Below are positions 1 to 64,000 of a DNA stretch of 64,000 nucleotides, piece by piece. The notes below the pieces were generated by a model. That model did no database searches. It saw only the letters and a list, made by a program, of their open reading frames with translations, and was not told the DNA's origin. The translations under genes were made by a program, and so were the position numbers. This DNA is from Akkermansia muciniphila (GTDB lineage: Bacteria > Verrucomicrobiota > Verrucomicrobiia > Verrucomicrobiales > Akkermansiaceae), in contig CAMDLP010000005.1 of NCBI GenBank assembly GCA_945901795.1, forward strand, positions 1-64,000, written 5' to 3'. Position 1 is the stretch's first letter. The number at the start of each line of letters is the position of its first letter.

Positions 1-132
1 TTGAGGGGAGCCATCCTGCGGCTTCACGACGCGGAAGTTTTCGAGACCCTCAACGCCGGCTTCCACCACCACAGCGCCAAACCCCACGCCGCCTTGCGCC
101 TCCTCAAAACTTCCCCTCCAAAAATCAGCTAA
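1..132 (+). CDS. C-terminal end of a truncated gene, unidentified
   Basis: An open frame enters from the left edge and stops with TAA at 130-132, giving about 43 residues. The visible part contains GAILRLHD followed by a helix-like stretch and a basic tail. GA-x-I-x-R-x-HD is how dihydropteroate synthases (FolP) end, so a FolP C-terminus is possible, but too little is visible to claim it. The next gene starts about 115 bases later on the same strand. Confidence 0.4.
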   Translation: MRGAILRLHDAEVFETLNAGFHHHSAKPHAALRLLKTSPPKIS

Positions 133-248
133 CCAGACAACCGCCCTGCACCAACGATCTCCCCCCATGAAATCCGCTTGCAATGCCGAAATCGGAACGG
201 TACCCACTCGCCCCCACCGCAAGGATTGCGGATTCTGATTTTCATTTT

Positions 249-722
249 ATGAAGTTGGCGAATTTGCTCAATGCGGACCACATCATCCTTGATATGAAGG
301 CCGTGGAGCACTGGCCATCAATCGTCGAGCTGGTCGGGCATCTGGTGAAAACCGAGCAGCTCCCGGTTTCCCAGCACGATGAAATCCTCGAAGCTTTCCG
401 AGTCCGGGAAGAATCGGTCAGCACCGGCATCGGCTCGGGCGTGGCAATTCCGCATGCTTTCTCGGATCATCTCGACCACGTGATCGCGGTCTTCGGCCGG
501 TCCAGGGCGGGCATTGATTTCGAGGCGCTGGACAACGCGCCGGTACATTTCATCGTGCTCTTCGTCGTGCCGCGGAAGAACTATCCCCTGCACCTGCAGA
601 CGTTGGCGGCGATCGCCAAGATGTTCACCAACGCCGAGGTGCTCCGCCGACTGGGCGCGGCCGAGGATCTTGAGGAAATCCTCTCCATTTTCGACTCCAG
701 GCCTGCCCGCGTGGGCGCTTGA
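249..722 (+). CDS. ptsN: PTS IIA-like nitrogen-regulatory phosphocarrier domain protein
   Basis: A 157-residue protein of the PTS EIIA type 2 (fructose/Ntr) fold. The phosphorylatable histidine is H69 in STGIGSGVAIPHA, the diagnostic motif of the family. A second conserved histidine lies in PLHLQTLAAIAKMF, and the length equals a single EIIA domain. The frame is open upstream to an ATG at 183, but the family starts with an MKLANLL-type sequence, so 249 is preferred; neither start has a clear ribosome site. argS follows 22 bases downstream on the same strand. Such domains usually signal nitrogen or potassium status by phosphorylation rather than transport sugar. No EI or HPr gene is nearby, so the phosphate donor is unknown. 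Confidence 0.8.
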   Translation: MKLANLLNADHIILDMKAVEHWPSIVELVGHLVKTEQLPVSQHDEILEAFRVREESVSTGIGSGVAIPHAFSDHLDHVIAVFGRSRAGIDFEALDNAPVHFIVLFVVPRKNYPLHLQTLAAIAKMFTNAEVLRRLGAAEDLEEILSIFDSRPARVGA

Positions 723-744
723 CCCGGATTCAACCGCATTTCTT

Positions 745-2487
745 ATGACGCTTCTTCAGGAACTCGAATCCCGCCTCGCCGCCGCGCTGACCGCCACCCT
801 CGGCGAACCAACCACCGCCGCCGTGACCGCCGCCGCCGATCTCCGCTTCGGCGACTATCAGTCGAACGCGGCGATGGTCCTCGCGAAACAGCGCAAGACC
901 AATCCCCGCGCGCTGGCCCAGGAAATCATCGACCATCTCGAGCTCACCGGCCTCGCCACCGCCGACATCGCCGGCCCCGGCTTCATCAATTTCCGAATCC
1001 TTCCCGCGGCCTACGCGGCGCGCACGGCGGCGTTGATCCGCGACGAACGCCTCGGAGTGCCCGCCACCGGCGCAGGCAAAACCGTGGTCGTCGATTTCTC
1101 CGCACCCAACGTCGCCAAGCCGATGCACGTCGGTCACATCCGCTCGACGATCATCGGCGACTCGCTCGCCCGCATCGCGCGGTTTCTCGGGTTTGTGGTC
1201 ATCGCGGACAACCACATCGGCGACTGGGGCACGCAGTTCGGGATGATCATTTACGGCTGGAACCATTTCCTCGACGAAGCCGCGCTCGCCGCCGATCCGA
1301 TCGCGGAGCTGGTGCGCGTCTATCGAAAGGTGAACGCGATCAAGGAAGATCCCGGCGTGCTCGACGCCTGCAAATCGGAGCTGGTCAAACTCCAAGCCGG
1401 CGACCCGGAAAACCTCGCGATCTGGCAGAAATGCATCGAAGTTTCCAAAAACGGACTGCAGAAAATCTACGACCGCCTCGACGTGAAATTCGATCACTGG
1501 CTGGGCGAGAGTTACTACAACGACCGCTTGCCCGGCCTGGTCGAGGAGTTCCTGAAAAAAGGCATCGCCCGCGAGAGCAACGGCGCGGTGTGCATTTTTT
1601 CCGACGACAGCAAGCCGCTGGAAGAAGACCCGTTCAAGGTCCACAAGGAGGAAGGATGGACGGATAATCCCGCGATCATCCGCAAGGCCGACGGCGGATT
1701 TCTCTACGCCACCACCGATCTCGCAACCCTCCAGTTCCGCATCGACGAGTGGCAGGCCGACCACGTCTGGTATGTCGTGGGCGTGCCGCAGCAGCTGCAT
1801 TTCCGCCAGCTTTTCGACGCCGCCGCACGCTGGGGCAAGACCGGGGACTTCAAACACATCGCGTTCGGCTCCATCCTCGGCGACGACCGTAAGCTGATGA
1901 AAACCCGCTCCGGCGACAACGTCGGGCTCATCGAAGTGCTGGAAGAGGCCGTCGAGCGCGCCGCCAAAGCGATCGCCGAAAAGAACCCGGACCTGCAAGG
2001 CGAAGAGGCCGTGAAAATTTCGGAAATCGTCGGCATCGGCGCGGTGAAATTCGCCGAGCTCTCGCAGGGCCGCCTGACCGACTATGTTTTTTCGTGGGAC
2101 CGGATGTTAGCCCTGCAAGGCGACACTGCGCCCTATCTCCAGTACTCGCACGTCCGCATCCGCTCGATTTTCCGCAAGCTCGACGCGCCGTTCGACGCGG
2201 GCGCCGCGGAGATCCACCTCAACGAGGACGCGGAAATCCATCTCGCCCGCCTGCTGGTCCGCTTCGGCGAGGTGTTACCGACGATTCTCGAAGACTTCCG
2301 TCCAAATTTGTTAGCCAACTACGTGTTGGAGCTGGCCCGCGCGTTCCACTCGTATTTTGAGGCCTGCCCGGTGCTCAAGGCGGACGAGCCGATCCGCTCC
2401 AGCCGCCTCGCCCTGTGCGAACTCACATCCCGCACGTTGAAACAAGGACTCTATCTGCTGGGCATCGACGTGCCGGAGCGGATGTGA
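745..2487 (+). CDS. argS: arginyl-tRNA synthetase
   Basis: A 580-residue class I aminoacyl-tRNA synthetase that charges tRNA-Arg in the cytoplasm. The N-terminal Add-1 domain (about residues 1-100) is followed by the HIGH-type motif within APNVAKPMHVGHIRSTIIGD and the GDWGTQFG signature of ArgRS. The KMSKS region is KLMKTRSGD. The C-terminal DALR anticodon-binding domain ends in LLGIDVPERM, a typical ArgRS terminus. The start is the ATG at 745, which gives the family N-terminus MTLLQELESRL. The frame is open further upstream, but only over the end of the preceding gene. It is probably co-transcribed with the PTS IIA-like gene. Confidence 0.97.
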   Translation: MTLLQELESRLAAALTATLGEPTTAAVTAAADLRFGDYQSNAAMVLAKQRKTNPRALAQEIIDHLELTGLATADIAGPGFINFRILPAAYAARTAALIRDERLGVPATGAGKTVVVDFSAPNVAKPMHVGHIRSTIIGDSLARIARFLGFVVIADNHIGDWGTQFGMIIYGWNHFLDEAALAADPIAELVRVYRKVNAIKEDPGVLDACKSELVKLQAGDPENLAIWQKCIEVSKNGLQKIYDRLDVKFDHWLGESYYNDRLPGLVEEFLKKGIARESNGAVCIFSDDSKPLEEDPFKVHKEEGWTDNPAIIRKADGGFLYATTDLATLQFRIDEWQADHVWYVVGVPQQLHFRQLFDAAARWGKTGDFKHIAFGSILGDDRKLMKTRSGDNVGLIEVLEEAVERAAKAIAEKNPDLQGEEAVKISEIVGIGAVKFAELSQGRLTDYVFSWDRMLALQGDTAPYLQYSHVRIRSIFRKLDAPFDAGAAEIHLNEDAEIHLARLLVRFGEVLPTILEDFRPNLLANYVLELARAFHSYFEACPVLKADEPIRSSRLALCELTSRTLKQGLYLLGIDVPERM

Positions 2488-2640
2488 CGCGCAGGCTCGA
2501 TAGAGACCGGGACAACCCTCGAAAATCCGGGACGGATTGCGGATTGCATCACCGTTGATGAGCCCGCCGCGGCCAAGCTGATGGTCCAGAAGATCTTCGC
2601 CACACTGATGAGGAATGACCGACGGGAAAAGCGGGTGAGC
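2488..2640 (+). pseudogene. possible GyrB/ParE C-terminal remnant
   Basis: Directly after the argS stop, and in the same frame, about 50 codons read like protein: TTLENPGR, then ITVDEPAAAK, then KIFATLMRNDRREKRVSEFM. The order (LW-x-TT-NP-x-R, then T-V-D-x-A-A-A, then FxxLMG(D/N), then RR-x-FI) resembles the last 50 residues of DNA gyrase B or topoisomerase IV B. No start codon, upstream domain or intact end is present. I read it as a short gene remnant or a recombination scar. This rests on pattern memory and was not searched. Confidence 0.25.
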
Positions 2641-2650
2641 GAGTTCATGA

Positions 2651-2893
2651 TCAGACCCCGGAAAACGCGACGAATCCGCTGTCCACGGCCAGGACGGTGC
2701 CGGTCACGAACTGCGAGGCGTCGGCGAGCAGATAGTGCAGCGCACCGAAGAGTTCATCCGCGTTTCCGAAGCGGCCGAACGGGGTGTTGGTGATGATCGT
2801 GGCTGCCAGATAGTCGGCGGCGGAGCCTGCGAGCACGCCGGTGGCTCCGGTGATGACGAATACGCGGTCGGTGAGGTCGAAGAGGTTTTTCAC
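2651..2893 (-). pseudogene. SDR oxidoreductase (D-mannonate oxidoreductase-like) with large internal deletion
   Basis: The 80-residue frame joins the two ends of a short-chain dehydrogenase. The N-terminus has the Rossmann motif VITGATGVLAGSAADYLAA, and the C-terminus reads TPFGRFGNADELFGALHYLL then FVTGTVLAVDSGF. Intact family members are about 270 residues, so roughly 190 residues are missing, including the catalytic Ser-Tyr-Lys. The halves are still in frame, so the deletion was in phase. The C-terminus resembles sugar-acid SDRs such as fructuronate/mannonate reductases. The product cannot be an active enzyme. It lies between argS and mpl with no partner genes. Confidence 0.75.
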
Positions 2894-2981
2894 GGTTGTG
2901 AAGTTAGGTTTGCGGGTGGGCCGATATGAGAAGGGCGGTTTTAAAGTGCCGAGATCGGTTTTGTTAAAAACGATGCCGGTC

Positions 2982-4367
2982 TCAAGCCAACGCCGCTAAC
3001 AATTTGTCGTGGATGCCACCGAAGCCGCCGTTGCTGAGCACGGCGATGATGTCGCCGGACTCGGCGGTTTCGGTGACCATGGCGATGATGGATTCAAGAT
3101 CGGGTAGATAGAAACCTCGGCCACCGAGGCGGGCGATGTCGGCGGAGAGTTGGTCGGGATCGAGCCGGTCGCTTTCCGGGATCTTGTGAAGGTCCGGGAT
3201 GGCGGCGACGATGGCGAAATCGGCGGCGGCGAGCGCTTCCGCGAGCTCGGTTTGGAAAACGGCGCGGCGGGTGGTGTTGGAGCGCGGCTCGAACAGGATC
3301 CACAGCCGCGAATCCGGGTGGCGCTGGCGCAGGCTCTGCACGGCGAGGCGGATGGCGGTGGGGTGGTGCGCGAAGTCGTCGATGACCTTGATGCCGTTGA
3401 CCTCGCCGCGGAGTTCCTGGCGGCGGGCGACGCCGTCGAAGGATTCGAGCCCGGCGCGGATTTCATCGGCGGTGAGTCCGGCGAAGGTGGCGGCGGCGAT
3501 GGCCATGGCGGCGTTGCGGACGTTGAACTCGCCGGTCATGCGGGTGGAGTAGGGGACTCCGCCGAGGGTGAAGGAACTGCGGTCCGGTTGGTAGCTGATA
3601 TTTTCTATCCGCAGGCTGCAGTTTTCGCCGAAGCCGACGGTGGTGACGGGGCAGGGCGCGGCTTTCGCGACATCGAGGCAGTTTTGCTCGTCGCCATTGA
3701 TGTAGGCGCCGCCGCTGCGGGGGACGATGTTGAGCAGGCGGCGGAAGGTGAGCTTGATTTCGTCGAGGTTGTTATAGATGTCGGCGTGGTCGAACTCGAC
3801 GTTGTTCACCACCACGCACTCGGGCAGGTAGTGGAGGAATTTCGAGCGCTTGTCGAAGAAGGCGGTGTCGTATTCGTCGCCTTCGAGCACGTTGAATTCC
3901 GAGTCGGTGAAATGCGCGCCGTGGCCGAGGTTTTTCGGCAGCCCGCCGATCATGTAGCCGGGATCGCGGCCGGCGTTGACGAGGATCCACGCGAGCATGG
4001 ACGAGGTGGTCGTCTTGCCGTGGGTGCCGGAGATGACGAAGTTGCGTTTTCCGCGGAGGAAGAATTCTTTCATCACCTCGGGCAGGGAATGATAGAGCAG
4101 CTTGCGGTCGAGCGCGGCCTCGGCCTCGGGATTGCCGCGGGAAATGGCGTTGCCGATGACGACGACGTCGGTGTCGGCGGGGATGTTTTCCTCGGCGTAG
4201 CCTTCGGTAAGGGTGATTCCCTGGCCGCGGAGGAAATCGGACATCGGCGGATAGACGTTGGCGTCGGAGCCGGTGACGGTGAAGCCGCGTTGTTTCATCG
4301 CGGCGGCGACGGCTCCCATGGCGGTGCCACAGATGCCGGTGAAGTGGAAATTATTCTTGGCGGACAT
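2982..4367 (-). CDS. mpl: UDP-N-acetylmuramate:L-alanyl-gamma-D-glutamyl-meso-diaminopimelate ligase (Mpl)
   Basis: A 461-residue Mur ligase-family enzyme that reattaches the tripeptide L-Ala-gamma-D-Glu-mDAP, released during cell-wall turnover, to UDP-MurNAc. The N-terminal Rossmann domain starts FTGICGTAMGAVAAAMKQRG. The central ATP-binding domain has the P-loop ISGTHGKTTTSSMLAW, and the C-terminal domain contains DDFAHHPTAI and LFEPRSNTTRR, which are characteristic of Mpl rather than MurC. The frame is open 42 codons further upstream, but MSAKNNFHFTGICGT matches the family start. The signal peptidase gene lies 73 bases upstream on the same strand. Confidence 0.92.
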   Translation of the reverse strand: MSAKNNFHFTGICGTAMGAVAAAMKQRGFTVTGSDANVYPPMSDFLRGQGITLTEGYAEENIPADTDVVVIGNAISRGNPEAEAALDRKLLYHSLPEVMKEFFLRGKRNFVISGTHGKTTTSSMLAWILVNAGRDPGYMIGGLPKNLGHGAHFTDSEFNVLEGDEYDTAFFDKRSKFLHYLPECVVVNNVEFDHADIYNNLDEIKLTFRRLLNIVPRSGGAYINGDEQNCLDVAKAAPCPVTTVGFGENCSLRIENISYQPDRSSFTLGGVPYSTRMTGEFNVRNAAMAIAAATFAGLTADEIRAGLESFDGVARRQELRGEVNGIKVIDDFAHHPTAIRLAVQSLRQRHPDSRLWILFEPRSNTTRRAVFQTELAEALAAADFAIVAAIPDLHKIPESDRLDPDQLSADIARLGGRGFYLPDLESIIAMVTETAESGDIIAVLSNGGFGGIHDKLLAALA

Positions 4368-4440
4368 CGAAGGGCGCGAGGCTATGCAGCGGATTCGGGC
4401 CTGCCAATCAGGAATAGCGGGGGATGATCTGGATGGGCGG

Positions 4441-4989
4441 TCAGTCCAGTCTGCCGAAGCGCCCGGGGGGAAGAACGATGAACTTGGGGGCATGGGTGAT
4501 TGAGCCGATGGGAACGGGACCGAAGTAACGGCTATCCAGACTGTTCGTGTAATTGTCGCCCATGAGGAAGACGTGACCTTCGGGAACGGTGAGGGGGAAG
4601 GAAATCCGGCGGCACCCGGTCGGCAGGGGCTTCAGGGGGAGGGCTGGAGAGGAATTAAGGCCCGCAGGAGATTTTAGCAGGGCGCCGTTGACCGCGAGGT
4701 GGCCGTCAAGAATCTCGATCCGATCTCCGGGAAGGGCGGTGATGCGCTTGATATTAGGGCTTTTTGGATCGGTCGGAGGCTGGAAGACGACGATCTGACC
4801 GCGATGGAATCCGTTTCGTGAACCGAATTGGCGGATCGAGAAAACGCAATCGCCCGGGATCAGCGTTGGCGACATGCTACGAGTGGGAACGCGATAAAGC
4901 CTGAGAGTGCCGGTGAGGATAAGCACCACCAATACAAAGCCGGGAAAGGCGAAGATGAGGGGGAGAAAGCGTTTCGGGCGGCGTTTCAC
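4441..4989 (-). CDS. lepB: signal peptidase I
   Basis: About 182 residues of type I (S26) signal peptidase, which removes signal peptides at the outer face of the inner membrane. One N-terminal membrane segment (about residues 8-28) precedes the catalytic Ser38 in TRSMSPTLIPGD. The general-base Lys81 is in IKRITALPGDRIEI, and box E is GDNYTNSLDSRYFG. I chose the GTG at 4989 because it places a basic KRRPKRF segment just before the membrane helix. No better start is visible and no clear ribosome site is present. The frame continues upstream only over the HAD gene. It is short for the family and has a single transmembrane segment. Confidence 0.88.
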   Translation of the reverse strand: MKRRPKRFLPLIFAFPGFVLVVLILTGTLRLYRVPTRSMSPTLIPGDCVFSIRQFGSRNGFHRGQIVVFQPPTDPKSPNIKRITALPGDRIEILDGHLAVNGALLKSPAGLNSSPALPLKPLPTGCRRISFPLTVPEGHVFLMGDNYTNSLDSRYFGPVPIGSITHAPKFIVLPPGRFGRLD

Positions 4990-5071
4990 AAGGAAATCAG
5001 GTGCGGCCGGAGGGAGGAGATGTGACAGGCATATTTTTGTTAGCTGGCGCGAACGAGGAGCCTGTTTCTCC

Positions 5072-5953
5072 TCAGAAAGTCGGAGCCGCCACCGTCGCGT
5101 TGTCGCGCTCCTCGCTGCGGTGGCGGAGGATGCGGTCGGCGGTTTCGGTGACCATTTCCTGGAGCAGCAGCCACAGGTGCGAGCCTTGGCGGTAGTCGGC
5201 GGGGGCGATGTGTTTGACGCGGCCGGCGTGGGTGGAGAGCTGGAAGCATTTCCGGAAGGAGCGGCCGCTGGCGTCCTCGGGATTGTAAACGGCGATGGCC
5301 TGGCCGCCATTTCTCGCCATGACGGTGAAGCAGGGGACGTCGGTCGGGCCGTCGCCGACGTAGACCATGTTTTCAAAGGGAATCGGGCGCTGTTCGGCGG
5401 GCATGTGGTCGTTCACGTCCTGGTCGTAGCCGAGCATGCCTTTGTTGATGCGGAAGAGATACTGGGTCTTGGTGGTGTGGGAAATAACGCGTTTGGGGAA
5501 GCTGATGCCGCCTTTGGAATCCTCGCCGAACTCGCAGCCGAACATCGCTTTGACGAAGGGCTGCAGGCGCGAGCCGTCGAGCAGGGCCTTGAGCCCGGAG
5601 GAGATGATGTAGTGCTCGACCTTGATGCCGGCGGCTTCGTGGTCGGGGCGGAGGGCGGCTTTCGGCAGGGCTTCGAAAAGCTCGGGCAGGCCGGGGAAAA
5701 ACCGTAGGCCGGCGCCGAGCTCGGTGAGGCGGGCGTTGGTCACATTGTCCATGCCGAGGTAGTCGAGCAGGCACTTCAGGTAGGCGAGCTCGCCGTCCCA
5801 TTTCTGGTCGGTGACGAGTGAATTGCACTTTTTCCAGAACTGCGCGGGATCGATCCCGAACTCGGGGAACAACACGTCGTCCTGCATGTAGCACGGACTA
5901 AGCGTCTGGTCGTAGTCGTAAACCAGCGCGATGGTGTTTTGGGGAGCGGCCAT
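5072..5953 (-). CDS. HAD-superfamily phosphatase
   Basis: A 293-residue cytosolic HAD hydrolase. Motif I is YDYDQTLSP, with the nucleophile and acid/base aspartates in D-x-D. Motif II is [11 protein letters not shown], and motif IV is [11 protein letters not shown] with G-D-x-x-(T)D. A long helical cap lies between motifs I and II (about residues 20-125). The start [17 protein letters not shown] places motif I where the family has it. The substrate cannot be told from sequence; such proteins occur widely as uncharacterised phosphoserine-phosphatase-like enzymes. It lies 54 bases downstream of the ABC exporter and upstream of lepB, all on the minus strand. Confidence 0.82.
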
Positions 5954-6007
5954 GGGAGATGGTGGAAGCTTGCAACGGCGGGCCTCCGCGACAAGGCGCA
6001 AATCCGA

Positions 6008-7744
6008 TCAAAGTGCTACCTCGGGAGACAGGAAGGATTTCTGGCAGAGCTCCGCGTATTTCCCGCCTTGGGCGAGCAGGGTGGCGTGGGTGCCCTGTTC
6101 GATGACCTCGCCTTTTTCCAGCACGTAGATGCGGTCGGCGTTCTGGATGGTGGAAAGCCGGTGCGCGATGACGAAGGCGGTGCGGTTCTCCATCAGCCGG
6201 TCGAGCGCGTCCTGGATCTGGCGCTCGGTCTCGGAATCGACCGACGCGGTGGCCTCGTCCAGTAACAGGATCGGCGCGTTCTTGAGCAGGGCGCGGGCGA
6301 TCGAAAGCCGTTGTTTCTCGCCGCCGGAAAGTTTCACGCCGCGCTCGCCGACGTTGGTGTCTAACTTCTCGGGAAGTTCCCTGACGAAGCGATCCGCGTG
6401 GGCGGCTTCCAAGGCGGTCCAGAGATCGGCGTCGGAGGCGTCGCGTTTGGCGAGTTGGAGGTTTTCGCGGACGGTGCCATTGAATAGGAACGGCTCCTGG
6501 GTGACGTAGGCGAGGCGGCCGCGCAGCGAGGATTTCGCGAGGGTGGCGATGTCGGTGCCGTCGATGGTGATTCCGCCGGAGGTGGCTTCATAAAAGCGTG
6601 CGAGCAGCGAGAGCACCGTGGTTTTTCCCGCTCCGGTCGAGCCGACGAGGGCGATCGTCTGGCCGGGTTGGGCGTCGAGCGTGACGCCGTGCAGCGTCGG
6701 TTGCTCCTGATAGGCGAAGCTGACGTTCTCGAAGCGCACGTGGCCCGCGATTTTTGCGGGAAGTTCGTCACCGCGGGTGGAGTTGGGTTCCTCCTCGGCG
6801 TCTAGGATGTCGAACACCCGGTCCGCCGCCGCGCGACCTGATAGGATCATCTGGTTCAGCGAGTTCAGGCGGTCGATCGGTTCGTAAAACAACGAGAGGA
6901 ACAGCAGGAATTTCGTGAAATCCCCGATGGTGAGCTCGCCTTTCATCACCGCGCCGCCGCCGAAAGCGAGGACCAGCACGTAGCCGGTCATCCGCAGGAA
7001 CGACATGCCCGGCGAGTAGATCGCCCACCATTTCATCATCCGCAGCGTGGCGATTCGCAGCAGGTTTGAAAACTGGTTGAAGCGGGAATGCTCGGCGGAC
7101 TCCGCCGCGTAGGCCTTGATTTGGCGCACGCCGGAGACGTTGTCGTGGAGCAGGGCGTTCAAATCGGAAGCCGCGTCGCGCTGGTTCCGGTAACGATCAC
7201 GGCCTTGGGTCGAGTAAATCCAGGCGCCGACCACCAGAAACGGCACTGGCAGCGTCGCCCACGCCGCCACGGTTGGATTGAGAAAAAACAGGAAAACCCC
7301 GATCCCGAGCACTTGCAGCGCCGCGATCAGCCCCTGTTCGACGCCGTCGATGAGCACCCGCTCCATGTTGGTCACGTCCTCGACTACCCGCGTCATGATG
7401 TCGCCGGTCCGGCGCGTGTCGAACCACTGGAGCGGCAGGCGCTGGATTTTCTCATAAAGATCCGAGCGGATGTCGAAGATGACCTTCTGCTCGAAAATGT
7501 TATTGATGAAGATCCGGACGGAATTCAGGCCGTCCTTGGTCAAAAATCCGAGCAAGGCGATGACGATCCAAAAAGAAAATTCATGGTGGCGCTCGGGGTT
7601 CGGGATGATCTTGTCGATTACGAATCCGGTCGCATTCGGGAACACGAACACCGCCAGGGTCATGCCGACCGCGCAGAAAAGCTGAGCAGCCGCTAGGCCC
7701 GGGTAGTGGCGCAAGTAAGAAAAGACACGGAGAATCGACTTCAT
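6008..7744 (-). CDS. ABC exporter with fused membrane and ATPase domains (MsbA/lipid-exporter type)
   Basis: A 578-residue half-transporter. The N-terminal six-helix exporter domain (about residues 1-320) precedes a nucleotide-binding domain with Walker A GSTGAGKTT, signature VKLSGGEKQRL, Walker B ILLLDEATASVD and H-loop IAHRLSTI. Domain order and length match type IV exporters such as MsbA, which act as homodimers in the inner membrane and flip lipids or drugs. The sequence alone does not fix the substrate, so no symbol is given. The gene is the first of a minus-strand set and diverges from the coiled-coil genes across a 153-base gap that should hold both promoters. Confidence 0.9.
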   Translation of the reverse strand: MKSILRVFSYLRHYPGLAAAQLFCAVGMTLAVFVFPNATGFVIDKIIPNPERHHEFSFWIVIALLGFLTKDGLNSVRIFINNIFEQKVIFDIRSDLYEKIQRLPLQWFDTRRTGDIMTRVVEDVTNMERVLIDGVEQGLIAALQVLGIGVFLFFLNPTVAAWATLPVPFLVVGAWIYSTQGRDRYRNQRDAASDLNALLHDNVSGVRQIKAYAAESAEHSRFNQFSNLLRIATLRMMKWWAIYSPGMSFLRMTGYVLVLAFGGGAVMKGELTIGDFTKFLLFLSLFYEPIDRLNSLNQMILSGRAAADRVFDILDAEEEPNSTRGDELPAKIAGHVRFENVSFAYQEQPTLHGVTLDAQPGQTIALVGSTGAGKTTVLSLLARFYEATSGGITIDGTDIATLAKSSLRGRLAYVTQEPFLFNGTVRENLQLAKRDASDADLWTALEAAHADRFVRELPEKLDTNVGERGVKLSGGEKQRLSIARALLKNAPILLLDEATASVDSETERQIQDALDRLMENRTAFVIAHRLSTIQNADRIYVLEKGEVIEQGTHATLLAQGGKYAELCQKSFLSPEVAL

Positions 7745-7897
7745 GGGAGGCCACGAGCGATGCCCCCGCGTGAGTGCTTTGTAAAGCCAAGGTGGTGCGA
7801 AGTTTGAAAGTCTTTGAAATTTGGGGTTGCGGAGCCCATTTCCGTCTTCCTAGTGTCTCCGCGCACAAGGAATTCACTGCTCACTACAAAAAACCCC

Positions 7898-8689
7898 ATG
7901 GCCAAAGTCTTCGGAATTCTCACCGCTATCGTCCTCGCCCTCGCGGCTGTCGTGTTTTTCAAAAACAAGGAGCAATTTGAGTTGCGCACCGCGGAAACTC
8001 AGACCGAAAAAGATCTCCTCACCAAGAGCGAGGCACGACTCAAGGCGGCCAACGAAGTCCTGGAAGCCCTGCCTATCGAAATCGCCGGCGTGGATGCCGA
8101 GGTCGAAAGTTTGACCACCGCCGAAGCGGCCCAGCAAAAATCCAATGACGCGGCCAAGGCGGAGATCGACGCCACCACCGCCAAGATCGCCGCGAACAAG
8201 GAGCAGCTCGATGGCATCCGTGACAAGACTTCCAAAATGGGAGACTTGAAAGAACTCTCCTCGAAGATGCGCGCGACCAGCGGCGAACTCGAGGAACTGG
8301 CCCAGTCCATCACTGCCAGCGAGGCCAAACTCTCCGACCTCACCGCCCAGGATACCGCCCTGAAAGCCGACATCGAGGGAGCCAAATTCAAAGTCGATAC
8401 CTTCGCCAGCGGCCAGTCGCTTCCTTCCTTGAAAACCCGCATCCGCTCCATCTATCCGAACTGGGGCTTCGTCACTCTCGCCTCCGGCAACAATGCTGGC
8501 GTGATGGCCAACTCGACACTCAACGTGGTGCGTGACGGTGAGACCATTGCCAAGCTTCTGGTCACCGCCGTCGAGGCCGGTTCCTCATCCGCCAGCATCG
8601 TGCCGGATTCGCTCGCACCGGACGTCACTCTCCAGGTCGGTGATCGGGTGATACCGGGACAAGCAGCCGCAAAAGCCACCAGCAACTGA
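7898..8689 (+). CDS. membrane-anchored coiled-coil protein, paralogue 1
   Basis: 263 residues of unknown function. One N-terminal transmembrane segment or uncleaved signal (FGILTAIVLALAAVVFF) is followed by a long Glu/Lys/Ala-rich coiled coil (about residues 30-165). A compact, beta-rich C-terminal domain begins near IRSIYPNWGFVTLASG and ends in VTLQVGDRVIPGQA. The next gene has the same architecture and matching C-terminal landmarks (W-G-F-(V/L)-(T/V), G-x-N-(A/S)-G, GDRVI), so the two are tandem paralogues 37 bases apart. The C-terminal domain would lie in the periplasm. The start was chosen as the ATG just before the hydrophobic segment. Confidence 0.75.
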   Translation: MAKVFGILTAIVLALAAVVFFKNKEQFELRTAETQTEKDLLTKSEARLKAANEVLEALPIEIAGVDAEVESLTTAEAAQQKSNDAAKAEIDATTAKIAANKEQLDGIRDKTSKMGDLKELSSKMRATSGELEELAQSITASEAKLSDLTAQDTALKADIEGAKFKVDTFASGQSLPSLKTRIRSIYPNWGFVTLASGNNAGVMANSTLNVVRDGETIAKLLVTAVEAGSSSASIVPDSLAPDVTLQVGDRVIPGQAAAKATSN

Positions 8690-8726
8690 TCCCCGGATTT
8701 TTTCAAACTCCCTTTAAGGACATCCC

Positions 8727-9536
8727 ATGAAACCCATTCTTTACTCCGTCGTCATCCTCGCCGCCTCTGGTGCGGCAGTCTTCTCCGTCATTCAATACAA
8801 CAAATTCGTCGCTCTGGAAAAAGATCGGACTGAGACGATCGCCACCAAAAACCAGACGATCGCCGACGCGGACGTTGCCGATAAAAACATCAAGGAGGAG
8901 AAAAGGAAGCTCGCGATCTCTCAGGAAAAGCGCGAGATGCTCACTCAGAGCGTGTCTTCGCTCAAGTCCACCGGAAACGCGCTCGCGAATGATCTCGCCA
9001 AATTGCAGGAAGATATCAAAGGTCAGGATGAAGAGTTCGCCCATCTCAACAAAGCCCTCGAGGAGGTCAACAACATCCTCGCGGCTCTTGGCGGTGGCGT
9101 GACTTTCGATACCTTGCCGGAGAAAATCCAAGAGATCGAAGACGACAAGAAGGCCAAGCAGACGAAGCTTGAGGAACTCGGCGTCCTTGTGGAAGGCGCC
9201 GAGAAAAGCGTCGCCACCAGCCGCTCGGAGTTGGACCGCCTCGTCAAGCGCCTGATCGATCGCAACTCCCGGATCGGTCGCAATTCGATGGGCGCGGTGG
9301 TCACCGCGGTGAACCAGGACTGGGGATTCTTGGTCATCGGTGCCGGTTCGAATTCCGGCTTCGCTCCGCAAACCCCGCTCTTGGTCGAGCGCGACGGCAG
9401 GATGATCGGCCGGGTGCGCCCGTCGGCCATTGAAGCGACCCAGACCATCGCCGAGATCGACCTTGAGAGCCTCTCTTCGGGCGTGCGTCTCCAGCCCGGG
9501 GACCGCGTGATCCTCGCCCAGCCGGTGACCAACTGA
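8727..9536 (+). CDS. membrane-anchored coiled-coil protein, paralogue 2
   Basis: 269 residues with an N-terminal hydrophobic segment (ILYSVVILAASGAAVFSVI), a long charged coiled coil (about residues 30-175) and a C-terminal beta-rich domain. The C-terminal domain contains QDWGFLVIGAGSNSGF and ends VRLQPGDRVILAQPV. It parallels the preceding protein in order and landmarks but has diverged strongly in the coiled coil. The pair probably forms a hetero-oligomer on the periplasmic side of the membrane (inference). A strong terminator follows directly, so the two genes form a closed bicistronic unit. Confidence 0.75.
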   Translation: MKPILYSVVILAASGAAVFSVIQYNKFVALEKDRTETIATKNQTIADADVADKNIKEEKRKLAISQEKREMLTQSVSSLKSTGNALANDLAKLQEDIKGQDEEFAHLNKALEEVNNILAALGGGVTFDTLPEKIQEIEDDKKAKQTKLEELGVLVEGAEKSVATSRSELDRLVKRLIDRNSRIGRNSMGAVVTAVNQDWGFLVIGAGSNSGFAPQTPLLVERDGRMIGRVRPSAIEATQTIAEIDLESLSSGVRLQPGDRVILAQPVTN

Positions 9537-9555
9537 TCCAACTATTTATTTCCAA

Positions 9556-9591
9556 AAGCTCCGCAGGCTTGCATGCCGCGGAGCTTTTTTT
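9556..9591 (+). terminator. rho-independent terminator after the coiled-coil pair
   Basis: A perfect 9-bp stem (AAGCTCCGC at 9556-9564 pairing with GCGGAGCTT at 9578-9586) is followed by a run of seven T at 9585-9591. It ends transcription of the two coiled-coil genes. The small lipoprotein gene begins 11 bases later, so that gene needs its own promoter or relies on read-through. Confidence 0.85.
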
Positions 9592-9601
9592 ATGTTCGGG
9601 C

Positions 9602-9793
9602 ATGAAGCGCAATTTCTGCCTGTTCCTCCTCGTCCTCTCCGCCGGCTTCGGCTTCACCTCCTGCGCCGACGAGCCCGTGAAGAAGCCCGTCGGCCCGGTC
9701 TCCGAGACCAGCAAGATCCCGTGGAACAGCCCGGTGGCCGGTCAGGGACAAGGTCAGTTCGGCATGATGCCGCAGAACCAATACCGCCGCTGA
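9602..9793 (+). CDS. small lipoprotein
   Basis: A 63-residue protein. The N-terminus MKRNFCLFLLVLSAGFGFTSC is a lipoprotein signal peptide with the lipidated cysteine at C21. The mature part is about 43 residues, rich in Pro, Gly and Gln, ending QGQFGMMPQNQYRR with no recognisable domain. The role is unknown. Short lipoproteins with low-complexity tails of this kind recur in this genome (see 24202). Confidence 0.6.
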   Translation: MKRNFCLFLLVLSAGFGFTSCADEPVKKPVGPVSETSKIPWNSPVAGQGQGQFGMMPQNQYRR

Positions 9794-9806
9794 GTTTCCC
9801 GGCCGC

Positions 9807-10250
9807 TCAATCCCGGTGATAGGGCGATCCGCTCTTCAGTGACGCCACCCGGTAAAGTTGCTCTAGCAGCACCAGCAGCGCCAGCTCGTGCTGCAGGGTG
9901 AAAGGGGAAAGCGTTAGGACGAGGTCACACTTTTCCCGCAGTGCCTCGTTGTGTCCGTCCGCCGCGCCGATGAGGAACGCCACAGTCTTGATGTCGCCGC
10001 GCATCTCTAGCGATTCGAGTTTGTCGGCGAACTTGCGGGTGCTCAGGCACTCGCCTCGCTCGTCCAGGGCGATTCGGAAGCAGCCCTGCGAGCGTTCTAG
10101 CAAGCGGTCCGAAACCTCGTCACGGTTGCCCGCCTTGATCACGAGCAGCTCGTGCCCACCGCCGCGCGACAGGCGTTTCAAATACTCCTCCACCCCCGCC
10201 TTGGCGTAGGCGAGCGCGGGTTTGCCGGCGACGATGAGACGAATTTGCAT
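9807..10250 (-). CDS. rlmH: 23S rRNA (pseudouridine1915-N3)-methyltransferase RlmH
   Basis: A 147-residue SPOUT methyltransferase that methylates pseudouridine 1915 in helix 69 of 23S rRNA as a homodimer. The start MQIRLIVAGK is typical. The S-adenosylmethionine knot is seen in VAFLIGAADGHNEAL and LTLSPFTLQHELALLVLLEQLYRA-like sequence (here ending LYRVAS), and the C-terminal SPYHRD carries the conserved YHR. The usual FxIGG(P)xG loop is FLIGAADG here, a mild variant. It overlaps no neighbour and diverges from the EF-hand gene at 10301. Confidence 0.93.
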   Translation of the reverse strand: MQIRLIVAGKPALAYAKAGVEEYLKRLSRGGGHELLVIKAGNRDEVSDRLLERSQGCFRIALDERGECLSTRKFADKLESLEMRGDIKTVAFLIGAADGHNEALREKCDLVLTLSPFTLQHELALLVLLEQLYRVASLKSGSPYHRD

Positions 10251-10300
10251 GCGGTGCTTCAAAGCTTGCCCGATCCCCGCCGCCGCGCCAGCCTCAATCC

Positions 10301-10633
10301 ATGATGAAGCTCTCGATGGTGCCATTGATTTTCTCCGTCGCCGCCTGTGTCAGCGACCCCGGACCTGTGACTCCTGAAAACCGGACCGAACGCCAGATGC
10401 TGGGACTGCTCGAAAAGTTCGATCGTTGGGACGATGATGGCGATGGTGAGCTGACCGCGAAAGAGGTGGACCACGGCATCAATCGCTTCAAGGGCACGCC
10501 GATGAAGGTCAATTACACCGGCAAACAGGTTGTCGGTTTCTATGACACCGACCACAGCGGTGCCGTCTCTCTGCGGGAAGCGCAGGCCGGTTATCACCGC
10601 GCGGACGAGGTGGAGGGGCGGCTTGCGCGATGA
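10301..10633 (+). CDS. EF-hand lipoprotein
   Basis: 110 residues. A lipoprotein signal ends in the lipobox VAAC (C16). Two EF-hand loops follow, DDDGDGELTAKE at about residues 44-55 and DTDHSGAVSLRE at about 82-93. Both keep Asp/Asn/Ser at calcium positions 1, 3 and 5 and Glu at 12, so calcium binding at the cell envelope is likely. The stop overlaps the start of the following methyltransferase by four bases (ATGA), which implies translational coupling. The pairing of an exported calcium-binding protein with a cytosolic methyltransferase is unexplained. Confidence 0.78.
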   Translation: MMKLSMVPLIFSVAACVSDPGPVTPENRTERQMLGLLEKFDRWDDDGDGELTAKEVDHGINRFKGTPMKVNYTGKQVVGFYDTDHSGAVSLREAQAGYHRADEVEGRLAR

Positions 10634-11364
10634 GTTCCATTTACGAATCCGACAAGCTTGTCGCGGAGTATCTGTTATTTCATTTCGGTGGGCCGGAGGA
10701 GATTCTAACACCGAACCGCGCCTGGCCTCCGGGCATGCGCGAGGCATTGGATTTCACCCGTCGCACGGTGGCGCGTTTCTCGCCCGGGACCGCCGAGCGC
10801 GGTCTGGACCTCGGATGCGCCGTGGGTCGCTCGACTTTTGAAATGGCGCGGAACTGCGGGACCGTGCTCGGCATCGACTACTCCCACGCCTTCATCCACG
10901 CCGCGGAATGCCTGAGACGCGGCGAGACGGTTGCTTATGAACGCCGTGAAGAGGCGTCCGTCGTGACGCGTCTCGAAGCGCGCGCGCCTGCGGAAATCGA
11001 TGCCGCGAAGCTGGCCTTCCAGCAGGGCGACGCGATGAACCTACCGGCCGATCTCGGTTGTTTCGACCGGGTCCATGCGGCGAATCTGATATGCCGCCTG
11101 CCCGAACCGCTTCGTCTGCTAGGCCGGCTGTCGGATCTGGTGAAACCGGGCGGCGAGCTGGTCCTCGCCACGCCCTGCACCTGGCTTGAGGAGTTCACCC
11201 CGCCGGAGAACTGGCCCGTGGGCGGGACGTTCGAATGGCTGCGAGCGACACTCGCGCCGTCCTTCGAACTGCTGCGCCAGGCGGACGAGCCCTTCCTGAT
11301 CCGCGAAACCGCCCGCAAGTTCCAGTGGACCACCTCGCTGGTCACCGTCTGGCGGAAAAAGTAG
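10630..11364 (+). CDS. OvoA-type 4-mercaptohistidine N1-methyltransferase (stand-alone)
   Basis: A 244-residue class I SAM-dependent methyltransferase. It opens with YESDKLVAEYLLFHFG, the signature start of the C-terminal methyltransferase domain of the ovothiol enzyme OvoA, and continues with the SAM-binding motif GLDLGCAVGRSTFEMAR and acidic GIDYS. In OvoA this domain methylates 5-thiohistidine to ovothiol A. Here it is a separate gene without the sulfoxide-synthase half, and no ovoA or egtB partner lies in the window. It starts inside the EF-hand stop codon. Its own stop (TAG, 11362-11364) lies in the left arm of the 23-bp hairpin. Confidence 0.78.
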   Translation: MSSIYESDKLVAEYLLFHFGGPEEILTPNRAWPPGMREALDFTRRTVARFSPGTAERGLDLGCAVGRSTFEMARNCGTVLGIDYSHAFIHAAECLRRGETVAYERREEASVVTRLEARAPAEIDAAKLAFQQGDAMNLPADLGCFDRVHAANLICRLPEPLRLLGRLSDLVKPGGELVLATPCTWLEEFTPPENWPVGGTFEWLRATLAPSFELLRQADEPFLIRETARKFQWTTSLVTVWRKK

Positions 11365-11420
11365 TCGAGGACTTCAGTCCGCGCTTCGGCTTTGAGACGC
11401 GGACTGAAGTCCTCGACTAC
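11361..11420. repeat. perfect 23-bp inverted repeat (hairpin element)
   Basis: The left arm (11361-11383, beginning GTAGTCGAGGACTTCAGTCC) and right arm (11398-11420) are perfect reverse complements around a 14-base loop. Both convergent genes end inside it: the methyltransferase TAG and the tsaB stop both lie in the left arm. There is no T-run, so it is not a canonical terminator, although it could still act as one in either direction. It resembles the element at 38206-38265 in position (gene ends) and design but not in sequence. Confidence 0.85.
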
Positions 11421-12084
11421 CTTCACGCTTGGCCGGCGTGATGTGCGGCGGCCTGAGATACATCGGCTGCGGGGATTCCGTTAGCCATCTTTCCCGAGTT
11501 TCGGATGGCGTCGACCGCCACGCCTGCCACAGCCGTTCCGCATTCGGGAATTCAAGCCGCACCTGCTCCCGAAGCTCCGGAGGAAGGGGAAAGCGTCCGG
11601 GTTCCTCAAAGGAAATAACCGATAGCCCGCCCGCGATCGCCTCCGCGACGATCGCTTCGAGCCCGCTTGCATCGGTGAGTCCGGGCTCGGCCAGCAGACG
11701 GAATTTCTCCATTCTAGCCGTCCAGAAACTACCGCGGCGGGCGTCGCCGATGGCCAGGCAGGACGCGCCGCCCTGAGCCGATGGCACCGCGAGGATCGAC
11801 GGCACCGCCACCGCCGGACAACCGCAAGCGATCGCCACTCCTTGCGCCGCGGCGATTCCCACCCGCGTGCCGCTGTAGCTGCCGGGTCCGCTGCCGACGA
11901 GAACAAGACCGATTTCAACCCCGTCCCGCGCGTCGAGCAGTTCCTGGAGCGGGGAAAATAGCACGGCGTTGTGGCTGCGGTCGCTGGTGAATTCGCGCTG
12001 CTCCAGATGCCCGTCCGGCTCGATGCTCGCGAGCGAGGCGCGGGGCGTGGAGGTCTCAATCACCAGGGTGAACGTGCCGATCAT
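11374..12084 (-). CDS. tsaB: tRNA threonylcarbamoyladenosine biosynthesis protein TsaB
   Basis: 236 residues of the ASKHA-fold partner of TsaD, needed for the t6A37 modification of tRNAs that read ANN codons. Family marks are LVIETSTPRASLA at the start, LVGSGPGSYSGTRVGIAAAQG (glycine-rich core) and the terminal PMYLRPPHIT. The family normally stops a few residues after this point. Here about 18 extra codons are read from the hairpin at 11361-11420, so the C-terminal tail comes from the repeat. The start ATG at 12084 gives the usual N-terminus. Confidence 0.9.
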   Translation of the reverse strand: MIGTFTLVIETSTPRASLASIEPDGHLEQREFTSDRSHNAVLFSPLQELLDARDGVEIGLVLVGSGPGSYSGTRVGIAAAQGVAIACGCPAVAVPSILAVPSAQGGASCLAIGDARRGSFWTARMEKFRLLAEPGLTDASGLEAIVAEAIAGGLSVISFEEPGRFPLPPELREQVRLEFPNAERLWQAWRSTPSETRERWLTESPQPMYLRPPHITPAKREGSRGLQSASQSRSAD

Positions 12085-12351
12085 GGAGCAAGGCTAAAGG
12101 CCGACCCGCCAACCCGCCAGCTTGCTTTCAAATAATGGCTTCAGCCTTTGAAAAGCCAACGTGCGGAGATCACGTGGGTTACCATTTAGGACTGCGCGGG
12201 ACATGTCGGAAGCACTCCAGACCGGGGCGATTCCTTCGCCTGTCCGCCACTTTCAGTCGCACCCGGCGGGAAATACCGGCCCCTCAAAAATAATCGAAAA
12301 TATTTCGACCCTGGCCCGCCATTTGACCCACCCCTCGGGCTAGAAGCTGGA

Positions 12352-12624
12352 ATGCTGAAAACGGAAAAGCTGAAATTGAAGCCCCTCAATCGCCCGGTCG
12401 GCGTTCGCAACGAACCGGTCGGCCCCCGCAACGACCACTTCGGCCCTCGCAACGCACCGGTCGACCCTCGCAACGCACCGGTCGATCCCGGTAACGACCA
12501 CTTCGGCCATCGCAACGGCCCGGTCGATCCCCGTAACGACCACTTCGGCCTTCGCAACGACCCGGTCGGTCCTCGCAACGCACCGGTCGGCCCCCGCAAC
12601 CGCTCCGACGCCTCCCTCTCCTAG
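12352..12624 (+). CDS. heptapeptide-repeat small protein (candidate)
   Basis: A 90-residue frame starting MLKTEKLKLKPL, followed by ten 7-residue units of the type (A/D/E/G)-(P/H)-(V/F)-(G/D)-P-R-N, then a short serine-rich tail. Units alternate between APVDPRN/APVGPRN and DHFGPRN forms. Differences between units include third-position changes that keep the residue (GAC/GAT, CCC/CCT, CGC/CGT), which supports this strand and frame as coding. Other frames are also open through the repeat, so this is a candidate only. No known domain is recognised. The unknown helical protein gene starts 29 bases downstream. Confidence 0.4.
   Translation: MLKTEKLKLKPLNRPVGVRNEPVGPRNDHFGPRNAPVDPRNAPVDPGNDHFGHRNGPVDPRNDHFGLRNDPVGPRNAPVGPRNRSDASLS
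12391..12600. repeat. ten tandem 21-bp units (minisatellite)
   Basis: Exactly ten consecutive units of 21 bases, each ending in an AAC or TAAC-type AAC triplet, for example GCACCGGTCGACCCTCGCAAC (12454-12474) and GACCACTTCGGCCCTCGCAAC (12433-12453). Two sub-families alternate (CCGGTCG versus CACTTCG cores). A period of 21 keeps all frames in phase, so copy-number change would add or remove whole heptapeptides. It is not a CRISPR: there are no spacers. Confidence 0.9.
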
Positions 12625-12653
12625 AAAAACGAACCAAAACCAACACACATACC

Positions 12654-13370
12654 ATGAAAAACGAATTCGCCAACCGCCAGAACATGCACCTCACCGTCCT
12701 CAAACTCATCGACACCGCTGAGCACGAAGCCGCCTGGAAAGACCAGAAACCCACCGCCTTCACCACCCGCGCCGCCCAATTCCGGCCGCTCGTCCACGCC
12801 CTCACCGATCTCATCTCCGGCCAGCAGACCGCCACCACTGGCTATGCCGAGACCAAGGAACGCGAGGAACAGGAACTCGAATCCCTCGCCCACGAGATCG
12901 GTCAGACCCTCGCCGACTGGTATGAGGAAAACGGCCGCGAGGGCGATTCCGCCCAGATCGACCTCTCCCTCAGCACCTGGCAGCGCCTCCGCGATACCGA
13001 GCTCATCGCCAAGGCACGCCTCCTCCACCGGAAGCTCACCGAAGCCCTCGCCAGCGACGCCGCCGCCCTCGCCGATTACGATCTCACCCCTGCCGATGCC
13101 ACCCTGCTCGCCAAGGAACTCGCCGACTTCGAGCAAATCACCGCCGATCCCGCCGCCGCCATTTCCCGTCGCCGCGCGCTTACCGTCACCCTCCGCCCCC
13201 GCTTCGCGGAAATCGGCCAGCTCCTCAAGAAAATGGACCGCCTCGTCCTCCGCTTCCGCCGCACCGTGCCCGGCGCCGCCTTCGCCGGTGCCTGGGAAAC
13301 CTCCCGCATCATCCGCGACCTCGGCGGCTCCGCCCCCGCCCAGCCGGAACCCGTTATTCCCGGAGCCTAA
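12654..13370 (+). CDS. unknown alpha-helical protein
   Basis: A 238-residue soluble protein with no signal or membrane segment and no recognised domain. It is rich in Ala, Leu, Glu and Arg and looks all-helical. It contains LADWYEENGREGDSAQIDLS in the middle, a helix-rich C-terminal half (LLKKMDRLVLRFRR) and a short Pro-rich tail. It lies between the heptapeptide repeat and hsdR on the same strand, 161 bases upstream of hsdR. A restriction-linked role is not supported by anything but position; proteins of this type may be genome-dispersed paralogues. Confidence 0.6.
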   Translation: MKNEFANRQNMHLTVLKLIDTAEHEAAWKDQKPTAFTTRAAQFRPLVHALTDLISGQQTATTGYAETKEREEQELESLAHEIGQTLADWYEENGREGDSAQIDLSLSTWQRLRDTELIAKARLLHRKLTEALASDAAALADYDLTPADATLLAKELADFEQITADPAAAISRRRALTVTLRPRFAEIGQLLKKMDRLVLRFRRTVPGAAFAGAWETSRIIRDLGGSAPAQPEPVIPGA

Positions 13371-13381
13371 TCCCAAACCCA

Positions 13382-13409
13382 CCCCGGCGCGGCCCACCCC
13401 GCGCCGGGG
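13382..13409 (+). terminator. GC-rich hairpin after the unknown helical gene
   Basis: An 11-bp perfect stem (CCCCGGCGCGG at 13382-13392 pairing with CCGCGCCGGGG at 13399-13409) with a 6-base loop begins 11 bases after the stop codon. No T-run follows, so termination would not be of the classical type. It separates the helical-protein gene from the hsd operon. Confidence 0.4.
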
Positions 13410-13531
13410 AACCTTCTCCGATTGCGGCGGTGAAAAAGAGTGTGCAAGGCTTTAACAAGTAGCCACGGTGCGCTCAGCACCAACGAAAATTCGGCGGAGC
13501 GCCCACCTGCAGACATGTTTGAATCCCCGCG

Positions 13532-16500
13532 ATGAATCCTCCCAAATTCAATTACCACGACCTACCTGCTCTTGAAAGCTCCGTCGTCCGGGAAGACACC
13601 ATCGAATACGGTTTCATCGGCACCCTCCAAAAGCTGAAATACGAATACCGCCCGGACATCACCGACCGCGCCACGCTGGAAGCCAATTTCCGCGAAAAAT
13701 TCGAGTCCCTCAACCGCGTCCGCCTCACCGACGCCGAGTTCGCCCGCCTGCTCGACGAGATCGTCACCCCGGATGTCTTCACCGCCTCGAAAACCCTGCG
13801 GGCCATCAGCAGTTTCACCCGCGATGACGGCACGCCGCTGAACTACACCCTCGTCAACATCAAGGACTGGTGCAAAAACACCTTCGAAGTCGTCCGGCAG
13901 CTCCGCATCAACACGGACAACAGCCACCACCGCTACGATGTGATCCTCCTCATCAACGGCGTGCCTTGCGTGCAGATCGAGCTCAAGACCCTCGGCATCA
14001 GCCCGCGCCGCGCCATGGAGCAGATCGTCGAATACAAGCACGATCCCGGCAACGGCTACACCAAGACGCTGCTCTGCTTCATGCAGCTCTTCATCGTCAG
14101 CAACCGCGACCGCACCTACTACTTCGCCAACAACAACGCCCGCCACTTCGCCTTCAACGCCGACGAGCGCTTCCTTCCCGTCTACGAATATGCTGACGAG
14201 GCAAACCGGAAGATCACCCATCTCGAAGAATTCGCCGACGCCTTCCTGAAAAAGTGCGACCTCGGCCGCACCATCAGCCGCTACATGGTGCTCATCGCCA
14301 GTGAGCAGAAGCTCATGATCATGCGGCCCTACCAGGTCTATGCCGTGAAGCACATGGTCACGTGCATCGATGACGACAATGGCAACGGCTACATCTGGCA
14401 CACCACCGGCAGCGGCAAGACGCTTACCTCCTTCAAGGCCGCCACCCTGCTCAAGGAAAACGAGCACATCCACAAGTGCGTCTTCGTCGTGGACCGCAAG
14501 GATCTTGACCGCCAGACGCGCGAAGAGTTCAACCGCTTCCAGGAAGGCTGCGTGGAGGAAAACACCAACACCGCCGCCCTCGTCCGCCGACTGCTTTCCG
14601 AGGACTACGCGGACAAGGTCATCGTCACCACCATCCAGAAGCTCGGCCTCGCGCTGGATGAAAACAGCAAGCGCAACAAGCAGCGGAGCAAGAACGGCCA
14701 GGCCACCTTCAAGGAACAGCTCTCCGCACTGAAGGACAAACGCATCGTCTTCATCTTCGACGAGTGCCACCGCTCGCAGTTCGGGGAAAACCACAAGGCC
14801 ATCAAGGAGTTCTTCCCCAAGGCCCAGCTCTTCGGCTTCACCGGCACGCCCATCTTCGAGACGAACGCCTCCTTCCAGAAAATCGAGGACACGCAGGCCT
14901 CCATGCGCACCACGGAAGACCTCTTCCAGAAGCAGCTCCACGCCTACACCATCACCCATGCCATCGACGACGGGAATGTCCTGCGCTTCCACATCGACTA
15001 CTTCAAGCCCAAGGAGGAAAACGACAAGAAGCCGCCGAAACCCGGCGAGGCCATCGCCAAGCGCGCCGTTATCGAGGCCATTCTCACCAAGCACGATACT
15101 TCCACCGCCCATCGCCGCTTCAATGCCATCCTCGCCACCTCGTCCATCAATGACGCCATCGAATACCATGGCCTGTTCAAAACGATGCAGGCGGACAAAC
15201 AGGCCGCCGATCCCGAGTTCAAACCGCTGAACATCGCCTGCGTCTTCTCCCCGCCCGCCGAGGGCGACCCGGATGTGAAACAGATTCAGGAAGATCTGCC
15301 GCAGGAGCAGGCGGACAACGAGGAAGACCCCGAGGGCAAAAAAGCCGCGCTCAAGGCCATCATGGCGGATTACAATGCCCGCTACGGCACGAATCACCGC
15401 ATCTCCGATTTCGATCTCTACTATCAGGACATTCAGAAGCGCATCAAGGACCAGCAGTGGCCGAACTCTGATTTTCCCGCCGCGCAGAAGATCGACATCA
15501 CCATCGTCGTGGACATGCTTCTCACCGGCTTCGATTCCAAGTTCCTGAACACGCTCTACGTGGACAAGACGCTCAAGCATCACGGCCTCATCCAGGCTTT
15601 CTCCCGCACCAACCGCGTGCTCAACGGCACCAAACCTTACGGCAACATCCTCGACTTCCGCCAGCAGCAGGACGCCGTGGATGCCGCCATCGCCCTCTTC
15701 TCCGGGGAGAAATCCGGCGAGCAGGCGCGGGAAATCTGGCTCGTGGAAAAGGCCCCCGTAGTCATCCAGAAGCTGGAGGCCGCCGTCCAGCAGTTGGACA
15801 CCTTCATGAAGTCCCAGGGCCTCGACTGCACGCCCTCCGCCGTGGCGAATCTCATGGGCGATGCCGCCAAGGCCGCCTTCTGCACCCAGTTCAAGGAAGT
15901 CCAGCGGCTCAAAACCCAGCTCGACCAATACACCGACCTCACCGAGGAAAACAAAGCCAGCATCGAGCAGGTGCTGCCAGAGGAAAACCTGCGCGGCTTC
16001 AAGGGTCAGTATCTGGAAACCGCCAAGCGGCTCAAAGAGCAGCAGGGCAAGGGCGGTGACAAGCCTGGCTCCGACGAGCCCGTGGATCAGATCGACTTCG
16101 AGTTCGTGCTCTTCGCCTCCGCCGTCATCGATTACGACTACATCATGAGCCTCATCGCCAAGTTCTCGGAGAAAGGTCCGGGCAAATCGAAGATGACCCG
16201 CGAGGAACTCATCGGCCTCATCAGCGCCGATGCCAAGTTCATGAACGAGCGCGACGACATCGCCGAATACATCGGCACGCTCAAGGCGGGCGAGGGCCTC
16301 AGCGAAACCGCCATCCGCGACGGCTACACCCGCTTCAAGGCGGAGAAAAACGCCAAGGAACTCGCCGCCATCGCCGCCCGGCACGGCCTCGCCACCGTCG
16401 CCCTGCAATCTTTCGTGGACGGCATCCTCGACCGCATGATCTTCGATGGCGAGCAGCTCGGTGACCTCATGGCCCCGCTCGACCTCGGCTGGAAAGCCCG

Positions 16501-16600
16501 CACCCAGGCCGAACTCGCCCTCATGGCCGATCTGCACCCACTCCTCACTAAACGCGCCGGTGGCCGCGACATCTCAGGACTCAGCGCGTATGAGCAGTAA
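13532..16600 (+). CDS. hsdR: type I restriction enzyme, R (endonuclease/translocase) subunit
   Basis: A 1022-residue HsdR. The N-terminal nuclease domain has the PD-(D/E)xK pattern, with an Asp in the RYDVILLING strand and the QIELKTLG strand. The SF2 translocase follows with Walker A WHTTGSGKTLTSFKA, DEAD-box variant FIFDECHRSQFG, motif III LFGFTGTP and the arginine-finger region IQAFSRTNRVLNG. A helical C-terminus that docks to the methylase completes it. The protein cuts DNA after ATP-driven translocation when the HsdS-specified site is unmethylated. The length is normal. hsdS overlaps its end by 11 bases. The large open frames on the opposite strand are composition artefacts. Confidence 0.96.
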   Translation: MNPPKFNYHDLPALESSVVREDTIEYGFIGTLQKLKYEYRPDITDRATLEANFREKFESLNRVRLTDAEFARLLDEIVTPDVFTASKTLRAISSFTRDDGTPLNYTLVNIKDWCKNTFEVVRQLRINTDNSHHRYDVILLINGVPCVQIELKTLGISPRRAMEQIVEYKHDPGNGYTKTLLCFMQLFIVSNRDRTYYFANNNARHFAFNADERFLPVYEYADEANRKITHLEEFADAFLKKCDLGRTISRYMVLIASEQKLMIMRPYQVYAVKHMVTCIDDDNGNGYIWHTTGSGKTLTSFKAATLLKENEHIHKCVFVVDRKDLDRQTREEFNRFQEGCVEENTNTAALVRRLLSEDYADKVIVTTIQKLGLALDENSKRNKQRSKNGQATFKEQLSALKDKRIVFIFDECHRSQFGENHKAIKEFFPKAQLFGFTGTPIFETNASFQKIEDTQASMRTTEDLFQKQLHAYTITHAIDDGNVLRFHIDYFKPKEENDKKPPKPGEAIAKRAVIEAILTKHDTSTAHRRFNAILATSSINDAIEYHGLFKTMQADKQAADPEFKPLNIACVFSPPAEGDPDVKQIQEDLPQEQADNEEDPEGKKAALKAIMADYNARYGTNHRISDFDLYYQDIQKRIKDQQWPNSDFPAAQKIDITIVVDMLLTGFDSKFLNTLYVDKTLKHHGLIQAFSRTNRVLNGTKPYGNILDFRQQQDAVDAAIALFSGEKSGEQAREIWLVEKAPVVIQKLEAAVQQLDTFMKSQGLDCTPSAVANLMGDAAKAAFCTQFKEVQRLKTQLDQYTDLTEENKASIEQVLPEENLRGFKGQYLETAKRLKEQQGKGGDKPGSDEPVDQIDFEFVLFASAVIDYDYIMSLIAKFSEKGPGKSKMTREELIGLISADAKFMNERDDIAEYIGTLKAGEGLSETAIRDGYTRFKAEKNAKELAAIAARHGLATVALQSFVDGILDRMIFDGEQLGDLMAPLDLGWKARTQAELALMADLHPLLTKRAGGRDISGLSAYEQ

Positions 16601-17840
16601 AACGAAAACCACCGCCAAGAAGGATAAGGCAATGCCCGCGCTGGTGCCGAAGCTACGGTTTCCAGAGTTCCGTGACTTGCAAAACTGGAGCGAAACCAAT
16701 GTGGGCAGGATTTCCGATACCGTCACTGCGGGAGGAACACCGAGCACTTCCGAGAAAAGGTTCTGGGGTGGTGATATCAGGTGGATGAACTCTGGTGAAC
16801 TGAATGATAAAAAGGTGTCAGAGGTTCAGGGCCGTATCACGCGTGAGGGGTTGAGTAATTCCAGCACCAAAGTAATTCCTCCACGCTGCGTCTTGATAGG
16901 CTTGGCTGGGCAAGGGAAGACACGCGGCACCGTGGCAATGAACTTGGTTGAGTTGTGCATCAACCAATCAATTGCCGCAATCTATCCGAACAACTCGGCA
17001 TTCAATAGTGACTTTCTTTATCACGATCTGGATAAGAGATACGATGAGCTAAGGCGTCTCTCGGCGGGTGGAGAGGGTCGAGGCGGACTCAATCTTCAGA
17101 TTATTAAATCGTTGAAGGTCGCTCTTCCGTCTCTCCCCGAACAACAAAAAATCGCGGAATGCCTGAGTTCGGTGGACGAGCTGTTGGCCGCGCAAGCGCG
17201 GAAACTGGACGCGCTCAAGACCCATAAAAAAGGGCTGATGCAGCAGCTTATCCCCCGCGAAGGCGAAACCCAACCCCGCCTCCGCTTCCCCGAATTCCAA
17301 AACGCCGGGGAGTGGCACCAGAAATCACTCGGCGGCTTATGCCGCATCCGAACCGGAAAGAAGGATGCCAACGAGGGTGCGGCAGATGGAACTTATCCGT
17401 TTTTCACTTGCGCCGAAAAGCACATCTACAGCCACAGCTATTCATTCGACGCAGAGGCTATCTTAATTGCCGGGAACGCCAACGTGGGGCAGACGAACTA
17501 CTACAACGGCAAATTCGAGGCATATCAGAGAACCTACGTTTTGACTGACTTTGGCGACATCTTTGTCCCGTATCTGTATTCGGTCTTGAGCGCGAATTTG
17601 CGGCCCGATTTGCTGGCTCAGGTTCAGACAAGCGCAATGAGCTACATCCGGCTTCCCATGCTGGAAGAATACCAAATCAACGCTCCTACCTCTCAAGCCG
17701 AACAACAACGCATCGCCGCCTGTCTCACCAGCCTCGACGACCTCATCGCCGCGCAAACCCAAAAGCTCGAAGCCCTCAAGACCCACAAGAAAGGCCTGAT
17801 GCAGCAGCTTTTCCCATCCCGGGAGGAGGTCGAATCATGA
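16590..17840 (+). CDS. hsdS: type I restriction enzyme, S (specificity) subunit
   Basis: A 416-residue HsdS with two target-recognition domains (about residues 15-165 and 230-365), each followed by a conserved helical spacer. The spacers are near-repeats: LPSLPEQQKIAECLSSVDEL then ALKTHKKGLMQQLIP, and later SQAEQQRIAACLTSLDDL then ALKTHKKGLMQQLFP. Together they define a bipartite recognition site. The start ATG at 16590 lies inside hsdR (overlap 11). The frame is open further upstream, but the MSSKTKTTAKKDK start fits. Base composition is visibly more AT-rich than in hsdR, as is common for shuffled specificity genes. The stop overlaps the next start (ATGA). Confidence 0.95.
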   Translation: MSSKTKTTAKKDKAMPALVPKLRFPEFRDLQNWSETNVGRISDTVTAGGTPSTSEKRFWGGDIRWMNSGELNDKKVSEVQGRITREGLSNSSTKVIPPRCVLIGLAGQGKTRGTVAMNLVELCINQSIAAIYPNNSAFNSDFLYHDLDKRYDELRRLSAGGEGRGGLNLQIIKSLKVALPSLPEQQKIAECLSSVDELLAAQARKLDALKTHKKGLMQQLIPREGETQPRLRFPEFQNAGEWHQKSLGGLCRIRTGKKDANEGAADGTYPFFTCAEKHIYSHSYSFDAEAILIAGNANVGQTNYYNGKFEAYQRTYVLTDFGDIFVPYLYSVLSANLRPDLLAQVQTSAMSYIRLPMLEEYQINAPTSQAEQQRIAACLTSLDDLIAAQTQKLEALKTHKKGLMQQLFPSREEVES

Positions 17841-18946
17841 GCGCAACGCCACCAATCACACTGCCTGAAGTTGCAGCACAGCTACGCGACGAGCTAAAGA
17901 AGAAGAGGTTTGTTTTGCTCTACGCTCACAATGGGACGGGCAAAACGCGGCTTTCCGGCGAATTTAAGAAGATCGGCAAGCGAGTCGATGATGAAGGCGT
18001 CACCGTCAAGCGAGACACGCTCTACTTCAACGCGTTTACCGAAGACCTCTTCAACTGGGACAACGATCTGGAGTATGATCAAGACCGCAGGTTGATCATG
18101 AACAGGGATTCGACCTTCTTCGACGGCCTCAGCAGCCTGGAGATGGATGTGAAGATTGGCCAGCAATTGGAGCACTATGCCGATTTCAATTTCTACATCG
18201 ACTACGAAGAGTCGTACGTCATTTTCTTCCGGGAGCGGGACAAAGAGAACAATCCCATCCCGATCAAGGTTTCACGCGGTGAGGAGAATATCTTCATCTG
18301 GTGCTTCTTCCTCGCGATTCTTCAGATCGTCATCGATGACGACGAAGACAATCCCTATGACTGGGTGGAGTATGTTTACATCGACGACCCGATCTCGTCG
18401 CTTGATGAGCACAATGCAGTCAAAGTCGCGCATGACTTGACGGATATGCTCGCGGGCTCCCGCGAAACCCTGCGTGTGGTAATTTCAACGCATCACGTCC
18501 TCTTCTACAATGTCATCGCTAACCAGTTCCGCAAAAAGGCGTCCAAATTGTATCTCACCAAAGGTGACGACCACGAAACATACCGGCTAGAGAGTCTGGG
18601 GAGCGTCCCGCCATTTCATCACCTTTCCACCCTTGTCGAGCTGTCGAGAGTTCAAGACGGTGCCCAGCTCAACACACAGCATTTTAACATGCTCCGCCGC
18701 GTTCTGGAGCAAACAGCGGCGTTCTTTGGCTATGAAAGTTGGGATGAATGCCTGAATCCGAAAAAAGGCGAAACAGAAAAGGCATTTCAAAAGCGCCTGT
18801 TGGACCTCAGCAGCCACGGCGACTACCTGATTTTTCAAAGCTCGATGATTGACGATAAAATGCGGACACAGTTCAGAGTGATCTTTGAACAGTTCCGTGC
18901 CAACTTCCCATTCAACAACGCGCTATTTAGCAACGACGACGTATGA
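17837..18946 (+). CDS. prrC: PrrC/RloC-like anticodon nuclease (ABC-ATPase domain with C-terminal tRNase)
   Basis: A 369-residue protein with an ABC-type ATPase core: Walker A LLYAHNGTGKTRLSG (residues 28-41), a degenerate signature VSRGEENIF (145-153), Walker B YVYIDDPISSLDE (179-191) and H-switch VISTHHVLF (215-223). The C-terminal part carries R287-x3-E291 and, 36 residues later, H327 in LDLSSHGDY. This matches the Arg-x3-Glu ... His catalytic triad known for PrrC and RloC anticodon nucleases. In known loci prrC sits within a type I hsd operon, and the enzyme is held silent until phage proteins disturb the restriction complex. It then cleaves tRNA-Lys. Here the gene overlaps hsdS by four bases, the expected context. 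The length is close to E. coli PrrC (about 396). Substrate is unproven. Confidence 0.78.
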   Translation: MSATPPITLPEVAAQLRDELKKKRFVLLYAHNGTGKTRLSGEFKKIGKRVDDEGVTVKRDTLYFNAFTEDLFNWDNDLEYDQDRRLIMNRDSTFFDGLSSLEMDVKIGQQLEHYADFNFYIDYEESYVIFFRERDKENNPIPIKVSRGEENIFIWCFFLAILQIVIDDDEDNPYDWVEYVYIDDPISSLDEHNAVKVAHDLTDMLAGSRETLRVVISTHHVLFYNVIANQFRKKASKLYLTKGDDHETYRLESLGSVPPFHHLSTLVELSRVQDGAQLNTQHFNMLRRVLEQTAAFFGYESWDECLNPKKGETEKAFQKRLLDLSSHGDYLIFQSSMIDDKMRTQFRVIFEQFRANFPFNNALFSNDDV

Positions 18947-19413
18947 AGCAGCCCTACAAGCCCCATCAGATCGAAGAATTTCTCCGGCTTGAGAAATGTC
19001 TGCCACCCGGCGACACGCTGGAATTGGAGAAAATGAGTAAGGGGGCGGGGCGCCATTTCGAGACGCGCCCGCAGTTGCTAGACGGGCCTTTTGTAGACAT
19101 GCGCTACCTGGGCAAGGCTCCCGAACTGGACAATCCAGAAACCTACGACGCCAGTTTCCTGATGGCCAACCAACGGGTGCGGGGCGTGGGATTTGAAGCC
19201 ATCGGTCGCCGGAATTTCCGCTTCAAGGAGCGAGTTCCCAAGGGCTGGCACCTGAATGTCTGCGATCCGAATCTGCCGACCAACGATCCCAAGCAGAACG
19301 TCCATCATCCCTTGCCGGATTTCAAAACCACGGATTTCCGGGATTTCATCAACCAGACCGCCAAGATGTGGAACATTGACCTTGGCTGGGAATGGGAAGG
19401 AGGATTATTCTGA
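18943..19413 (+). CDS. unknown 156-aa protein coupled to prrC-like gene
   Basis: A 156-residue soluble protein with no recognised domain. It opens MKQPYKPHQIEEFLRLEKCL and has many aromatic and Pro-Asn-Asp residues in its second half (WHLNVCDPNLPTNDPKQN, KMWNIDLGWEWEGG). There is no signal or membrane segment. It starts within the prrC stop (ATGA overlap) and its stop shares one base with the next start (TGATG), so it is translated in step with both neighbours. A role as a silencing partner or activator of the nuclease is a guess from this position. Confidence 0.65.
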   Translation: MKQPYKPHQIEEFLRLEKCLPPGDTLELEKMSKGAGRHFETRPQLLDGPFVDMRYLGKAPELDNPETYDASFLMANQRVRGVGFEAIGRRNFRFKERVPKGWHLNVCDPNLPTNDPKQNVHHPLPDFKTTDFRDFINQTAKMWNIDLGWEWEGGLF

Positions 19414-20198
19414 TGAGCACCGAGACAAAACTTTCATCCACCGATCTGCGCGGGCTGCTCACCTCCTTCTGGGACGAGTCGCTGGAAATCGAATCCACGC
19501 CCAAAGGTCTGCTTTTCACCATGCCCGCCTCGTATCCCGACGGCTGGCAGGTAGTGCTGGAACTGAGCCAGAAGACCCCCAGAGGCTTCCGCCTCAGCGA
19601 CCGGGGCAAAACGCTGTCGTGGCTGACCGGGCAGGGACAGAACATCGAGACCGATGCGATGAAGCAGCACCTCCAACGTTTTTGTGTGGAGAATTTCCTG
19701 AAAGAGGAACACGGCGTTCTCTACCGATGGCTGGAATGGCCGCTGGATGCCACCGACATCCATGTCTTCGCTGAGGGTCTGGTGGCGATTTCACGGCTGG
19801 AAATTCTCAACGACCACCGCGCGGCGGAAGAAGAGGTCGCGGACAGCACCGTGCAGCGCATCTTCAGCGACGCCGGCCTCAGCCCAAAACGCAAACACCA
19901 GCTCCACATTACCAAGGAGCGAAAGGTTTCCGTGGACTACTTCGTCCAGCAACGCCGCCCGGTCGCCCTGCAAATCCTCCGCACCAAAACCGATTTCTCC
20001 GGCACGATGGAGAAGTGGGGCTTCCGCTGGAAAGGGCTGAAGGAGAATTACCCCGGCCTTGTACCGGTCATGCTCTACGACCGCGACACCCAGATCATCG
20101 ATCCCTATAGCCGCCACATCGGCGAAACCGAGTGCGAGCTGTTCTGCGGCTACGACGAGACCGACCGCATCCACGAAAAGCTGGCATCCATCCGCTGA
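19413..20198 (+). CDS. DUF1828-like protein
   Basis: 261 residues. The N-terminal 100 residues follow the DUF1828 pattern, a beta-rich stretch of the form L(S/E)L..GF-x-LSD-x-G-x-T(L)xxL, here RGFRLSDRGKTLSWL, preceded by a helix with LLTSFWDESLEIE. The C-terminal half contains VSVDYFVQQRRPVALQILR, reminiscent of a DUF1829/nuclease-like core (D ... Q-x-L), and ends with a conserved-looking LYDRDTQIIDPYS. Proteins of this kind occur in mobile and defence contexts, with no established activity. The start follows the previous stop by sharing one base. The gene ends six bases before the first hsdM fragment. Confidence 0.6.
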   Translation: MSTETKLSSTDLRGLLTSFWDESLEIESTPKGLLFTMPASYPDGWQVVLELSQKTPRGFRLSDRGKTLSWLTGQGQNIETDAMKQHLQRFCVENFLKEEHGVLYRWLEWPLDATDIHVFAEGLVAISRLEILNDHRAAEEEVADSTVQRIFSDAGLSPKRKHQLHITKERKVSVDYFVQQRRPVALQILRTKTDFSGTMEKWGFRWKGLKENYPGLVPVMLYDRDTQIIDPYSRHIGETECELFCGYDETDRIHEKLASIR

Positions 20199-20204
20199 CC
20201 CCCA

Positions 20205-20384
20205 ATGACTGACACCAACCAAAAGCAACTGGGCAACACCCTCTGGAGCATCGCCGACCAACTGCGCGGGGCCATGGATGCGGACGACTTCCGCGACTAC
20301 ATGCTGTCCTTCCTCTTCCTGCGCTATCTCTCCGACAACTACGAGACGGCGGCGAAGAAAAATGCGGAGGAGGTTGCGGCGTGA
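20205..20384 (+). pseudogene. hsdM 5' fragment, copy 1 (59-codon ORF)
   Basis: The 59-codon frame MTDTNQKQLGNTLWSIADQL... is identical for 52 residues to the N-terminus of the intact hsdM at 22458, then ends NAEEVAA-stop. The nucleotide match runs from 20205 to about 20358. The six or seven base differences from the intact gene are all at third codon positions. It is therefore a copy of a gene that evolved under protein-level constraint, not a recent exact duplication. Its stop overlaps the GTG start of the DUF3800 gene (GTGA), so it may act as a leader peptide for coupling. Confidence 0.88.
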
Positions 20385-21232
20385 ATGCGGCGCTGGAGGC
20401 GGAAGGGGCCGATTCAACGCCCCACCGCTATTTCGTGGATGAAACGGGCGATGGAGTGATCTTCGACGGCAAAGGCCGGGTGCTGGTCGGCACGGGCAAG
20501 GTTCAGGACTATTTCACCTTGGGAATGGTGGAGTGCTGGAGCATGGAAGAGCTCACCGCAGATTTGAATACCTTGCGTGCCCAGCTTCTGGCAGACCCGT
20601 ATTTCAAGGGTGTCCCCTCCATGCAACCGGCAGCAGGAAAGACCGCGCTCTTTTTCCATGCCAAGGACGACCTGCCGGAAGTCCGCCGCGAGGTTTTTCA
20701 GGTGCTCCAGCGGCACGACTTCTCCTTCTATGCCGTCGTCCGCACGATGTCGGTGGTGGCCCTGCGGGTGAAATCCCGCAACGAACGGGATCCGACTTAC
20801 CGTTACCGCCCCACGGAACTCTACGACAGCGCGGTCAGGCGGCTCTTTGACAAAAAGCTGCACACCCGCCCGGCCTTCGAGGTGATCTTCGCCAGCCGGG
20901 GCAAGGCCCGTTCCCAAGCCTTGCGGGAACACTTGCTGAAAGCCCAGGTGAAGTCGCCCAAAGCCGCCGACACCTTTCCCGATGCGACGATTCACGTGAG
21001 AGCCATGCCAGCGCACCAACATGCCGGACTGCAAGTGGCGGACTACTGCCTGTGGGCACTGCAAAGGCTCTTCACCAAAGGAGAAGATCGGTTTCTTTCC
21101 CTGATCTGGCCGAAAGTCGGGCTCATCGTGGATGCCGACGACACTTCGGAAAAACCGTATGGCACCTATCACACCCGCAAACGCCCGGCGATGAACGATC
21201 AGGGCATAAAAAATCGGAAGGTAGAGGATTGA
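20381..21232 (+). CDS. DUF3800 domain protein
   Basis: 283 residues with the DUF3800 marks: YFVDETGDG near the N-terminus (D20, E21) and, near residue 225, LQVADYCLWALQRL, the paired Asp motif of a predicted RNase H-like nuclease fold. DUF3800 proteins are frequent in mobile and defence regions; activity is unproven. The start is GTG at 20381, which has a good ribosome site (GGAGGAGG about 8 bases upstream). It overlaps the stop of hsdM fragment 1. The gene lies between hsdM copies 1 and 2 and appears to be an inserted passenger. Confidence 0.8.
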   Translation: MNAALEAEGADSTPHRYFVDETGDGVIFDGKGRVLVGTGKVQDYFTLGMVECWSMEELTADLNTLRAQLLADPYFKGVPSMQPAAGKTALFFHAKDDLPEVRREVFQVLQRHDFSFYAVVRTMSVVALRVKSRNERDPTYRYRPTELYDSAVRRLFDKKLHTRPAFEVIFASRGKARSQALREHLLKAQVKSPKAADTFPDATIHVRAMPAHQHAGLQVADYCLWALQRLFTKGEDRFLSLIWPKVGLIVDADDTSEKPYGTYHTRKRPAMNDQGIKNRKVED

Positions 21233-21343
21233 GCGGCGAACCGACAATCACACGGCATGGAGCCGAATTTCACCTTCCGACACCGGGAAGCTACTTCGAC
21301 CCGCCCAGAACCGCAAACCAAATTTGACACCCCACTATTCCAT

Positions 21344-21436
21344 ATGACAGAGACCAACCAAAAACAACTGGGCAACACCCTCTGGAGCATCGCCGACCAA
21401 CTGCGCGGGGCGATGGATGCGGAAGACTTAAGCTAA
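21344..21436 (+). pseudogene. hsdM 5' fragment, copy 2 (30-codon ORF)
   Basis: A 30-codon frame MTETNQKQLGNTLWSIADQL..., ending DAEDLS-stop. It matches the first 28 or so codons of intact hsdM with two conservative changes (D3E and D27E) plus silent ones. Similarity stops at GACTT, about base 21429. This is the second copy of the hsdM start. It lies between the DUF3800 gene (111 bases upstream) and the RhuM gene (14 bases downstream). Confidence 0.85.
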
Positions 21437-21450
21437 CCAGCTTCAACATC

Positions 21451-22461
21451 ATGAACGACCTCATCCTCTACACCACCGAAGACGGCAGGAGCCAAATCCA
21501 GCTTCGGGCCAAAGATCAAACGGTCTGGCTTTCCCAGCGCGAAATGGCGGAATTGTTCGCTGTGAGCGCGGACAACATCAGCCTGCACCTGAAAAACCTG
21601 TATGAGGACGGGGAACTGAGCAGGGAGGCAACTACCGAGGAATCCTCGGTAGTTCAAATCGAGGGTTCCCGCGAAGTCCAGCGGCCGCTCACGCTCTACA
21701 ACCTGGATGCCATTCTCGCCGTCGGCTACCGGGTGCGCTCGACGCGTGGCGTGCAGTTCCGCCGCTGGGCCTCCACCATCCTCAAGGAATTCCTGATCAA
21801 AGGCTTCGTGATGGATGACGAGCGGATGAAGAATCCGGACGGTCGTCCGGATTACTTCGACGAAATGCTGGAACGCATCCGCGAGATCCGGGCCTCTGAG
21901 AAGCGCTTTTACCAGAAGGTGCGCGACCTCTTTGCGCTGAGCAGCGATTACGATAAGACCGACCGCGCCACCGGACAATTTTTCGCCACGGTGCAGAACA
22001 TCCTGCTCTACGCAGTCACGAGGAAAACCGCCGCCGAATTGATCACCGCTCGGGCAAACCATCATGATCCGAACTTTGGCCTCCTGCATTGGAAGGGTGC
22101 GAAAGTGCGCAAAGGGGACATTCTCACCGCCAAGAACTACCTGACCGAGGATGAGATCGATACCCTGAACCGCCTCGTGGTCATCTTCCTGGAAACCGCC
22201 GAATTAAGGATCAAAAGCCGCCAGGAAATCCACATGAGCTTCTGGAAAGGCAACGTGGATCAGATCATCACCTCCAACGGTTTCCCGCTGCTGGCCCATG
22301 CGGGATCCATTAGCCATGAACAGATGGAGACCCAGACCAGCGCGCTTTATCTCGACTACGACCAGCGCCGGAAGACCCAGGAAGCGCAGGAAGCCGATCA
22401 AGAGGACGATGCTGACCTCAAAGCCTTGGAAACCAAACTAAAGAAACGCCCGAAGAAATGA
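21451..22461 (+). CDS. RhuM family protein
   Basis: A 336-residue RhuM-like protein (named after a Salmonella pathogenicity-island gene). An N-terminal winged-helix-like segment VWLSQREMAELFAVSADNIS is followed by the family core YNLDAILAVGYRVRSTRGV, FRRWASTILKEFLIKGFVMDD and a helical C-terminus with KVRDLFALSSDYDKT. The acidic/basic tail (EADQEDDADLK, KKRPKK) is less conserved. RhuM genes are often found inside hsd operons; biochemical function is unknown, and a regulatory or toxin-like role has been suggested. The stop overlaps the intact hsdM start by four bases. It is bracketed by hsdM copies 2 and 3. Confidence 0.88.
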   Translation: MNDLILYTTEDGRSQIQLRAKDQTVWLSQREMAELFAVSADNISLHLKNLYEDGELSREATTEESSVVQIEGSREVQRPLTLYNLDAILAVGYRVRSTRGVQFRRWASTILKEFLIKGFVMDDERMKNPDGRPDYFDEMLERIREIRASEKRFYQKVRDLFALSSDYDKTDRATGQFFATVQNILLYAVTRKTAAELITARANHHDPNFGLLHWKGAKVRKGDILTAKNYLTEDEIDTLNRLVVIFLETAELRIKSRQEIHMSFWKGNVDQIITSNGFPLLAHAGSISHEQMETQTSALYLDYDQRRKTQEAQEADQEDDADLKALETKLKKRPKK

Positions 22462-24080
22462 CCGACACCAATCAAAAACAACTGGGCAACACCCTCTGGA
22501 GCATCGCCGACCAACTGCGCGGGGCCATGGATGCGGACGACTTCCGCGACTACATGCTGTCCTTCCTTTTCCTGCGCTACCTCTCGGACAACTACGAGAC
22601 GGCGGCGAAGAAGGAGCTGGGGCGGGATTACCCCGATGTGGGCGGTGACCCCCGCAAGGTGCCGCTGGCGCTCTGGTATGCGAACAACGTGGACGACATC
22701 CCGGCCTTCGAGAAGCAGATGCGGCGCAAGGTGCATTATGTCATCCAACCGTCGCATCTCTGGAACAGCATCGCCAATTTTGCCCGCACCCAAAATCCGG
22801 AGCTGCTGAACACGCTGCAAGCGGGCTTCAAATACATCGAGACGGAATCGTTCGAGAGCACCTTCCAAGGCCTGTTCTCCGAGATCGACCTGAGTTCCCC
22901 CAAGCTGGGCAAGAAGTATGAGGACCGGAACGCCAAGCTCTGCACCATCATCCAGAAGATCGCCGAAGGATTGTCGGAGTTCTCCACTGACATCGACGCG
23001 CTGGGCGATGCCTATGAATATCTGATCGGCCAGTTCGCGGCCGGGTCCGGCAAGAAGGCGGGCGAGTTCTACACCCCGCAGCAGATTTCCGACATCCTCT
23101 CCGCCATCGTCACGCTGGACAGCCAGGAACCGAAGACCGGGACCAAGAAGCGGCTGGACAGTGTGATGGACTTCGCCTGCGGCTCCGGCTCCCTGCTTCT
23201 CAACGTCCGCAAGAAGGTGAACAAGGCAGGCGGCACCATCGGCAAAATCTTCGGTCAGGAAAAGAACATCACCACTTACAACCTCGCCCGCATGAACATG
23301 CTGCTGCACGGGGTGAAGGACACGGAGTTCGACATCTTTCACGGCGACACCCTGCTCAACGAGTGGGACATGATGCGGGAGGCGAACCCGGCGAAGAAAC
23401 CCAGCTTCGACGCCATCGTCGCCAACCCGCCTTTCAGCTACCGCTGGGAACCCACCGACGCGCTGGCCGACGACGTGCGCTTCAAAAGCCACGGCCTCGC
23501 CCCCAAGTCCGCCGCCGACTTCGCCTTCCTCCTGCACGGCTTCCACTTCCTCAAGGAAGAGGGCGTGATGGCCATCATCCTGCCGCATGGCGTGCTCTTC
23601 CGTGGCGGTGCCGAAGAACGCATCCGCACCAAGCTGCTCAACGACGGCCACATCGACACCGTCATCGGCCTGCCCGCGAACCTCTTCTACTCCACCGGCA
23701 TCCCCGTCTGCATCCTCGTGCTCAAGAAGTGCAAGAAGCCCAACGACGTCCTCTTCATCAACGCCAGCGGCCCCGAGAACTTCGACAAAGGCAAACGCCA
23801 GAACCAACTCAGCAAGCAGCACATCGCCAAGATCATCGACACCTACCAGTTCCGAAAGGAAGAGCCCCGCTACTCCCGCCGGGTGGAGATGGACGAGATC
23901 AAGAAGAACGACTTCAACCTGAACATCTCCCGCTACATCAGCACGGCAGTGGGTGAGAAAGAGATCAGTTTGGAGGAGATCAACGAAACGCTGGTGGATG
24001 TCGAAAAGGCGGTCATCGCGGCAACGGTGAAGCACAATCAATTCTTGAAAGAGCTAGGTTTGTCGCCGTTGCCAAAATGA
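22458..24080 (+). CDS. hsdM: type I restriction enzyme, M (methyltransferase) subunit
   Basis: A 540-residue N6-adenine DNA methyltransferase. The N-terminal helical HsdM_N domain (about 1-150) is followed by the SAM motif I DFACGSGSLLLNVRKK and catalytic motif IV IVANPPFSYRW (NPPF), and a C-terminal helical part. It pairs with HsdS to methylate the recognition site and with HsdR to restrict. It is the last gene of the operon and is separated from hsdS by 4.6 kb, an unusual arrangement since M and S are normally adjacent. Its first 156 bases are the third copy of the repeated 5' end. Confidence 0.96.
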   Translation: MTDTNQKQLGNTLWSIADQLRGAMDADDFRDYMLSFLFLRYLSDNYETAAKKELGRDYPDVGGDPRKVPLALWYANNVDDIPAFEKQMRRKVHYVIQPSHLWNSIANFARTQNPELLNTLQAGFKYIETESFESTFQGLFSEIDLSSPKLGKKYEDRNAKLCTIIQKIAEGLSEFSTDIDALGDAYEYLIGQFAAGSGKKAGEFYTPQQISDILSAIVTLDSQEPKTGTKKRLDSVMDFACGSGSLLLNVRKKVNKAGGTIGKIFGQEKNITTYNLARMNMLLHGVKDTEFDIFHGDTLLNEWDMMREANPAKKPSFDAIVANPPFSYRWEPTDALADDVRFKSHGLAPKSAADFAFLLHGFHFLKEEGVMAIILPHGVLFRGGAEERIRTKLLNDGHIDTVIGLPANLFYSTGIPVCILVLKKCKKPNDVLFINASGPENFDKGKRQNQLSKQHIAKIIDTYQFRKEEPRYSRRVEMDEIKKNDFNLNISRYISTAVGEKEISLEEINETLVDVEKAVIAATVKHNQFLKELGLSPLPK

Positions 24081-24201
24081 ACGGAATAGAGTCGCCAGGT
24101 TTCGCGATCGGTGGGAATCCTCAAAAAACCACGCGGAGGTTCGGCCTTGTGCATGGGGCGGCAAACGGCTTTGTTGCGGCCTGACACGATTTGGGAAATT
24201 C

Positions 24202-24522
24202 ATGATGCCGACACCGAACATAAAGACATCCGCGCTGCTTGGGGTTGCGCTGGCGCTGGCATCGTGCGCCGCGCCGAAGGCGGTTTCCGTCGAGCAGGCG
24301 GTGCCAAAAAAAGAGGAGAAATTGCCTGAACCCGTGCTTGAGGAGATGGTGGCGCTTCCGGACGATGGCATGCGGATGCCGGATATGGTCGGCATGCCAA
24401 GCGACGGGGATTTCCGTTCGACTAATCCGGTGGGGCAGAAATCGAGTTCCGGCTCGGGTGCGGTGATTTCCCGTCCGCCGACGGATCCGCCGTCGCGGGT
24501 GAAGCCGAAGGCGACGGAATGA
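24202..24522 (+). CDS. small lipoprotein
   Basis: 106 residues. A signal peptide ends in the lipobox LASC (C22). The mature part is Pro-, Met- and Ser-rich and disordered-looking, with EPVLEEMVALPDDGMRMPDM and a basic PSRVKPKATE tail. No domain is recognised. The alternative start is the second Met at 24205. The gene converges on smpB with no gap (stop at 24520-24522 next to the smpB stop). The 121 bases before it, after hsdM, show no gene. Confidence 0.6.
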   Translation: MMPTPNIKTSALLGVALALASCAAPKAVSVEQAVPKKEEKLPEPVLEEMVALPDDGMRMPDMVGMPSDGDFRSTNPVGQKSSSGSGAVISRPPTDPPSRVKPKATE

Positions 24523-24981
24523 TCAGCGCTGGTTGAAGCGCGACATCTCGCGCTGGGCTTCGCGAAGCTCGACTTTTTCCTTCAGGTCCTGGCGTTGGTC
24601 GGCGTGGGTTTTACCCTTGCCGACGCCGATTTCCACCTTCACGCGGCGGTCTTTCCAATACATCCGCAGCAGGGGAAGTGAGCAGCCTTTGACGGTGCTG
24701 GCGTTGGCGAGTTTGAGAATTTCCTGCTTGTGGAGGAGCAGGCGGCGCGGGCGTTTTTCGGGGTGGTTATACCACTCGCCGGCGGTTTGCCACGGCTGGA
24801 TGTTGCAGCCGTAGAGGAAGACCTGGTTGTTCTCGACGCGGGCGAAGGCGTCGGAAATGTTGACTTTCCCGGCCCGGATCGATTTGACCTCGGTGCCTTT
24901 GAGCTCGATTCCGGCCTCGTATTTCTCCGTGATGTTGAAATCGCGTCCGGCCTTCCGGTTGGTGGCGATTTCCGCGCTCAT
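24523..24981 (-). CDS. smpB: SsrA-binding protein SmpB
   Basis: A 152-residue partner of tmRNA in rescue of stalled ribosomes. Family marks are ATNRKAGRDFNITEKYEAGI at the start, LKGTEVKSIRAGKVNISDAF, and the C-terminal tail KEKVELREAQREMSRFNQR that enters the empty mRNA channel. The length is normal. It lies 30 bases downstream of rpoZ on the same strand. No tmRNA gene is visible in this window. Confidence 0.96.
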   Translation of the reverse strand: MSAEIATNRKAGRDFNITEKYEAGIELKGTEVKSIRAGKVNISDAFARVENNQVFLYGCNIQPWQTAGEWYNHPEKRPRRLLLHKQEILKLANASTVKGCSLPLLRMYWKDRRVKVEIGVGKGKTHADQRQDLKEKVELREAQREMSRFNQR

Positions 24982-25011
24982 GGCCAGGCTCGGTGGTCAG
25001 GAAGGCCGCCC

Positions 25012-25215
25012 TCAGGGAGCTTCCCGATGGATCAATTTGATTTTGCCCTCGATGATTTCCTGCAGGGCGATGTCCGCCACGCCCATGCTGGGGCGGGTGG
25101 CAATCAACGGGGAACGACCGCTGTTGAGCTGTTTGACGCGCTGGGAGACCAGATTGACCAGAACAAGTGGGTCGGTGACAATTTCAGAGGCCTTATCAAG
25201 AAGATCGCTTTTCAT
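25012..25215 (-). CDS. rpoZ: RNA polymerase omega subunit
   Basis: A 67-residue omega subunit that helps assembly of the beta-prime subunit. The core is LVNLVSQRVKQLNSGRSPLI, then MGVADIALQEIIEGKI, matching RpoZ. I chose the ATG at 25215 (MKSDLLDKASEIV) because omega proteins begin about here. The frame is open to 25302 (29 more residues, basic and Pro-rich), so a longer form is possible. The 208 bases upstream hold no gene and probably contain its promoter. Confidence 0.85.
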   Translation of the reverse strand: MKSDLLDKASEIVTDPLVLVNLVSQRVKQLNSGRSPLIATRPSMGVADIALQEIIEGKIKLIHREAP

Positions 25216-25423
25216 AGGAGAACCGGGAAATCGCGAAATCGGCTGTTCCTGCTCAAACGGGATGACGTTTTTGGGGAGCAGAGACGGTTTTTTTTCGCTC
25301 AAAATAAATGGGATGGACAGAATTTCCGGCGATCACGCCGGGCCGGTGGTCAAACCAGAGAATCCACTTTCTGACAAGCCTTATCTGGTTTTTAAAAAAG
25401 GAATATTTTAGAAACGTCCGGGA

Positions 25424-25819
25424 TCATTTGGGCATCAGGTCGATGCCGAAGCGGCGAAGGACGATGACGGTGACCCAGAAGAGCGCCACGGTGATGAGGC
25501 AATTGGCGGCGAGCGCGACCCAGAATCCCCAGCCGCTGCGCAACATCCACGGCAGAATGAGGAACATCGGCAGGGTGGGGAGGACGAACCAGAAGGTGCC
25601 CTCGGCGTGGTTCGCGAGTCGCTCGGGGGATTGTCTGGCCTGGTGCATCCAGATCATGGCGAGCAGCGAGGTGAGCGGCAGGGCGATGAGCAGGGCGGAA
25701 AGCCGGTCGTTGACGAGCTGGATCTTGTTGACCAGCAGGATGATGAAGGCGCTGAGAAACAGCTTGCCAAGATCGAGCGGGGTGATGCTGAGGATTTTAT
25801 CCCAGGGAATGCGGTTCAT
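25424..25819 (-). CDS. four-helix inner-membrane protein of unknown function
   Basis: 131 residues with four predicted membrane segments: LFLSAFIILLV, LSALLIALPLTSLLAMIW, FWFVLPTLPMFLILPWML and VALAANCLITVALFWVTVIV. The short loops carry RQSPERLANHAEG. The overall pattern resembles DUF3147-type small membrane proteins, but I do not claim a family. The start MNRIPWDKIL is the only ATG before the first helix. The gene diverges from the secreted protein gene at 25868, with 48 bases between starts. Confidence 0.65.
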   Translation of the reverse strand: MNRIPWDKILSITPLDLGKLFLSAFIILLVNKIQLVNDRLSALLIALPLTSLLAMIWMHQARQSPERLANHAEGTFWFVLPTLPMFLILPWMLRSGWGFWVALAANCLITVALFWVTVIVLRRFGIDLMPK

Positions 25820-25867
25820 GGGGAAGCGGGCTTGCGACTGCGGGGATGCTATGGATAGGTTGCGGCC

Positions 25868-26659
25868 ATGCAAGCCGCCTGTCTCGTTTGTTTTCTCACC
25901 GTTCTTTTTGCCGCGTCCGCGTCCTCCATGCAGCCGGCCAATCCGACCGAGGGGCAGAAGGCGGCGATCGGCAGGAAAATCTGGCAGAACGAATGTGCCG
26001 GCAGCGTCGCCGGGCTGACGACTTGGAATGCGGGCGAGGAATTCCCCTCAATCGGCATCGGCCATTTCATTTGGTATCCGGCCGGTTTCAAGGGTCGCTT
26101 CGAGGAAAGCTGGCCGCTATTTGTCGCGTTCGCACGCCAGCGGGGAGCCAATCTGCCGGCGGTGGCGCTTGAAGCTCGCAGTCCGTGGAAGACGAAGGCG
26201 GAGTTTCAGGCGGATTTCAAAAGCCCGCGGATGGGCGCTTTACGGAATTGGCTGGCGGGAAATGTCGGACTCCAAACGGACTTCATCGTTGCCCGCTCCC
26301 GCGCGGCTTTGCCCAAGATCCTGGCGGCGGCGCCGGGCAGTGAAAAAGCGCGCATCGAGGCGAATTACCACAAGGTTTCCACTACCTCGCAGGGGATTTA
26401 CGCGCTGATCGACTACGTGAATTTCAAGGGCGACGGGACGCAGGTTTCCGAGCGCTACAACGGGCGGGGCTGGGGTCTGCTTCAGGTGTTAGGCGAAATG
26501 AAGGAGGTGCCGTCGGGTGCGGCTGCGGCGACGGAATTCGCCGCCGCCGCGAAACGCGTGCTTTCCCGCAGGATCGCGAATTCACCGCCGGAGCGCGGTG
26601 AGAAGCGCTGGGAAGAGGGCTGGCACAACCGGTGCGGCACCTACGGCAGGCCGCTCTGA
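25868..26659 (+). CDS. secreted protein, possibly lysozyme-like
   Basis: 263 residues with an N-terminal signal peptide (MQAACLVCFLTVLFAASASS). The mature protein opens GRKIWQNECAGSVAGLTTWN, then GEEFPSIGIGHFIWYPAGFKG. A Glu followed about 20 residues later by a GIGH-F motif resembles the active-site Glu and the T-x-GxGH region of lysozyme-like folds, so cell-wall cleavage is possible. The second half is helical and ends EGWHNRCGTYGRPL. No exact family was recognised. It stands alone on the plus strand, 76 bases before urtB. Confidence 0.55.
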   Translation: MQAACLVCFLTVLFAASASSMQPANPTEGQKAAIGRKIWQNECAGSVAGLTTWNAGEEFPSIGIGHFIWYPAGFKGRFEESWPLFVAFARQRGANLPAVALEARSPWKTKAEFQADFKSPRMGALRNWLAGNVGLQTDFIVARSRAALPKILAAAPGSEKARIEANYHKVSTTSQGIYALIDYVNFKGDGTQVSERYNGRGWGLLQVLGEMKEVPSGAAAATEFAAAAKRVLSRRIANSPPERGEKRWEEGWHNRCGTYGRPL

Positions 26660-26703
26660 TAGGCCGGCCGGTTTCCCGCCGTCCGGACAATTTTTCCGGC
26701 AGG

Positions 26704-26719
26704 TGGCACAGCGGGTGCT
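26704..26719 (+). promoter_or_regulatory. putative sigma-54 promoter for urtBCDE
   Basis: TGGCACAGCGGGTGCT fits the sigma-54 consensus TGGCAC-N5-TTGCT. The invariant GG (26705-26706) and GC (26717-26718) are exactly ten bases apart. Transcription would begin near 26730, leaving a leader of only about six bases before the urtB ATG at 26736. This fits a genome with few Shine-Dalgarno sites but is unusual. It is consistent with nitrogen control of urea uptake. Confidence 0.55.
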
Positions 26720-26735
26720 CTATCGACGCCGGCCC

Positions 26736-28475
26736 ATGCTGAAGTCGATTTTCAAAACTCTCGCTCCATTCCTTCAAAGCGGCCTCCGGCTTGGAGTGGT
26801 AGTCTCCTTGATTGGCTCCGTGCACGCGCGGGAAGGCTCGGTTCGCGAGACCATCGCGTCCGCCACCGTCGCCAAAACGCCCGCTGAACAGCGCCAAATC
26901 ATCCTCTCTCTCAAAAGCAATCCCTCGCCCGAGGTCGTGAAGTGGTTTGATCGATGGAAGGCGGGCGAAATCTTCCTCCACGAGGAATCATCCGGAGTCA
27001 TCACTCCCGTCGTCCTGACCGGAAGCGCGGCGGGCAATGACTCGTTCGCCACCGTCCGCGTCTCGGACGGCTCTCCGCTGCTGGCCGCCGACGGCAGCGC
27101 GGTGAGGGTCAATCCCAAGGAAACCGGGTTCGCCGAGACGGACTCCGGCCTCCGCCGCGCGATGAAGGAAGTCGCCGATCTGGCTGCTCTCGCGGACCCG
27201 GACCTGACCAGACGAATCCGCGCGATCCAGGATTCCGCCATCGGTCAGAAGGCGGAAAAGCTTCCCGCGCTCCAGCTGCTCCGCACCACGGAAAAGAATC
27301 CCAAAGCCGTCCGTGCGCTTGAGGAATCCATCGCGATCATCCAGCTCCGCTCGCCCGTGGCCGGGGAACGGATCGCGGCATGTGGGAAATTGGGGGGACT
27401 GAACTCGCTTGCGGCGCAAGACACGATCCGGACCATCCTCAAGGAAGTCGAGGCCGCCAAAGATGCTCCGACCATTCACGCCGCTAAGACGGCGCTCGCC
27501 GCGATCGAAGGTCACGTCTCGCGGATCAACGCCGTGGGCACGGTGTTTCGGGGGATTTCATTGGGCTCGGTCTTGCTGGTGGTCGCCATCGGACTCGCGA
27601 TCACCTTCGGCCTGATGGGCATCATCAACATGGCGCATGGCGAGCTGATAGCCGTCGGGGCCTACACCACCTACGTCATTCAGAACATCTTCGCGACGGG
27701 CCTCAACATCTCGCCGTTCGGAATGTCGGTCTCCATCCCCGGCCTGAATCTTCCCGCCGGCAGCATGGGCATGTATTTCGTCGTCGCGCTCCCGGCGAGC
27801 TTCCTGGCGGCGGCGTTGGTAGGGCTAATTCTCGAGCGCGCCGTGATCCAGTTCCTCTATCGCCGCCCGCTGGAGTCCCTGCTCGCGACGTGGGGAATTT
27901 CCCTTGTTTTCCAACAACTGCTGCGCCTGGTCTTCGGTGCTAACAACGTTCAGGTTTCCAGCCCGTCCTGGCTCTCCGGGAACTGGACGGTCAACGACGT
28001 GGTCTTCGGATGGAACCGCGTCTTTGTCATCGGGTTCGCAGTCCTCATCATCGTCGTGACCTGGTTGGTGCTGAACAAGACCTCGCTCGGCCTGCTCATC
28101 CGGGCGGTCATGCAGAACCGCAACATGGCCGCCTGCATGGGCGTCCGCACCGAGCGGGTCAACATGCTGACCTTCGCCTTCGGCTGCGGCCTCGCGGGAC
28201 TCGCCGGCGCGTTCCTCTCCCAGATCGGCAACGTCGGGCCGTCGCTCGGCCAAAATTACATCGTCGATGCCTTCATGACCGTGGTGGTCGGCGGCGTCGG
28301 CAATATTCTCGGAACCGTCATCAGCGCCCTCGGCATCGGCATGGCCGACCAGTCGCTCCAACAGTATCTCGGAAACCCGGTGATAGGGAAAATCCTCGTT
28401 CTCGGTGCCATCATCCTTTTCCTGCAATGGCGTCCCGCGGGGATCTTGGTCACCCGTTCGCGCAGCCTTGATTGA
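26736..28475 (+). CDS. urtB: urea ABC transporter, permease UrtB
   Basis: A 579-residue permease of the branched-chain amino-acid type (HAAT family). A signal-like N-terminus is followed by a long periplasmic helical/HEAT-like region (about residues 30-265), as in other UrtB proteins. The multi-span membrane domain contains [20 protein letters not shown], the family signature, and [20 protein letters not shown] near the end. With UrtC it forms the inner-membrane channel for urea. The start at 26736 is the first Met before the signal segment. urtC follows after four bases. Confidence 0.94.
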
Positions 28476-28479
28476 ACCA

Positions 28480-29616
28480 ATGCCCACCCAACCTTTCACC
28501 GGGCGCGTCCAGCTCCCCATCCTTATTCTCGCCGCGGTCTTCCTGGTCGTGGCGATGCCGCTGATGAATGCCTTTGGAGTCATCGAGAACTTCACCCTGA
28601 ATCTCTGGGGCAAGTATCTGTGCTACGGCATCATGGCGATATCCATCGACCTGCTGTGGGGATACACCGGGCTGTTATGCCTCGGCCAGGCGCTTTTCTT
28701 CACCCTCGGCGGCTACATGATGGGAATGCACCTAATGCTGATGATCGGCAAGCTCGGCCAATACAAGAGCGAGCTTCCCGACTTCATGGTGTTTCTCGGT
28801 CACTCGCAGATTCCCGCGTTCTGGCAGCCGTTCTATTCGTTTCCTTTCGCGCTCGCGATGGTGTTTCTCGTGCCCGGCGTGCTCGCCTACATCTTCGGCT
28901 ACCTCGCATTTCGCTCCCGGATCAAGGGCGTGTATTTCTCCATTCTAACCCAAGCTCTGACATACGGCGCGGCCCTGCTGTTCTTCAGGAACGACCTCCT
29001 CATGGGAGGAAACAACGGCTTCACCGACTTCCGCACGCTCCTCGGCGCGGACCTGCGAACCGCCGCCACCCAGCGGATTCTCTATGTCTGCACTGCCGTC
29101 CTGATGGTGGCCGTGGTCGCCGGATGCAAGTGGCTCACGCATTCGCGCTTCGGACTCATCCAGCGCGCCATCCGCGACTCGGAAAACCGGGTGCTGTTCT
29201 CCGGTTATGCCACGGCCAATTTCAAGCTCTTCATCTTTGTCATCAGCGCCATGATCGCGGCCTTCGCCGGCGCGCTTTACGTGCCCCAGGTCGGCATCAT
29301 CAATCCCAGTGAAATGACCACCGAGAAATCCCTCGAAGCCGTCGTCTGGGTCGCGCTCGGGGGGCGCGGAACACTGGTCGGCCCGGTGGTCGGCGCGATT
29401 TCCGTCAACGCGCTCAAGAGTTGGGCCACCCGCGCCTATCCGGATCTTTGGGTGCTGATTCTCGGCGGAACCTTCGTTCTCATCGTCATGTTCATGCCCA
29501 AAGGCATTGTGGGGCTGCCCTCCCAGATCCAGGAAATCATCGCCAAAATCCGCCGCAAGAGCCCGCAGCCCGACCCTGTGCCGCCTGCCATTTCATCCGA
29601 AACCGCCGATCCATGA
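28480..29616 (+). CDS. urtC: urea ABC transporter, permease UrtC
   Basis: A 378-residue multi-span permease, LivM-like. It contains [20 protein letters not shown] near the first helices, [20 protein letters not shown], and [19 protein letters not shown] in the cytoplasmic coupling loop. The end [14 protein letters not shown] is typical of this family. It is the partner of UrtB in the urea channel. The Pro-rich C-terminal tail after the last helix is cytoplasmic. The stop overlaps the urtD start (ATGA). Confidence 0.94.
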
Positions 29617-30383
29617 GCCAGAAGCCATTCCTCCTCGCAGCAGAGGGACTCAACAAGTCCTTCGACGGCTTCAAAGCCATCAACGATCTCAATTTCTATC
29701 TCGATGAGGGCGAGCTCCGGACCGTGATCGGTCCTAACGGTGCAGGGAAAACCACCTTCCTCGACCTCATCACCGGGCGCACCCAGCCTGACGAAGGCAC
29801 CCTGCTCTGGGACGACTCCAAGCACGATCTCCTCAAGCTCAACGAATACGAGATCTATCGACTTGGCATCGGCCGCAAGTTCCAGACCCCCACGGTTTAC
29901 AACGATCACACCGTCACGGAAAACCTGATTCTCTCGCTCGCCGGTTCGCGCGGCATCTGGCACAGCCTCTTCGGGAAAACCACCTCCGCCCAGCGCGACC
30001 GGATCGCCGAAATCCTCACGACCATCAAGCTCGCCGACCACGCCCATCGCAAGGCCGGCGCTCTCGCCCACGGACAGAAGCAGTGGCTGGAAATCGGCAT
30101 GCTCCTCGCCCAGGAGGCCCGCTTGCTGCTTGTGGACGAGCCCGCCGCCGGGATGACCGACGAGGAGACTTATCGCACCGGTGAGCTTCTTCTCTCGCTT
30201 GCCGGGAAGCACACCATTGTGGTCATCGAGCACGACATGACCTTTGTGCGGCAGATTTCCCAAGACCGCAAGGTCACCGTTCTTCATCAGGGACACGTCC
30301 TTTGCGAAGGTCCCGTTGACCAGGTCCAAGCCGATGAACGCGTGATCGAAGTCTATCTCGGCCGCAAATCCAAAGCCGCATGA
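29613..30383 (+). CDS. urtD: urea ABC transporter, ATPase UrtD
   Basis: A 256-residue LivG-like ATPase. Walker A is [16 protein letters not shown], the signature is [17 protein letters not shown], Walker B is [11 protein letters not shown], and the H-loop is [11 protein letters not shown]. The Q-loop region [18 protein letters not shown] is characteristic of the urea/branched-chain group. It powers UrtBC together with UrtE. It overlaps both neighbours by four bases. Confidence 0.94.
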
Positions 30384-31105
30384 TCGCTTCCCCGACACAA
30401 ACCGAAAGCCTGTCCGTTTCAAATCTCCGGGTCTCCATCGGTGGCAGCGCCATCCTGCGGGGTGTCGATCTATCCATACGCCCCAAAACCGTCTTCTGCC
30501 TGATGGGGCGCAACGGCGTTGGGAAAAGCACGACGCTCAAGGCGCTCATGGGGTTGCTCCCGGCCGATTCCGGGACAGTCGAACTCGGGGGAGCGTCCAT
30601 CGACCGCGCGTCATCCGCTGATCGCGCCCGGTTGGGACTCGGCTACGTCCCCCAAGGCCGCGAGATTTTTCCCCATCTCACCGTCGAGGAAAACCTCTTC
30701 ATCGGCCTCAACGCCCGCGGCCAAAAGCGTGACACCAGTCAGACCGACCGGATCTACGCCTTGTTTCCTATCATCAAGGAGTTCCTCCACCGCAAAGGCG
30801 GCATGCTCTCAGGCGGCCAGCAGCAACAGCTCGCCATCGGCCGCGCGCTGCTGACCCGGCCGAAGCTGCTGATTCTCGACGAACCCACCGAAGGTATCCA
30901 GCCTAACATTATTGACCAGATCGGCGACGCCATCAAGATGCTGCGTGCCGAAGGCGAGATGAGTATTCTCCTCGTCGAACAGTATCTAGACTTCTGCAAG
31001 GAACTCGGCGACGACTTCGCCATTCTCGAGCGCGGAGCCGTTGCCGCAGCGGGGGAGATTACCGGTCTCACCGACGATGTCGTCAAAGAATTTCTGACGG
31101 TTTGA
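30380..31105 (+). CDS. urtE: urea ABC transporter, ATPase UrtE
   Basis: A 241-residue LivF-like ATPase. Walker A is GRNGVGKSTTLKALMG, the signature is LSGGQQQQLAIGRALL, and Walker B is LLILDEPTEGIQPN. It has GLGYVPQGREIFPHLTVEEN in the Q-loop, and VEQYLDFCKELGD is typical of UrtE. It is the second ATPase of the urea importer and the last gene of the urtBCDE unit. About 200 non-coding bases follow before the barrel protein gene. Confidence 0.94.
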   Translation: MIASPTQTESLSVSNLRVSIGGSAILRGVDLSIRPKTVFCLMGRNGVGKSTTLKALMGLLPADSGTVELGGASIDRASSADRARLGLGYVPQGREIFPHLTVEENLFIGLNARGQKRDTSQTDRIYALFPIIKEFLHRKGGMLSGGQQQQLAIGRALLTRPKLLILDEPTEGIQPNIIDQIGDAIKMLRAEGEMSILLVEQYLDFCKELGDDFAILERGAVAAAGEITGLTDDVVKEFLTV

Positions 31106-31148
31106 TGGAAGTGGTGGTCGGTGATGTGGTGGATTCATGCTCATTACT

Positions 31149-31160
31149 GTCATGCATGAC
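31149..31160. promoter_or_regulatory. 12-bp palindrome upstream of the barrel gene
   Basis: GTCATGCATGAC is a perfect palindrome about 75 bases upstream of the putative sigma-54 site. It could be an operator or enhancer half-site for a nitrogen regulator, but it does not match the NtrC consensus (TGCACC-N5-GGTGCA) well. A perfect 12-mer palindrome can occur by chance. Confidence 0.25.
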
Positions 31161-31236
31161 GGGGATTCATCGTGGTTTGAAGAAGGCTGATCCAGCCCGG
31201 CTAATTTAATGATTTTGCTAATGAAAACATCAGATT

Positions 31237-31252
31237 TGGCATGGATAAAGCT
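31237..31252 (+). promoter_or_regulatory. putative sigma-54 promoter for the barrel gene
   Basis: TGGCATGGATAAAGCT has GG (31238-31239) and GC (31250-31251) exactly ten bases apart, the invariant sigma-54 spacing, although the TT before GC is AA here. The predicted start near 31263 would leave a leader of about 42 bases. It is weaker than the urtB site, but the two together suggest shared nitrogen control. Confidence 0.4.
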
Positions 31253-31304
31253 ATCTGAAGTTACGAGCGGAATCCCGCCAATAAAGCAACAATACCTATC
31301 GAAA

Positions 31305-32348
31305 ATGAAAAACAAAACACGATTCAGTAAGTTTCACTTGCCGTTGGCAATGGCGCTCGGCACCGCAGGCGCGATGGCCGGAACCGAGACGGTGGCAGCT
31401 CCGTCATTGGTGCCGACTCCGGATTGGTTGAAGGTCAGCGGCTACGCTGCCGTATCTTATATCCACACGGAGGTGGATTCTGATCTAGGAGATTTTGATG
31501 AAGATACGTTGTTCGACGCAGGCACTCCATTCGATGCCGTGAAGCTCGGGCTCGAAGCAACCAAGGGATCCTTCACGGCTTACGCGAGCCTCTTCTTCTC
31601 GCCGGTTAATGACAATGATGCGTTTGGAGCCGGCAGTGATGCGGGTATCCTAGACGCGTATGTCACCTACAAGGCCGGTGATTTTTCCGTTACGGGGGGT
31701 AAGTATCTGAGCTGGCTTGGGTACGAAGCATTTGACGCGGTGAACATGGCACAAATGTCCTATGCGAACAATTTCCTGGGAGCGATTCCCGCCTACCACA
31801 CCGGGATCAAATTTGAATACACGACCGACGTGTTTGGCGCTGGCTTCAATGTTTCCGACTCCATCCGCGGTGGCGATAATACTTTCTGGGGTGGTGACGA
31901 AGACTATGGCAACGGTCTGGGTTACGAAGCTTATGTCGTCTATAAGGGAATCGAAAAGCTGACGCTCTGGGGCGGTATTGCTTATGACACCTCTGATGAC
32001 ATTGAAGGTGTTCCGGTGGATGATTTCGTCACTTATGATGTCTGGGCGAGTTATGCGCTTTCGGACAAAATGACAGTGGCCGCAGAACTCGCCTATTGCG
32101 ACAACGGTGCCGCGTTCGGTACTCAGGGGCTCGCTTTCCTGCAATACGCCTTCACTGAGAAGTTCTCGACCGTGTTCCGCTTTGGCTATGACGATGTGCA
32201 AACCTTCGATACGACTGCCTACAAATACACGATCGCGCCAAGCTACGCCTTCAATGAGCACTTCACGCTCCGTGGCGAAGTCAGCTACACCGATGTGGAA
32301 GATGCGGATATCCTCTTCACCGGCGTCCAAGCTCTGGTCAAATTTTAA
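31305..32348 (+). CDS. outer-membrane beta-barrel protein, probable urea/amide porin
   Basis: 347 residues with a signal peptide (about 1-30). The rest consists of alternating aromatic and acidic beta-strands ending in a C-terminal phenylalanine (GVQALVKF), the classic outer-membrane barrel terminus. Strand pairs such as GGKYLSWLGYEAFDAVNMA and AYHTGIKFEYTTDVFGAGFN resemble the BBP2/TorF-type outer-membrane proteins. Its place between urtE and urtA suggests urea diffusion across the outer membrane, similar in role to the amide porin FmdC of methylotrophs (inference). I chose the Met before the signal peptide; the frame is open upstream for 32 codons. Confidence 0.75.
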   Translation: MKNKTRFSKFHLPLAMALGTAGAMAGTETVAAPSLVPTPDWLKVSGYAAVSYIHTEVDSDLGDFDEDTLFDAGTPFDAVKLGLEATKGSFTAYASLFFSPVNDNDAFGAGSDAGILDAYVTYKAGDFSVTGGKYLSWLGYEAFDAVNMAQMSYANNFLGAIPAYHTGIKFEYTTDVFGAGFNVSDSIRGGDNTFWGGDEDYGNGLGYEAYVVYKGIEKLTLWGGIAYDTSDDIEGVPVDDFVTYDVWASYALSDKMTVAAELAYCDNGAAFGTQGLAFLQYAFTEKFSTVFRFGYDDVQTFDTTAYKYTIAPSYAFNEHFTLRGEVSYTDVEDADILFTGVQALVKF

Positions 32349-32375
32349 TCCAATTTCCTGGTATTAAACGGTTGC

Positions 32376-32426
32376 GGCGGGAGAGTCCTATGGATCATCC
32401 GGTATCGATGCTCTCCCGCCTGCTTT
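32376..32426 (+). terminator. rho-independent terminator between barrel gene and urtA
   Basis: A ten-bp stem (GGCGGGAGAG at 32376-32385 pairing with CTCTCCCGCC at 32411-32420) with a 25-base loop is followed by TGCTTTTT. It would partly or fully separate the barrel gene from urtA. A partial terminator could set the ratio of porin to binding protein. Confidence 0.7.
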
Positions 32427-32477
32427 TTCAAACGAGTTGTTTCCAATTTCACGATCCAATACAAACATTCTAATCCA

Positions 32478-33725
32478 ATGATCCCTAAATTCATCCCCTC
32501 CGCACTTGCTGCGATTGCCCTCACCGGTGTTTCCGCGCAAGCGGCAGAAGCCGTCAAAGTCGGCGTGCTCCACTCGCTCAGTGGAACCATGGCCATCAGT
32601 GAAACCTCCCTCCGCGACGTCCTGCTTTTCACCTTCGACGAAATCAACGCCGCTGGCGGTGTGATGGGCAAGAAGATTGAGCCCGTCGTCGTGGACGGCG
32701 CTTCGAACTGGCCGCTCTTCGCTGAAAAAGCCAAGCAGCTGCTTGACCAGGACAAGGTCTCGGTGACGTTCGGTTGCTGGACATCGGTGAGCCGCAAGTC
32801 GGTGCTTCCGGTGTTCGAGGAAAAGAAGGGCCTGCTCTTCTACCCGGTGCAATACGAAGGCGAGGAAATGTCCCCGAACATTTTTTACACCGCCGAGGCC
32901 GTCAACCAGCAGGCGACGCCCGCGGTTGATTACTTGCTCGAAGAAGGTAAGAAGAAGTTCTACCTGATCGGCTCGGACTATGTTTATCCTCAGACCACCA
33001 ACCTGATCCTTCTTGAGTATCTCCTCAGCAAGGGAGTGCGTCTTGAAAACATCGGCGGTGGATTCACCAAGGATGCCAGCGGCAAGATCATCTCCGCCGG
33101 TAAATACACGCCGTTCGGTCACACCGACTATCAGCAAATTGTCTCCGAGATCAAGCAATTCGCCGCCAGCGGCGACGCCTGCATCATCAGCACGCTCAAC
33201 GGCGACACCAACGTGCCCTTCTTCAAGGAGTATGCTGCTGCCGGACTCGATGCGGAATCCTGCCCGGTGGTTAGCTTCTCGGTCTCCGAAGACGAGTTCC
33301 GCGGACTTCCTGCCAGCCAGCTTGTCGGCCAACTCGGATGCTGGACTTACTTCCAGTCGATCAAAAGCCCGGCGAACGCCAAGTTCATCAAAAACTTCCA
33401 AGCCTGGCTCGCCAAGTCGGTCGTTCCCGGCATTGTCAAAGAAGGCCGCGTGACTTGCTCGCCGATGGTGCTTTCCTACAACGGTGTCTATCTCTGGAAG
33501 GCCGCTGTTGAAAAGGCCGGCTCATTCGAGGTGGAGAAGGTGATGGCGGCTCTCAAGGGCGGCATCTCGTTCGACGGCCCCGGCGGCAAGGTGACTACCC
33601 AAAAGAATCATCACCTTACCAAGAACGTCTTCATCGGTGAAACTCGCGCGGACGGACAATTCAAGATCCTCAAGGAATTCAAGGATGTCGTCGGCGAGCC
33701 ATTCCTGAAGGGTACCTACAAGTAG
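32478..33725 (+). CDS. urtA: urea ABC transporter, substrate-binding protein UrtA
   Basis: A 415-residue periplasmic binding protein. The signal peptide cuts near ALTGVSAQA. The mature fold is the two-lobe type I binding protein with [18 protein letters not shown] at the start and [34 protein letters not shown] and [20 protein letters not shown], which identify the urea/amide-binding group. It delivers urea to UrtBC. In most genomes urtA is first in the operon. Here it lies downstream of urtE and the barrel gene, behind a terminator. A weak sigma-70-like TTGTTT-N17-TACAAA precedes it. Confidence 0.95.
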
Positions 33726-33758
33726 AACTGATTTGGTTTTCGGTTGCTTACGGTTATT

Positions 33759-33791
33759 AAACCATGCCTCCCCCCGGGGGCATGGTTTTTC
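33759..33791 (+). terminator. rho-independent terminator after urtA
   Basis: The stem AAACCATGCC (33759-33768) pairs with GGCATGGTTT (33779-33788), extended by an inner C-run/G-run, and is followed by T residues. It closes the urtA unit before the urease genes. Confidence 0.85.
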
Positions 33792-33845
33792 ATTACCCGC
33801 TTGGCATGAGCGCTGCTCACTCTCATTCTGTCCCTTCATCCGCCT

Positions 33846-34142
33846 ATGAAAATTTTCCTTACGTCTGATTGGCGTCAGTCCGCCGCCCGCGTGCTTTCCG
33901 CGGGAGTTTGTCTTTGTCCTTCATTGCTGTCCGCGCACCCTGGGCATTACCACCCGGATGAGACCGATGAATTTGATTTTCTGAGGGCCACGTTTTTCCA
34001 CTCGCATGGAGCCTTCGATTACCTGCTCGCGGGATTGGTCATCTCAAGCGTCGCAGTCGCCTGCCTTCATGGAAAACGCGGTGTCCGGATCAGCGCTCTC
34101 GCCGCGGCGTTGGGTTCGCTCTGCCTGCTCCCCGTTCTCTAA
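33846..34142 (+). CDS. small HupE/UreJ-like membrane protein
   Basis: 98 residues with a signal-like N-terminus cut near LLSA, then a His-rich segment AHPGHYHPDETDEFDF, then FFHSHGAFDYLLAGLVISS running into a membrane helix, and a second helix at the end. The order H-x-GH-x-H, F-x-H-x-x-G-x-D-x-LLA recalls the N-terminus of the HupE/UreJ nickel transporters, but only two membrane segments exist instead of about seven. It lies 12 bases upstream of ureA on the same strand. A role in nickel binding or entry for urease is inferred. Confidence 0.55.
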   Translation: MKIFLTSDWRQSAARVLSAGVCLCPSLLSAHPGHYHPDETDEFDFLRATFFHSHGAFDYLLAGLVISSVAVACLHGKRGVRISALAAALGSLCLLPVL

Positions 34143-34154
34143 TCGTCCGCGCCG

Positions 34155-34457
34155 ATGCATCTTTCCCCGCGCGAACAAGAAAAGCTGCTCATCGTCGTGG
34201 CCGGTGATCTCGCCAGTCGCCGCCGCGCGCGCGGGCTGAAGCTCAACTACCCGGAAGCCGTAGCTCTGATCACCGCCGAGCTGCTCGAAGGCGCGCGCGA
34301 CGGGAAATCGGTTTCAGAGCTCATGAGCTATGGCACCACCCTGATTTCCCGCGATGAAGTCATGGAAGGCGTGGCGGAAATGATTCACGACGTGCAGGTG
34401 GAAGCCACCTTCCCGGACGGCACCAAGCTTGTCACCGTTCACAATCCCGTCAGATGA
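34155..34457 (+). CDS. ureA: urease gamma subunit
   Basis: A 100-residue UreA, the smallest urease subunit. It contains [40 protein letters not shown] and the terminal [15 protein letters not shown], all family marks. It assembles with UreB and UreC into the (ABC)3 enzyme in the cytoplasm. The stop overlaps the ureB start (ATGA). Confidence 0.97.
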
Positions 34458-34767
34458 TCCCCGGCGAAATCATCACCCCGTTAGGAGCCCCGGATTTGAT
34501 CCTGAATCCGGGTCTCGCCAAGCTGAATGTCGTGGTGGCCAACACCGGCGACCGACCCATCCAAGTGGGCAGCCATTTTCATTTCGCCGAAGTGAATTCC
34601 TCCCTGCATTTCGACCGCGCCGCCGCGCGTGGGTTCCGACTTAACATTCCGGCCGGCACCGCCATCCGCTTTGAACCCGGCGACACCCGTGAAGTCCCCT
34701 TGGTCGCGCTTGCCGGAACCCGCGAAGTGCACGGTCTTAACAATCTCGTCAACGGCCCGCTCGACTC

Positions 34768-34771
<4 letters not shown>
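34454..34771 (+). CDS. ureB: urease beta subunit
   Basis: A 105-residue UreB. It starts [20 protein letters not shown] and contains [40 protein letters not shown] and [20 protein letters not shown], all diagnostic. It overlaps both ureA and ureC by four bases. Confidence 0.97.
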
Positions 34772-36489
<1,718 letters not shown>

Positions 36490-36498
36490 ATCCGGGCC

Positions 36499-36930
36499 AT
36501 GCATGTCATCCAGCACGCCCTCGCTACGGTCTCCGATTTGCCGCCGGAAAAGCAGATCTCCCTCGCCGCCGAGCGCCGGCTGTTTTTGAAGCGCCGCTGG
36601 AGGGGAGTCGCGGAGGACGGAACAGAGTTTGGATTCGATCTGGAAACGCGCCTCACTGATGGCTGCGTGATTTATCACCAAGCGGGAATCGACTACATCG
36701 TCCACCAGTTGCCCGAGGCCGTTTATGAAATTCCGTTGGAGTCACCTGCGCAAGCCGCGTTGGTTGCTTGGAAAGTGGGTAACCTTCACCTGCCTGCCCA
36801 GATTCTCGATCACAGCGTCCGGGTTCTGCATGATGAGGCCATGACTCAGCTCCTCGAGCGCGAGGGCTGGCCGTATACCGAACCTGATGTCGTTTTCACG
36901 CCCATGAAAGCCATGGCTCACACCCCATGA
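36499..36930 (+). CDS. ureE: urease accessory protein UreE
   Basis: A 143-residue nickel-delivery chaperone. The N-terminal beta domain contains SLAAERRLFLKRRWRGVAED. The C-terminal metal-binding domain has AWKVGNLHLPAQI and the conserved surface His in LDHSVRVLHDEAM. There is no His-rich C-terminal tail, so nickel storage is limited and delivery relies on the dimer-interface site. The stop overlaps the ureF start by four bases. Confidence 0.92.
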   Translation: MHVIQHALATVSDLPPEKQISLAAERRLFLKRRWRGVAEDGTEFGFDLETRLTDGCVIYHQAGIDYIVHQLPEAVYEIPLESPAQAALVAWKVGNLHLPAQILDHSVRVLHDEAMTQLLEREGWPYTEPDVVFTPMKAMAHTP

Positions 36931-37592
36931 CCTCCGATCCATGGCTCTGGCTGCTTCAGGCGAATGACACAGCCTATCCGTCGGGTGCTTACGCGCACTC
37001 GTTCGGCCTCGAGGAATTGGTCGAATCCGGTGTTGTTCAAACTGCGGGGGATCTTGAAAACTTCCTGCGAAAGCAAATCCTGCCCGCGCTGCTTACCTTC
37101 GAGATTCCATTCTTCGCTCGCGCCCATGCCGCTGCCTGCGCAGGAGATGTGGACGGACTTCTCGCGCTGGATGGCGAGCTCGACGCCTGGCGAATCCCGG
37201 CGGAACTGCGCGACGCCTCCCGCCGAATCGGTTCGCAACGGCTCGATCTTCTCGCGCAGCTTGATTCCAGTCCGCTTGTTCTCCGCTGTCGCGAGCGTTC
37301 GCCACGCAGCCACCATCTTGTCGTCACCGCGCTGGAGCTTTCGGGCGTTCCCGTCGGCCAGGCAGCCCGCGCGTTTGCCTTCCAGTCGATCGCCGGACTT
37401 TCCGCCGCGTCGATGAAGCTCATGCGCATCGGCCAGACAGCCTGCCAGCAAATCGTCCGCCGCACGCTCACGGAGCTCGGCGGGGAAATCGACGTTTCCC
37501 TTTCCCGGCCGGTGGACGGCTGGTTCAATCCGCTTCTCGAAATCGCCTCACTCCGCCATGCCCGCGCCCATGCAAGACTCTTCATCTCCTGA
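36927..37592 (+). CDS. ureF: urease accessory protein UreF
   Basis: A 221-residue all-helical accessory protein. Family marks are [20 protein letters not shown] (the conserved PSGAYAHS loop), [11 protein letters not shown], a central HH-x-V-T region, and [11 protein letters not shown] near the end. With UreD and UreG it forms the pre-activation complex and stimulates UreG GTP hydrolysis. It overlaps ureG by up to 35 bases. Confidence 0.93.
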
Positions 37593-38202
37593 TTTGAAAA
37601 AGCGTCCGTTCCGCCTTGGTGTCGGCGGCCCGGTCGGTTCCGGGAAGACGATGTGCGTCCTCCGCCTCAGCCAATGGCTCAAGGATGAGGTCTCGCTCGC
37701 CGTCATCACTAACGATATCTACACCCGCGAGGATGCCGAGTTCCTTCTCCGCGAGGGCGTGCTGCCGGCCGGTCGCGTCATCGGTGTGGAAACCGGCGGC
37801 TGCCCGCACACCGCGATCCGGGACGACACCAGCATGAACATGGCCGCCGTGATCGATCTCGAAAACCGCCATCCTGACCTGAAGCTCATTCTCATCGAAA
37901 GCGGCGGCGACAATCTATCCGCCACGTTTTCACCCGAACTTGTCGATGCCTACATCTACGTGATCGACGTCGCGGAAGGGGACAAGATCCCGCGCAAGGG
38001 CGGCCCGGCCATCCGGACCAGTGATCTTCTGCTCATTAATAAAACCGACCTTGCGCCGTATGTCGGGGCCGACCTCGAAGTCATGGCGCGTGATTCAAAA
38101 ATGCAGCGCGGCAATCGCCCGTTCCTGTTCGCTGATCTGAAATCCGAAAAGGGCAAGGATGACCTAATCGCCTGGTTGAAGCATGAGTATCTGTTTGTGT
38201 AA
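37558..38202 (+). CDS. ureG: urease accessory GTPase UreG
   Basis: A 214-residue SIMIBI-class GTPase that drives nickel insertion. The P-loop is [17 protein letters not shown], the metal-binding motif is CPHTAIRDD, and the G-motifs include [15 protein letters not shown] and [16 protein letters not shown]. The start may be the ATG at 37558 or, four codons later, the one at 37570; both lie inside ureF and neither has a ribosome site. ureD follows after a 48-base gap filled by an inverted repeat. Confidence 0.95.
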
Positions 38203-38205
38203 CTG

Positions 38206-38265
38206 GAGCGCGGAATTTATTCCGCGCGAAACCTCCAATTCTCGCGCGGAATGAATTCCGCGCTC
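38206..38265. repeat. near-perfect 24-25-bp inverted repeat overlapping the ureD start
   Basis: The left arm (38206-38229, beginning GAGCGCGGAATTTATTCCGC) and right arm (38242-38265) are reverse complements with one mismatch. Each arm is itself nearly palindromic (GCGCGGAAT-N-ATTCCGCGC), so one large hairpin or two small ones can form. The right arm contains the ureD start codon (GGAATGAATTCC). The element fills the whole ureG-ureD gap. It may reduce ureD translation or be a mobile repeat that landed at the gene start. Confidence 0.85.
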
Positions 38266-39093
38266 CCGGTGTCGGGCACCGCCCTTGACGGCCATCTGCA
38301 CCTCCGCTGCGAGAGCCGTGCCGACGGCGTGCCGTTCATCGCCCGCCAGAGTTTCCGGGCGCCGGTGCACCTCAGCAAATCTCATGTCGATCACGGGCAT
38401 CTCGTGCAAAGCATCGTTAATCCGACGGCCGGATTCTTTGATGGTGACCATCTTGAGACGGATATTCACGTAGCTCCCGGCGCGAAGCTGGTGCTCAGCA
38501 CTCCGTCGGCGTCCCGCGTCTATCGAACGCGGTCCGGCGCGGCGGCGGTGAGCTGTCAGAAGTTCCGGGTCGAGGAAAACGCCTCCCTCGAGTGGATTCC
38601 CGAGCCGTTCATCCCGCATGCCGGGGCGAGGTATGTGCAGCGCACGATGATCGACCTGCATCCGGCGGCGAGCCTGCTTTTCTTCGACTGGATCACACCC
38701 GGCCGTGTGGCGATGGGGGAGGTTTTCGCCTATCAGCATCTCGGCTGGGAGTTGGACCTGACTCTCGGGGGCAGTCTCATCGCCCGTGAGGGATACGATC
38801 TGCGGCCCGATGATGATAGCTTGGAAGCGCTTCGCGCGAAGTTCCCCGCCGCGCATTATCTCTCGGTTTATGCCGCCGGGGAGATGGCTGCAAATTGGCC
38901 GGTGGAAGCGCTGGATGCGCTGAAATCGGAAGATACCTATCTCGGCCATGGACCGCTCGCGGGCGGCGTTCACGTGATTCGCGCGCTGTGCCGCGACAGT
39001 CTTGCCACCCGCAAGCTGCTGGGGACGCTGCGTCCCTTGCTTTACGTCGCGGCCGGCTCGAGGCCGCCCGCACTGGGCCGGATATTTTGTTAG
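38251..39093 (+). CDS. ureD: urease accessory protein UreD (UreH)
   Basis: A 280-residue scaffold for urease activation. Family marks are HLHLRCESRADGVPFIARQS, VNPTAGFFDGDHLETDIHVA, LVLSTPSASRVYR, and LEWIPEPFIPHAGARY with the conserved WxPEPxIPF-like stretch. The start ATG at 38251 lies in the right arm of the inverted repeat, so the first residues (MNSALP) come from the repeat. No better start is visible downstream before the conserved region. The last four bases overlap the convergent HAD gene. Confidence 0.9.
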   Translation: MNSALPVSGTALDGHLHLRCESRADGVPFIARQSFRAPVHLSKSHVDHGHLVQSIVNPTAGFFDGDHLETDIHVAPGAKLVLSTPSASRVYRTRSGAAAVSCQKFRVEENASLEWIPEPFIPHAGARYVQRTMIDLHPAASLLFFDWITPGRVAMGEVFAYQHLGWELDLTLGGSLIAREGYDLRPDDDSLEALRAKFPAAHYLSVYAAGEMAANWPVEALDALKSEDTYLGHGPLAGGVHVIRALCRDSLATRKLLGTLRPLLYVAAGSRPPALGRIFC

Positions 39094-39905
39094 TCTTCCT
39101 GGATTTGGTGCCGGAGGAAATAGTGCCGCACGGCCTCGATGGAGCCGCGGCCGTGGGCGGCCTGGGTGATGAGGCCGCCGGTGGCGGTGACTTTGTCCCG
39201 GACGGCGGCGATCGCATTGGCCGGGCAGGCGGTCATCGCTGCGTGGGCGGGGTCGAGCATTTCGAGATCGTTGTGGCTGTCGCCGATGGCAAAGCAAGCG
39301 GCGGCGGTCAGGCTGTAGTGTTTGGCGACCTGACTCAGGCTGCTGCCTTTCTGGAAATCCCGGTGGCCGAAACGCAGGTAGATCGAGTTCCGCTGCCAGG
39401 TGAGGTGGGGCTCGGCGGCGACGAGAGGTTCGATGCGGTCGACGATCCATTCCATTTCCTCCTCGGACTGGGAGATGACGCCTGCGGGTTCGCCGGTCAT
39501 TGCGATCCATTGCGCGCCGGTGTGTTGCTCGACCTGCTGGCGGATGTGGCTCAGGAGCTTGCGGGTGTGCTTGAAGAGGTCGTCGATTTCCTTCTCACAG
39601 AGTTTGTTCCATTTCAGGTGGGGAAGCCAGCGTCCGGAAGAGTTAGGGAAATGGATTTCACGTTCGCGGGCGACCACCCAGTCCGGCAGGAAAGGGAAGC
39701 TGCTTTCCATGAATCCCTCGACCATGTGCTCCATGGAGCGGCCGGTGTTGATGCCCCAGATCACGCCTTGTTTCTCGCGGAGTTTGCGGATGAGTGTGAA
39801 GAACTCGACAGGCACAGGCGGGTTTCCCGCCGCGTGGTGCAAGGTCCCGTCGAAATCGAATGAGAGGACTGCCGATGGCTGGGGCGGAGGTGGGAGGGTG
39901 GTCAT
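39090..39905 (-). CDS. HAD-superfamily (Cof/sucrose-phosphatase-like) hydrolase
   Basis: A 271-residue class IIB HAD phosphatase. Motif I is LSFDFDGTLHH (D-x-D), motif II is GINTGRS, the Lys motif lies in FQKGSSLSQVAKHY, and motif IV is CFAIGDSHNDLEML. The cap sits between motifs II and III, as in sugar phosphatases and sucrose-phosphate phosphatase. The substrate is not determined. It converges on ureD with a four-base overlap. Confidence 0.85.
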   Translation of the reverse strand: MTTLPPPPQPSAVLSFDFDGTLHHAAGNPPVPVEFFTLIRKLREKQGVIWGINTGRSMEHMVEGFMESSFPFLPDWVVAREREIHFPNSSGRWLPHLKWNKLCEKEIDDLFKHTRKLLSHIRQQVEQHTGAQWIAMTGEPAGVISQSEEEMEWIVDRIEPLVAAEPHLTWQRNSIYLRFGHRDFQKGSSLSQVAKHYSLTAAACFAIGDSHNDLEMLDPAHAAMTACPANAIAAVRDKVTATGGLITQAAHGRGSIEAVRHYFLRHQIQED

Positions 39906-39936
39906 AAATGAATGACGCGGCGACCGATGATCGCCT

Positions 39937-40545
39937 CTACATCAGAAGCGCGATCTGCTCGCCGGGGCCGTGGACGCCTTCGATGAGGATGCCCTCGACG
40001 TCAGCGGTTTTCGACGGGCCGGTGCACCAGATGATGTTCGGGCTGTCGCCGAAGGCGGCGATGGCGTCCGGGATGGTGCGGTGGATTTCCGAGCGCTCGA
40101 GCACGGCGACGTGGACCCACGGCGAGAGGGCGGCGAGGCGGCTGGACGTGCGGTTGTCGTCGATGATGACGGAGCCGGACTCCGCGATGGCTCCGGTGGC
40201 GCGGGTGATGCCGAATTGATAGTCGTCGTAGCGGTCGCGGTGATATTCGGTTTCCACGGTCAGTCCGGCGGCGGCGAGTTGGCTGCCGACGGCGTCGTAG
40301 AGCGCGGGATCGCAGTAGCCGTGAAGTTGCTTGGTTTCCAGAAGGAAAGCGACGAGTTCGGCGGTGGAGGTCATCGTCTTGCCATTCACGTATTTGAAAT
40401 TGCGTGAAAAGATTTCCCAGAGGTCGCTGCCTTCCAACTTCGGAAGCGAGTGGACGAGTGACATGTCGTAGTCCGGATAGGCCGCTTTGGTTTTCAAAGC
40501 GGCGTTGGCGGATTCGATTTTGGCGAAGATGTCGGCGCGGGACAT
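39937..40545 (-). CDS. lutC: LUD-domain protein LutC
   Basis: A 202-residue LUD-domain protein of the lactate-utilisation complex LutABC, which oxidises L-lactate to pyruvate. Marks include ITRATGAIAESGSVIIDD and IIWCTGPSKTADVEGILIEG ending GVHGPGEQIALLM. The start MSRADIFAKIESAN was chosen. The frame continues upstream but only within metY. metY ends eight bases upstream, and lutB lies beyond it, so lutC is split from its partners by metY. Confidence 0.88.
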   Translation of the reverse strand: MSRADIFAKIESANAALKTKAAYPDYDMSLVHSLPKLEGSDLWEIFSRNFKYVNGKTMTSTAELVAFLLETKQLHGYCDPALYDAVGSQLAAAGLTVETEYHRDRYDDYQFGITRATGAIAESGSVIIDDNRTSSRLAALSPWVHVAVLERSEIHRTIPDAIAAFGDSPNIIWCTGPSKTADVEGILIEGVHGPGEQIALLM

Positions 40546-40553
40546 GCTGGATT

Positions 40554-41834
40554 TCAGTGGGCGGTGGCGAGGGCTTGGTCGAGATCGGCGAGGATGTCGT
40601 CGATGTGTTCGATGCCGACGGAGAGTCGGATGAGCTCGGGCGGAATGCCGGCGGCAAGCAGTTGCTCCTGGCTGAGCTGCGAGTGGGTGGTGGTCGCCGG
40701 GTGGATCGCGAGCGACTTTGCGTCGCCGACGTTGGCGAGGTGTTTGAAGAGCTTGAGGGAGTCGATGAATTTTGTTCCCGCAGAGGCACCGCCCTTGATG
40801 CCGAAGACGACCATTGAGCCGCCTTTGCCGCGGAGGTATTTGTCGTTGAGCGCGGCCTGGCTGTCGCCGGGCAGGCCGGGGAAGCGGACCCACTCGACGG
40901 CAGGATGGGCTTGCAGGTGCTTGGCGACGGCGAGGGAATTCTCGCAATGCCGCTCCATCCGGAGGGGCAGGGTTTCGATGCCTTGGAGCGATTGCCAGGC
41001 GTTGTCGGGCGAGAGGCAGGCGCCGAGGTTGCGCAACGGGCCGGTGCGCATTCTCAAAATATAGGCGAGCGGCGCAAGTGGCGCGGGCAGGTCGTGGCCC
41101 CACCGGAGACCGTGATAGGAGCCGTCGGCTTCGTCGAAAAGCGGATGTTTGCCGCCGGCCCAGTTGAATTTCCCGGAGTCGATGACGATGCCGCCGATGC
41201 TGGTGCCGTGGCCGCCGAGCCACTTGGTAAGCGAGTGGACGACAATGTCCGCACCGTGCTCGATCGGTTTGGTGAGGTAAGGCGTGGAGAAGGTGGAATC
41301 GACGATGAGCGGCAGGCCGTGGACGTGGGCGATTTTTGAAATCGCCTCGATGTCGGAGATTTCCAGCGATGGATTCGAAACGGACTCGCAGAACAGCGCG
41401 CGGGTCTTGCCGTCGATGGCGGCGGCGAAATTTTCCGGGTTGTTGGAATCCACGAAGCGGACCTCGATGCCGAGCGCGGGCAGGATGTTTTTGAACTGCG
41501 TGTAAGTGCCACCGTAGAGGTTCCGGGCGGAGACGATGTTGTCGCCGGCTTGGGCGAGATTGATGATCGAGTAGAAAATCGCCGAGGTGCCGGAGGAGAC
41601 GGCGAGGCCGGCGGCACCGCCTTCGAGCGCCGCGACGCGCTGCTCGAGCACGTCGTGGGTGGGGTTCATCAGGCGGGTGTAGATGTTCCCGAGTTCGCGC
41701 AGGGCGAAGAGATTGGCGGCGTGCTCGGTGTTTTTGAAAACGTAGGACGCGGTCCGGTAGATCGGAACCGCGCAGGCCTGGGTGGTGGGATCCGAGGAAT
41801 AACCGGCGTGAAGGCAGAGGGTTTCGAGTTTCAT
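40554..41834 (-). CDS. metY: O-acetylhomoserine sulfhydrylase (Cys/Met PLP enzyme)
   Basis: A 426-residue PLP-dependent enzyme that makes homocysteine from O-acetylhomoserine and sulfide. The start MKLETLCLHAGYSSDPTTQA and YTRLMNPTHDVLEQRVAALE are typical of MetY, and the PLP lysine is in VVHSLTKWLGGHGTSIGG. The length is that of MetY rather than MetB. It is located between lutB (four-base overlap) and lutC (eight-base gap), so it is transcribed with the lactate operon. Confidence 0.92.
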   Translation of the reverse strand: MKLETLCLHAGYSSDPTTQACAVPIYRTASYVFKNTEHAANLFALRELGNIYTRLMNPTHDVLEQRVAALEGGAAGLAVSSGTSAIFYSIINLAQAGDNIVSARNLYGGTYTQFKNILPALGIEVRFVDSNNPENFAAAIDGKTRALFCESVSNPSLEISDIEAISKIAHVHGLPLIVDSTFSTPYLTKPIEHGADIVVHSLTKWLGGHGTSIGGIVIDSGKFNWAGGKHPLFDEADGSYHGLRWGHDLPAPLAPLAYILRMRTGPLRNLGACLSPDNAWQSLQGIETLPLRMERHCENSLAVAKHLQAHPAVEWVRFPGLPGDSQAALNDKYLRGKGGSMVVFGIKGGASAGTKFIDSLKLFKHLANVGDAKSLAIHPATTTHSQLSQEQLLAAGIPPELIRLSVGIEHIDDILADLDQALATAH

Positions 41835-43234
41835 GATTTGTGAACGGGCTTGCGGTTTTTCATCCACTTGCGGAAGTCGCCGCCGTGGGAATCCGGCAGG
41901 GTGCGCTGGCCTAACCAGTCTTGCAGCGGCTTGATCGGGGCGACTTGGATGGGCAGGTGGTTCATCGCCTTGCTCATGGTCATCGCGGTGCGCCAGAGCG
42001 ACGGCGAGGTGGCCAGCACGGCGAACGGCGACATCGGAATGGCGGCAGGGGAGTGGATGTGCTCGCGGTGGGCTTTGTCGCGCAGCCGAAGCAGCAAGTC
42101 CGGGATCGGGATATCCACCGGACAGACTTCGTTGCAGGCACCGCAGAGGGATGAGGCTTTCGGGAGGTCGGCGAGTTCCGGGAAACGGCTGCCGAAGAGG
42201 ATGGGTGATAGAACCGCGCCGACGGGGCCGCCGTAGGTGGAGCGGTAGGCGTGGCCGGAGGCTTGTCGATAGACCGGACAGACGTTCTGGCAGGCGCCGC
42301 AGCGGATGCAGCGGAGGATTTCCTTGCAGTTCGAGGCGAGCACGTCGGTGCGGCCGTTGTCCATGAAGACGACGTGCATGTGTTCCGGGCCATCCGGCTG
42401 GTTGGCGGATTTCCGGCCGTTGATGAACTCGGTGTAAACGGTGAGCTGCTGGCCGGTGGCGGAGCGGCTTAGCAGATTCAGGAAAACCGCGAGGTCCTTC
42501 TCCTGCGGGATGATTTTCTCGATGCCGACAAGCGCGATGTGCACGCCGACGGGAGCCATGCCGAAGCGGGAGTTGCCCTCGTTGGTGATGAGCGCGAGCC
42601 GGCCGGTGTCGGCGCAGACGAAGTTCGCCCCGGTGATGCCGGCCTGCGCCTGCATGTATTTTTTCCGCAGATAGACGCGGGCGCGGCGGGTGATGGTTTC
42701 CGGATCATCGTTGTAATCGGCGGCGATGCCCTCGCGGAGGAAGGTCTCGGCGATTTCGCGGCGGTTCTTGTGGATGATCGGCTTGACGATGTGCGAGGGC
42801 TCGTCGCCGTCGAGCTGGATGATGAACTCGCCGAGGTCGGACTCCAAGCACTCGACGCCGTTTTCGATGAGGAACGGATTGAGGTGGATTTCCTCGGCCG
42901 CCATCGACTTGGACTTGGTGAGCTGGGTGACGCCGTGGCCTTGCAGGATGGATAGAATCGTCTGCCGCGCATCCTCGTCGGTGGAGGCGAAATGGACGTT
43001 TACTCCCCGGGAAACGAGCGCCTGCTCGGCCTTGGCGAGATAATCGCCGAGGTGGTGGAGCGTGTGGTCCTTGATGGAGGCCGCGAGTTTCCGCAACGCG
43101 TCGGGATCCGGGTAGTCCTTGTGGAGGACCTGATAGCGCTTGTTGGTGCCGGCTGCGGATCCGCTGATGACGGATTGCTGTTTTTCGTCAGAGATGTTCC
43201 GGGCGTAGTCGTCGATGAGTTGGGTGCCGATCAT
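41831..43234 (-). CDS. lutB: iron-sulfur protein LutB
   Basis: A 467-residue LutB with an N-terminal LUD-like domain (about 1-290) containing KSKSMAAEEIHLN and FVCADTGRLALITNEGNSR. It is followed by two 4Fe-4S motifs, CIRCGACQNVCPVY and CGACNEVCPVDIP, and a C-terminal helical region. It passes electrons from lactate oxidation together with LutA and LutC. The start ATG at 43234 overlaps the lutA stop by four bases; the longer open frame upstream is not needed. Confidence 0.93.
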   Translation of the reverse strand: MIGTQLIDDYARNISDEKQQSVISGSAAGTNKRYQVLHKDYPDPDALRKLAASIKDHTLHHLGDYLAKAEQALVSRGVNVHFASTDEDARQTILSILQGHGVTQLTKSKSMAAEEIHLNPFLIENGVECLESDLGEFIIQLDGDEPSHIVKPIIHKNRREIAETFLREGIAADYNDDPETITRRARVYLRKKYMQAQAGITGANFVCADTGRLALITNEGNSRFGMAPVGVHIALVGIEKIIPQEKDLAVFLNLLSRSATGQQLTVYTEFINGRKSANQPDGPEHMHVVFMDNGRTDVLASNCKEILRCIRCGACQNVCPVYRQASGHAYRSTYGGPVGAVLSPILFGSRFPELADLPKASSLCGACNEVCPVDIPIPDLLLRLRDKAHREHIHSPAAIPMSPFAVLATSPSLWRTAMTMSKAMNHLPIQVAPIKPLQDWLGQRTLPDSHGGDFRKWMKNRKPVHKS

Positions 43235-43983
43235 GGGAGTGTGTCGCGGAGGACTTGGATGGCGTGCAGGTGTGTGATCGGGCGGCCCTGGGTCCGGGCG
43301 AGTCCGCTGAGGTGCATCAGGCAGGACATGTCGATGCCGACGAGCAGGTCCGGCTGGATTTCGAGAATCCTGTCGAGCTTGAGGTTCCCCATCTTTCCGG
43401 AAATGTGCGGGAAGGTGACGGAAAACGTCCCGCCGAAGCCGCAGCATTGTTCGGCCTCGCCGAAAGGGACGACCTCCGCGTTTTCGATGGAGGCAAGCAG
43501 CGTGCGGACCGCTTCGCCAGTGCCGGTGCCGCGGGCGTGGCAGGAGCGGTGGAACGCCAGACGGGTGGATTTTCCGAATTTTCCGGGCCAGGTCTTGATG
43601 CCTAAGCCGTTATAAATGAAGTCCATGACTTCCCACGTGCGGTTGGCGAGGGAGGTGATGGCGGGGTCCGGGTTCTCCTCGAACTGGAGGAGGTTGCCGT
43701 GGAAATTCATCGCCGCGCAGGAGCCGGACGGGACGATGACGGGCAGTTCGCCAGCGAAAACGGAGGCGGTGTGGCGGGCGACTTTGCGCGAGGCGGTCCA
43801 GTCGCCGGAGTTGAAGGCCGGTTGGCCGCAGCAGGTCTGGTTGTCCGGGAATTCGACGGAAATGCCGAGGTGTTCGAGGACTTCGACGGTCGCCTTGGCG
43901 GTGTCGTCGTAGAAAGCGTCGCAAAGGCAGGTGCCCATGAGGAGCACGCGTTTGTTGAGAGGGCGGGCGATCGGGTTGGCCAT
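43231..43983 (-). CDS. lutA: iron-sulfur oxidoreductase LutA
   Basis: 250 residues with two CCG cysteine-rich domains: NQTCCGQPAFNSGD and, later, QCCGFGGTFSV, with SGSCAAMN and FHRSCHARGTG as the paired cysteine segments. This is the layout of LutA/GlpC-type subunits that bind Fe-S clusters for lactate (or glycolate) oxidation. It is the first gene of lutA-lutB-metY-lutC. The start is ATG at 43983; the ECF sigma remnant ends 21 bases upstream. Confidence 0.92.
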   Translation of the reverse strand: MANPIARPLNKRVLLMGTCLCDAFYDDTAKATVEVLEHLGISVEFPDNQTCCGQPAFNSGDWTASRKVARHTASVFAGELPVIVPSGSCAAMNFHGNLLQFEENPDPAITSLANRTWEVMDFIYNGLGIKTWPGKFGKSTRLAFHRSCHARGTGTGEAVRTLLASIENAEVVPFGEAEQCCGFGGTFSVTFPHISGKMGNLKLDRILEIQPDLLVGIDMSCLMHLSGLARTQGRPITHLHAIQVLRDTLP

Positions 43984-44004
43984 GGAAAGATTGTTTCCCG
44001 CAGG

Positions 44005-44619
44005 CTAGGGCTTGGGAACGTGGCCGCAACCCGGAAAAGCAAATTGTTCGGATTTTCGCCTGCTCGCAGGAACCGACGTCATCCGCGGCGTGGACGGCGA
44101 ACACGCGGCCGCTGATGAGGACTTCCGCACCGGTGAGTTGGGCGACTTTGGCGGCTTGAGTGGGAGTGACGGCGTCATGCCATCGACGAACCGCAGCAGG
44201 AGGATTTCGCGGTGATCCGCGCTGAGGTCGGCGACGATCTGCTGGAAGTCGCCGTGTCCTGAGGGCGCGTCGTCAGGAGCGGCGAGCTGGTCGAGCGCGG
44301 CCGTGCCGGTTTCCCCGCCGATGAAGCGGCGGGAACCGCGCAGCGCGGCAAGCGCGAGATTGCGGACGGCTGGGTAGAGGAAGGTCCGTAGCTCGCAGCG
44401 CAGTTCGAAACCGGGGAACTTGCCGAGGAAATAACGGAAAACCTCCTGCACCACGTCCTGCGCGAGGTGCTCGCTGCCACTGCTCCGGCAGGCCATGCGG
44501 AACACCCACTCGCGATGGCGGTGATAGAGTCGCTCGAACGCCTGCTCGTCGCCCGCATTGATTCGGGCTATCAGTTTATGATCGTTGGCGGAATCGCCGG
44601 GTGGATGCGGGGCTGTCAA
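44005..44619 (-). pseudogene. ECF sigma factor with lost region 4
   Basis: A 204-codon frame. The first 145 residues are a normal ECF sigma factor: region 2 has DEQAFERLYHRHREWVFRMA and AQDVVQEVFRYFLGKFPGF, followed by the linker and the start of region 4, DHREILLLRFVDGMT. After this the frame reads only Pro/Ser/Arg-rich sequence, and the helix-turn-helix of region 4 is absent. In another frame the same DNA reads like a different protein (see the remnant at 44090-44176). Without region 4 it cannot recognise a -35 element. Confidence 0.65.
44090..44176 (-). pseudogene. remnant resembling a CsgG/LpoB-type lipoprotein domain
   Basis: Out of frame with the sigma gene, the minus strand reads DAVTPTQAAKVAQLTGAEVL followed by ISGRVFAV. 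The form AAK(I/V)xxLTGA(E/D)VL(I/V)SGRxFxV is a strand-helix-strand piece common in CsgG- and LpoB-like proteins. It begins exactly where sigma similarity ends (near 44176), so two broken genes appear to be joined here. The identification is by memory only. Confidence 0.35.
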
Positions 44620-44702
44620 GGTGGCTGGCGGGTGTCAGGCGAGGAAGTCCGCCCCTGTTTAAGTGCGGGATCGCATGAAAAGGTTTAATGAAAACAGCCT
44701 GC

Positions 44703-45167
44703 TCAGCGAAACAAGCGCGGGTCCGGTCGGAATTGTTGGAACGGGCCGATCTGGATGCGCGGAAAATGCGAGTGGGCTGGATTGAGCAGATAGTTCCATT
44801 CACCCGGCGTTACGACCGAGGGCACGGCGAGGGCGGCGCTGCGCATCGAGCGCAGCCAGACGTCTCCCACGGCCCGCGAGATCGGGCCGGCTTCGTCATG
44901 GTTCCAGCCGCTGGCAAGAGTGGTGGGGTTTACGGTTTCCACTGAATCATGCGGGATTTCTATCGGGATCCATGAAAACAGGCGGGCGAACACCTCGGGA
45001 TCCTCCAGATGGACCAGCACCTCCAAGGTTGCTAGAGACAACGATGAGGACGCGTAAACCACGGAGTTTCCAAGAGAATTCCAGCGGCCGCCGTTCAGTC
45101 GCGCGCCCTCGCCGGTGAAAGCGGTGGACAGGTGCTTCGTCTTGCAGAGGCGGAAGGCCCGGATCAT
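44703..45167 (-). CDS. RES-domain toxin (NAD+-degrading)
   Basis: A 154-residue RES-domain protein. The motif RLNGGRWNSLGNSVVYASSS carries the conserved Arg and Tyr of the NAD+-binding site, and later SLATLEVLVHL supplies the conserved Glu. RES toxins deplete NAD+ when free of antitoxin. The start overlaps the antitoxin stop by four bases (ATGA), the standard antitoxin-first order. The full length suggests activity. Confidence 0.9.
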   Translation of the reverse strand: MIRAFRLCKTKHLSTAFTGEGARLNGGRWNSLGNSVVYASSSLSLATLEVLVHLEDPEVFARLFSWIPIEIPHDSVETVNPTTLASGWNHDEAGPISRAVGDVWLRSMRSAALAVPSVVTPGEWNYLLNPAHSHFPRIQIGPFQQFRPDPRLFR

Positions 45168-45697
45168 GAGAAAACACCGTGTTCAATGCGGCCTAACAAC
45201 GACTCCACCTCGCGGGCACCGATCTCGGTGTCGCAGCAGCGCAGCGGCGTGAGGCCGCCGAGCGCGCGTTTCGGCTGGGTCATCCAGCGGCGGGCTGCGA
45301 CGGGATCCTCGAGAACATCCGCCGCCTTGGTCACCACCGAACCCAGCCTCAGCAGGCGCTCGGATTCATCCGGTTTGAAGCGATCCGTGCGGCGGGCCAG
45401 CGTGCGGCCGGGGATACCCAGAATTTCCGCGAGCTCCTCGGTGGAGACGCCGAGATCCGCGCGGAGTTGCTCGAAGGCGCTCCGTGGCACCCCTTGGCGT
45501 AAAGCCTCGCGCACTTGCTTGAAACTGCTGCCAGCGCTTGCCGAAGCCCTCAGTCCGAAGTGGCGCAGCACCTCCAACCAATGATCCATCGCTTCCAGCA
45601 GAGCCGGTTCCTTGATGCTGCCGGAGGTGGTGATGGGTGACTCCACACGCCCGGAAAGCTCGGGATCATGGTCTCCGTCTTGCAAGGTATTTGGCAT
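45164..45697 (-). CDS. Xre/MbcA/ParS-type antitoxin of the RES pair
   Basis: About 177 residues. The helix-turn-helix region FEQLRADLGVSTEELAEILG lies in the middle. It is followed by the DUF2384 toxin-binding part with RLLRLGSVVTKAADVLEDP and ARRWMTQPKRALGGLTPLRC, typical of antitoxins paired with RES toxins. I chose the Met at 45697; an ATG seven codons upstream (45718) is also possible. An AT-rich TATATA lies directly at the start, which may be the -10 box and a self-repression site. Confidence 0.85.
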   Translation of the reverse strand: MPNTLQDGDHDPELSGRVESPITTSGSIKEPALLEAMDHWLEVLRHFGLRASASAGSSFKQVREALRQGVPRSAFEQLRADLGVSTEELAEILGIPGRTLARRTDRFKPDESERLLRLGSVVTKAADVLEDPVAARRWMTQPKRALGGLTPLRCCDTEIGAREVESLLGRIEHGVFS

Positions 45698-45760
45698 ACG
45701 GCATATATAATCCGCCAATCGCCGGATGTCACCTTTTATTTTGATTCCGCGGTATTTTGA

Positions 45761-47653
45761 TCAGGAAAAATGCTGGAGCACTCGTTCGGCCGCCACTTCG
45801 GGGGTGAGGCCGTGGAGTTCGCGGAGGGTTTCTGGTTTGCCGTGTTCGATGAATTGATCCGGCCAGCCGATGCGCACGACCGGGGTGTGGATGCCGGCGT
45901 CGTGGAGATTTTCAATCACCGAGGCACCGAAGCCGTTGAAAAGGACGTGGTCCTCGAAGGTGCAGATGACTTTGCATTTCCCGGCGTATTCCTGAAGCAC
46001 CGTGTCGTCTAGCGGCTTGATGAAACGCGGGTTGATGAGTGCGACGGATAGGCCCTTCGCTTCGAGCAGGACCTTGGTGCGCTCGGCCATTTCGAACATC
46101 GTGCCGAGTCCGACGAGCGCGACGTCGGTGCCGTCCGCGACGACTTCGGCCTTGCCGATTTCGAGGAGCTGCGGGGTGGCTTTGACGGGAGTGCCCTTGA
46201 TGACGCCGCGCGGGAACCGGATGGCGGAGGGGCCGGCGTCGTGTTGCGCCATGGTGTGGAGCATGTCCACGAACTCGTCCTCGTCCTTCGGCTGCATGTG
46301 GATGATGCCGGGGATGTGGCGGAGGTAGCCGATGTCGAACAGCCCGTGATGGGTCGGGCCGTCATCGCCTGATAGGCCGCCGCGGTCCATGCACAGGCGG
46401 ACCGGTAGGCCTTGCAGCGCCATGTCATGAATGATCATGTCGTAGGCGCGTTGCATGAAAGTCGAGTAGATGGCGAGAAACGGGCGGAAGCCTTCGCTGG
46501 CGAGCCCGCAGGCGAAAAGCGCGGCGTGCTCCTCGGCGATGCCGACATCGAAATAACGATCCGGCAGTTCTTTTTTGAAAATCTCCAACTTCGTGCCGCC
46601 GGGCATGGCGGCGGTGATGGCGACGATTTTCGAGTCCTTCTTGGCGAAGTCCGTGACCGCCCGGCCGAAGATGTCCGAGCAGGTCGGGGTGGCGGTGGAA
46701 TCGGTGGAGCCGTCCTCGATCTTGTAGGTGCCGAGGCCGTGGAATTTCCCGGGGTTGTCGAGCGCCGGCTGATAGCCGCGGCCTTTCTCGGTGATGATGT
46801 GGAGGACGACCGGCTCGTGCAGCGTCTTGAGATGCTCGAAAGTGCGGATGAGCAGCGGCAGGTCGTGACCGTCGATCGGCCCGTAGTAACGAAGGCCGAA
46901 TTTTTCGAACAGGACGTTAGGAAAAAGCAGATTCTTCGCGCCTTCCTCGACCTTGTGGGCGAGCGTGCGGGCCGCCTTGCCCGCGACTTTTTCGACGAAC
47001 TCGGCAGCCTTGGCGCGGACGGAGGCGTAGGTGTGGTGAGTTTGGAGCGCGTTGAAATAGCGGGCGATGGCACCGACGTTTTTATCGATCGACCATTCGT
47101 TATCATTGAGGACGACGATGAATTTTTTGGTCGTCTCCGCGATGTTGTTGAGCGCTTCGAGCGTGGGTCCGCAGGTGAACGCGGCATCGCCGGCGACGGC
47201 GACGATATGGTTATCCCCGCCCGATAGATCGCGCGCGGCTGCCATGCCGAGGGCGGCGGATAGGGCGGTGCCGGCGTGGCCCGCGCCGTAGGAATCGTGC
47301 TCGGACTCGCTGCGGAGAAGAAATCCGTTGAGCCCCTTGTAGGTGCGGATCGTGTGGATCTGGGCGGCGCGGCCGGTGAGCATCTTGTGGACGTAACCCT
47401 GGTGGGAGACGTCGAACACGAACTTGTCCTGCGGCGTGGAGAACACTCGGTGCATGGCCACGCTCAACTCGACGACGCCGAGATTGGGGCCGAGGTGGCC
47501 GCCGGTTTTCGACAGTGAATCAATCAGCGTGTCGCGGATTTCCGCGGCGAGTTTCGGCAAATCCTCGGCAGCGAGATTTTTGACATCGCAGGGTGAATGA
47601 ATCGTGGAAAGCAGAAGGCCGAGGGCCGGGGAATTAGAAGAGGCGGATGTCAT
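45761..47653 (-). CDS. dxs: 1-deoxy-D-xylulose-5-phosphate synthase
   Basis: A 630-residue thiamine-diphosphate enzyme, the first step of the MEP isoprenoid pathway. Marks are SLSKTGGHLGPNLGVVELSV, the ThDP motif GDAAFTCGPTLEALNN, YGPIDGHDLPLL and FDVGIAEEHAALFACGLASE with the catalytic Glu. The GDGA motif typical of E. coli Dxs is GDAA here. The start MTSASSNSPAL lies inside xseB (20-base overlap). The cofactor and transketolase domains are complete. Confidence 0.95.
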   Translation of the reverse strand: MTSASSNSPALGLLLSTIHSPCDVKNLAAEDLPKLAAEIRDTLIDSLSKTGGHLGPNLGVVELSVAMHRVFSTPQDKFVFDVSHQGYVHKMLTGRAAQIHTIRTYKGLNGFLLRSESEHDSYGAGHAGTALSAALGMAAARDLSGGDNHIVAVAGDAAFTCGPTLEALNNIAETTKKFIVVLNDNEWSIDKNVGAIARYFNALQTHHTYASVRAKAAEFVEKVAGKAARTLAHKVEEGAKNLLFPNVLFEKFGLRYYGPIDGHDLPLLIRTFEHLKTLHEPVVLHIITEKGRGYQPALDNPGKFHGLGTYKIEDGSTDSTATPTCSDIFGRAVTDFAKKDSKIVAITAAMPGGTKLEIFKKELPDRYFDVGIAEEHAALFACGLASEGFRPFLAIYSTFMQRAYDMIIHDMALQGLPVRLCMDRGGLSGDDGPTHHGLFDIGYLRHIPGIIHMQPKDEDEFVDMLHTMAQHDAGPSAIRFPRGVIKGTPVKATPQLLEIGKAEVVADGTDVALVGLGTMFEMAERTKVLLEAKGLSVALINPRFIKPLDDTVLQEYAGKCKVICTFEDHVLFNGFGASVIENLHDAGIHTPVVRIGWPDQFIEHGKPETLRELHGLTPEVAAERVLQHFS

Positions 47654-47954
47654 TAGCGTCGTCGTCAGAATCGTCCGGGAGTCCGGCGGCATCCGCAGGT
47701 TTGGTACCGGCATCCAGTGAAATTTCGTTCTGGTTGCGGAGGGTGATAAGTTCGATCCGGTCGCGGGCCGACTGGAGAATGGATTCGCAGCGGCCTAGCA
47801 GCGCGGAGCCCTTTTCGTAATGCGCCACGAGATCCTCGAGCGCGAGGTGCTCGTGCTCCATCTCCTCGACGATCGTCTCGAGGCCGGTTAGGGCTTCCTC
47901 GAACGTCGGTTGCGTCGAGTCCTCTTCTTCAGGGCTGGATTTGCGGCGAGCCAT
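47634..47954 (-). CDS. xseB: exodeoxyribonuclease VII small subunit
   Basis: A 106-residue XseB. The conserved helical hairpin TFEEALTGLETIVEEMEHEH and LEDLVAHYEKGSALLGRCES is diagnostic. The acidic C-terminal tail extends past the usual 80 residues. It binds XseA, which is not in the window. The gene sits between the GT39-like gene (five-base gap) and dxs (overlap), a common pairing with isoprenoid genes. Confidence 0.93.
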   Translation of the reverse strand: MARRKSSPEEEDSTQPTFEEALTGLETIVEEMEHEHLALEDLVAHYEKGSALLGRCESILQSARDRIELITLRNQNEISLDAGTKPADAAGLPDDSDDDANDIRLF

Positions 47955-47959
47955 TGCGG

Positions 47960-49774
47960 TTAGTTTTCTTGGGCGGAGCGGATCGGGCGGTCGCTGTAAT
48001 AAACCATGTCCATGCCCACGAGCGGCTGGCGGTAAGGGTAACGTTTGGCCACTCCTTGGATTTTCGGTTCCTTGTCGAAGAGCGAGACGCCGGACGGGTA
48101 ATTGGTAAAAAATGTCCTGCCATCAAGGACCATGAAGGTGAAATCCTTGTATTGGCCGGCGATTTCGGAAAGTGAGCCCGATCCATGCGAGAGAGGGGAA
48201 ATCAGCACGCCGGCGCAGGGGGTCTGGAGGTCGGCGGCGATGGTTTCGATTTTCTCAAATCCGGCGTAAGTCGGTGGCAGCCAGACGCTCACGCGGTCGG
48301 CGTACCAGGCGACGGCCCACGGCTGGTCGGAGAAGGTGATTTGCTTGTTAGTGATCCATGCCTTGAGTCCGGCCTTGTTGCTGTTGAGGGCGGGTGCGTA
48401 GTAAGGCGGCCAATGCGGCACGCCGCCGCGGTCGCGCAGGTGCATCCCGACCCGCACCTTCATCGGCAAGGCGAGCACCAGCGGCAGGGCGCAAATGCCG
48501 ACGATCACGAAGTGGTGCACGTTCCGCAAAATCGGCGTGGTGGCGACGAAATCGAGGCGGCTCCAGAGGATCGAGATGAACGCCAGACCGTAGGCCATCA
48601 TGATCGGCGCGAACAGCAGGTGGAGCTGATTGGGGTCGAGCTCGTTCTTGGAAATCCCGAAAATTGCCAGACCGAAGGCGGCGCCTACCCACATCAAGAG
48701 GATGGCCCAGCGGAAATTCGCGATCGCCGTCCGCTTGAACGGATGAAGCAGCGCGATGAAAAACAAGGGCGCGATCACGATACCGCCGAGAAACGGGATG
48801 ATGTCTGTGGCTTGCAGCAGGGTGGTGCGGAGGATTTTGGAAATGAGACCGTCGAGGACGAGTCGCTCGGCCTCCAGGTCGATCATGCGCATCACCGCGG
48901 TTTCGGAGCCGCTGCCCAAACCGTTGTAAAGCGTGAGAAAGGCCGTGCCAAAGGGCGAGTCGGTGATGCTTTGATTGCGCAACATCGGGCCGATGGCGGC
49001 GATGAGCAGCAGCCCCAAAACCGAGAGCCCGACGATGCCGCGGGGACGGAAGGCGATCGCCGCGAAAATGATGTAACCCAGCGCGATCCAGACGGTCATC
49101 CAGTGGGTGAGCGCCAGCAGGGTGAAGAACACGCCCGCGATGATGGCCGGCGTCATGGAAATCCGGCCTTCCGCGGCGGCCTCGACCGCCCGATAGACGA
49201 AATAAATGGCGCAGGAGAACAGCAGCAACATCAGCATTTGCGGCAGTCCGCTCAGCGAGTAGTTCCAGAACGTCTCGCAAAACAGCATCAGGATCGCGCA
49301 GACGCCAGCGATTTTCGGGTCGAAGATTCGTGAAATCAGCAGGTAATTTACCCCGATGGCCATCAGGAAGAACAGCGTGGAAACAGTGGCGATCACCCGG
49401 TCGAGCGGGAAGACCATCTCGTTTTCGCTCATCTGCCAGGCATTCGGATCATCTGCGCCGATGAGTTTGAGGACCGCGGCGTTGATCAGCGGGTTGAGCG
49501 GGGAGTGGTAGGTGTCTTGGAATCCGATGAGCGAAACCGAGCTGTTTTGCGCCTTTTGCGCCTGATAATAGGCGACCGGGCGGATCATTTTGGTGGTGAA
49601 ACCGTTGCCCCGGGCGATTTCGCGGGAAATCTGCGCCTGGTCCATCGCCTGCGGCGAGTTCAAGCCGCGGAACAGAACGAACACGTTCCCAAGCGTCAGG
49701 ATGATCAAAACGAGGAAAAACAGACTGCGGCGGATCAGGATACCGGTGTCCAACTGGGAGGAAGTGATGCTCAT
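47960..49774 (-). CDS. multi-span membrane protein, glycosyltransferase-39-like
   Basis: 604 residues with about 11-12 predicted membrane helices (first LFFLVLIILTLGNVFVLF). The first periplasmic loop contains MDQAQISREIARGNGFTT and later DTYHSPLNPLINA. The Asp near the first helix followed by a large loop is the layout of GT39/ArnT-type lipid-linked sugar transferases. The C-terminal periplasmic part ends VGMDMVYYSDRPI. The specific sugar or acceptor is unknown. It follows the response regulator gene by 31 bases. Confidence 0.65.
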   Translation of the reverse strand: MSITSSQLDTGILIRRSLFFLVLIILTLGNVFVLFRGLNSPQAMDQAQISREIARGNGFTTKMIRPVAYYQAQKAQNSSVSLIGFQDTYHSPLNPLINAAVLKLIGADDPNAWQMSENEMVFPLDRVIATVSTLFFLMAIGVNYLLISRIFDPKIAGVCAILMLFCETFWNYSLSGLPQMLMLLLFSCAIYFVYRAVEAAAEGRISMTPAIIAGVFFTLLALTHWMTVWIALGYIIFAAIAFRPRGIVGLSVLGLLLIAAIGPMLRNQSITDSPFGTAFLTLYNGLGSGSETAVMRMIDLEAERLVLDGLISKILRTTLLQATDIIPFLGGIVIAPLFFIALLHPFKRTAIANFRWAILLMWVGAAFGLAIFGISKNELDPNQLHLLFAPIMMAYGLAFISILWSRLDFVATTPILRNVHHFVIVGICALPLVLALPMKVRVGMHLRDRGGVPHWPPYYAPALNSNKAGLKAWITNKQITFSDQPWAVAWYADRVSVWLPPTYAGFEKIETIAADLQTPCAGVLISPLSHGSGSLSEIAGQYKDFTFMVLDGRTFFTNYPSGVSLFDKEPKIQGVAKRYPYRQPLVGMDMVYYSDRPIRSAQEN

Positions 49775-49805
49775 AAAAAATGGGGCTAAAAAGCAGACGG
49801 TGAAT

Positions 49806-51173
49806 TCAGATACCGAGGTCCTTCAGCTTGCGCTGGAGGGTTCTGCGGCTGACACCTAGAAGATCCGCCGCGTGGGTGCGGTTTCCTCCGGCGAGGGAGA
49901 GTGCGGCCCGGATCGTATTGGTTTCGAGCGCATGCAAGTTGAATTCAGCCGGAGCAGCAAGGGTGTTTTTGGTCGGCGGGGAGGAAATCCCGATGTCGGC
50001 GGCGGGAAAGCGCAGGAATTGCGGGAGGTGGCGGGCCTCGATGACCGAATCGTTACTCATCACCACGCCGTGCTCGATGGCGGTGCGGAGTTCGCGGACG
50101 TTGCCGGGCCACGAGTAGGTCAGTAGCAACTGCATCGCGTCGTCCGCCAGCGGTTTCACCGGGCGGTCGTTTTCCTTGGCGAATTCCTGGAGAAAACTCC
50201 CCACCAGCAAGACGATGTCCTCTTGCCGGTCGCGCAGCGGCGGCATTTCGATTTTCACCACGTTGAGCCGGAAATAGAGATCCTCGCGGAAATTGCCGTT
50301 CGCGACCAGCGCCTTGAGATTTTTGTTAGTCGCGGCGATGACCCGGACATCGACCTTGATCGGCGAGTTCGAGCCGACGCGTTCGAGCGTGCGCTCGGAC
50401 AGCACGCGCAGCAGTTTTACCTGGGTGGAGGCGTCGATCTCGCCGATTTCATCGAGGAAAAGCGTGCCGCCGTCCGCTTGCTCAAAGCGGCCGATCCGGC
50501 GCTGCGAGGCTCCGGTGAACGAGCCTTTTTCATGGCCGAAAAGCTCGCTTTCCAACAACTGCGGCGAGAGCGCGGCGCAGTGGACGATGACCATTTTCGC
50601 CGCCGGCCGGCCGGAAAGATGGTGCAGCGTGTGCGCGACGACTTCCTTGCCGGTGCCGGACTCGCCTTCGATCAGGACGGTGGCCCGCGTCGGCGCGACC
50701 TGCTGGACGAGTTCGGAAACCCGGCCGATGGCGGCGGATTTGCCGATCAGGCGGTCGAGCTTGTGGGATTTTTTGACCTGTTGGACGAGCTGTTGGTTCT
50801 CCGTTTCGAGCGTGCGGTTGCGGAGCGCGCGCTTGAGCAGCATTTCCACTTCGTCGATGTTGAGCGGCTTGGTGACGAAGTGCCACGCGCCGCGGCGCAT
50901 CGCCTCGACCGCTGTGTCCACCGAGCCGTAAGCGGTCATCATGATGGCGACCGGCGGTTCGGGCAGGGCGAGCGCTGCGTCTAGCAGGTCCATGCCCGAG
51001 TCGCCGCCGAGCCGGAGGTCGGTGAGCAGGATTTTGATCGGCTCGGATTTCAAAATCGCCAGCGCCTCGCTCGCGCTGGAGGCGGTGTAAACGTCGAATT
51101 CCTCTTCCAACGCGCTGCGCAGCCCCTCGCGGGTCGCGCGTTCGTCTTCAACGATCAGCAAGGTGGGTAACAT
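49806..51173 (-). CDS. sigma-54-dependent response regulator (NtrC family)
   Basis: A 455-residue three-domain regulator. The receiver has phospho-acceptor D52 in ILLTDLRLGG. The AAA+ domain has Walker A GESGTGKEVVAHTLH, the sigma-54 contact loop GSFTGA (family GAFTGA, one change to Ser) and Walker B GGTLFLDEIGEID. The Fis-type helix-turn-helix NRTHAADLLGVSRRTLQRKL ends the protein. It is phosphorylated by the adjacent kinase (12 bases upstream). The target promoters are unknown; it is a candidate for the sigma-54 sites in the urea region. Confidence 0.95.
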   Translation of the reverse strand: MLPTLLIVEDERATREGLRSALEEEFDVYTASSASEALAILKSEPIKILLTDLRLGGDSGMDLLDAALALPEPPVAIMMTAYGSVDTAVEAMRRGAWHFVTKPLNIDEVEMLLKRALRNRTLETENQQLVQQVKKSHKLDRLIGKSAAIGRVSELVQQVAPTRATVLIEGESGTGKEVVAHTLHHLSGRPAAKMVIVHCAALSPQLLESELFGHEKGSFTGASQRRIGRFEQADGGTLFLDEIGEIDASTQVKLLRVLSERTLERVGSNSPIKVDVRVIAATNKNLKALVANGNFREDLYFRLNVVKIEMPPLRDRQEDIVLLVGSFLQEFAKENDRPVKPLADDAMQLLLTYSWPGNVRELRTAIEHGVVMSNDSVIEARHLPQFLRFPAADIGISSPPTKNTLAAPAEFNLHALETNTIRAALSLAGGNRTHAADLLGVSRRTLQRKLKDLGI

Positions 51174-51185
51174 GGGCGTGGAATT

Positions 51186-52409
51186 TTAAAGGTCGATGAC
51201 CGGATCGGGTTCGGGCGCGGCGAGCAGCCTGACTGGCCGCTCCTTGTGAGGTAAATTGATCAGCACGCGCGTGCCTTGGTTTTCCTCGCTCTCGATGGCG
51301 ATCGCGCCGCCGTGCTCACGGATGATGCGGCGGACGATGAGCAGGCCGAGCCCGGAGCCCGAGGATTTCGTCGTGTGGTAGGGCTCGAACAGCGCGCCCA
51401 TGTGCTCCGGGGAAATGCCGGTGCCGTTGTCCTCGATAGAGATGATGGTTTCGAAATCGTTCATCCGGGTGCGGATGGTGATGCGACCGTCATCGGCCGG
51501 AATAGCCTGATAGGCGTTACGGATGAGGTTGTAGAAAACCTGTTGGAACTGCCCCGGATCGATGAACGCGGGCGGCAGAGAATCCGCGAGGTCGAGCTGC
51601 ACGGCGATTTTCCGCGAGGCGAGCTCCGGCTCTAGCAGTCGCAGGGTGTCGTGTAAAATCGCGTGGAGGTCCTGTTTCTCGCGGAGCGGCGCGGTCGGCC
51701 GGACGGCGTGGAGGAATTGTTTGAGGATCAGGTCCAGCCGCTGGATTTCCGCGCGGGCGGTGGTGAGGTTTTCCTCCAGCGGCCCGCGCTCGCCGGGCGG
51801 CAGTTTGCGCAGTTTGCGGCCGAGAAGCTGGAGGTGGATATCGAGCGAGTTGAGCGGGTTGCCGATTTCATGGGCGACACCGGCGGCGAGCAGGGTGAGC
51901 GCGTTGAGTCGCTCGGATTCGAGATTTTCCTCCGCCTCCGCGCGGGTGCTGGTGAGATCGCGGACGAGCATCACGTAGCCGAGCGGCTCGTGGTCGTCCT
52001 CCGCGCCATCGATCGGCGCGAGGTAGAAATTCAGGTAGCGGTTCTCCGGATAGAAAACCTCCAGGTCGCGGCTGATCGTGCGGCCCGGTTTGCCCAGGAT
52101 CGTCCAGTCGAGCCCGCGGATCTGGGTGGAAATGAACTCGCCGGTCGCCTGCTCCGGATTGAGTCCGAAGAACTGGCACGCCGCGTGATTGAGGAAACCG
52201 ATCACGCCTTTCGGATCCAAAATGATCACGCCCTCATGCAGCGCCTCGAAGACTTTTTCCAGGAATCCTTTCTCGCGGATCAAGCGGGTGACGATCTGCT
52301 GGACGTCGCCGGGAACCACGCGATCCAGCCGGGCGACCAGCTTTTCCAGAAAGCCGGATTTCACCTTGTGGTTGCTTGTTTTGGATTTCCGGTGTTCAGG
52401 AATAGCCAT
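51186..52409 (-). CDS. sensor histidine kinase (NtrB-like, cytosolic)
   Basis: A 407-residue kinase without membrane segments. The N-terminal PAS domain contains VFEALHEGVIILDPKGVIGF. The dimerisation domain has the phospho-His in AAGVAHEIGNPLNSLDIHLQ, and the ATPase domain has N-box FYNLIRNAYQAI, G1 IEDNGTGIS and G2 SGSGLGLLIVRRI. The absence of a membrane anchor fits an internal signal such as nitrogen status. The start MAIPEHRKSK at 52409 overlaps the cutA start on the other strand. A start further downstream (for example near KSGFLEKLV) is also possible. Confidence 0.9.
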   Translation of the reverse strand: MAIPEHRKSKTSNHKVKSGFLEKLVARLDRVVPGDVQQIVTRLIREKGFLEKVFEALHEGVIILDPKGVIGFLNHAACQFFGLNPEQATGEFISTQIRGLDWTILGKPGRTISRDLEVFYPENRYLNFYLAPIDGAEDDHEPLGYVMLVRDLTSTRAEAEENLESERLNALTLLAAGVAHEIGNPLNSLDIHLQLLGRKLRKLPPGERGPLEENLTTARAEIQRLDLILKQFLHAVRPTAPLREKQDLHAILHDTLRLLEPELASRKIAVQLDLADSLPPAFIDPGQFQQVFYNLIRNAYQAIPADDGRITIRTRMNDFETIISIEDNGTGISPEHMGALFEPYHTTKSSGSGLGLLIVRRIIREHGGAIAIESEENQGTRVLINLPHKERPVRLLAAPEPDPVIDL

Positions 52410-52737
52410 GAGCGACGTTTTATTGGTCCTTTGCACCTTCCCGGATTCCGAACAGGCGCGACAGATTGGCACGGTCCTAGTTGAAGCGCAACTCGCGGCT
52501 TGTGTCAATCTCGTGCCCGGCGTCGAGTCGGTCTACCGCTGGCAGGGGAAGGTCGAGACCGCCGCCGAGACGCTCGCGATTTTCAAGACCACCGCTGCCG
52601 CGTTCCCCGCGTTCGGGAAAATGCTGACCGAGCTCCACCCCTACGAAGTCCCGGAAATTCTCGCGCTGGAACCCGCGCAAATCGCCGCGCCCTATCGCGC
52701 GTGGCTGCTCAATAACGTGGCACTTCCGGATCGATGA
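52408..52737 (+). CDS. cutA: divalent-cation tolerance protein CutA
   Basis: A 109-residue trimeric CutA. The start MSDVLLVLCTFPDSEQARQI and the motifs LAACVNLVPGVESVYRWQGK and ELHPYEVPEILALE are diagnostic. It binds divalent metals; its exact role is unsettled. Its ATG (52408-52410) shares two bases with the kinase ATG on the minus strand (CATG). The last 29 bases overlap the convergent rhodanese gene. Confidence 0.94.
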   Translation: MSDVLLVLCTFPDSEQARQIGTVLVEAQLAACVNLVPGVESVYRWQGKVETAAETLAIFKTTAAAFPAFGKMLTELHPYEVPEILALEPAQIAAPYRAWLLNNVALPDR

Positions 52738-53077
52738 GCCGCGACCACGCGTCGATGCCTCCGCTCATGGAAAACGCGTTTTTCACTCCGTGCGCCCGTA
52801 AAAAAAGAGCGCCGCGCAGCGAGCGCATGCCGTGGTGGCAATAAACGACCATTCCGCGGGCGTCGTCCGCGGTCAGCCGTTCTCCGGCCTCCGGAAACGT
52901 GCCGAGAGGAAACCACTCGTTGCCCGCGATCTGACAGATCGCCAGCTCGTCTTGCTCGCGGCAATCGATTAGCCGCGGCCGCTGCTCACACGGCAGTCGG
53001 ACCCACGCCGCGACCTCCTCCGGGGTGATTTCCGCAGTCTTTCCCGCATCTGGGAGAAATGACGATCTGTTGCTCAC
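52709..53077 (-). CDS. rhodanese-domain protein
   Basis: A 122-residue single rhodanese domain. The active-site loop is VVYCHHGMRSLRGA with the catalytic Cys, and LIDCREQDELAICQI is the conserved first half. It could transfer sulfur or act as a phosphatase-like binding domain. The start overlaps the L,D-transpeptidase stop by four bases (ATGA). Confidence 0.88.
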   Translation of the reverse strand: MSNRSSFLPDAGKTAEITPEEVAAWVRLPCEQRPRLIDCREQDELAICQIAGNEWFPLGTFPEAGERLTADDARGMVVYCHHGMRSLRGALFLRAHGVKNAFSMSGGIDAWSRLIDPEVPRY

Positions 53078-53700
53078 TCGACGATGACGGGCGTGCCGAC
53101 CTCGACGCTTTCAAAGAAGTGAGTGGACATGTGATGCGGCATCCGGATGCAACCGTGCGAGGCGGCGTAGCCGGGAAGATAGCCGGTGTGCATCCCGATG
53201 CCGCCGTTGAAGCGCATGAAATTCGGCATCGGCGCGTTGTAGAAAATTTCCCCCGGAGGAATTTTGTCCACCCGGATGTCCACGTTGTCGTTCGTCGTCA
53301 TCCCCGTCGCCTTGTTTTTGAAAACCCCGTAGATTGACGAGACGTGATCTTTGTTCTTCTGGATGATTTTATATTTCCCGGCAGGCGTTCCGTGGTCCTC
53401 GGTGCCGCTGGAAATCCGGGAAATCCCCACCAGCACGCCGCCCTTGTAGAAAAACGCCTTCTGCTGGCCGCGGTTGATCCTGACCAGCGGGCTGCCCGTC
53501 GCGCTGTCGCCATCCCAGTAGGAAACGTCGTCCGGAATCGCCGGGGCCGGGTGGTGCGGCCCACCGGAAGTCTGTTGCTGGATCGGTCCGCCGAGTCCTT
53601 TGAGGTAGTCGGATTGTCCGGGAACGGTCGGCCCGCACGAGCTTAGCAGCAATACCGCCAGCCCGAAAATCGGAAGATAGTTAAGGAAGCTTGATTTCAT
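53074..53700 (-). CDS. L,D-transpeptidase lipoprotein (YkuD family)
   Basis: 208 residues. A lipoprotein signal ends LLLSSC (C22 or so) and the mature part begins with a Pro/Gly-rich linker. The YkuD domain has the catalytic stretch GMHTGYLPGYAASHGCIRMP, with His and Cys in the H-x(n)-SHGCxR pattern. It likely makes mDAP-mDAP cross-links or attaches proteins to peptidoglycan. I chose the ATG at 53700, directly before the signal peptide. vapC ends 69 bases upstream. Confidence 0.92.
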   Translation of the reverse strand: MKSSFLNYLPIFGLAVLLLSSCGPTVPGQSDYLKGLGGPIQQQTSGGPHHPAPAIPDDVSYWDGDSATGSPLVRINRGQQKAFFYKGGVLVGISRISSGTEDHGTPAGKYKIIQKNKDHVSSIYGVFKNKATGMTTNDNVDIRVDKIPPGEIFYNAPMPNFMRFNGGIGMHTGYLPGYAASHGCIRMPHHMSTHFFESVEVGTPVIVE

Positions 53701-53769
53701 TTTGCGGCGCAGATTGCACTCGGAACCGGGATCGGTCAAGGCTGGGAGAGGAAAGCGGGATTCCGGCAT

Positions 53770-54174
53770 TCAAACGGGGATCAGGACGGTGACATCCGGC
53801 CAGAGGGCGAAAAGGGCTTCATCCAAGGTGGCGAGTTTCCCGCCCTTGCGCCGGGCCAGCTCGGCGAGCCATGCGTCCGTGACTTGGCGGTGACCGCTGA
53901 GGCGGCTGGGTGAAATCTCGGTGTAGGAGAAATTTTCGGGCCAGAAAACGTGCCGCGGGTGGGCGCGGACGGACGCGAGGGCGGACCATGCCGCTGCTGC
54001 GGATTTGTCGCGGGCGTGGATCATGTGCATTCGGAGCAGGCTGCCTTCGGTGATCGGGCAAGTCGCGAAAGCGTCGCCTTGGATCGTGGCCAACCAGCGG
54101 TGCACCCGGTCGTGGTGGACGTGATCGGGGAGCATGGCACCGATCAGAATATTCCCATCCAGAAGCCAGGTCAT
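53770..54174 (-). CDS. vapC: VapC-type PIN-domain ribonuclease toxin
   Basis: A 134-residue PIN-domain toxin. The first acidic residue is in LLDGNILIGAM (D6), the second in CPITEGSLLRM (E43), and the third in VTDAWLAELARRKGGKLATL, with a final Asp in TLDEALFAL. These four acidic residues form the metal-binding active site for RNA cleavage. The start overlaps the vapB stop by four bases. Confidence 0.88.
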   Translation of the reverse strand: MTWLLDGNILIGAMLPDHVHHDRVHRWLATIQGDAFATCPITEGSLLRMHMIHARDKSAAAAWSALASVRAHPRHVFWPENFSYTEISPSRLSGHRQVTDAWLAELARRKGGKLATLDEALFALWPDVTVLIPV

Positions 54175-54470
54175 TTCAAGGCCTCCTCGATTTTCTCAGG
54201 TGGGAGGCCCATGATTTCGGAGGGCCGGACGAGGTCTTCATCCATGGCATGGCGGATGTCTTCGTCGGTGATCCGCCGACCTTCGCTTTGAGAGACAGGG
54301 AAGCCGGACAGCGGGTGGACACCGGGCGCGGACGGGGAAATCGGAGTTGCCGACAGGGTGCGGTGACGCAGCAGGTCTCCGACCGCTTTGCTGATGGAGG
54401 TTTTGGTCGCAATGGCGTGGCTGCGAGCCATGGCGTAGAGATCGTCGTCGAGATTGATCGTCAAGCGCAT
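54171..54470 (-). CDS. vapB: VapB-type antitoxin
   Basis: 99 residues. The N-terminal ribbon-helix-helix region is MRLTINLDDDLYAMARSHAI, then TSISKAVGDLLRH. The C-terminal half (PLSGFPVSQSEGRRITDEDI) is the flexible toxin-binding tail common in VapB. It precedes vapC with a four-base overlap. folB ends 48 bases upstream on the same strand. Confidence 0.85.
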   Translation of the reverse strand: MRLTINLDDDLYAMARSHAIATKTSISKAVGDLLRHRTLSATPISPSAPGVHPLSGFPVSQSEGRRITDEDIRHAMDEDLVRPSEIMGLPPEKIEEALK

Positions 54471-54518
54471 GAATGCACCATGGTGCAGTGGTGCGTCGGT
54501 GTCAAGTGGGATGCTTTT

Positions 54519-54875
54519 TCAGCGGCTTCGTTCGAGATGCACGGCGACGCACTCGGTGTTTGGGAGGATGTGTTTTTCGATGCTGATGGCGACGCGTGCG
54601 AGCGGGTGGTTTCCGAGCAGATGGTCGGCGATTTCTACGGCGAGCGTCTCGATGAGGCGGCGCGGGCGGGCGGCGGCGAGGGACTCGATTTCCTGCGAGA
54701 CGGCGTAGTAATCGACGGTGCGGGAAATTTCATCCGCCAAGCCGTCGAAGCCTTGCGACGGGGTCATGCGGATAGTGACGAGGAGGGTTTGGGAAATGGC
54801 GCGTTCCTCGTCGGGCACTCCGATGAGGGTGCAGACGCGGAGGCGGCGGATCTCGATGGTGTCAGGCGGTTGCAT
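54519..54875 (-). CDS. folB: dihydroneopterin aldolase
   Basis: A 118-residue FolB. Marks are IEIRRLRVCTLIGVPDEERA (substrate Glu region), TVDYYAVSQEIESLA, RLIETLAVEIADHLL, and the catalytic Lys in SIEKHILPNTECVAV (E-K-x3-P). It converts dihydroneopterin to 6-hydroxymethyl-dihydropterin in folate synthesis. Its start lies inside the HAD-Nudix gene (14-base overlap), so the two are co-translated. Confidence 0.92.
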   Translation of the reverse strand: MQPPDTIEIRRLRVCTLIGVPDEERAISQTLLVTIRMTPSQGFDGLADEISRTVDYYAVSQEIESLAAARPRRLIETLAVEIADHLLGNHPLARVAISIEKHILPNTECVAVHLERSR

Positions 54876-55914
54876 GGGGGATGAGGTTGCGGTCGATGGA
54901 CTCGGTGAGGAGGAAGCGGGTGGGCTCGTTGAGATCGAGAGCGAGGGCGTCTGCGGGGGAAAGCCAGCGGAACTCCTCGGCTTCGTCGTTGAGGGTGACG
55001 GCGGTGGTGGTGGCGCGGGCGACGTAGTTGAGCAGCAGGAAATGCTCGGGGCGCTGGAATTCGGGCGAGAGGATGCAGTCTTGGACGAGGGCGAACTCGA
55101 TGTCGCGGAGCTCGAGCCCGGTTTCCTCGCGGATCTCGCGGCGGAGGGCGTCGTTGGAGGGTTCGCCGCGCTCGATTTTGCCGCCGGGAATGCCCCAGCG
55201 GTCGCCCCATTTGTGGGTGCGGATCATCAGGACGTGGCCATTTCCATCGTGAATGAGCGCGCCGACGGTGGCGACGGGGCGGGAAACGCCGCGGCGGCGG
55301 TCGAGCAGGCTGCGGAGGACGCCGAGGTCGGGCACGGTGAGATCCGGGCGGACGGCGGCGAGGATTTCCGCGTGGTTGTAGCCGGTGAGTACGGCGATGG
55401 AGGAAATGCCACCGTGGCGGGCGGTTTCCACGTCGTGGGTCATGTCGCCGACGAAAGCGGTCTCGGCGGGGTCGAGGCCGTGGGTTTCGAGGATTTGGTG
55501 GATGATTTCCCGCTTGTCCAGGACGCCAGAATAGGTGGCCTCGAAATGGTGGCGGAGGCCGAAATCGTCCATCTGGCGCTCGAAGGCGAGGGTGTCCATG
55601 GAGGTGAGGACGAAGCAGCGAATGCCGATGGCGCTGCACCATTCGAGCTTTTCGCGGGCGTGGGGCAGGACGGTGACGGGCGTGATCGCGGCGTCGAAGG
55701 CCGGGCGGAAATGGGCTTCAAGTTCCTCCAGCGAGACGTGCGGGAGGAGCTCGGCGTAGAATTCCCGGTAAGGCAACCGGAACGCGCGGCGGAAGCTTTC
55801 GCGGTCGAGCGCGGCGATTTCATATTTCCCGAGCACGGCGTTGGTCGCCTCGATGACCGGGCCGAGGTCGTCCACCAGCGTGCCGGACCAATCGAAGATG
55901 AGATTTCTGAACAT
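54862..55914 (-). CDS. HAD phosphatase-Nudix hydrolase fusion
   Basis: 350 residues with two catalytic domains. The HAD domain (about 1-205) has motif I FDWSGTLVDD, motif II VLTSMD, the Lys region and motif IV FVGDMTHDVETA; the second Asp of the usual D-x-D is replaced by Ser. A linker is followed by a Nudix domain (about 212-340) with a complete Nudix box GGKIERGEPSNDALRREIRE then ETGLEL. Nudix hydrolases of the NudB/FolQ kind remove pyrophosphate from dihydroneopterin triphosphate, and HAD phosphatases can remove the last phosphate; both steps feed FolB. Overlap with folB makes this job plausible, but it is not shown. Confidence 0.8.
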   Translation of the reverse strand: MFRNLIFDWSGTLVDDLGPVIEATNAVLGKYEIAALDRESFRRAFRLPYREFYAELLPHVSLEELEAHFRPAFDAAITPVTVLPHAREKLEWCSAIGIRCFVLTSMDTLAFERQMDDFGLRHHFEATYSGVLDKREIIHQILETHGLDPAETAFVGDMTHDVETARHGGISSIAVLTGYNHAEILAAVRPDLTVPDLGVLRSLLDRRRGVSRPVATVGALIHDGNGHVLMIRTHKWGDRWGIPGGKIERGEPSNDALRREIREETGLELRDIEFALVQDCILSPEFQRPEHFLLLNYVARATTTAVTLNDEAEEFRWLSPADALALDLNEPTRFLLTESIDRNLIPHATA

Positions 55915-55926
55915 GGGAGAGCCGTT

Positions 55927-56325
55927 TTATCCAAGTTGAAACTTGATCGATTTGATCCGCCCCTCGCCGAGCTGGTCGCGGATGCGGGTGAGCAGCATGG
56001 GTTTCATTTGCTCCAATTGGAAGCGTAGCGCCGGCTGGGTCACGCGGAGGACGAGGTTTCCGCCCTTCACGGAGATCGGCTCGGTGTGGCGGGCGATGAA
56101 ATCCCCGGCGAGTTCCTTCCAAGTCGCGCGGACTTGGTCTTCGTGCAGGCCGTCTTCCGCCCCGGCGGCGCGCAGGATCGCGGCCACGAATTGCTGCGCG
56201 AGATGGATGCCGGCGTTGAGGTCCGCCGGTTCCTCGGCACCGCGCCATTCCCGCAGGATTTCCTCGCGGATTCTGCTGGAGCGCGGCGGCTTTTTCATCG
56301 CGGCGTGGCGCTTAGGCGTCGCCAT
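55927..56325 (-). CDS. DUF721/DciA-like protein
   Basis: About 132 residues. The C-terminal core ISVKGGNLVLRVTQPALRFQ and RIRDQLGEGRIKSIKFQLG follows the DUF721 pattern. Proteins of this group include DciA, which loads the replicative helicase, and predicted RNA-binding proteins. The start MATPKRHAAMKKPP overlaps the ferredoxin stop by 14 bases; MKKPP at 56298 is the alternative. The basic N-terminus fits nucleic-acid binding. Confidence 0.7.
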   Translation of the reverse strand: MATPKRHAAMKKPPRSSRIREEILREWRGAEEPADLNAGIHLAQQFVAAILRAAGAEDGLHEDQVRATWKELAGDFIARHTEPISVKGGNLVLRVTQPALRFQLEQMKPMLLTRIRDQLGEGRIKSIKFQLG

Positions 56326-56548
56326 CCTCGCCGATCGCCTCCACCGGGCAACCTTCCATGGCCTCGCGGCATTGCGCGAGCTCCTCGTCGTTTCCGGGTT
56401 GCTTGAAAACGTAGGAATAACCCTCGTCCTCGGCACGAGTGAAATTGTTCGGCGCGGTCTCACGGCAGAGATCACAATCGATGCACTGGCTGTCCACATA
56501 GAACTTGCCGGTTACGTTTTCCACATTCTTGTCTTCGCGGTCAGCCAT
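56312..56548 (-). CDS. ferredoxin (single 4Fe-4S type)
   Basis: 78 residues. The cluster ligands are CIDCDLC near residues 22-28 and GCPVEAI near the end, a Cys-x2-Cys-x2-Cys ... Cys-Pro arrangement for one 4Fe-4S cluster. The protein is acidic (GEDGDA tail, ADREDKNVEN start). It probably carries electrons to a cytosolic oxidoreductase. The start at 56548 was chosen; a longer frame exists upstream but is unlikely. Confidence 0.85.
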   Translation of the reverse strand: MADREDKNVENVTGKFYVDSQCIDCDLCRETAPNNFTRAEDEGYSYVFKQPGNDEELAQCREAMEGCPVEAIGEDGDA

Positions 56549-56685
56549 AGGAATTATCGGGATTAACAGCCCCTTGGATGACTTCAGCGGGCTTGGGATG
56601 CAACTCGATTTTTTCGGAAATTCAGATTCGGCTTTCGCACTGGTCAAGTCGGAGTCCCCGTTCTAAAAATGCCCCCGCACCCGTC

Positions 56686-57786
56686 ATGACACCCAACCCA
56701 CCTCCATCCCCCGAAGGATCATCCCTTCCTCCGCGACATCGCCCGAAGATGGGTGATCTGGTCAAGGATACGACCGAGCTGGATTTGTGGGCCTTCGACG
56801 AGCCGACCGGACCGGACGAGCAGGACAAGGGAGGCGCTCCAAGCCGGCCTGCTCGCTCCGTGGGAATTCCTGCTTCCCGCAGTTCGGGGAGCGTGAAGAA
56901 GCGGGCGGCCAGCGATTCGCTGAAATCCGAGGAATCGCCGCCACCGCAGAATTCAGGGACCGAGGAGCGCATCCAGATCGATGTCAGCAACAAGCGCCCG
57001 AGATCCCAACCGGTATCAAGTCCGGTGCACCGTGCGAAGCTTCGCGGCGAATTTGACGAGCTCGACGTGGGAAACGAGCCGGAACCATCTCCCGAGCCCG
57101 CGCCGGTTTCCGTTAGTGAGATTGCGCCGCCGGAGCCGGCCATCGAGGAAATCGTTGAGGAAACTCCGGCGGTTGTGATTCCGCCGGTGGTTGAGCAGGA
57201 CGAGTTTTCCCCGCGGATCCGGGAAAACGCCGAGCCCGTTTCCTTGCGCCCGCATCTGGGTCTTTCCAAGGTGGAGCGGATCGGTCTGGCGGGATTGCTG
57301 GGAGTGCTGCTGATCGGCGGGGGAGTGGTTTATTTCAAAGCCATCCACCGCTTGCCCGCGGGGGCCGGGCGTTTGCTGGAGAACGATTTCCCGGTCAAGG
57401 GCGCACACCTAACAATCGCTTCCGCCGACACTTACTGGCGCGCCCCGATCACCGATGGTGCTTATGTCGAAACCGTCCGCCGCGGCACCCAGCTGGTGCC
57501 GGTGGTCGATCTAACGGTGAAAAGCGGCCCGGCCGCAGTCCGGGTGTTTTTCCGTAACAGCGACGGCGACGTCATCGGCGACGCGGTGACCCGCACCATC
57601 CATGCTGGGGCCTCGCTGGAGGTGGCCGCCACCGCCGGCTTTGAGGACGTGGGGATGCACGCCGCCTACCGCACCGGACAAAGCAAGCCGTGGACGGTGC
57701 AGGTCTATGAGGCTCCTTCCGAAAATTCGCCGGGGCCTGCTTTCAAAAAGCTTTTCGAAATGAACATCTCCACCGACCGCCGCTGA
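56686..57786 (+). CDS. single-pass membrane protein with disordered cytosolic region
   Basis: 366 residues. The N-terminal 200 residues are Pro/Ser/Glu-rich and disordered (for example EPSPEPAPVSVSEIAPPEPA). One membrane segment, GLAGLLGVLLIGGGVVYF, lies near residue 215. The C-terminal 130 residues form a beta-rich periplasmic domain starting HLTIASADTYWRAPITDG and ending LFEMNISTDRR. No family is recognised. hemQ follows 12 bases later, so the two are probably co-transcribed. Confidence 0.6.
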   Translation: MTPNPPPSPEGSSLPPRHRPKMGDLVKDTTELDLWAFDEPTGPDEQDKGGAPSRPARSVGIPASRSSGSVKKRAASDSLKSEESPPPQNSGTEERIQIDVSNKRPRSQPVSSPVHRAKLRGEFDELDVGNEPEPSPEPAPVSVSEIAPPEPAIEEIVEETPAVVIPPVVEQDEFSPRIRENAEPVSLRPHLGLSKVERIGLAGLLGVLLIGGGVVYFKAIHRLPAGAGRLLENDFPVKGAHLTIASADTYWRAPITDGAYVETVRRGTQLVPVVDLTVKSGPAAVRVFFRNSDGDVIGDAVTRTIHAGASLEVAATAGFEDVGMHAAYRTGQSKPWTVQVYEAPSENSPGPAFKKLFEMNISTDRR

Positions 57787-57798
57787 ATTTCCACCGCC

Positions 57799-58626
57799 AT
57801 GACCAATCAAGAAGTCACTCCGCTCGTGCCCAGGGAAGGCTGGCACGTCATGCATTTGTTCTATCACGTCGATCACGCGCAATGGGCGCTTTACAGCGAC
57901 GAGGAGCAGCGCCAAGCCAAGACCCGCCTCACCGAACTGGTGCAGGAAATCCGCGCCACGCCGGACACGCACCTGTTGATTTTCTCCGTCGCGACTCCGA
58001 AGGCGGACCTCGGCTTCATGCTGCTGACGCCGGACCTGCAGGTGGCTAACATGTTTGAAAAACAGCTCAGTCTTTCCCTCGGGCCGGAGATTCTCAGTCC
58101 GACGTATTCCTACCTTTCCCAAACCGAGAGCTCGGAATACACCACCAGCCGCGAGCAATATGCGGCGGAAACTTTGGGCACCGAGGAAGGTCTCGTCGAG
58201 GGGACGCCCGAGTTCGAAGCCGGGCTCAAGGCCTTCGACGAGCGGATGGCGCACTATCTCAAACACCGGCTCTATCCGGTCCTGCCCGACTGGCCAGTGA
58301 TTTGTTTCTACCCGATGTCCAAGCGCCGCAACGGCGGGGACAACTGGTATGCGCTCGATTTCGAAGCCCGCAAGAAATTGATGGCTGGCCATGCTCGCGT
58401 GGGGCGCACTTATTCCGGTAGGATTCTCCAGCTCATCACCGGCTCGACCGGTCTCGATGAATTCGAATGGTGCGTCACCCTGCTGGCTAAGGACACCATC
58501 GACATCAAGTCGATTGTTTATGAAATGCGCTTCGACGAGGTCACCGCGCGCTACGGCGAGTTCGGGGATTTCTACATCGGTATGCAGCTGCCGCTCGATG
58601 TGTTGTTCCGGCGGATCTGCCTCTGA
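57799..58626 (+). CDS. hemQ: coproheme decarboxylase HemQ (chlorite-dismutase family)
   Basis: A 275-residue protein of the Cld/HemQ fold, which turns coproheme into heme b in the coproporphyrin branch. Marks are REGWHVMHLFYHVDHAQWAL, YLSQTESSEY, PMSKRRNGGDNWYALDFEAR, the heme-side HARVGRTYSGRILQLITGST and IVYEMRFDEVTARYGEFGDF. The Tyr and Met positions fit HemQ rather than true chlorite dismutase. It is followed by a strong bidirectional terminator. Confidence 0.93.
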   Translation: MTNQEVTPLVPREGWHVMHLFYHVDHAQWALYSDEEQRQAKTRLTELVQEIRATPDTHLLIFSVATPKADLGFMLLTPDLQVANMFEKQLSLSLGPEILSPTYSYLSQTESSEYTTSREQYAAETLGTEEGLVEGTPEFEAGLKAFDERMAHYLKHRLYPVLPDWPVICFYPMSKRRNGGDNWYALDFEARKKLMAGHARVGRTYSGRILQLITGSTGLDEFEWCVTLLAKDTIDIKSIVYEMRFDEVTARYGEFGDFYIGMQLPLDVLFRRICL

Positions 58627-58637
58627 TTTCAAACACG

Positions 58638-58673
58638 AAAAAGCCCGGCTCCAGTGATGGAGCCGGGCTTTTT
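58638..58673. terminator. bidirectional rho-independent terminator between hemQ and tsf
   Basis: A 16-base perfect stem including AAAAAGCCCGGCTCCA (58638-58653) and its complement (58658-58673) with a GTGA loop. It has an A-run on one side and a T-run on the other, so it terminates both hemQ (plus) and tsf (minus). Confidence 0.92.
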
Positions 58674-58685
58674 TTGTGAATCCAA

Positions 58686-59552
58686 TTATTCGCCGAGTCC
58701 GAAGCGGACGAAGCGGGTGACGGTGAGGGTGTCGCCGAGTTCCTTGCCCTTGGCTTCTAGCAGGGCGGAGACCTTGATGTCGGAGTCCTTCACGAATCCT
58801 TGCTCGAGGAAGCAGCTTTCGGCGAAGAACTTGCCGATTTGACCCTTGAGGATGTTTTCGATGATGTTCGCGGGCTTGCCTTCCGCGAGGAGGCGAGTGC
58901 GGAAAATGTCGAGCTCGTTGTCCACCACGGATTGCGGGATGTCGTCGCGGGAAAGTCCCTTGGGCGCGCAGGCCGCGATGTGTAGCGTCAGGTCCTTGAT
59001 GAGTTCCTTGAAGCTCTCGGTGTTGCGGGTTTCAGGCTGGGTGGTGCCCACCTCGATGAGCACGCCGACCTTGCCACCGAGGTGGATGTAGGAGGCGACG
59101 ACACCGCCGGTGGCTGCGTCGTAGCGGACGTATTTGCGGAATTGAAGGTTCTCGCCGACTTCGCCGACCTTCGCCTTGATCGTGTCATCGAGGGATTGCT
59201 CGCCGTGTTGATGGGCGAGGGCGGCGTCGAGATCCGCAACGGTGGAGGCGGCGAGTGCGTCTGCGATGTCACCGACGAAGGCTTGGAAGCTCTCGTTTTT
59301 GGAGACGAAGTCGGTTTCGCAGTTCACTTCTAGCAGGAGGCCGGAGGTGGCATCCGCGTTGATGCGGGCGGTGATGACGCCTTCATTGGCGGCGCGGTCG
59401 GCCATCTTGCTGGACTTCATGATGCCTCGCTCGCGAAGGAGCTTGATGGAGGCTTCGATGTCGCCGTTGGTTTCGGTGAGGACTTTCTTGCAGTCCATCA
59501 TGGGGGCGCTGGTTTTATCGCGGAGTTCTTTGACGATTGATGCGGTGATCAT
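58686..59552 (-). CDS. tsf: translation elongation factor Ts
   Basis: A 288-residue EF-Ts that recycles EF-Tu-GDP. The start MITASIVKELRDKTSAPMMD and the conserved DCKKVLTETNGDIEASIKLL are diagnostic, followed by NCETDFVSKNESFQAFVGDI and a two-part core domain with HIAACAPKGLSRDDIP. The C-terminus is complete. It follows rpsB, the universal pairing, with an attenuator hairpin between. Confidence 0.96.
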   Translation of the reverse strand: MITASIVKELRDKTSAPMMDCKKVLTETNGDIEASIKLLRERGIMKSSKMADRAANEGVITARINADATSGLLLEVNCETDFVSKNESFQAFVGDIADALAASTVADLDAALAHQHGEQSLDDTIKAKVGEVGENLQFRKYVRYDAATGGVVASYIHLGGKVGVLIEVGTTQPETRNTESFKELIKDLTLHIAACAPKGLSRDDIPQSVVDNELDIFRTRLLAEGKPANIIENILKGQIGKFFAESCFLEQGFVKDSDIKVSALLEAKGKELGDTLTVTRFVRFGLGE

Positions 59553-59580
59553 TTGAAAATTTTAGTGAGTGGTAGAGAGG

Positions 59581-59615
59581 AAAAACGGGCGCCCCGTCGC
59601 GAGACAGGACGCCCG
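59581..59615 (-). terminator. intercistronic terminator/attenuator between rpsB and tsf
   Basis: On the minus strand a 13-bp stem (two G-U pairs) with a TCGC tetraloop is followed by TTTTT: arms at 59603-59615 and 59586-59598, T-run at 59585-59581. It has the form of a strong intrinsic terminator yet lies inside the rpsB-tsf unit, so part of the transcripts should end after rpsB. This would set S2 above or apart from EF-Ts. Confidence 0.75.
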
Positions 59616-59629
59616 GTGTGAGTGAGGAT

Positions 59630-60313
59630 TTAGTTTTTGCGGCCGGCGACCATGGCATCTACCAGATTCTGGAGGATGAGGCGGATCGAGCGGATCGCGT
59701 CGTCGTTGCCCGGGATCGGGAATTGGACGAGGGCCGGGTCGGCGTTGGTATCGACGAGGGCGATGATCGGGATGTTCAAGCGGCGGGCTTCGGCCACGGC
59801 GATGGTTTCGCGGGCGGAGTCGACGATGACCACAGCGTCAGGCTTCTTGTCCATGTCGCGCACACCGCGGAGGTTGCGGAGGAGCTTTTCGCGCTCGCGG
59901 CCGAGGGCGGCGAGTTCCTTTTTCGACATGGCCTTGAATTCAGGCTGCTTCTCGATGTTTTCGAGATACTTGAGGCGCTCGACCGACTTGCGGACGGTGA
60001 GGCTGTTGGTGAGCATGCCGCCCAACCAGCGATGGTTGACGTAGTGTTGGCCGGTCGCTTCTGCGGCTTCGCGGATGGCATCCTGGGCTTGGCGCTTGCA
60101 GCCGACGAAGAGGACTTTCTTGCCCTTGCCGACGAGGTCGGCGAGGAAATCGGAGGCTTTATCGAGCTGCTGGACGGTTTTTTCCAGGTCGATGATGTAG
60201 ATTCCGCCTTTGTCCTTCATGAGGAAGGGCTTCATGCGCGGATTCCATTTCTTGGTTTGGTGCCCGTAGTGGACGCCGGCGTCCACCATTTCGTTGATGA
60301 GTTCGTTGATCAT
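59630..60313 (-). CDS. rpsB: 30S ribosomal protein S2
   Basis: A 227-residue S2. Marks are [51 protein letters not shown] and the C-terminal [20 protein letters not shown]. The length is normal. The upstream 240 bases up to the ankyrin remnant hold no gene and probably contain the promoter and leader. Confidence 0.97.
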
Positions 60314-60554
60314 GTTGTGTTCTGTTTTTCCCGCCTTGAATCAGGACGGGCGATTTTTGAAGATTTGCCGCATGGAATCCCTCCGGATCTTCGTTGGTGA
60401 GTAAGGCGGCTTGAAGAGGGAGGCGGGAAATAGGGAACCGGCCCGGACTTGGCAAGGGAAATTCAAAGTAGTGTCGGCGACTGAGCAAAAGTGGAGAGCT
60501 TTTCCTGATCGTTAAGGCGTCTTAAAGACGGTATTCGGCGAGGATGTCGGGGCC

Positions 60555-61094
60555 TCACTGCCGGCGAATGTCTCGTAACGTCTCCGCCACGCGGATTGGA
60601 TCAGAGCGCATTCGTTTCTCCTCCAGCCATTGCAAAATCTGTTGCCGAGCTTCCGCCTTCCCGTCACTGCCCGTAGGCCAGTTATTCTTTTCTGCATACT
60701 AATCGAAGTCTCTCTTCCGCTCGCCAATGATCGAGCGAAGATCGTAAATGAGTTCCCTTTTGGAAACCGTATCCAGCTTTTCGATCGCACCGCGCGCCAA
60801 AAGAAAACGCGCACCTTCGAGATTCCCGCTCCTCGCTGCCGCATACAACGGAGATCTCCCGTTCTCATCAGGGATATCGACGGGCAATCCCGATTTTAAA
60901 AGAAACTCCATGATTGGGATGTGACCCAGCGCCGCCGCCATGTGCATGGCCGTGCCGCCATCCCCTTTGAACGCAGGGTCGCCACCCTCCTCAACCAGCA
61001 GTTCAACCAAAGACAAATCCCCGCTGAAGCATGCATTGGTGATCGCCGTATCGCCAAACCCATCCGGCTGATTGATCTTCGCGCCATGTTCCAA
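60555..61094 (-). pseudogene. decayed ankyrin-repeat gene
   Basis: Ankyrin repeats are readable from 61094 down: LLEHGAKINQPDGFGDTAIT, TAMHMAAALGHIPIMEFLLK and GRSPLYAAARSGNLEGARFL. No ATG precedes them; the frame opens with TTG after a TGA 17 codons upstream, so the 5' end is lost. At 60699 a TAG interrupts the frame right after RKRDFD. The next 47 codons in the same frame still read as protein (QQILQWLEEKRMRSDPIRVA) and end with TGA at 60555. The gene is broken at both ends of its repeat region. Confidence 0.7.
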
Positions 61095-61264
61095 CAGCCA
61101 CCACCAGCACCAGAAGCTCCCTATCTCTGATCTGGCAAAGGATCATGCTTCACTTCCTCGGCTGAGTAGATTTTCGCCGGACTTTCCAAGCGCCGGGTGA
61201 GCGCCCTCAACAGCGCCCTCAACAGCGCTTGCACTCCGCCGGGGATTCCCGTAGGAAACCCCCG

Positions 61265-61870
61265 ATGAAACGCCGACTCGCCCTCATTTCCCTCGTTCTA
61301 TTTACAATGCTTCCCTCTTGTCAACCTGCCAAGGAAGCGGAAAAACCCGCCTCAACGCCCGTCACCGTCAAGGCCGCGAAAGTCAGCCTGAAAACCAACG
61401 AAGGCGACATTGTCCTCGAACTGAACGCGGAAAATGCCCCCGTCACGGTCGCCAATTTCCTCGGCTACGTGAACAAGAAACACTACGACGGCACGGTCTT
61501 CCACCGCGTCATCGACGGCTTCATGATCCAAGGCGGCGGCTTCAAACTGGACGGCGGAAACCTCGTCGAGCAGGAAACCGGCAAGGGCATCGTCAACGAA
61601 GGCCAGAACGGCCTCAAGAACGAACGCGGCACCATCGCCATGGCGCGCACCAGCGACCCGAACAGCGCGACCGCCCAGTTCTTCATCAACGTGGTGGACA
61701 ACGCCATGCTCAACTACCCGAGCAACGGCGGCTACGCCGTGTTCGGCAAAGTCGTCGAAGGCATGGAGGTGGTGGACAAGATCAAGGCGGTCAAAACCCG
61801 TGCCGACGCGCGCCTCGGCGGCGATGTGCCAGTGGAGCCCGTGACCATCACCTCCGCCACCGCCGAGTGA
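61265..61870 (+). CDS. peptidyl-prolyl isomerase lipoprotein (cyclophilin type)
   Basis: 201 residues. A lipoprotein signal ends LPSC (C19). The cyclophilin domain has [20 protein letters not shown], the active-site core [17 protein letters not shown], and [20 protein letters not shown]. The protein would be anchored in the periplasm and assist folding of exported proteins. A few extra in-frame codons upstream are unlikely to be used. plsY follows 21 bases downstream. Confidence 0.92.
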
Positions 61871-61891
61871 CGCGCCCCTAACCGCCGCCGC

Positions 61892-62635
61892 ATGCAACTC
61901 TGGCTCTGCCCGCTCGTCGCCTTTCTGCTAGGCTCGATCCCTTTCGGCCTGATCATTTCCAGGATCAAGGGGGTTAACATCCGCGAGCACGGCTCGGGCA
62001 ACATCGGCGCGACCAACGTGCTGCGGATCGTCGGCAAGAAATACGGCGTCACCTGCCTGCTGCTCGACGCGCTGAAGGGATTCATCCCGGTGGTGATCGC
62101 GGTCAATTTGATCCAGATCGAAGGTAAAAAAGTCGGCTTGTTCCACATCGGCGGACTGGATTCGCTCGCGCTGGTCCTCCCCGTCGCCGCGCAGTTCAAG
62201 GGCCAGCTCCTCCATGTCATCACCGCGCTGGCGGCGGTGCTCGGCCACAACTACTCGCCATGGGTCGGCTTCAAGGGCGGCAAGGGCATCGCCACTTCCG
62301 CCGGAGTTTTGTTAGCCCTGATGCCGGCCGGCGTGGTCTTGCTGATCATCGTCTGGGTCGCCGTGTTCGCGGTCAGCCGCTACGTCTCGCTGGCAAGCAT
62401 CATCGCCGCCGCGTCGCTGCCGCTCATCACCCATTACGGAGCCCGTTTCCACCACATCAACAACGACAAATCCCTGTCAACCTTGTGGCAGGCGGGCACC
62501 TGGAACAAACCGTTGTTCTTCTTCAGCCTGGTCCTCGCGATCCTCGCCATTTGGAAACACCGGACCAACATCCAGCGGCTGCTCGCAGGCACCGAGCACC
62601 GTTTCACCCGCAAGCCCAAACCCGGCGATGTCTGA
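61892..62635 (+). CDS. plsY: acyl-phosphate:glycerol-3-phosphate acyltransferase PlsY
   Basis: A 247-residue inner-membrane enzyme that makes lysophosphatidate from acyl phosphate and glycerol-3-phosphate. Motifs are FLLGSIPFGLIISR, EHGSGNIGATNVLRIVGKKY, LDALKGFIPV and LGHNYSPWVGFKGGKGIATS. It is longer than typical PlsY (about 200) because of a loop after the third helix (VNLIQIEGKKVGLFHIGG) and a longer C-terminus. It overlaps gpsA by eight bases, coupling acceptor supply to acylation. Confidence 0.94.
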   Translation: MQLWLCPLVAFLLGSIPFGLIISRIKGVNIREHGSGNIGATNVLRIVGKKYGVTCLLLDALKGFIPVVIAVNLIQIEGKKVGLFHIGGLDSLALVLPVAAQFKGQLLHVITALAAVLGHNYSPWVGFKGGKGIATSAGVLLALMPAGVVLLIIVWVAVFAVSRYVSLASIIAAASLPLITHYGARFHHINNDKSLSTLWQAGTWNKPLFFFSLVLAILAIWKHRTNIQRLLAGTEHRFTRKPKPGDV

Positions 62636-63638
62636 ATCCAAGCTCACGTCCGCCGCCGTCCTGGGTTCCGGTTCGTTCGGCACCGCCATCGCCAAGCTGC
62701 TCTCACCCCGGCTCGACCGCATCGACCTGATAGGCCGCGATTGCGAGACGGCGGAAACCATCAACCGCGAGCACCGGAACCCACACTACTTGAGCGACAT
62801 CGCGCTCGACGAAAACGTCTACGCCTCCTGCGACCTGGCGGACGCGCTGGCCCACCCGTTGGTCATTTTCGCCGTCCCCACCTCCGCCACCCGCGAGACC
62901 GCCCGCAAGCTGGCCGCCGCCGGACTGCCTGAGCAAACCATCCTTCTTTCCTGCGCGAAAGGCATCGAGAAACACACCGGCGACCGCATGAGCCAGATCC
63001 TGCGCGAGATCTTCCCGGCCAATCCGATCGCCGTCCTGTCAGGCCCTAACCACGCCGAGGAAATCGCCACCGGCATGGCCACCTGCGCGGTCATCGGCTC
63101 GGAGGACCACAACCTCGCCGTCCGGCTCCAGGACCTTTTCACGCTGCCCCATTTCCGCTCCTACACCAGCGACGACCTCGCCGGCATCGAGTTCGGCGGC
63201 GCGGTGAAGAACGTTTACGCCATCGCCGCCGGCATGGCCCACGGCCTCGGCCTGGGAGACAACGCGGTGGCCGCCCTCGTCACCCGCGCCCTGGCGGAAA
63301 TGACCCGCCTCGGCACCGCGCTCGGCGGCCGGCTGGAAACCTTCGCCGGGCTTTCCGGCGTCGGCGACCTCATCGTCACCTGTTTCTCCGAGCACTCGCG
63401 CAACCACCGCGTCGGCCTCGCGCTGGGCGGCGGCAAGACCCTGGAAGAAGCCGTCGCCGCGCTCGGCATGGTCGCGGAAGGCGTGCCTAACACCCTGTCG
63501 ATCCATGAGGCCGCCCGCCGCGTCGGCGTCCGCACGCCGATCATCGACTCCGTTTACAGCATCCTCTACGAAGGCAAGTCCGCCCCGCTCGCGATGCAGG
63601 ACCTTCTCACCCGCGACAAGCGCCCCGAACACAGCTGA
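62628..63638 (+). CDS. gpsA: glycerol-3-phosphate dehydrogenase [NAD(P)+]
   Basis: A 336-residue GpsA that makes sn-glycerol-3-phosphate from dihydroxyacetone phosphate for phospholipid synthesis. The Rossmann motif is AAVLGSGSFGTAIAKLL, the substrate-site Lys lies in GIEFGGAVKNVYAIAAGMAH, and FAGLSGVGDLIVTCFSEHSR is a family mark. It directly supplies PlsY, encoded just upstream with an eight-base overlap. Confidence 0.96.
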   Translation: MSESKLTSAAVLGSGSFGTAIAKLLSPRLDRIDLIGRDCETAETINREHRNPHYLSDIALDENVYASCDLADALAHPLVIFAVPTSATRETARKLAAAGLPEQTILLSCAKGIEKHTGDRMSQILREIFPANPIAVLSGPNHAEEIATGMATCAVIGSEDHNLAVRLQDLFTLPHFRSYTSDDLAGIEFGGAVKNVYAIAAGMAHGLGLGDNAVAALVTRALAEMTRLGTALGGRLETFAGLSGVGDLIVTCFSEHSRNHRVGLALGGGKTLEEAVAALGMVAEGVPNTLSIHEAARRVGVRTPIIDSVYSILYEGKSAPLAMQDLLTRDKRPEHS

Positions 63639-63641
63639 CCC

Positions 63642-64000
63642 ATGACTGAAATTCTCGACCTTTTTTTACATCTTCCCGACCATCTCAGTGAATTCATCCG
63701 TGCCCACGGCATGTTGATTTACGGACTCCTTTTCCTGATTATTTTCTGTGAGACAGGCCTCGTTGTAACGCCCTTCCTGCCCGGCGACTCGTTGATTTTC
63801 GCCATCGGCGCGCTGGCTGCGGACCCCTTGTCGGGCCTGAATATCTGGATCTCCGCCGCGGTATTGCTAGTCGCCGCGATCCTCGGCGACACGGTCAACT
63901 ACTGGATCGGCCGGAAATTCGGCGGCTGGATGATGTGGAAATTCCCGCGAATCGTGAAGCCCGGCCACATCGCGAAAACCAACGAGTTCTTCACCCGCTA
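63642..64000 (+). CDS. DedA-family membrane protein, 3' end cut by window
   Basis: About 119 codons visible. The frame has a re-entrant or membrane region LIYGLLFLIIFCETGLVVTP followed by FLPGDSLIFAIGALA (the DedA F/Y-x-P-x-R/G-D-like motif) and ILGDTVNYWIGRKFGG. These mark DedA/VTT proteins, which move polyprenyl or phospholipid carriers across the inner membrane. The start ATG is three bases after the gpsA stop. The rest lies outside the window. Confidence 0.9.
   Translation, partial: MTEILDLFLHLPDHLSEFIRAHGMLIYGLLFLIIFCETGLVVTPFLPGDSLIFAIGALAADPLSGLNIWISAAVLLVAAILGDTVNYWIGRKFGGWMMWKFPRIVKPGHIAKTNEFFTR

What the first reader, a model, noticed from the sequence alone, without database searches (positions are those of the whole stretch)
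20205..22613. Three copies of the hsdM 5' end bracket two passenger genes (DUF3800 and RhuM)
The first 156 bases of hsdM (22458) recur at 20205 (about 154 bases) and the first 84 or so recur at 21344. The DUF3800 gene lies between copies 1 and 2, and the RhuM gene between copies 2 and 3. Copy 1 differs from the intact gene only at third codon positions, so its donor was a working hsdM under selection, not a recent tandem duplication. The simplest story is successive recombination between related hsd loci through the shared hsdM start, each event adding a gene plus a new start. That would make the hsdM 5' end a docking site for accessory defence genes.
Basis: partly seen in the sequence, partly recalled or inferred. 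Interest (0 to 1): 0.85.

Follow-up and report, generated by a model that had tools for sequence, protein, structure and literature searches.

The report
Stacked gene-start scars before hsdM
In front of a bacterial DNA-methylation gene lie two cut-short copies of that gene's own beginning, each followed by a different extra gene, and the same kind of fragment sits before hsdM in unrelated bacteria; the fragments are likely scars left each time a candidate defence gene was spliced in from a related system.

Summary
Copy 1 (20205-20360) matches the first 156 nt of hsdM at 149/156, copy 2 (21344-21429) the first 86 nt at 81/86; all differences are at third codon positions. The pattern recurs: hsdM 5' fragments lie upstream of hsdM in 13 of 104 loci of this hsdM family, window included, plus two loci found otherwise. 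In 13 of 15 fragments checked, similarity stops at the hsdM start codon. Passengers include RhuM, DinD, DUF3800, a YhcG nuclease and IS200-like transposases.

Two findings give the mechanism. Some fragments are in-frame fusions of the hsdM start to an hsdS end (L075, L078; 9 of 120 short database proteins), and copy 1's tail resembles an hsdS end (P 0.003-0.005). Genome G502 carries the empty site: the same upstream genes run straight into hsdM. So copy 1 is most likely the resident hsdM start, stranded when passenger-plus-hsdM DNA joined in by one-sided homologous recombination. No donor was found; local duplication is not excluded (AU P=0.146) and fits L075 and L037. Vibrio T6SS immunity arrays are the closest precedent.

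The parts
13532..16600 (+). hsdR
   Evidence: HSDR_N, SWI2_SNF2, EcoR124_C
16503..17840 (+). hsdS (start approximate); its 3' end is the kind of sequence found fused to hsdM starts elsewhere
   Evidence: Methylase_S, 2 stretches
17837..18946 (+). PrrC-like ATPase, a common passenger of this operon
   Evidence: AAA_13; PADLOC PrrC 1.7e-121
18943..19413 (+). 156-aa ORF, no family; orthologue (79%) in the empty-site genome G502
19392..20198 (+). 268-aa ORF, weak PDC-M24B match; in G502 its 74% orthologue ends 6 nt before hsdM, as here it ends 6 nt before copy 1
20205..20384 (+). Scar 1: minigene made of copy 1 of the hsdM 5' end (20205-20360) plus a tail whose last 20 nt (20365-20384, stop included) resemble an hsdS 3' end; its TGA overlaps the DUF3800 start
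20381..21232 (+). Passenger 1: DUF3800 gene
   Evidence: Pfam 3.7e-9; PADLOC DUF3800_VII 2.8e-7
21344..21436 (+). Scar 2: 30-codon minigene; copy 2 of the hsdM 5' end (21344-21429). ATG-to-RhuM distance 107 nt, as in L009, L021 and L025
21451..22461 (+). Passenger 2: RhuM gene, stop overlaps the hsdM ATG
   Evidence: Virulence_RhuM 8.3e-108; PADLOC PDC-S05 1.4e-145
22458..24080 (+). Intact hsdM; its first 156 nt are copy 3
   Evidence: N6_Mtase, HsdM_N; TIGR00497

Best explanation
Copies 1 and 2 are truncated hsdM starts that were most likely stranded when DNA from related hsd loci, carrying a passenger gene and a complete hsdM, was joined into the resident hsdM. Inferred steps: incoming DNA of the form [end of hsdS or another gene]-passenger-hsdM recombines by homology inside hsdM on its right side. 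On its left side there is no homology, so it joins illegitimately, at short microhomologies, to the first 25 to about 195 nt of the resident hsdM. The product is upstream gene / hsdM-start scar / passenger / complete hsdM. Repeating this would stack passengers: DUF3800, then RhuM nearest hsdM. Joins that keep the reading frame, so that the scar ORF stops at the passenger's start, appear to be favoured; this would keep the operon translationally coupled. Shown directly: the scars, their recurrence, the hsdM::hsdS fusions in two genomes and in nine database proteins, and two empty-site relatives. Not shown: any donor, the event itself, or an effect on translation.
For: Recurrence: 13 of 104 loci (103 with upstream sequence); in 12 of 13 the match reaches hsdM nt 1, and L082 is cut by a contig end. 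L147 and L153 are additional. In 13 of 15 scars the 40 nt before the scar do not resemble the 40 nt before the locus's own hsdM (one of these, L042 scar 1, scores 10 against a shuffle maximum of 8). Fusions: L075 and L078 are in-frame hsdM5'::hsdS3' (scores 88 and 56 against shuffle maxima 19 and 16). Copy 1's last 20 nt equal L007's hsdS end at 18 of 20, stop included; the 20 nt before the stop, tested against 99 hsdS ends, give P 0.0048 (best) and 0.0026 (mean) against random TGA-ending 20-mers. 9 of 120 fetched short HsdM_N proteins end in HsdS-like tails, five joined at AAK[KRQ]GLMQ.LFP, where hsdM (AAGAAGGAGCTG) and hsdS (AAGAAAGGGCTG) are alike. Empty sites: G502, and L077 (AlbA straight into hsdM) against L042 (AlbA straight into scar). 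Shared scar: 107 nt in the window and in L009/L021/L025, tails 15-16 of 23 identical (P 1.5e-4), best of 26 other RhuM flanks 12. Frame: 6 of 9 tails stop at the passenger start in the real frame, 1 of 18 in the other frames (P 0.0017). Hot site: hsdS-hsdM gap over 300 nt in 89 of 91 loci.
Against: No donor was found: DUF3800 relatives in 10 other genomes (387 searched, own included) show no hsd gene within the fetched flanks of about 1.5 kb or less. Forcing the three copies together is not rejected (AU P=0.146), and L062's scar groups with its own hsdM at 98. In L075 and in L037's first scar the flank upstream of the start codon is copied too (scores 38 and 37 against shuffle maxima 11 and 16), as local duplication predicts; L075 also has tandem hsdS-end repeats. 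Of nine tails tested, only three (copy 1, L075, L078) beat shuffles; those of scars 2 (both versions), 3, 4, 5 and 13 match no hsdS, PrrC or hsdR end. The window's RhuM does not follow its scar: it is 88% identical to L070's but 80% to L009's and 77% to L025's. The DinD scar shared by L042 and L037 rests on equal length and 12 of 23 tail bases. L057 and L058 score 39.7 and 36.8 bits, within the noise of other tiles. In-frame joins could follow from microhomology that keeps the codon phase, without selection.
Confidence: 0.66

Rival explanations
1. Local tandem duplication: the segment from an hsdS 3' end (or passenger) to the hsdM 5' end was duplicated in place and the copies later decayed or were replaced.
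For: In L075 and in L037's first scar the flank upstream of the start codon is duplicated as well; L075 has three successive hsdS-end/spacer copies; L062's fragment clusters with its own hsdM at 98, and monophyly of the window copies is not rejected, AU P=0.146.
Against: DUF3800 and RhuM are unrelated families, so duplication alone cannot supply them. In the other 13 of 15 scars, both of the window's included, the upstream flank is not duplicated. Copies 1 and 2 each have a nearer allele elsewhere than their neighbour. Copy 1's tail matches L007's hsdS end at 15 of 20 before the stop but the window's own at 11 of 20. Scar 2 occurs in another context.
Confidence: 0.22
2. The minigenes are functional: either a short HsdM-derived peptide or a translation-coupling leader for the passenger, kept by selection.
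For: Copies 1 and 2 carry no nonsynonymous difference from hsdM. In-frame closure at the passenger start is enriched. L058 seems to use the hsdM start as the passenger's own N-terminus. hsdM/hsdS translational coupling is reported for EcoKI (start of the abstract of PMC3510504 in the listing).
Against: Some copies lose the peptide: 3-6 amino-acid differences in 30 codons between the L009/L021/L025 minigenes against 1 in their own hsdM starts; an early stop in L042's first scar, a stop short of RhuM in window copy 2, and a lost frame in L037's second scar and in L153. In one search, 91 of the 104 loci show no fragment upstream of hsdM (L147, read, is one of these 91).
Confidence: 0.07
3. A site-specific mobile element or cassette system uses the hsdM start as its attachment site.
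For: In 12 of 13 loci the match reaches nt 1 and mostly stops there; two passengers resemble IS200-like transposases (L057 1.1e-24; L078 0.00083, below the cut-off).
Against: The fragment's 3' end varies from 25 to about 195 nt; no recombinase family was found in the window's genes from hsdR to hsdM; no inverted repeats of 25 nt or more at 15-32 kb.
Confidence: 0.04
4. Assembly chimera in a metagenome-derived genome.
For: The window genome is in 120 contigs, and many relatives are titled MAG.
Against: It also occurs in the strain record L021 (Acidithiobacillus ferriphilus DSM 100412); the same 107-nt spacing appears in four separate records.
Confidence: 0.01

Closest known systems
Vibrio T6SS orphan immunity-gene arrays built by displacement (PMC5361080; abstract and passages seen)
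   Same: Modules added one after another at a conserved anchor, with remnants of the old gene left behind; the authors propose a route akin to homology-facilitated illegitimate recombination.
   Different: There the anchor is upstream and old immunity genes and effector ends are shifted downstream. Here the inferred anchor is the downstream hsdM, the remnant is the hsdM 5' end, and the locus is a type I restriction operon.
PrrC-bearing type I R-M operons such as EcoprrI (passages of PMC3874165, PMC3710099, PMC12707154)
   Same: hsd genes with an embedded anticodon-nuclease gene; PMC3710099 also notes RhuM-like genes beside PrrC-like and R-M genes.
   Different: The passages seen do not mention hsdM fragments between the embedded genes.
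Rhs/CDI orphan toxin modules (cited within the passages of PMC5361080; otherwise recalled)
   Same: Gene pieces next to a functional gene serve as recombination partners for module exchange.
   Different: Those are 3' tips of one large gene; here whole unrelated genes sit upstream of hsdM.
Homology-facilitated illegitimate recombination (start of the abstract of PMC3240628 in the listing)
   Same: Homology at one end and an illegitimate join at the other.
   Different: Described from transformation and conjugation experiments; here it is inferred from natural scars at one repeated place.

Membership tests
Type I restriction-modification operon with embedded PrrC | HsdR, HsdS and HsdM with their domains in one operon | tested here: met
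   Domains; same strand and near-contiguous (transcription not tested)
Type I restriction-modification operon with embedded PrrC | PrrC-like gene inside the operon | tested here: met
   PADLOC PrrC 1.7e-121
Type I restriction-modification operon with embedded PrrC | Restriction and anticodon-nuclease activity | not testable with these tools
   Needs enzymes or cells
Arrays built by homology-facilitated illegitimate recombination | Conserved homologous anchor on one side | tested here: met
   hsdM 81-92% identical (protein) in the 80 loci
Arrays built by homology-facilitated illegitimate recombination | Non-homologous join on the other side with a truncated resident gene | tested here: met
   hsdM5'::hsdS3' fusions and variable fragment ends; only 3 of 9 tails could be assigned to an hsdS end
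Arrays built by homology-facilitated illegitimate recombination | Relative with the uninserted site | tested here: met
   G502 for the window, L077 for L042
Arrays built by homology-facilitated illegitimate recombination | Copies come from different lineages | tested here: inconclusive
   Nearest alleles differ, but AU P=0.146 for a single clade
Arrays built by homology-facilitated illegitimate recombination | Identified donor locus | tested here: not met
   No hsd-linked DUF3800 among 10 other matching genomes of 387 searched
Site-specific cassette or transposon insertion | Fixed end sequence, inverted repeats or a resident recombinase | tested here: not met
   No inverted repeats of 25 nt or more; fragment ends 25 to about 195 nt

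The most novel reading that the evidence does not exclude
The hsdM start is a general docking port for defence genes. Once made, the hsdM-start scar in front of a passenger becomes a portable homology arm, so scar-passenger-hsdM cassettes can move between bacterial phyla into any hsdM of this family by plain homologous recombination, without a recombinase, and stack in series. The shared 107-nt RhuM scar in two different upstream contexts would be the first trace of this, although the RhuM genes behind it are not each other's nearest, so later exchange within RhuM would also be needed.
Probability: 0.3. Interest if true: 0.8.

Novelty: new variant of a known kind. Interest (0 to 1): 0.6.

Why it matters
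Defence genes often sit inside restriction operons, but how they get there without transposases or integrases is mostly unseen. If the reading is right, these scars record individual insertion events: where the join fell, what lay upstream in the donor, and in which order passengers came. hsdM-start minigenes would then be a searchable mark of accessory-gene capture, and short 'type I R-M subunit M N-terminal domain' proteins in databases would partly be such scars. The mechanism can be tested with ordinary transformation in laboratory strains.

Tried and rejected
Donor of DUF3800: the phylum search of 387 genomes found 11 with a match, own included; in the 10 other fetched loci no hsd gene was adjacent, and one (L173) had a RhuM-like hit. 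The 268-aa gene against plasmids: no match. PrrC or hsdR ends as the source of the tails of scars 2, 3, 4, 5 and 13: not above shuffles. Tree of the copies: low support around copy 1, monophyly not rejected. The first tile control was spoiled because L147's 'hsdM' was itself a scar followed by RhuM; it was repeated without L147, L141, L060, L066, L157 and L162 as queries. Rows dropped before the count of 104: seven duplicates; L024, L081, L159 and L131 without a usable hsdM start; L153 without hsdM; two loci under 70% identity. L055's hit, a second complete hsdM, was set aside. Hits at hsdM about 174-272 (L078, L147, L140) fall on or beside a self-complementary stretch and were dropped. None of the eight plasmid loci L130 and L160-L166 shows a scar. 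A first estimate of the hsdS-hsdM gap (74 of 74 over 300 nt) used alignment ends and missed L130; it is replaced by 89 of 91 from hsdS stop codons. The first script compared copy 1 one base out of register; corrected. No paper describing hsdM fragments beside passengers appeared in the listings of searches; that library holds only openly licensed PMC papers.
Full report
What is there. The window holds a type I restriction locus in the order hsdR, hsdS, a PrrC-like gene, two unnamed ORFs (156 and 268 aa), then copy 1 / DUF3800 / copy 2 / RhuM / hsdM. Copy 1 equals the first 156 nt of hsdM at 149 of 156 positions; copy 2 equals the first 86 nt at 81 of 86; every difference is at a third codon position. 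Each copy is an open minigene: 59 codons with its TGA overlapping the GTG of DUF3800, and 30 codons ending 14 nt before RhuM. RhuM's stop overlaps the hsdM ATG.

It recurs. Loci came from the species-genome collection (the best 80 of 333), Verrucomicrobiota genomes, viral contigs (8) and plasmids (9 stretches of 410 matching records). After removing 7 duplicates and the rows named in Tried and rejected, 104 loci with an hsdM at least 70% identical remained, 103 with upstream sequence. The first 160 nt of hsdM recur upstream of hsdM in 13 of 104 (L055, a second complete hsdM, set aside): the window, L009, L021, L025, L050, L057, L058, L062, L075, L078, L082, L141 (same locus as L037) and L143 (same locus as L042). 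In twelve the match reaches hsdM nt 1; L082 is cut by the contig end. The queries began at nt 1, so the flanks were compared separately: in 13 of 15 scars the 40 nt before the scar do not resemble the 40 nt before the locus's own hsdM (L042's first scar is slightly above its shuffles, 10 against 8), but in L075 and in L037's first scar they are nearly identical. L147 and L153 (no hsdM on the fetched stretch) are further cases found by other routes. Record titles name Thiobacillus (L009), Acidithiobacillus ferriphilus (L021), Lysobacteraceae (L025), Rhodoferax (L058), a gammaproteobacterium (L082), Spartobacteria (L037, L050), Akkermansia (L042), Verrucomicrobiota (L075), Lentisphaerae (L078), a cyanobacterium (L057) and Kapaibacterium (L062). 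L042 and L037, like the window, carry two scars in series.

Controls. Nine other 160-nt tiles of hsdM gave 0 to 13 loci each in the same upstream regions. The two hits of tile 161-320 (58.3 and 59.7 bits) fall on or beside a self-complementary stretch; all others were at most 42.5 bits, including 13 weak hits of tile 961-1120, of which 11 lie inside hsdR by the coordinates. The first 240 nt of hsdR gave 3 weak hits upstream of hsdR in 61 loci, none at nt 1, and 2 weak hits downstream. The weakest scars, L057 (39.7 bits) and L058 (36.8), are within that noise and rest on their position: they start at nt 1, at or just after the upstream gene's end.

Passengers and place. In 89 of 91 loci with an hsdS end located, hsdS and hsdM are more than 300 nt apart; one (L130) is within 100 nt. 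hsdR and hsdS are more than 300 nt apart in 27 of 74, measured from alignment ends. Passengers behind scars include DUF3800 (window), RhuM (window, L009, L021, L025, L042, L050, L062; shortened or frame-broken in L021 and L062, degraded in L147), DinD (L037, NCBIfam 2.1e-110; L042), a 23S_rRNA_IVP-type four-helix protein (L037), IS200-like transposases (L057 1.1e-24; L078 0.00083, below the cut-off) and a YhcG nuclease (L058). In L058 the hsdM start appears fused in frame to the nuclease and serves as its first codons.

What the scars are made of. In L075 and L078 the fragment is an in-frame fusion of the hsdM start with an hsdS end (scores 88 and 56 against shuffle maxima of 19 and 16). The last 20 nt of the window's copy-1 minigene match L007's hsdS end at 18 of 20, stop included. 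The 20 nt before the stop, compared with 99 hsdS ends, score higher than random TGA-ending 20-mers with P 0.0048 (best match, 15 of 20) and 0.0026 (mean); the window's own hsdS end gives 11 of 20. This is one of nine tails tested; the six others besides L075 and L078 match no hsdS, PrrC or hsdR end above shuffles. Independently, of 1,326 short HsdM_N proteins the 120 listed were examined: 35 end inside hsdM, 9 end in HsdS-like tails and 5 in HsdM C-terminal tails. Five of the nine join at the same point, where hsdM (AAGAAGGAGCTG) and hsdS (AAGAAAGGGCTG) resemble each other, and this is where copy 1 ends too. Their genomic context is not known.

Empty sites. Genome G502 carries orthologues of the 156- and 268-aa ORFs (79% and 74%) followed directly by hsdM, with the same 6-nt gap that separates the 268-aa ORF from copy 1. 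The alignment with the window runs through copy 1 and resumes at the intact hsdM; G502's hsdM start is 86.5% identical to copy 1 and 84.0% to copy 3. L077 has AlbA running into hsdM where L042 has AlbA running into its first scar.

One scar, two contexts. ATG-to-RhuM distance is 107 nt in the window, L009, L021 and L025. The 23 nt before RhuM are 15-16 of 23 identical between the window and these three, while 26 other RhuM flanks reach at most 12 (P 1.5e-4 against random pre-ATG 23-mers). Upstream is DUF3800 in the window and a D12 methyltransferase in the others. This suggests that a made scar can travel. Against it, the window's RhuM is nearer to L070's (88%) and L005's (87%) than to L009's (80%) or L025's (77%), so RhuM itself must have been exchanged or the match is partly chance. 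The parallel case of DinD (L037, L042) has equal length but only 12 of 23 tail bases.

Reading frame. In 6 of 9 scars with a known passenger start, the tail read in the real frame stops exactly at the passenger's start, against 1 of 18 in the other frames (Fisher P 0.0017). In L042 scar 1, counted here, an earlier stop in the hsdM part closes the ORF 33 nt before the passenger. Microhomology in the same codon phase could give this without selection. The peptide itself seems not to be kept: minigenes of L009, L021 and L025 differ by 3-6 amino acids in 30, their own hsdM starts by 1.

Copy 1 is nearest to L144 (97.4%), copy 2 to L055 (97.7%) and copy 3 to L022 (97.4%) among 97 alleles; mean identity of 1,000 random allele pairs is 82.7%. 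In a tree of 84 sequences the three copies do not group, but forcing them together is not rejected (AU P=0.146), and L062's scar groups with its own hsdM (support 98).

Mechanism and standing. The best account is one-sided homologous recombination in hsdM with an illegitimate, microhomology-assisted join on the left, repeated. A like route was proposed for Vibrio T6SS immunity arrays (PMC5361080, passages). Local duplication is a real rival for some scars (L037 scar 1, L062, L075). Measured fragments end within about the first 195 nt of hsdM (L147's end judged by eye); whether this reflects selection against longer HsdM fragments or the joining process is unknown. No donor was found.

Novelty. 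RhuM-like and PrrC-like genes in R-M operons are known (PMC3710099, passages). hsdM-start scars did not appear in the listings of six literature searches. I rate it a new variant of a known kind.

Noticed in passing
L075:2680-3860: Three successive copies of an hsdS 3' end plus spacer between hsdS and hsdM, the last fused to an hsdM start.
   Followed up: partly
hsdM nt about 174-240 in L031 and L041 (own reverse strand); same stretch matched on both strands in L078: Self-complementary stretch inside hsdM that matches its own reverse strand.
   Followed up: no
L055:1-9876: A second complete or near-complete hsdM of this family with its own hsdS and PrrC-like genes, hsdM at 2699 and at 8293.
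   Followed up: no
window 12352-12624: ORF with short repeated peptide units (GPRN/DPRN-rich).
   Followed up: no
P0005, P0054, P0056, P0066, P0115: Short proteins joining the HsdM start to an HsdM-like C-terminus, as internal deletions of hsdM would give.
   Followed up: no
L153:9998-10962: hsdM-start fragment followed by an antitoxin-like ORF and a PIN-like ORF (named by eye, no family search), no hsdM on the fetched stretch.
   Followed up: partly
G000:C47:225-356: A further HsdM_N-like piece (39% identity) near a contig end in the window's own genome.
   Followed up: no
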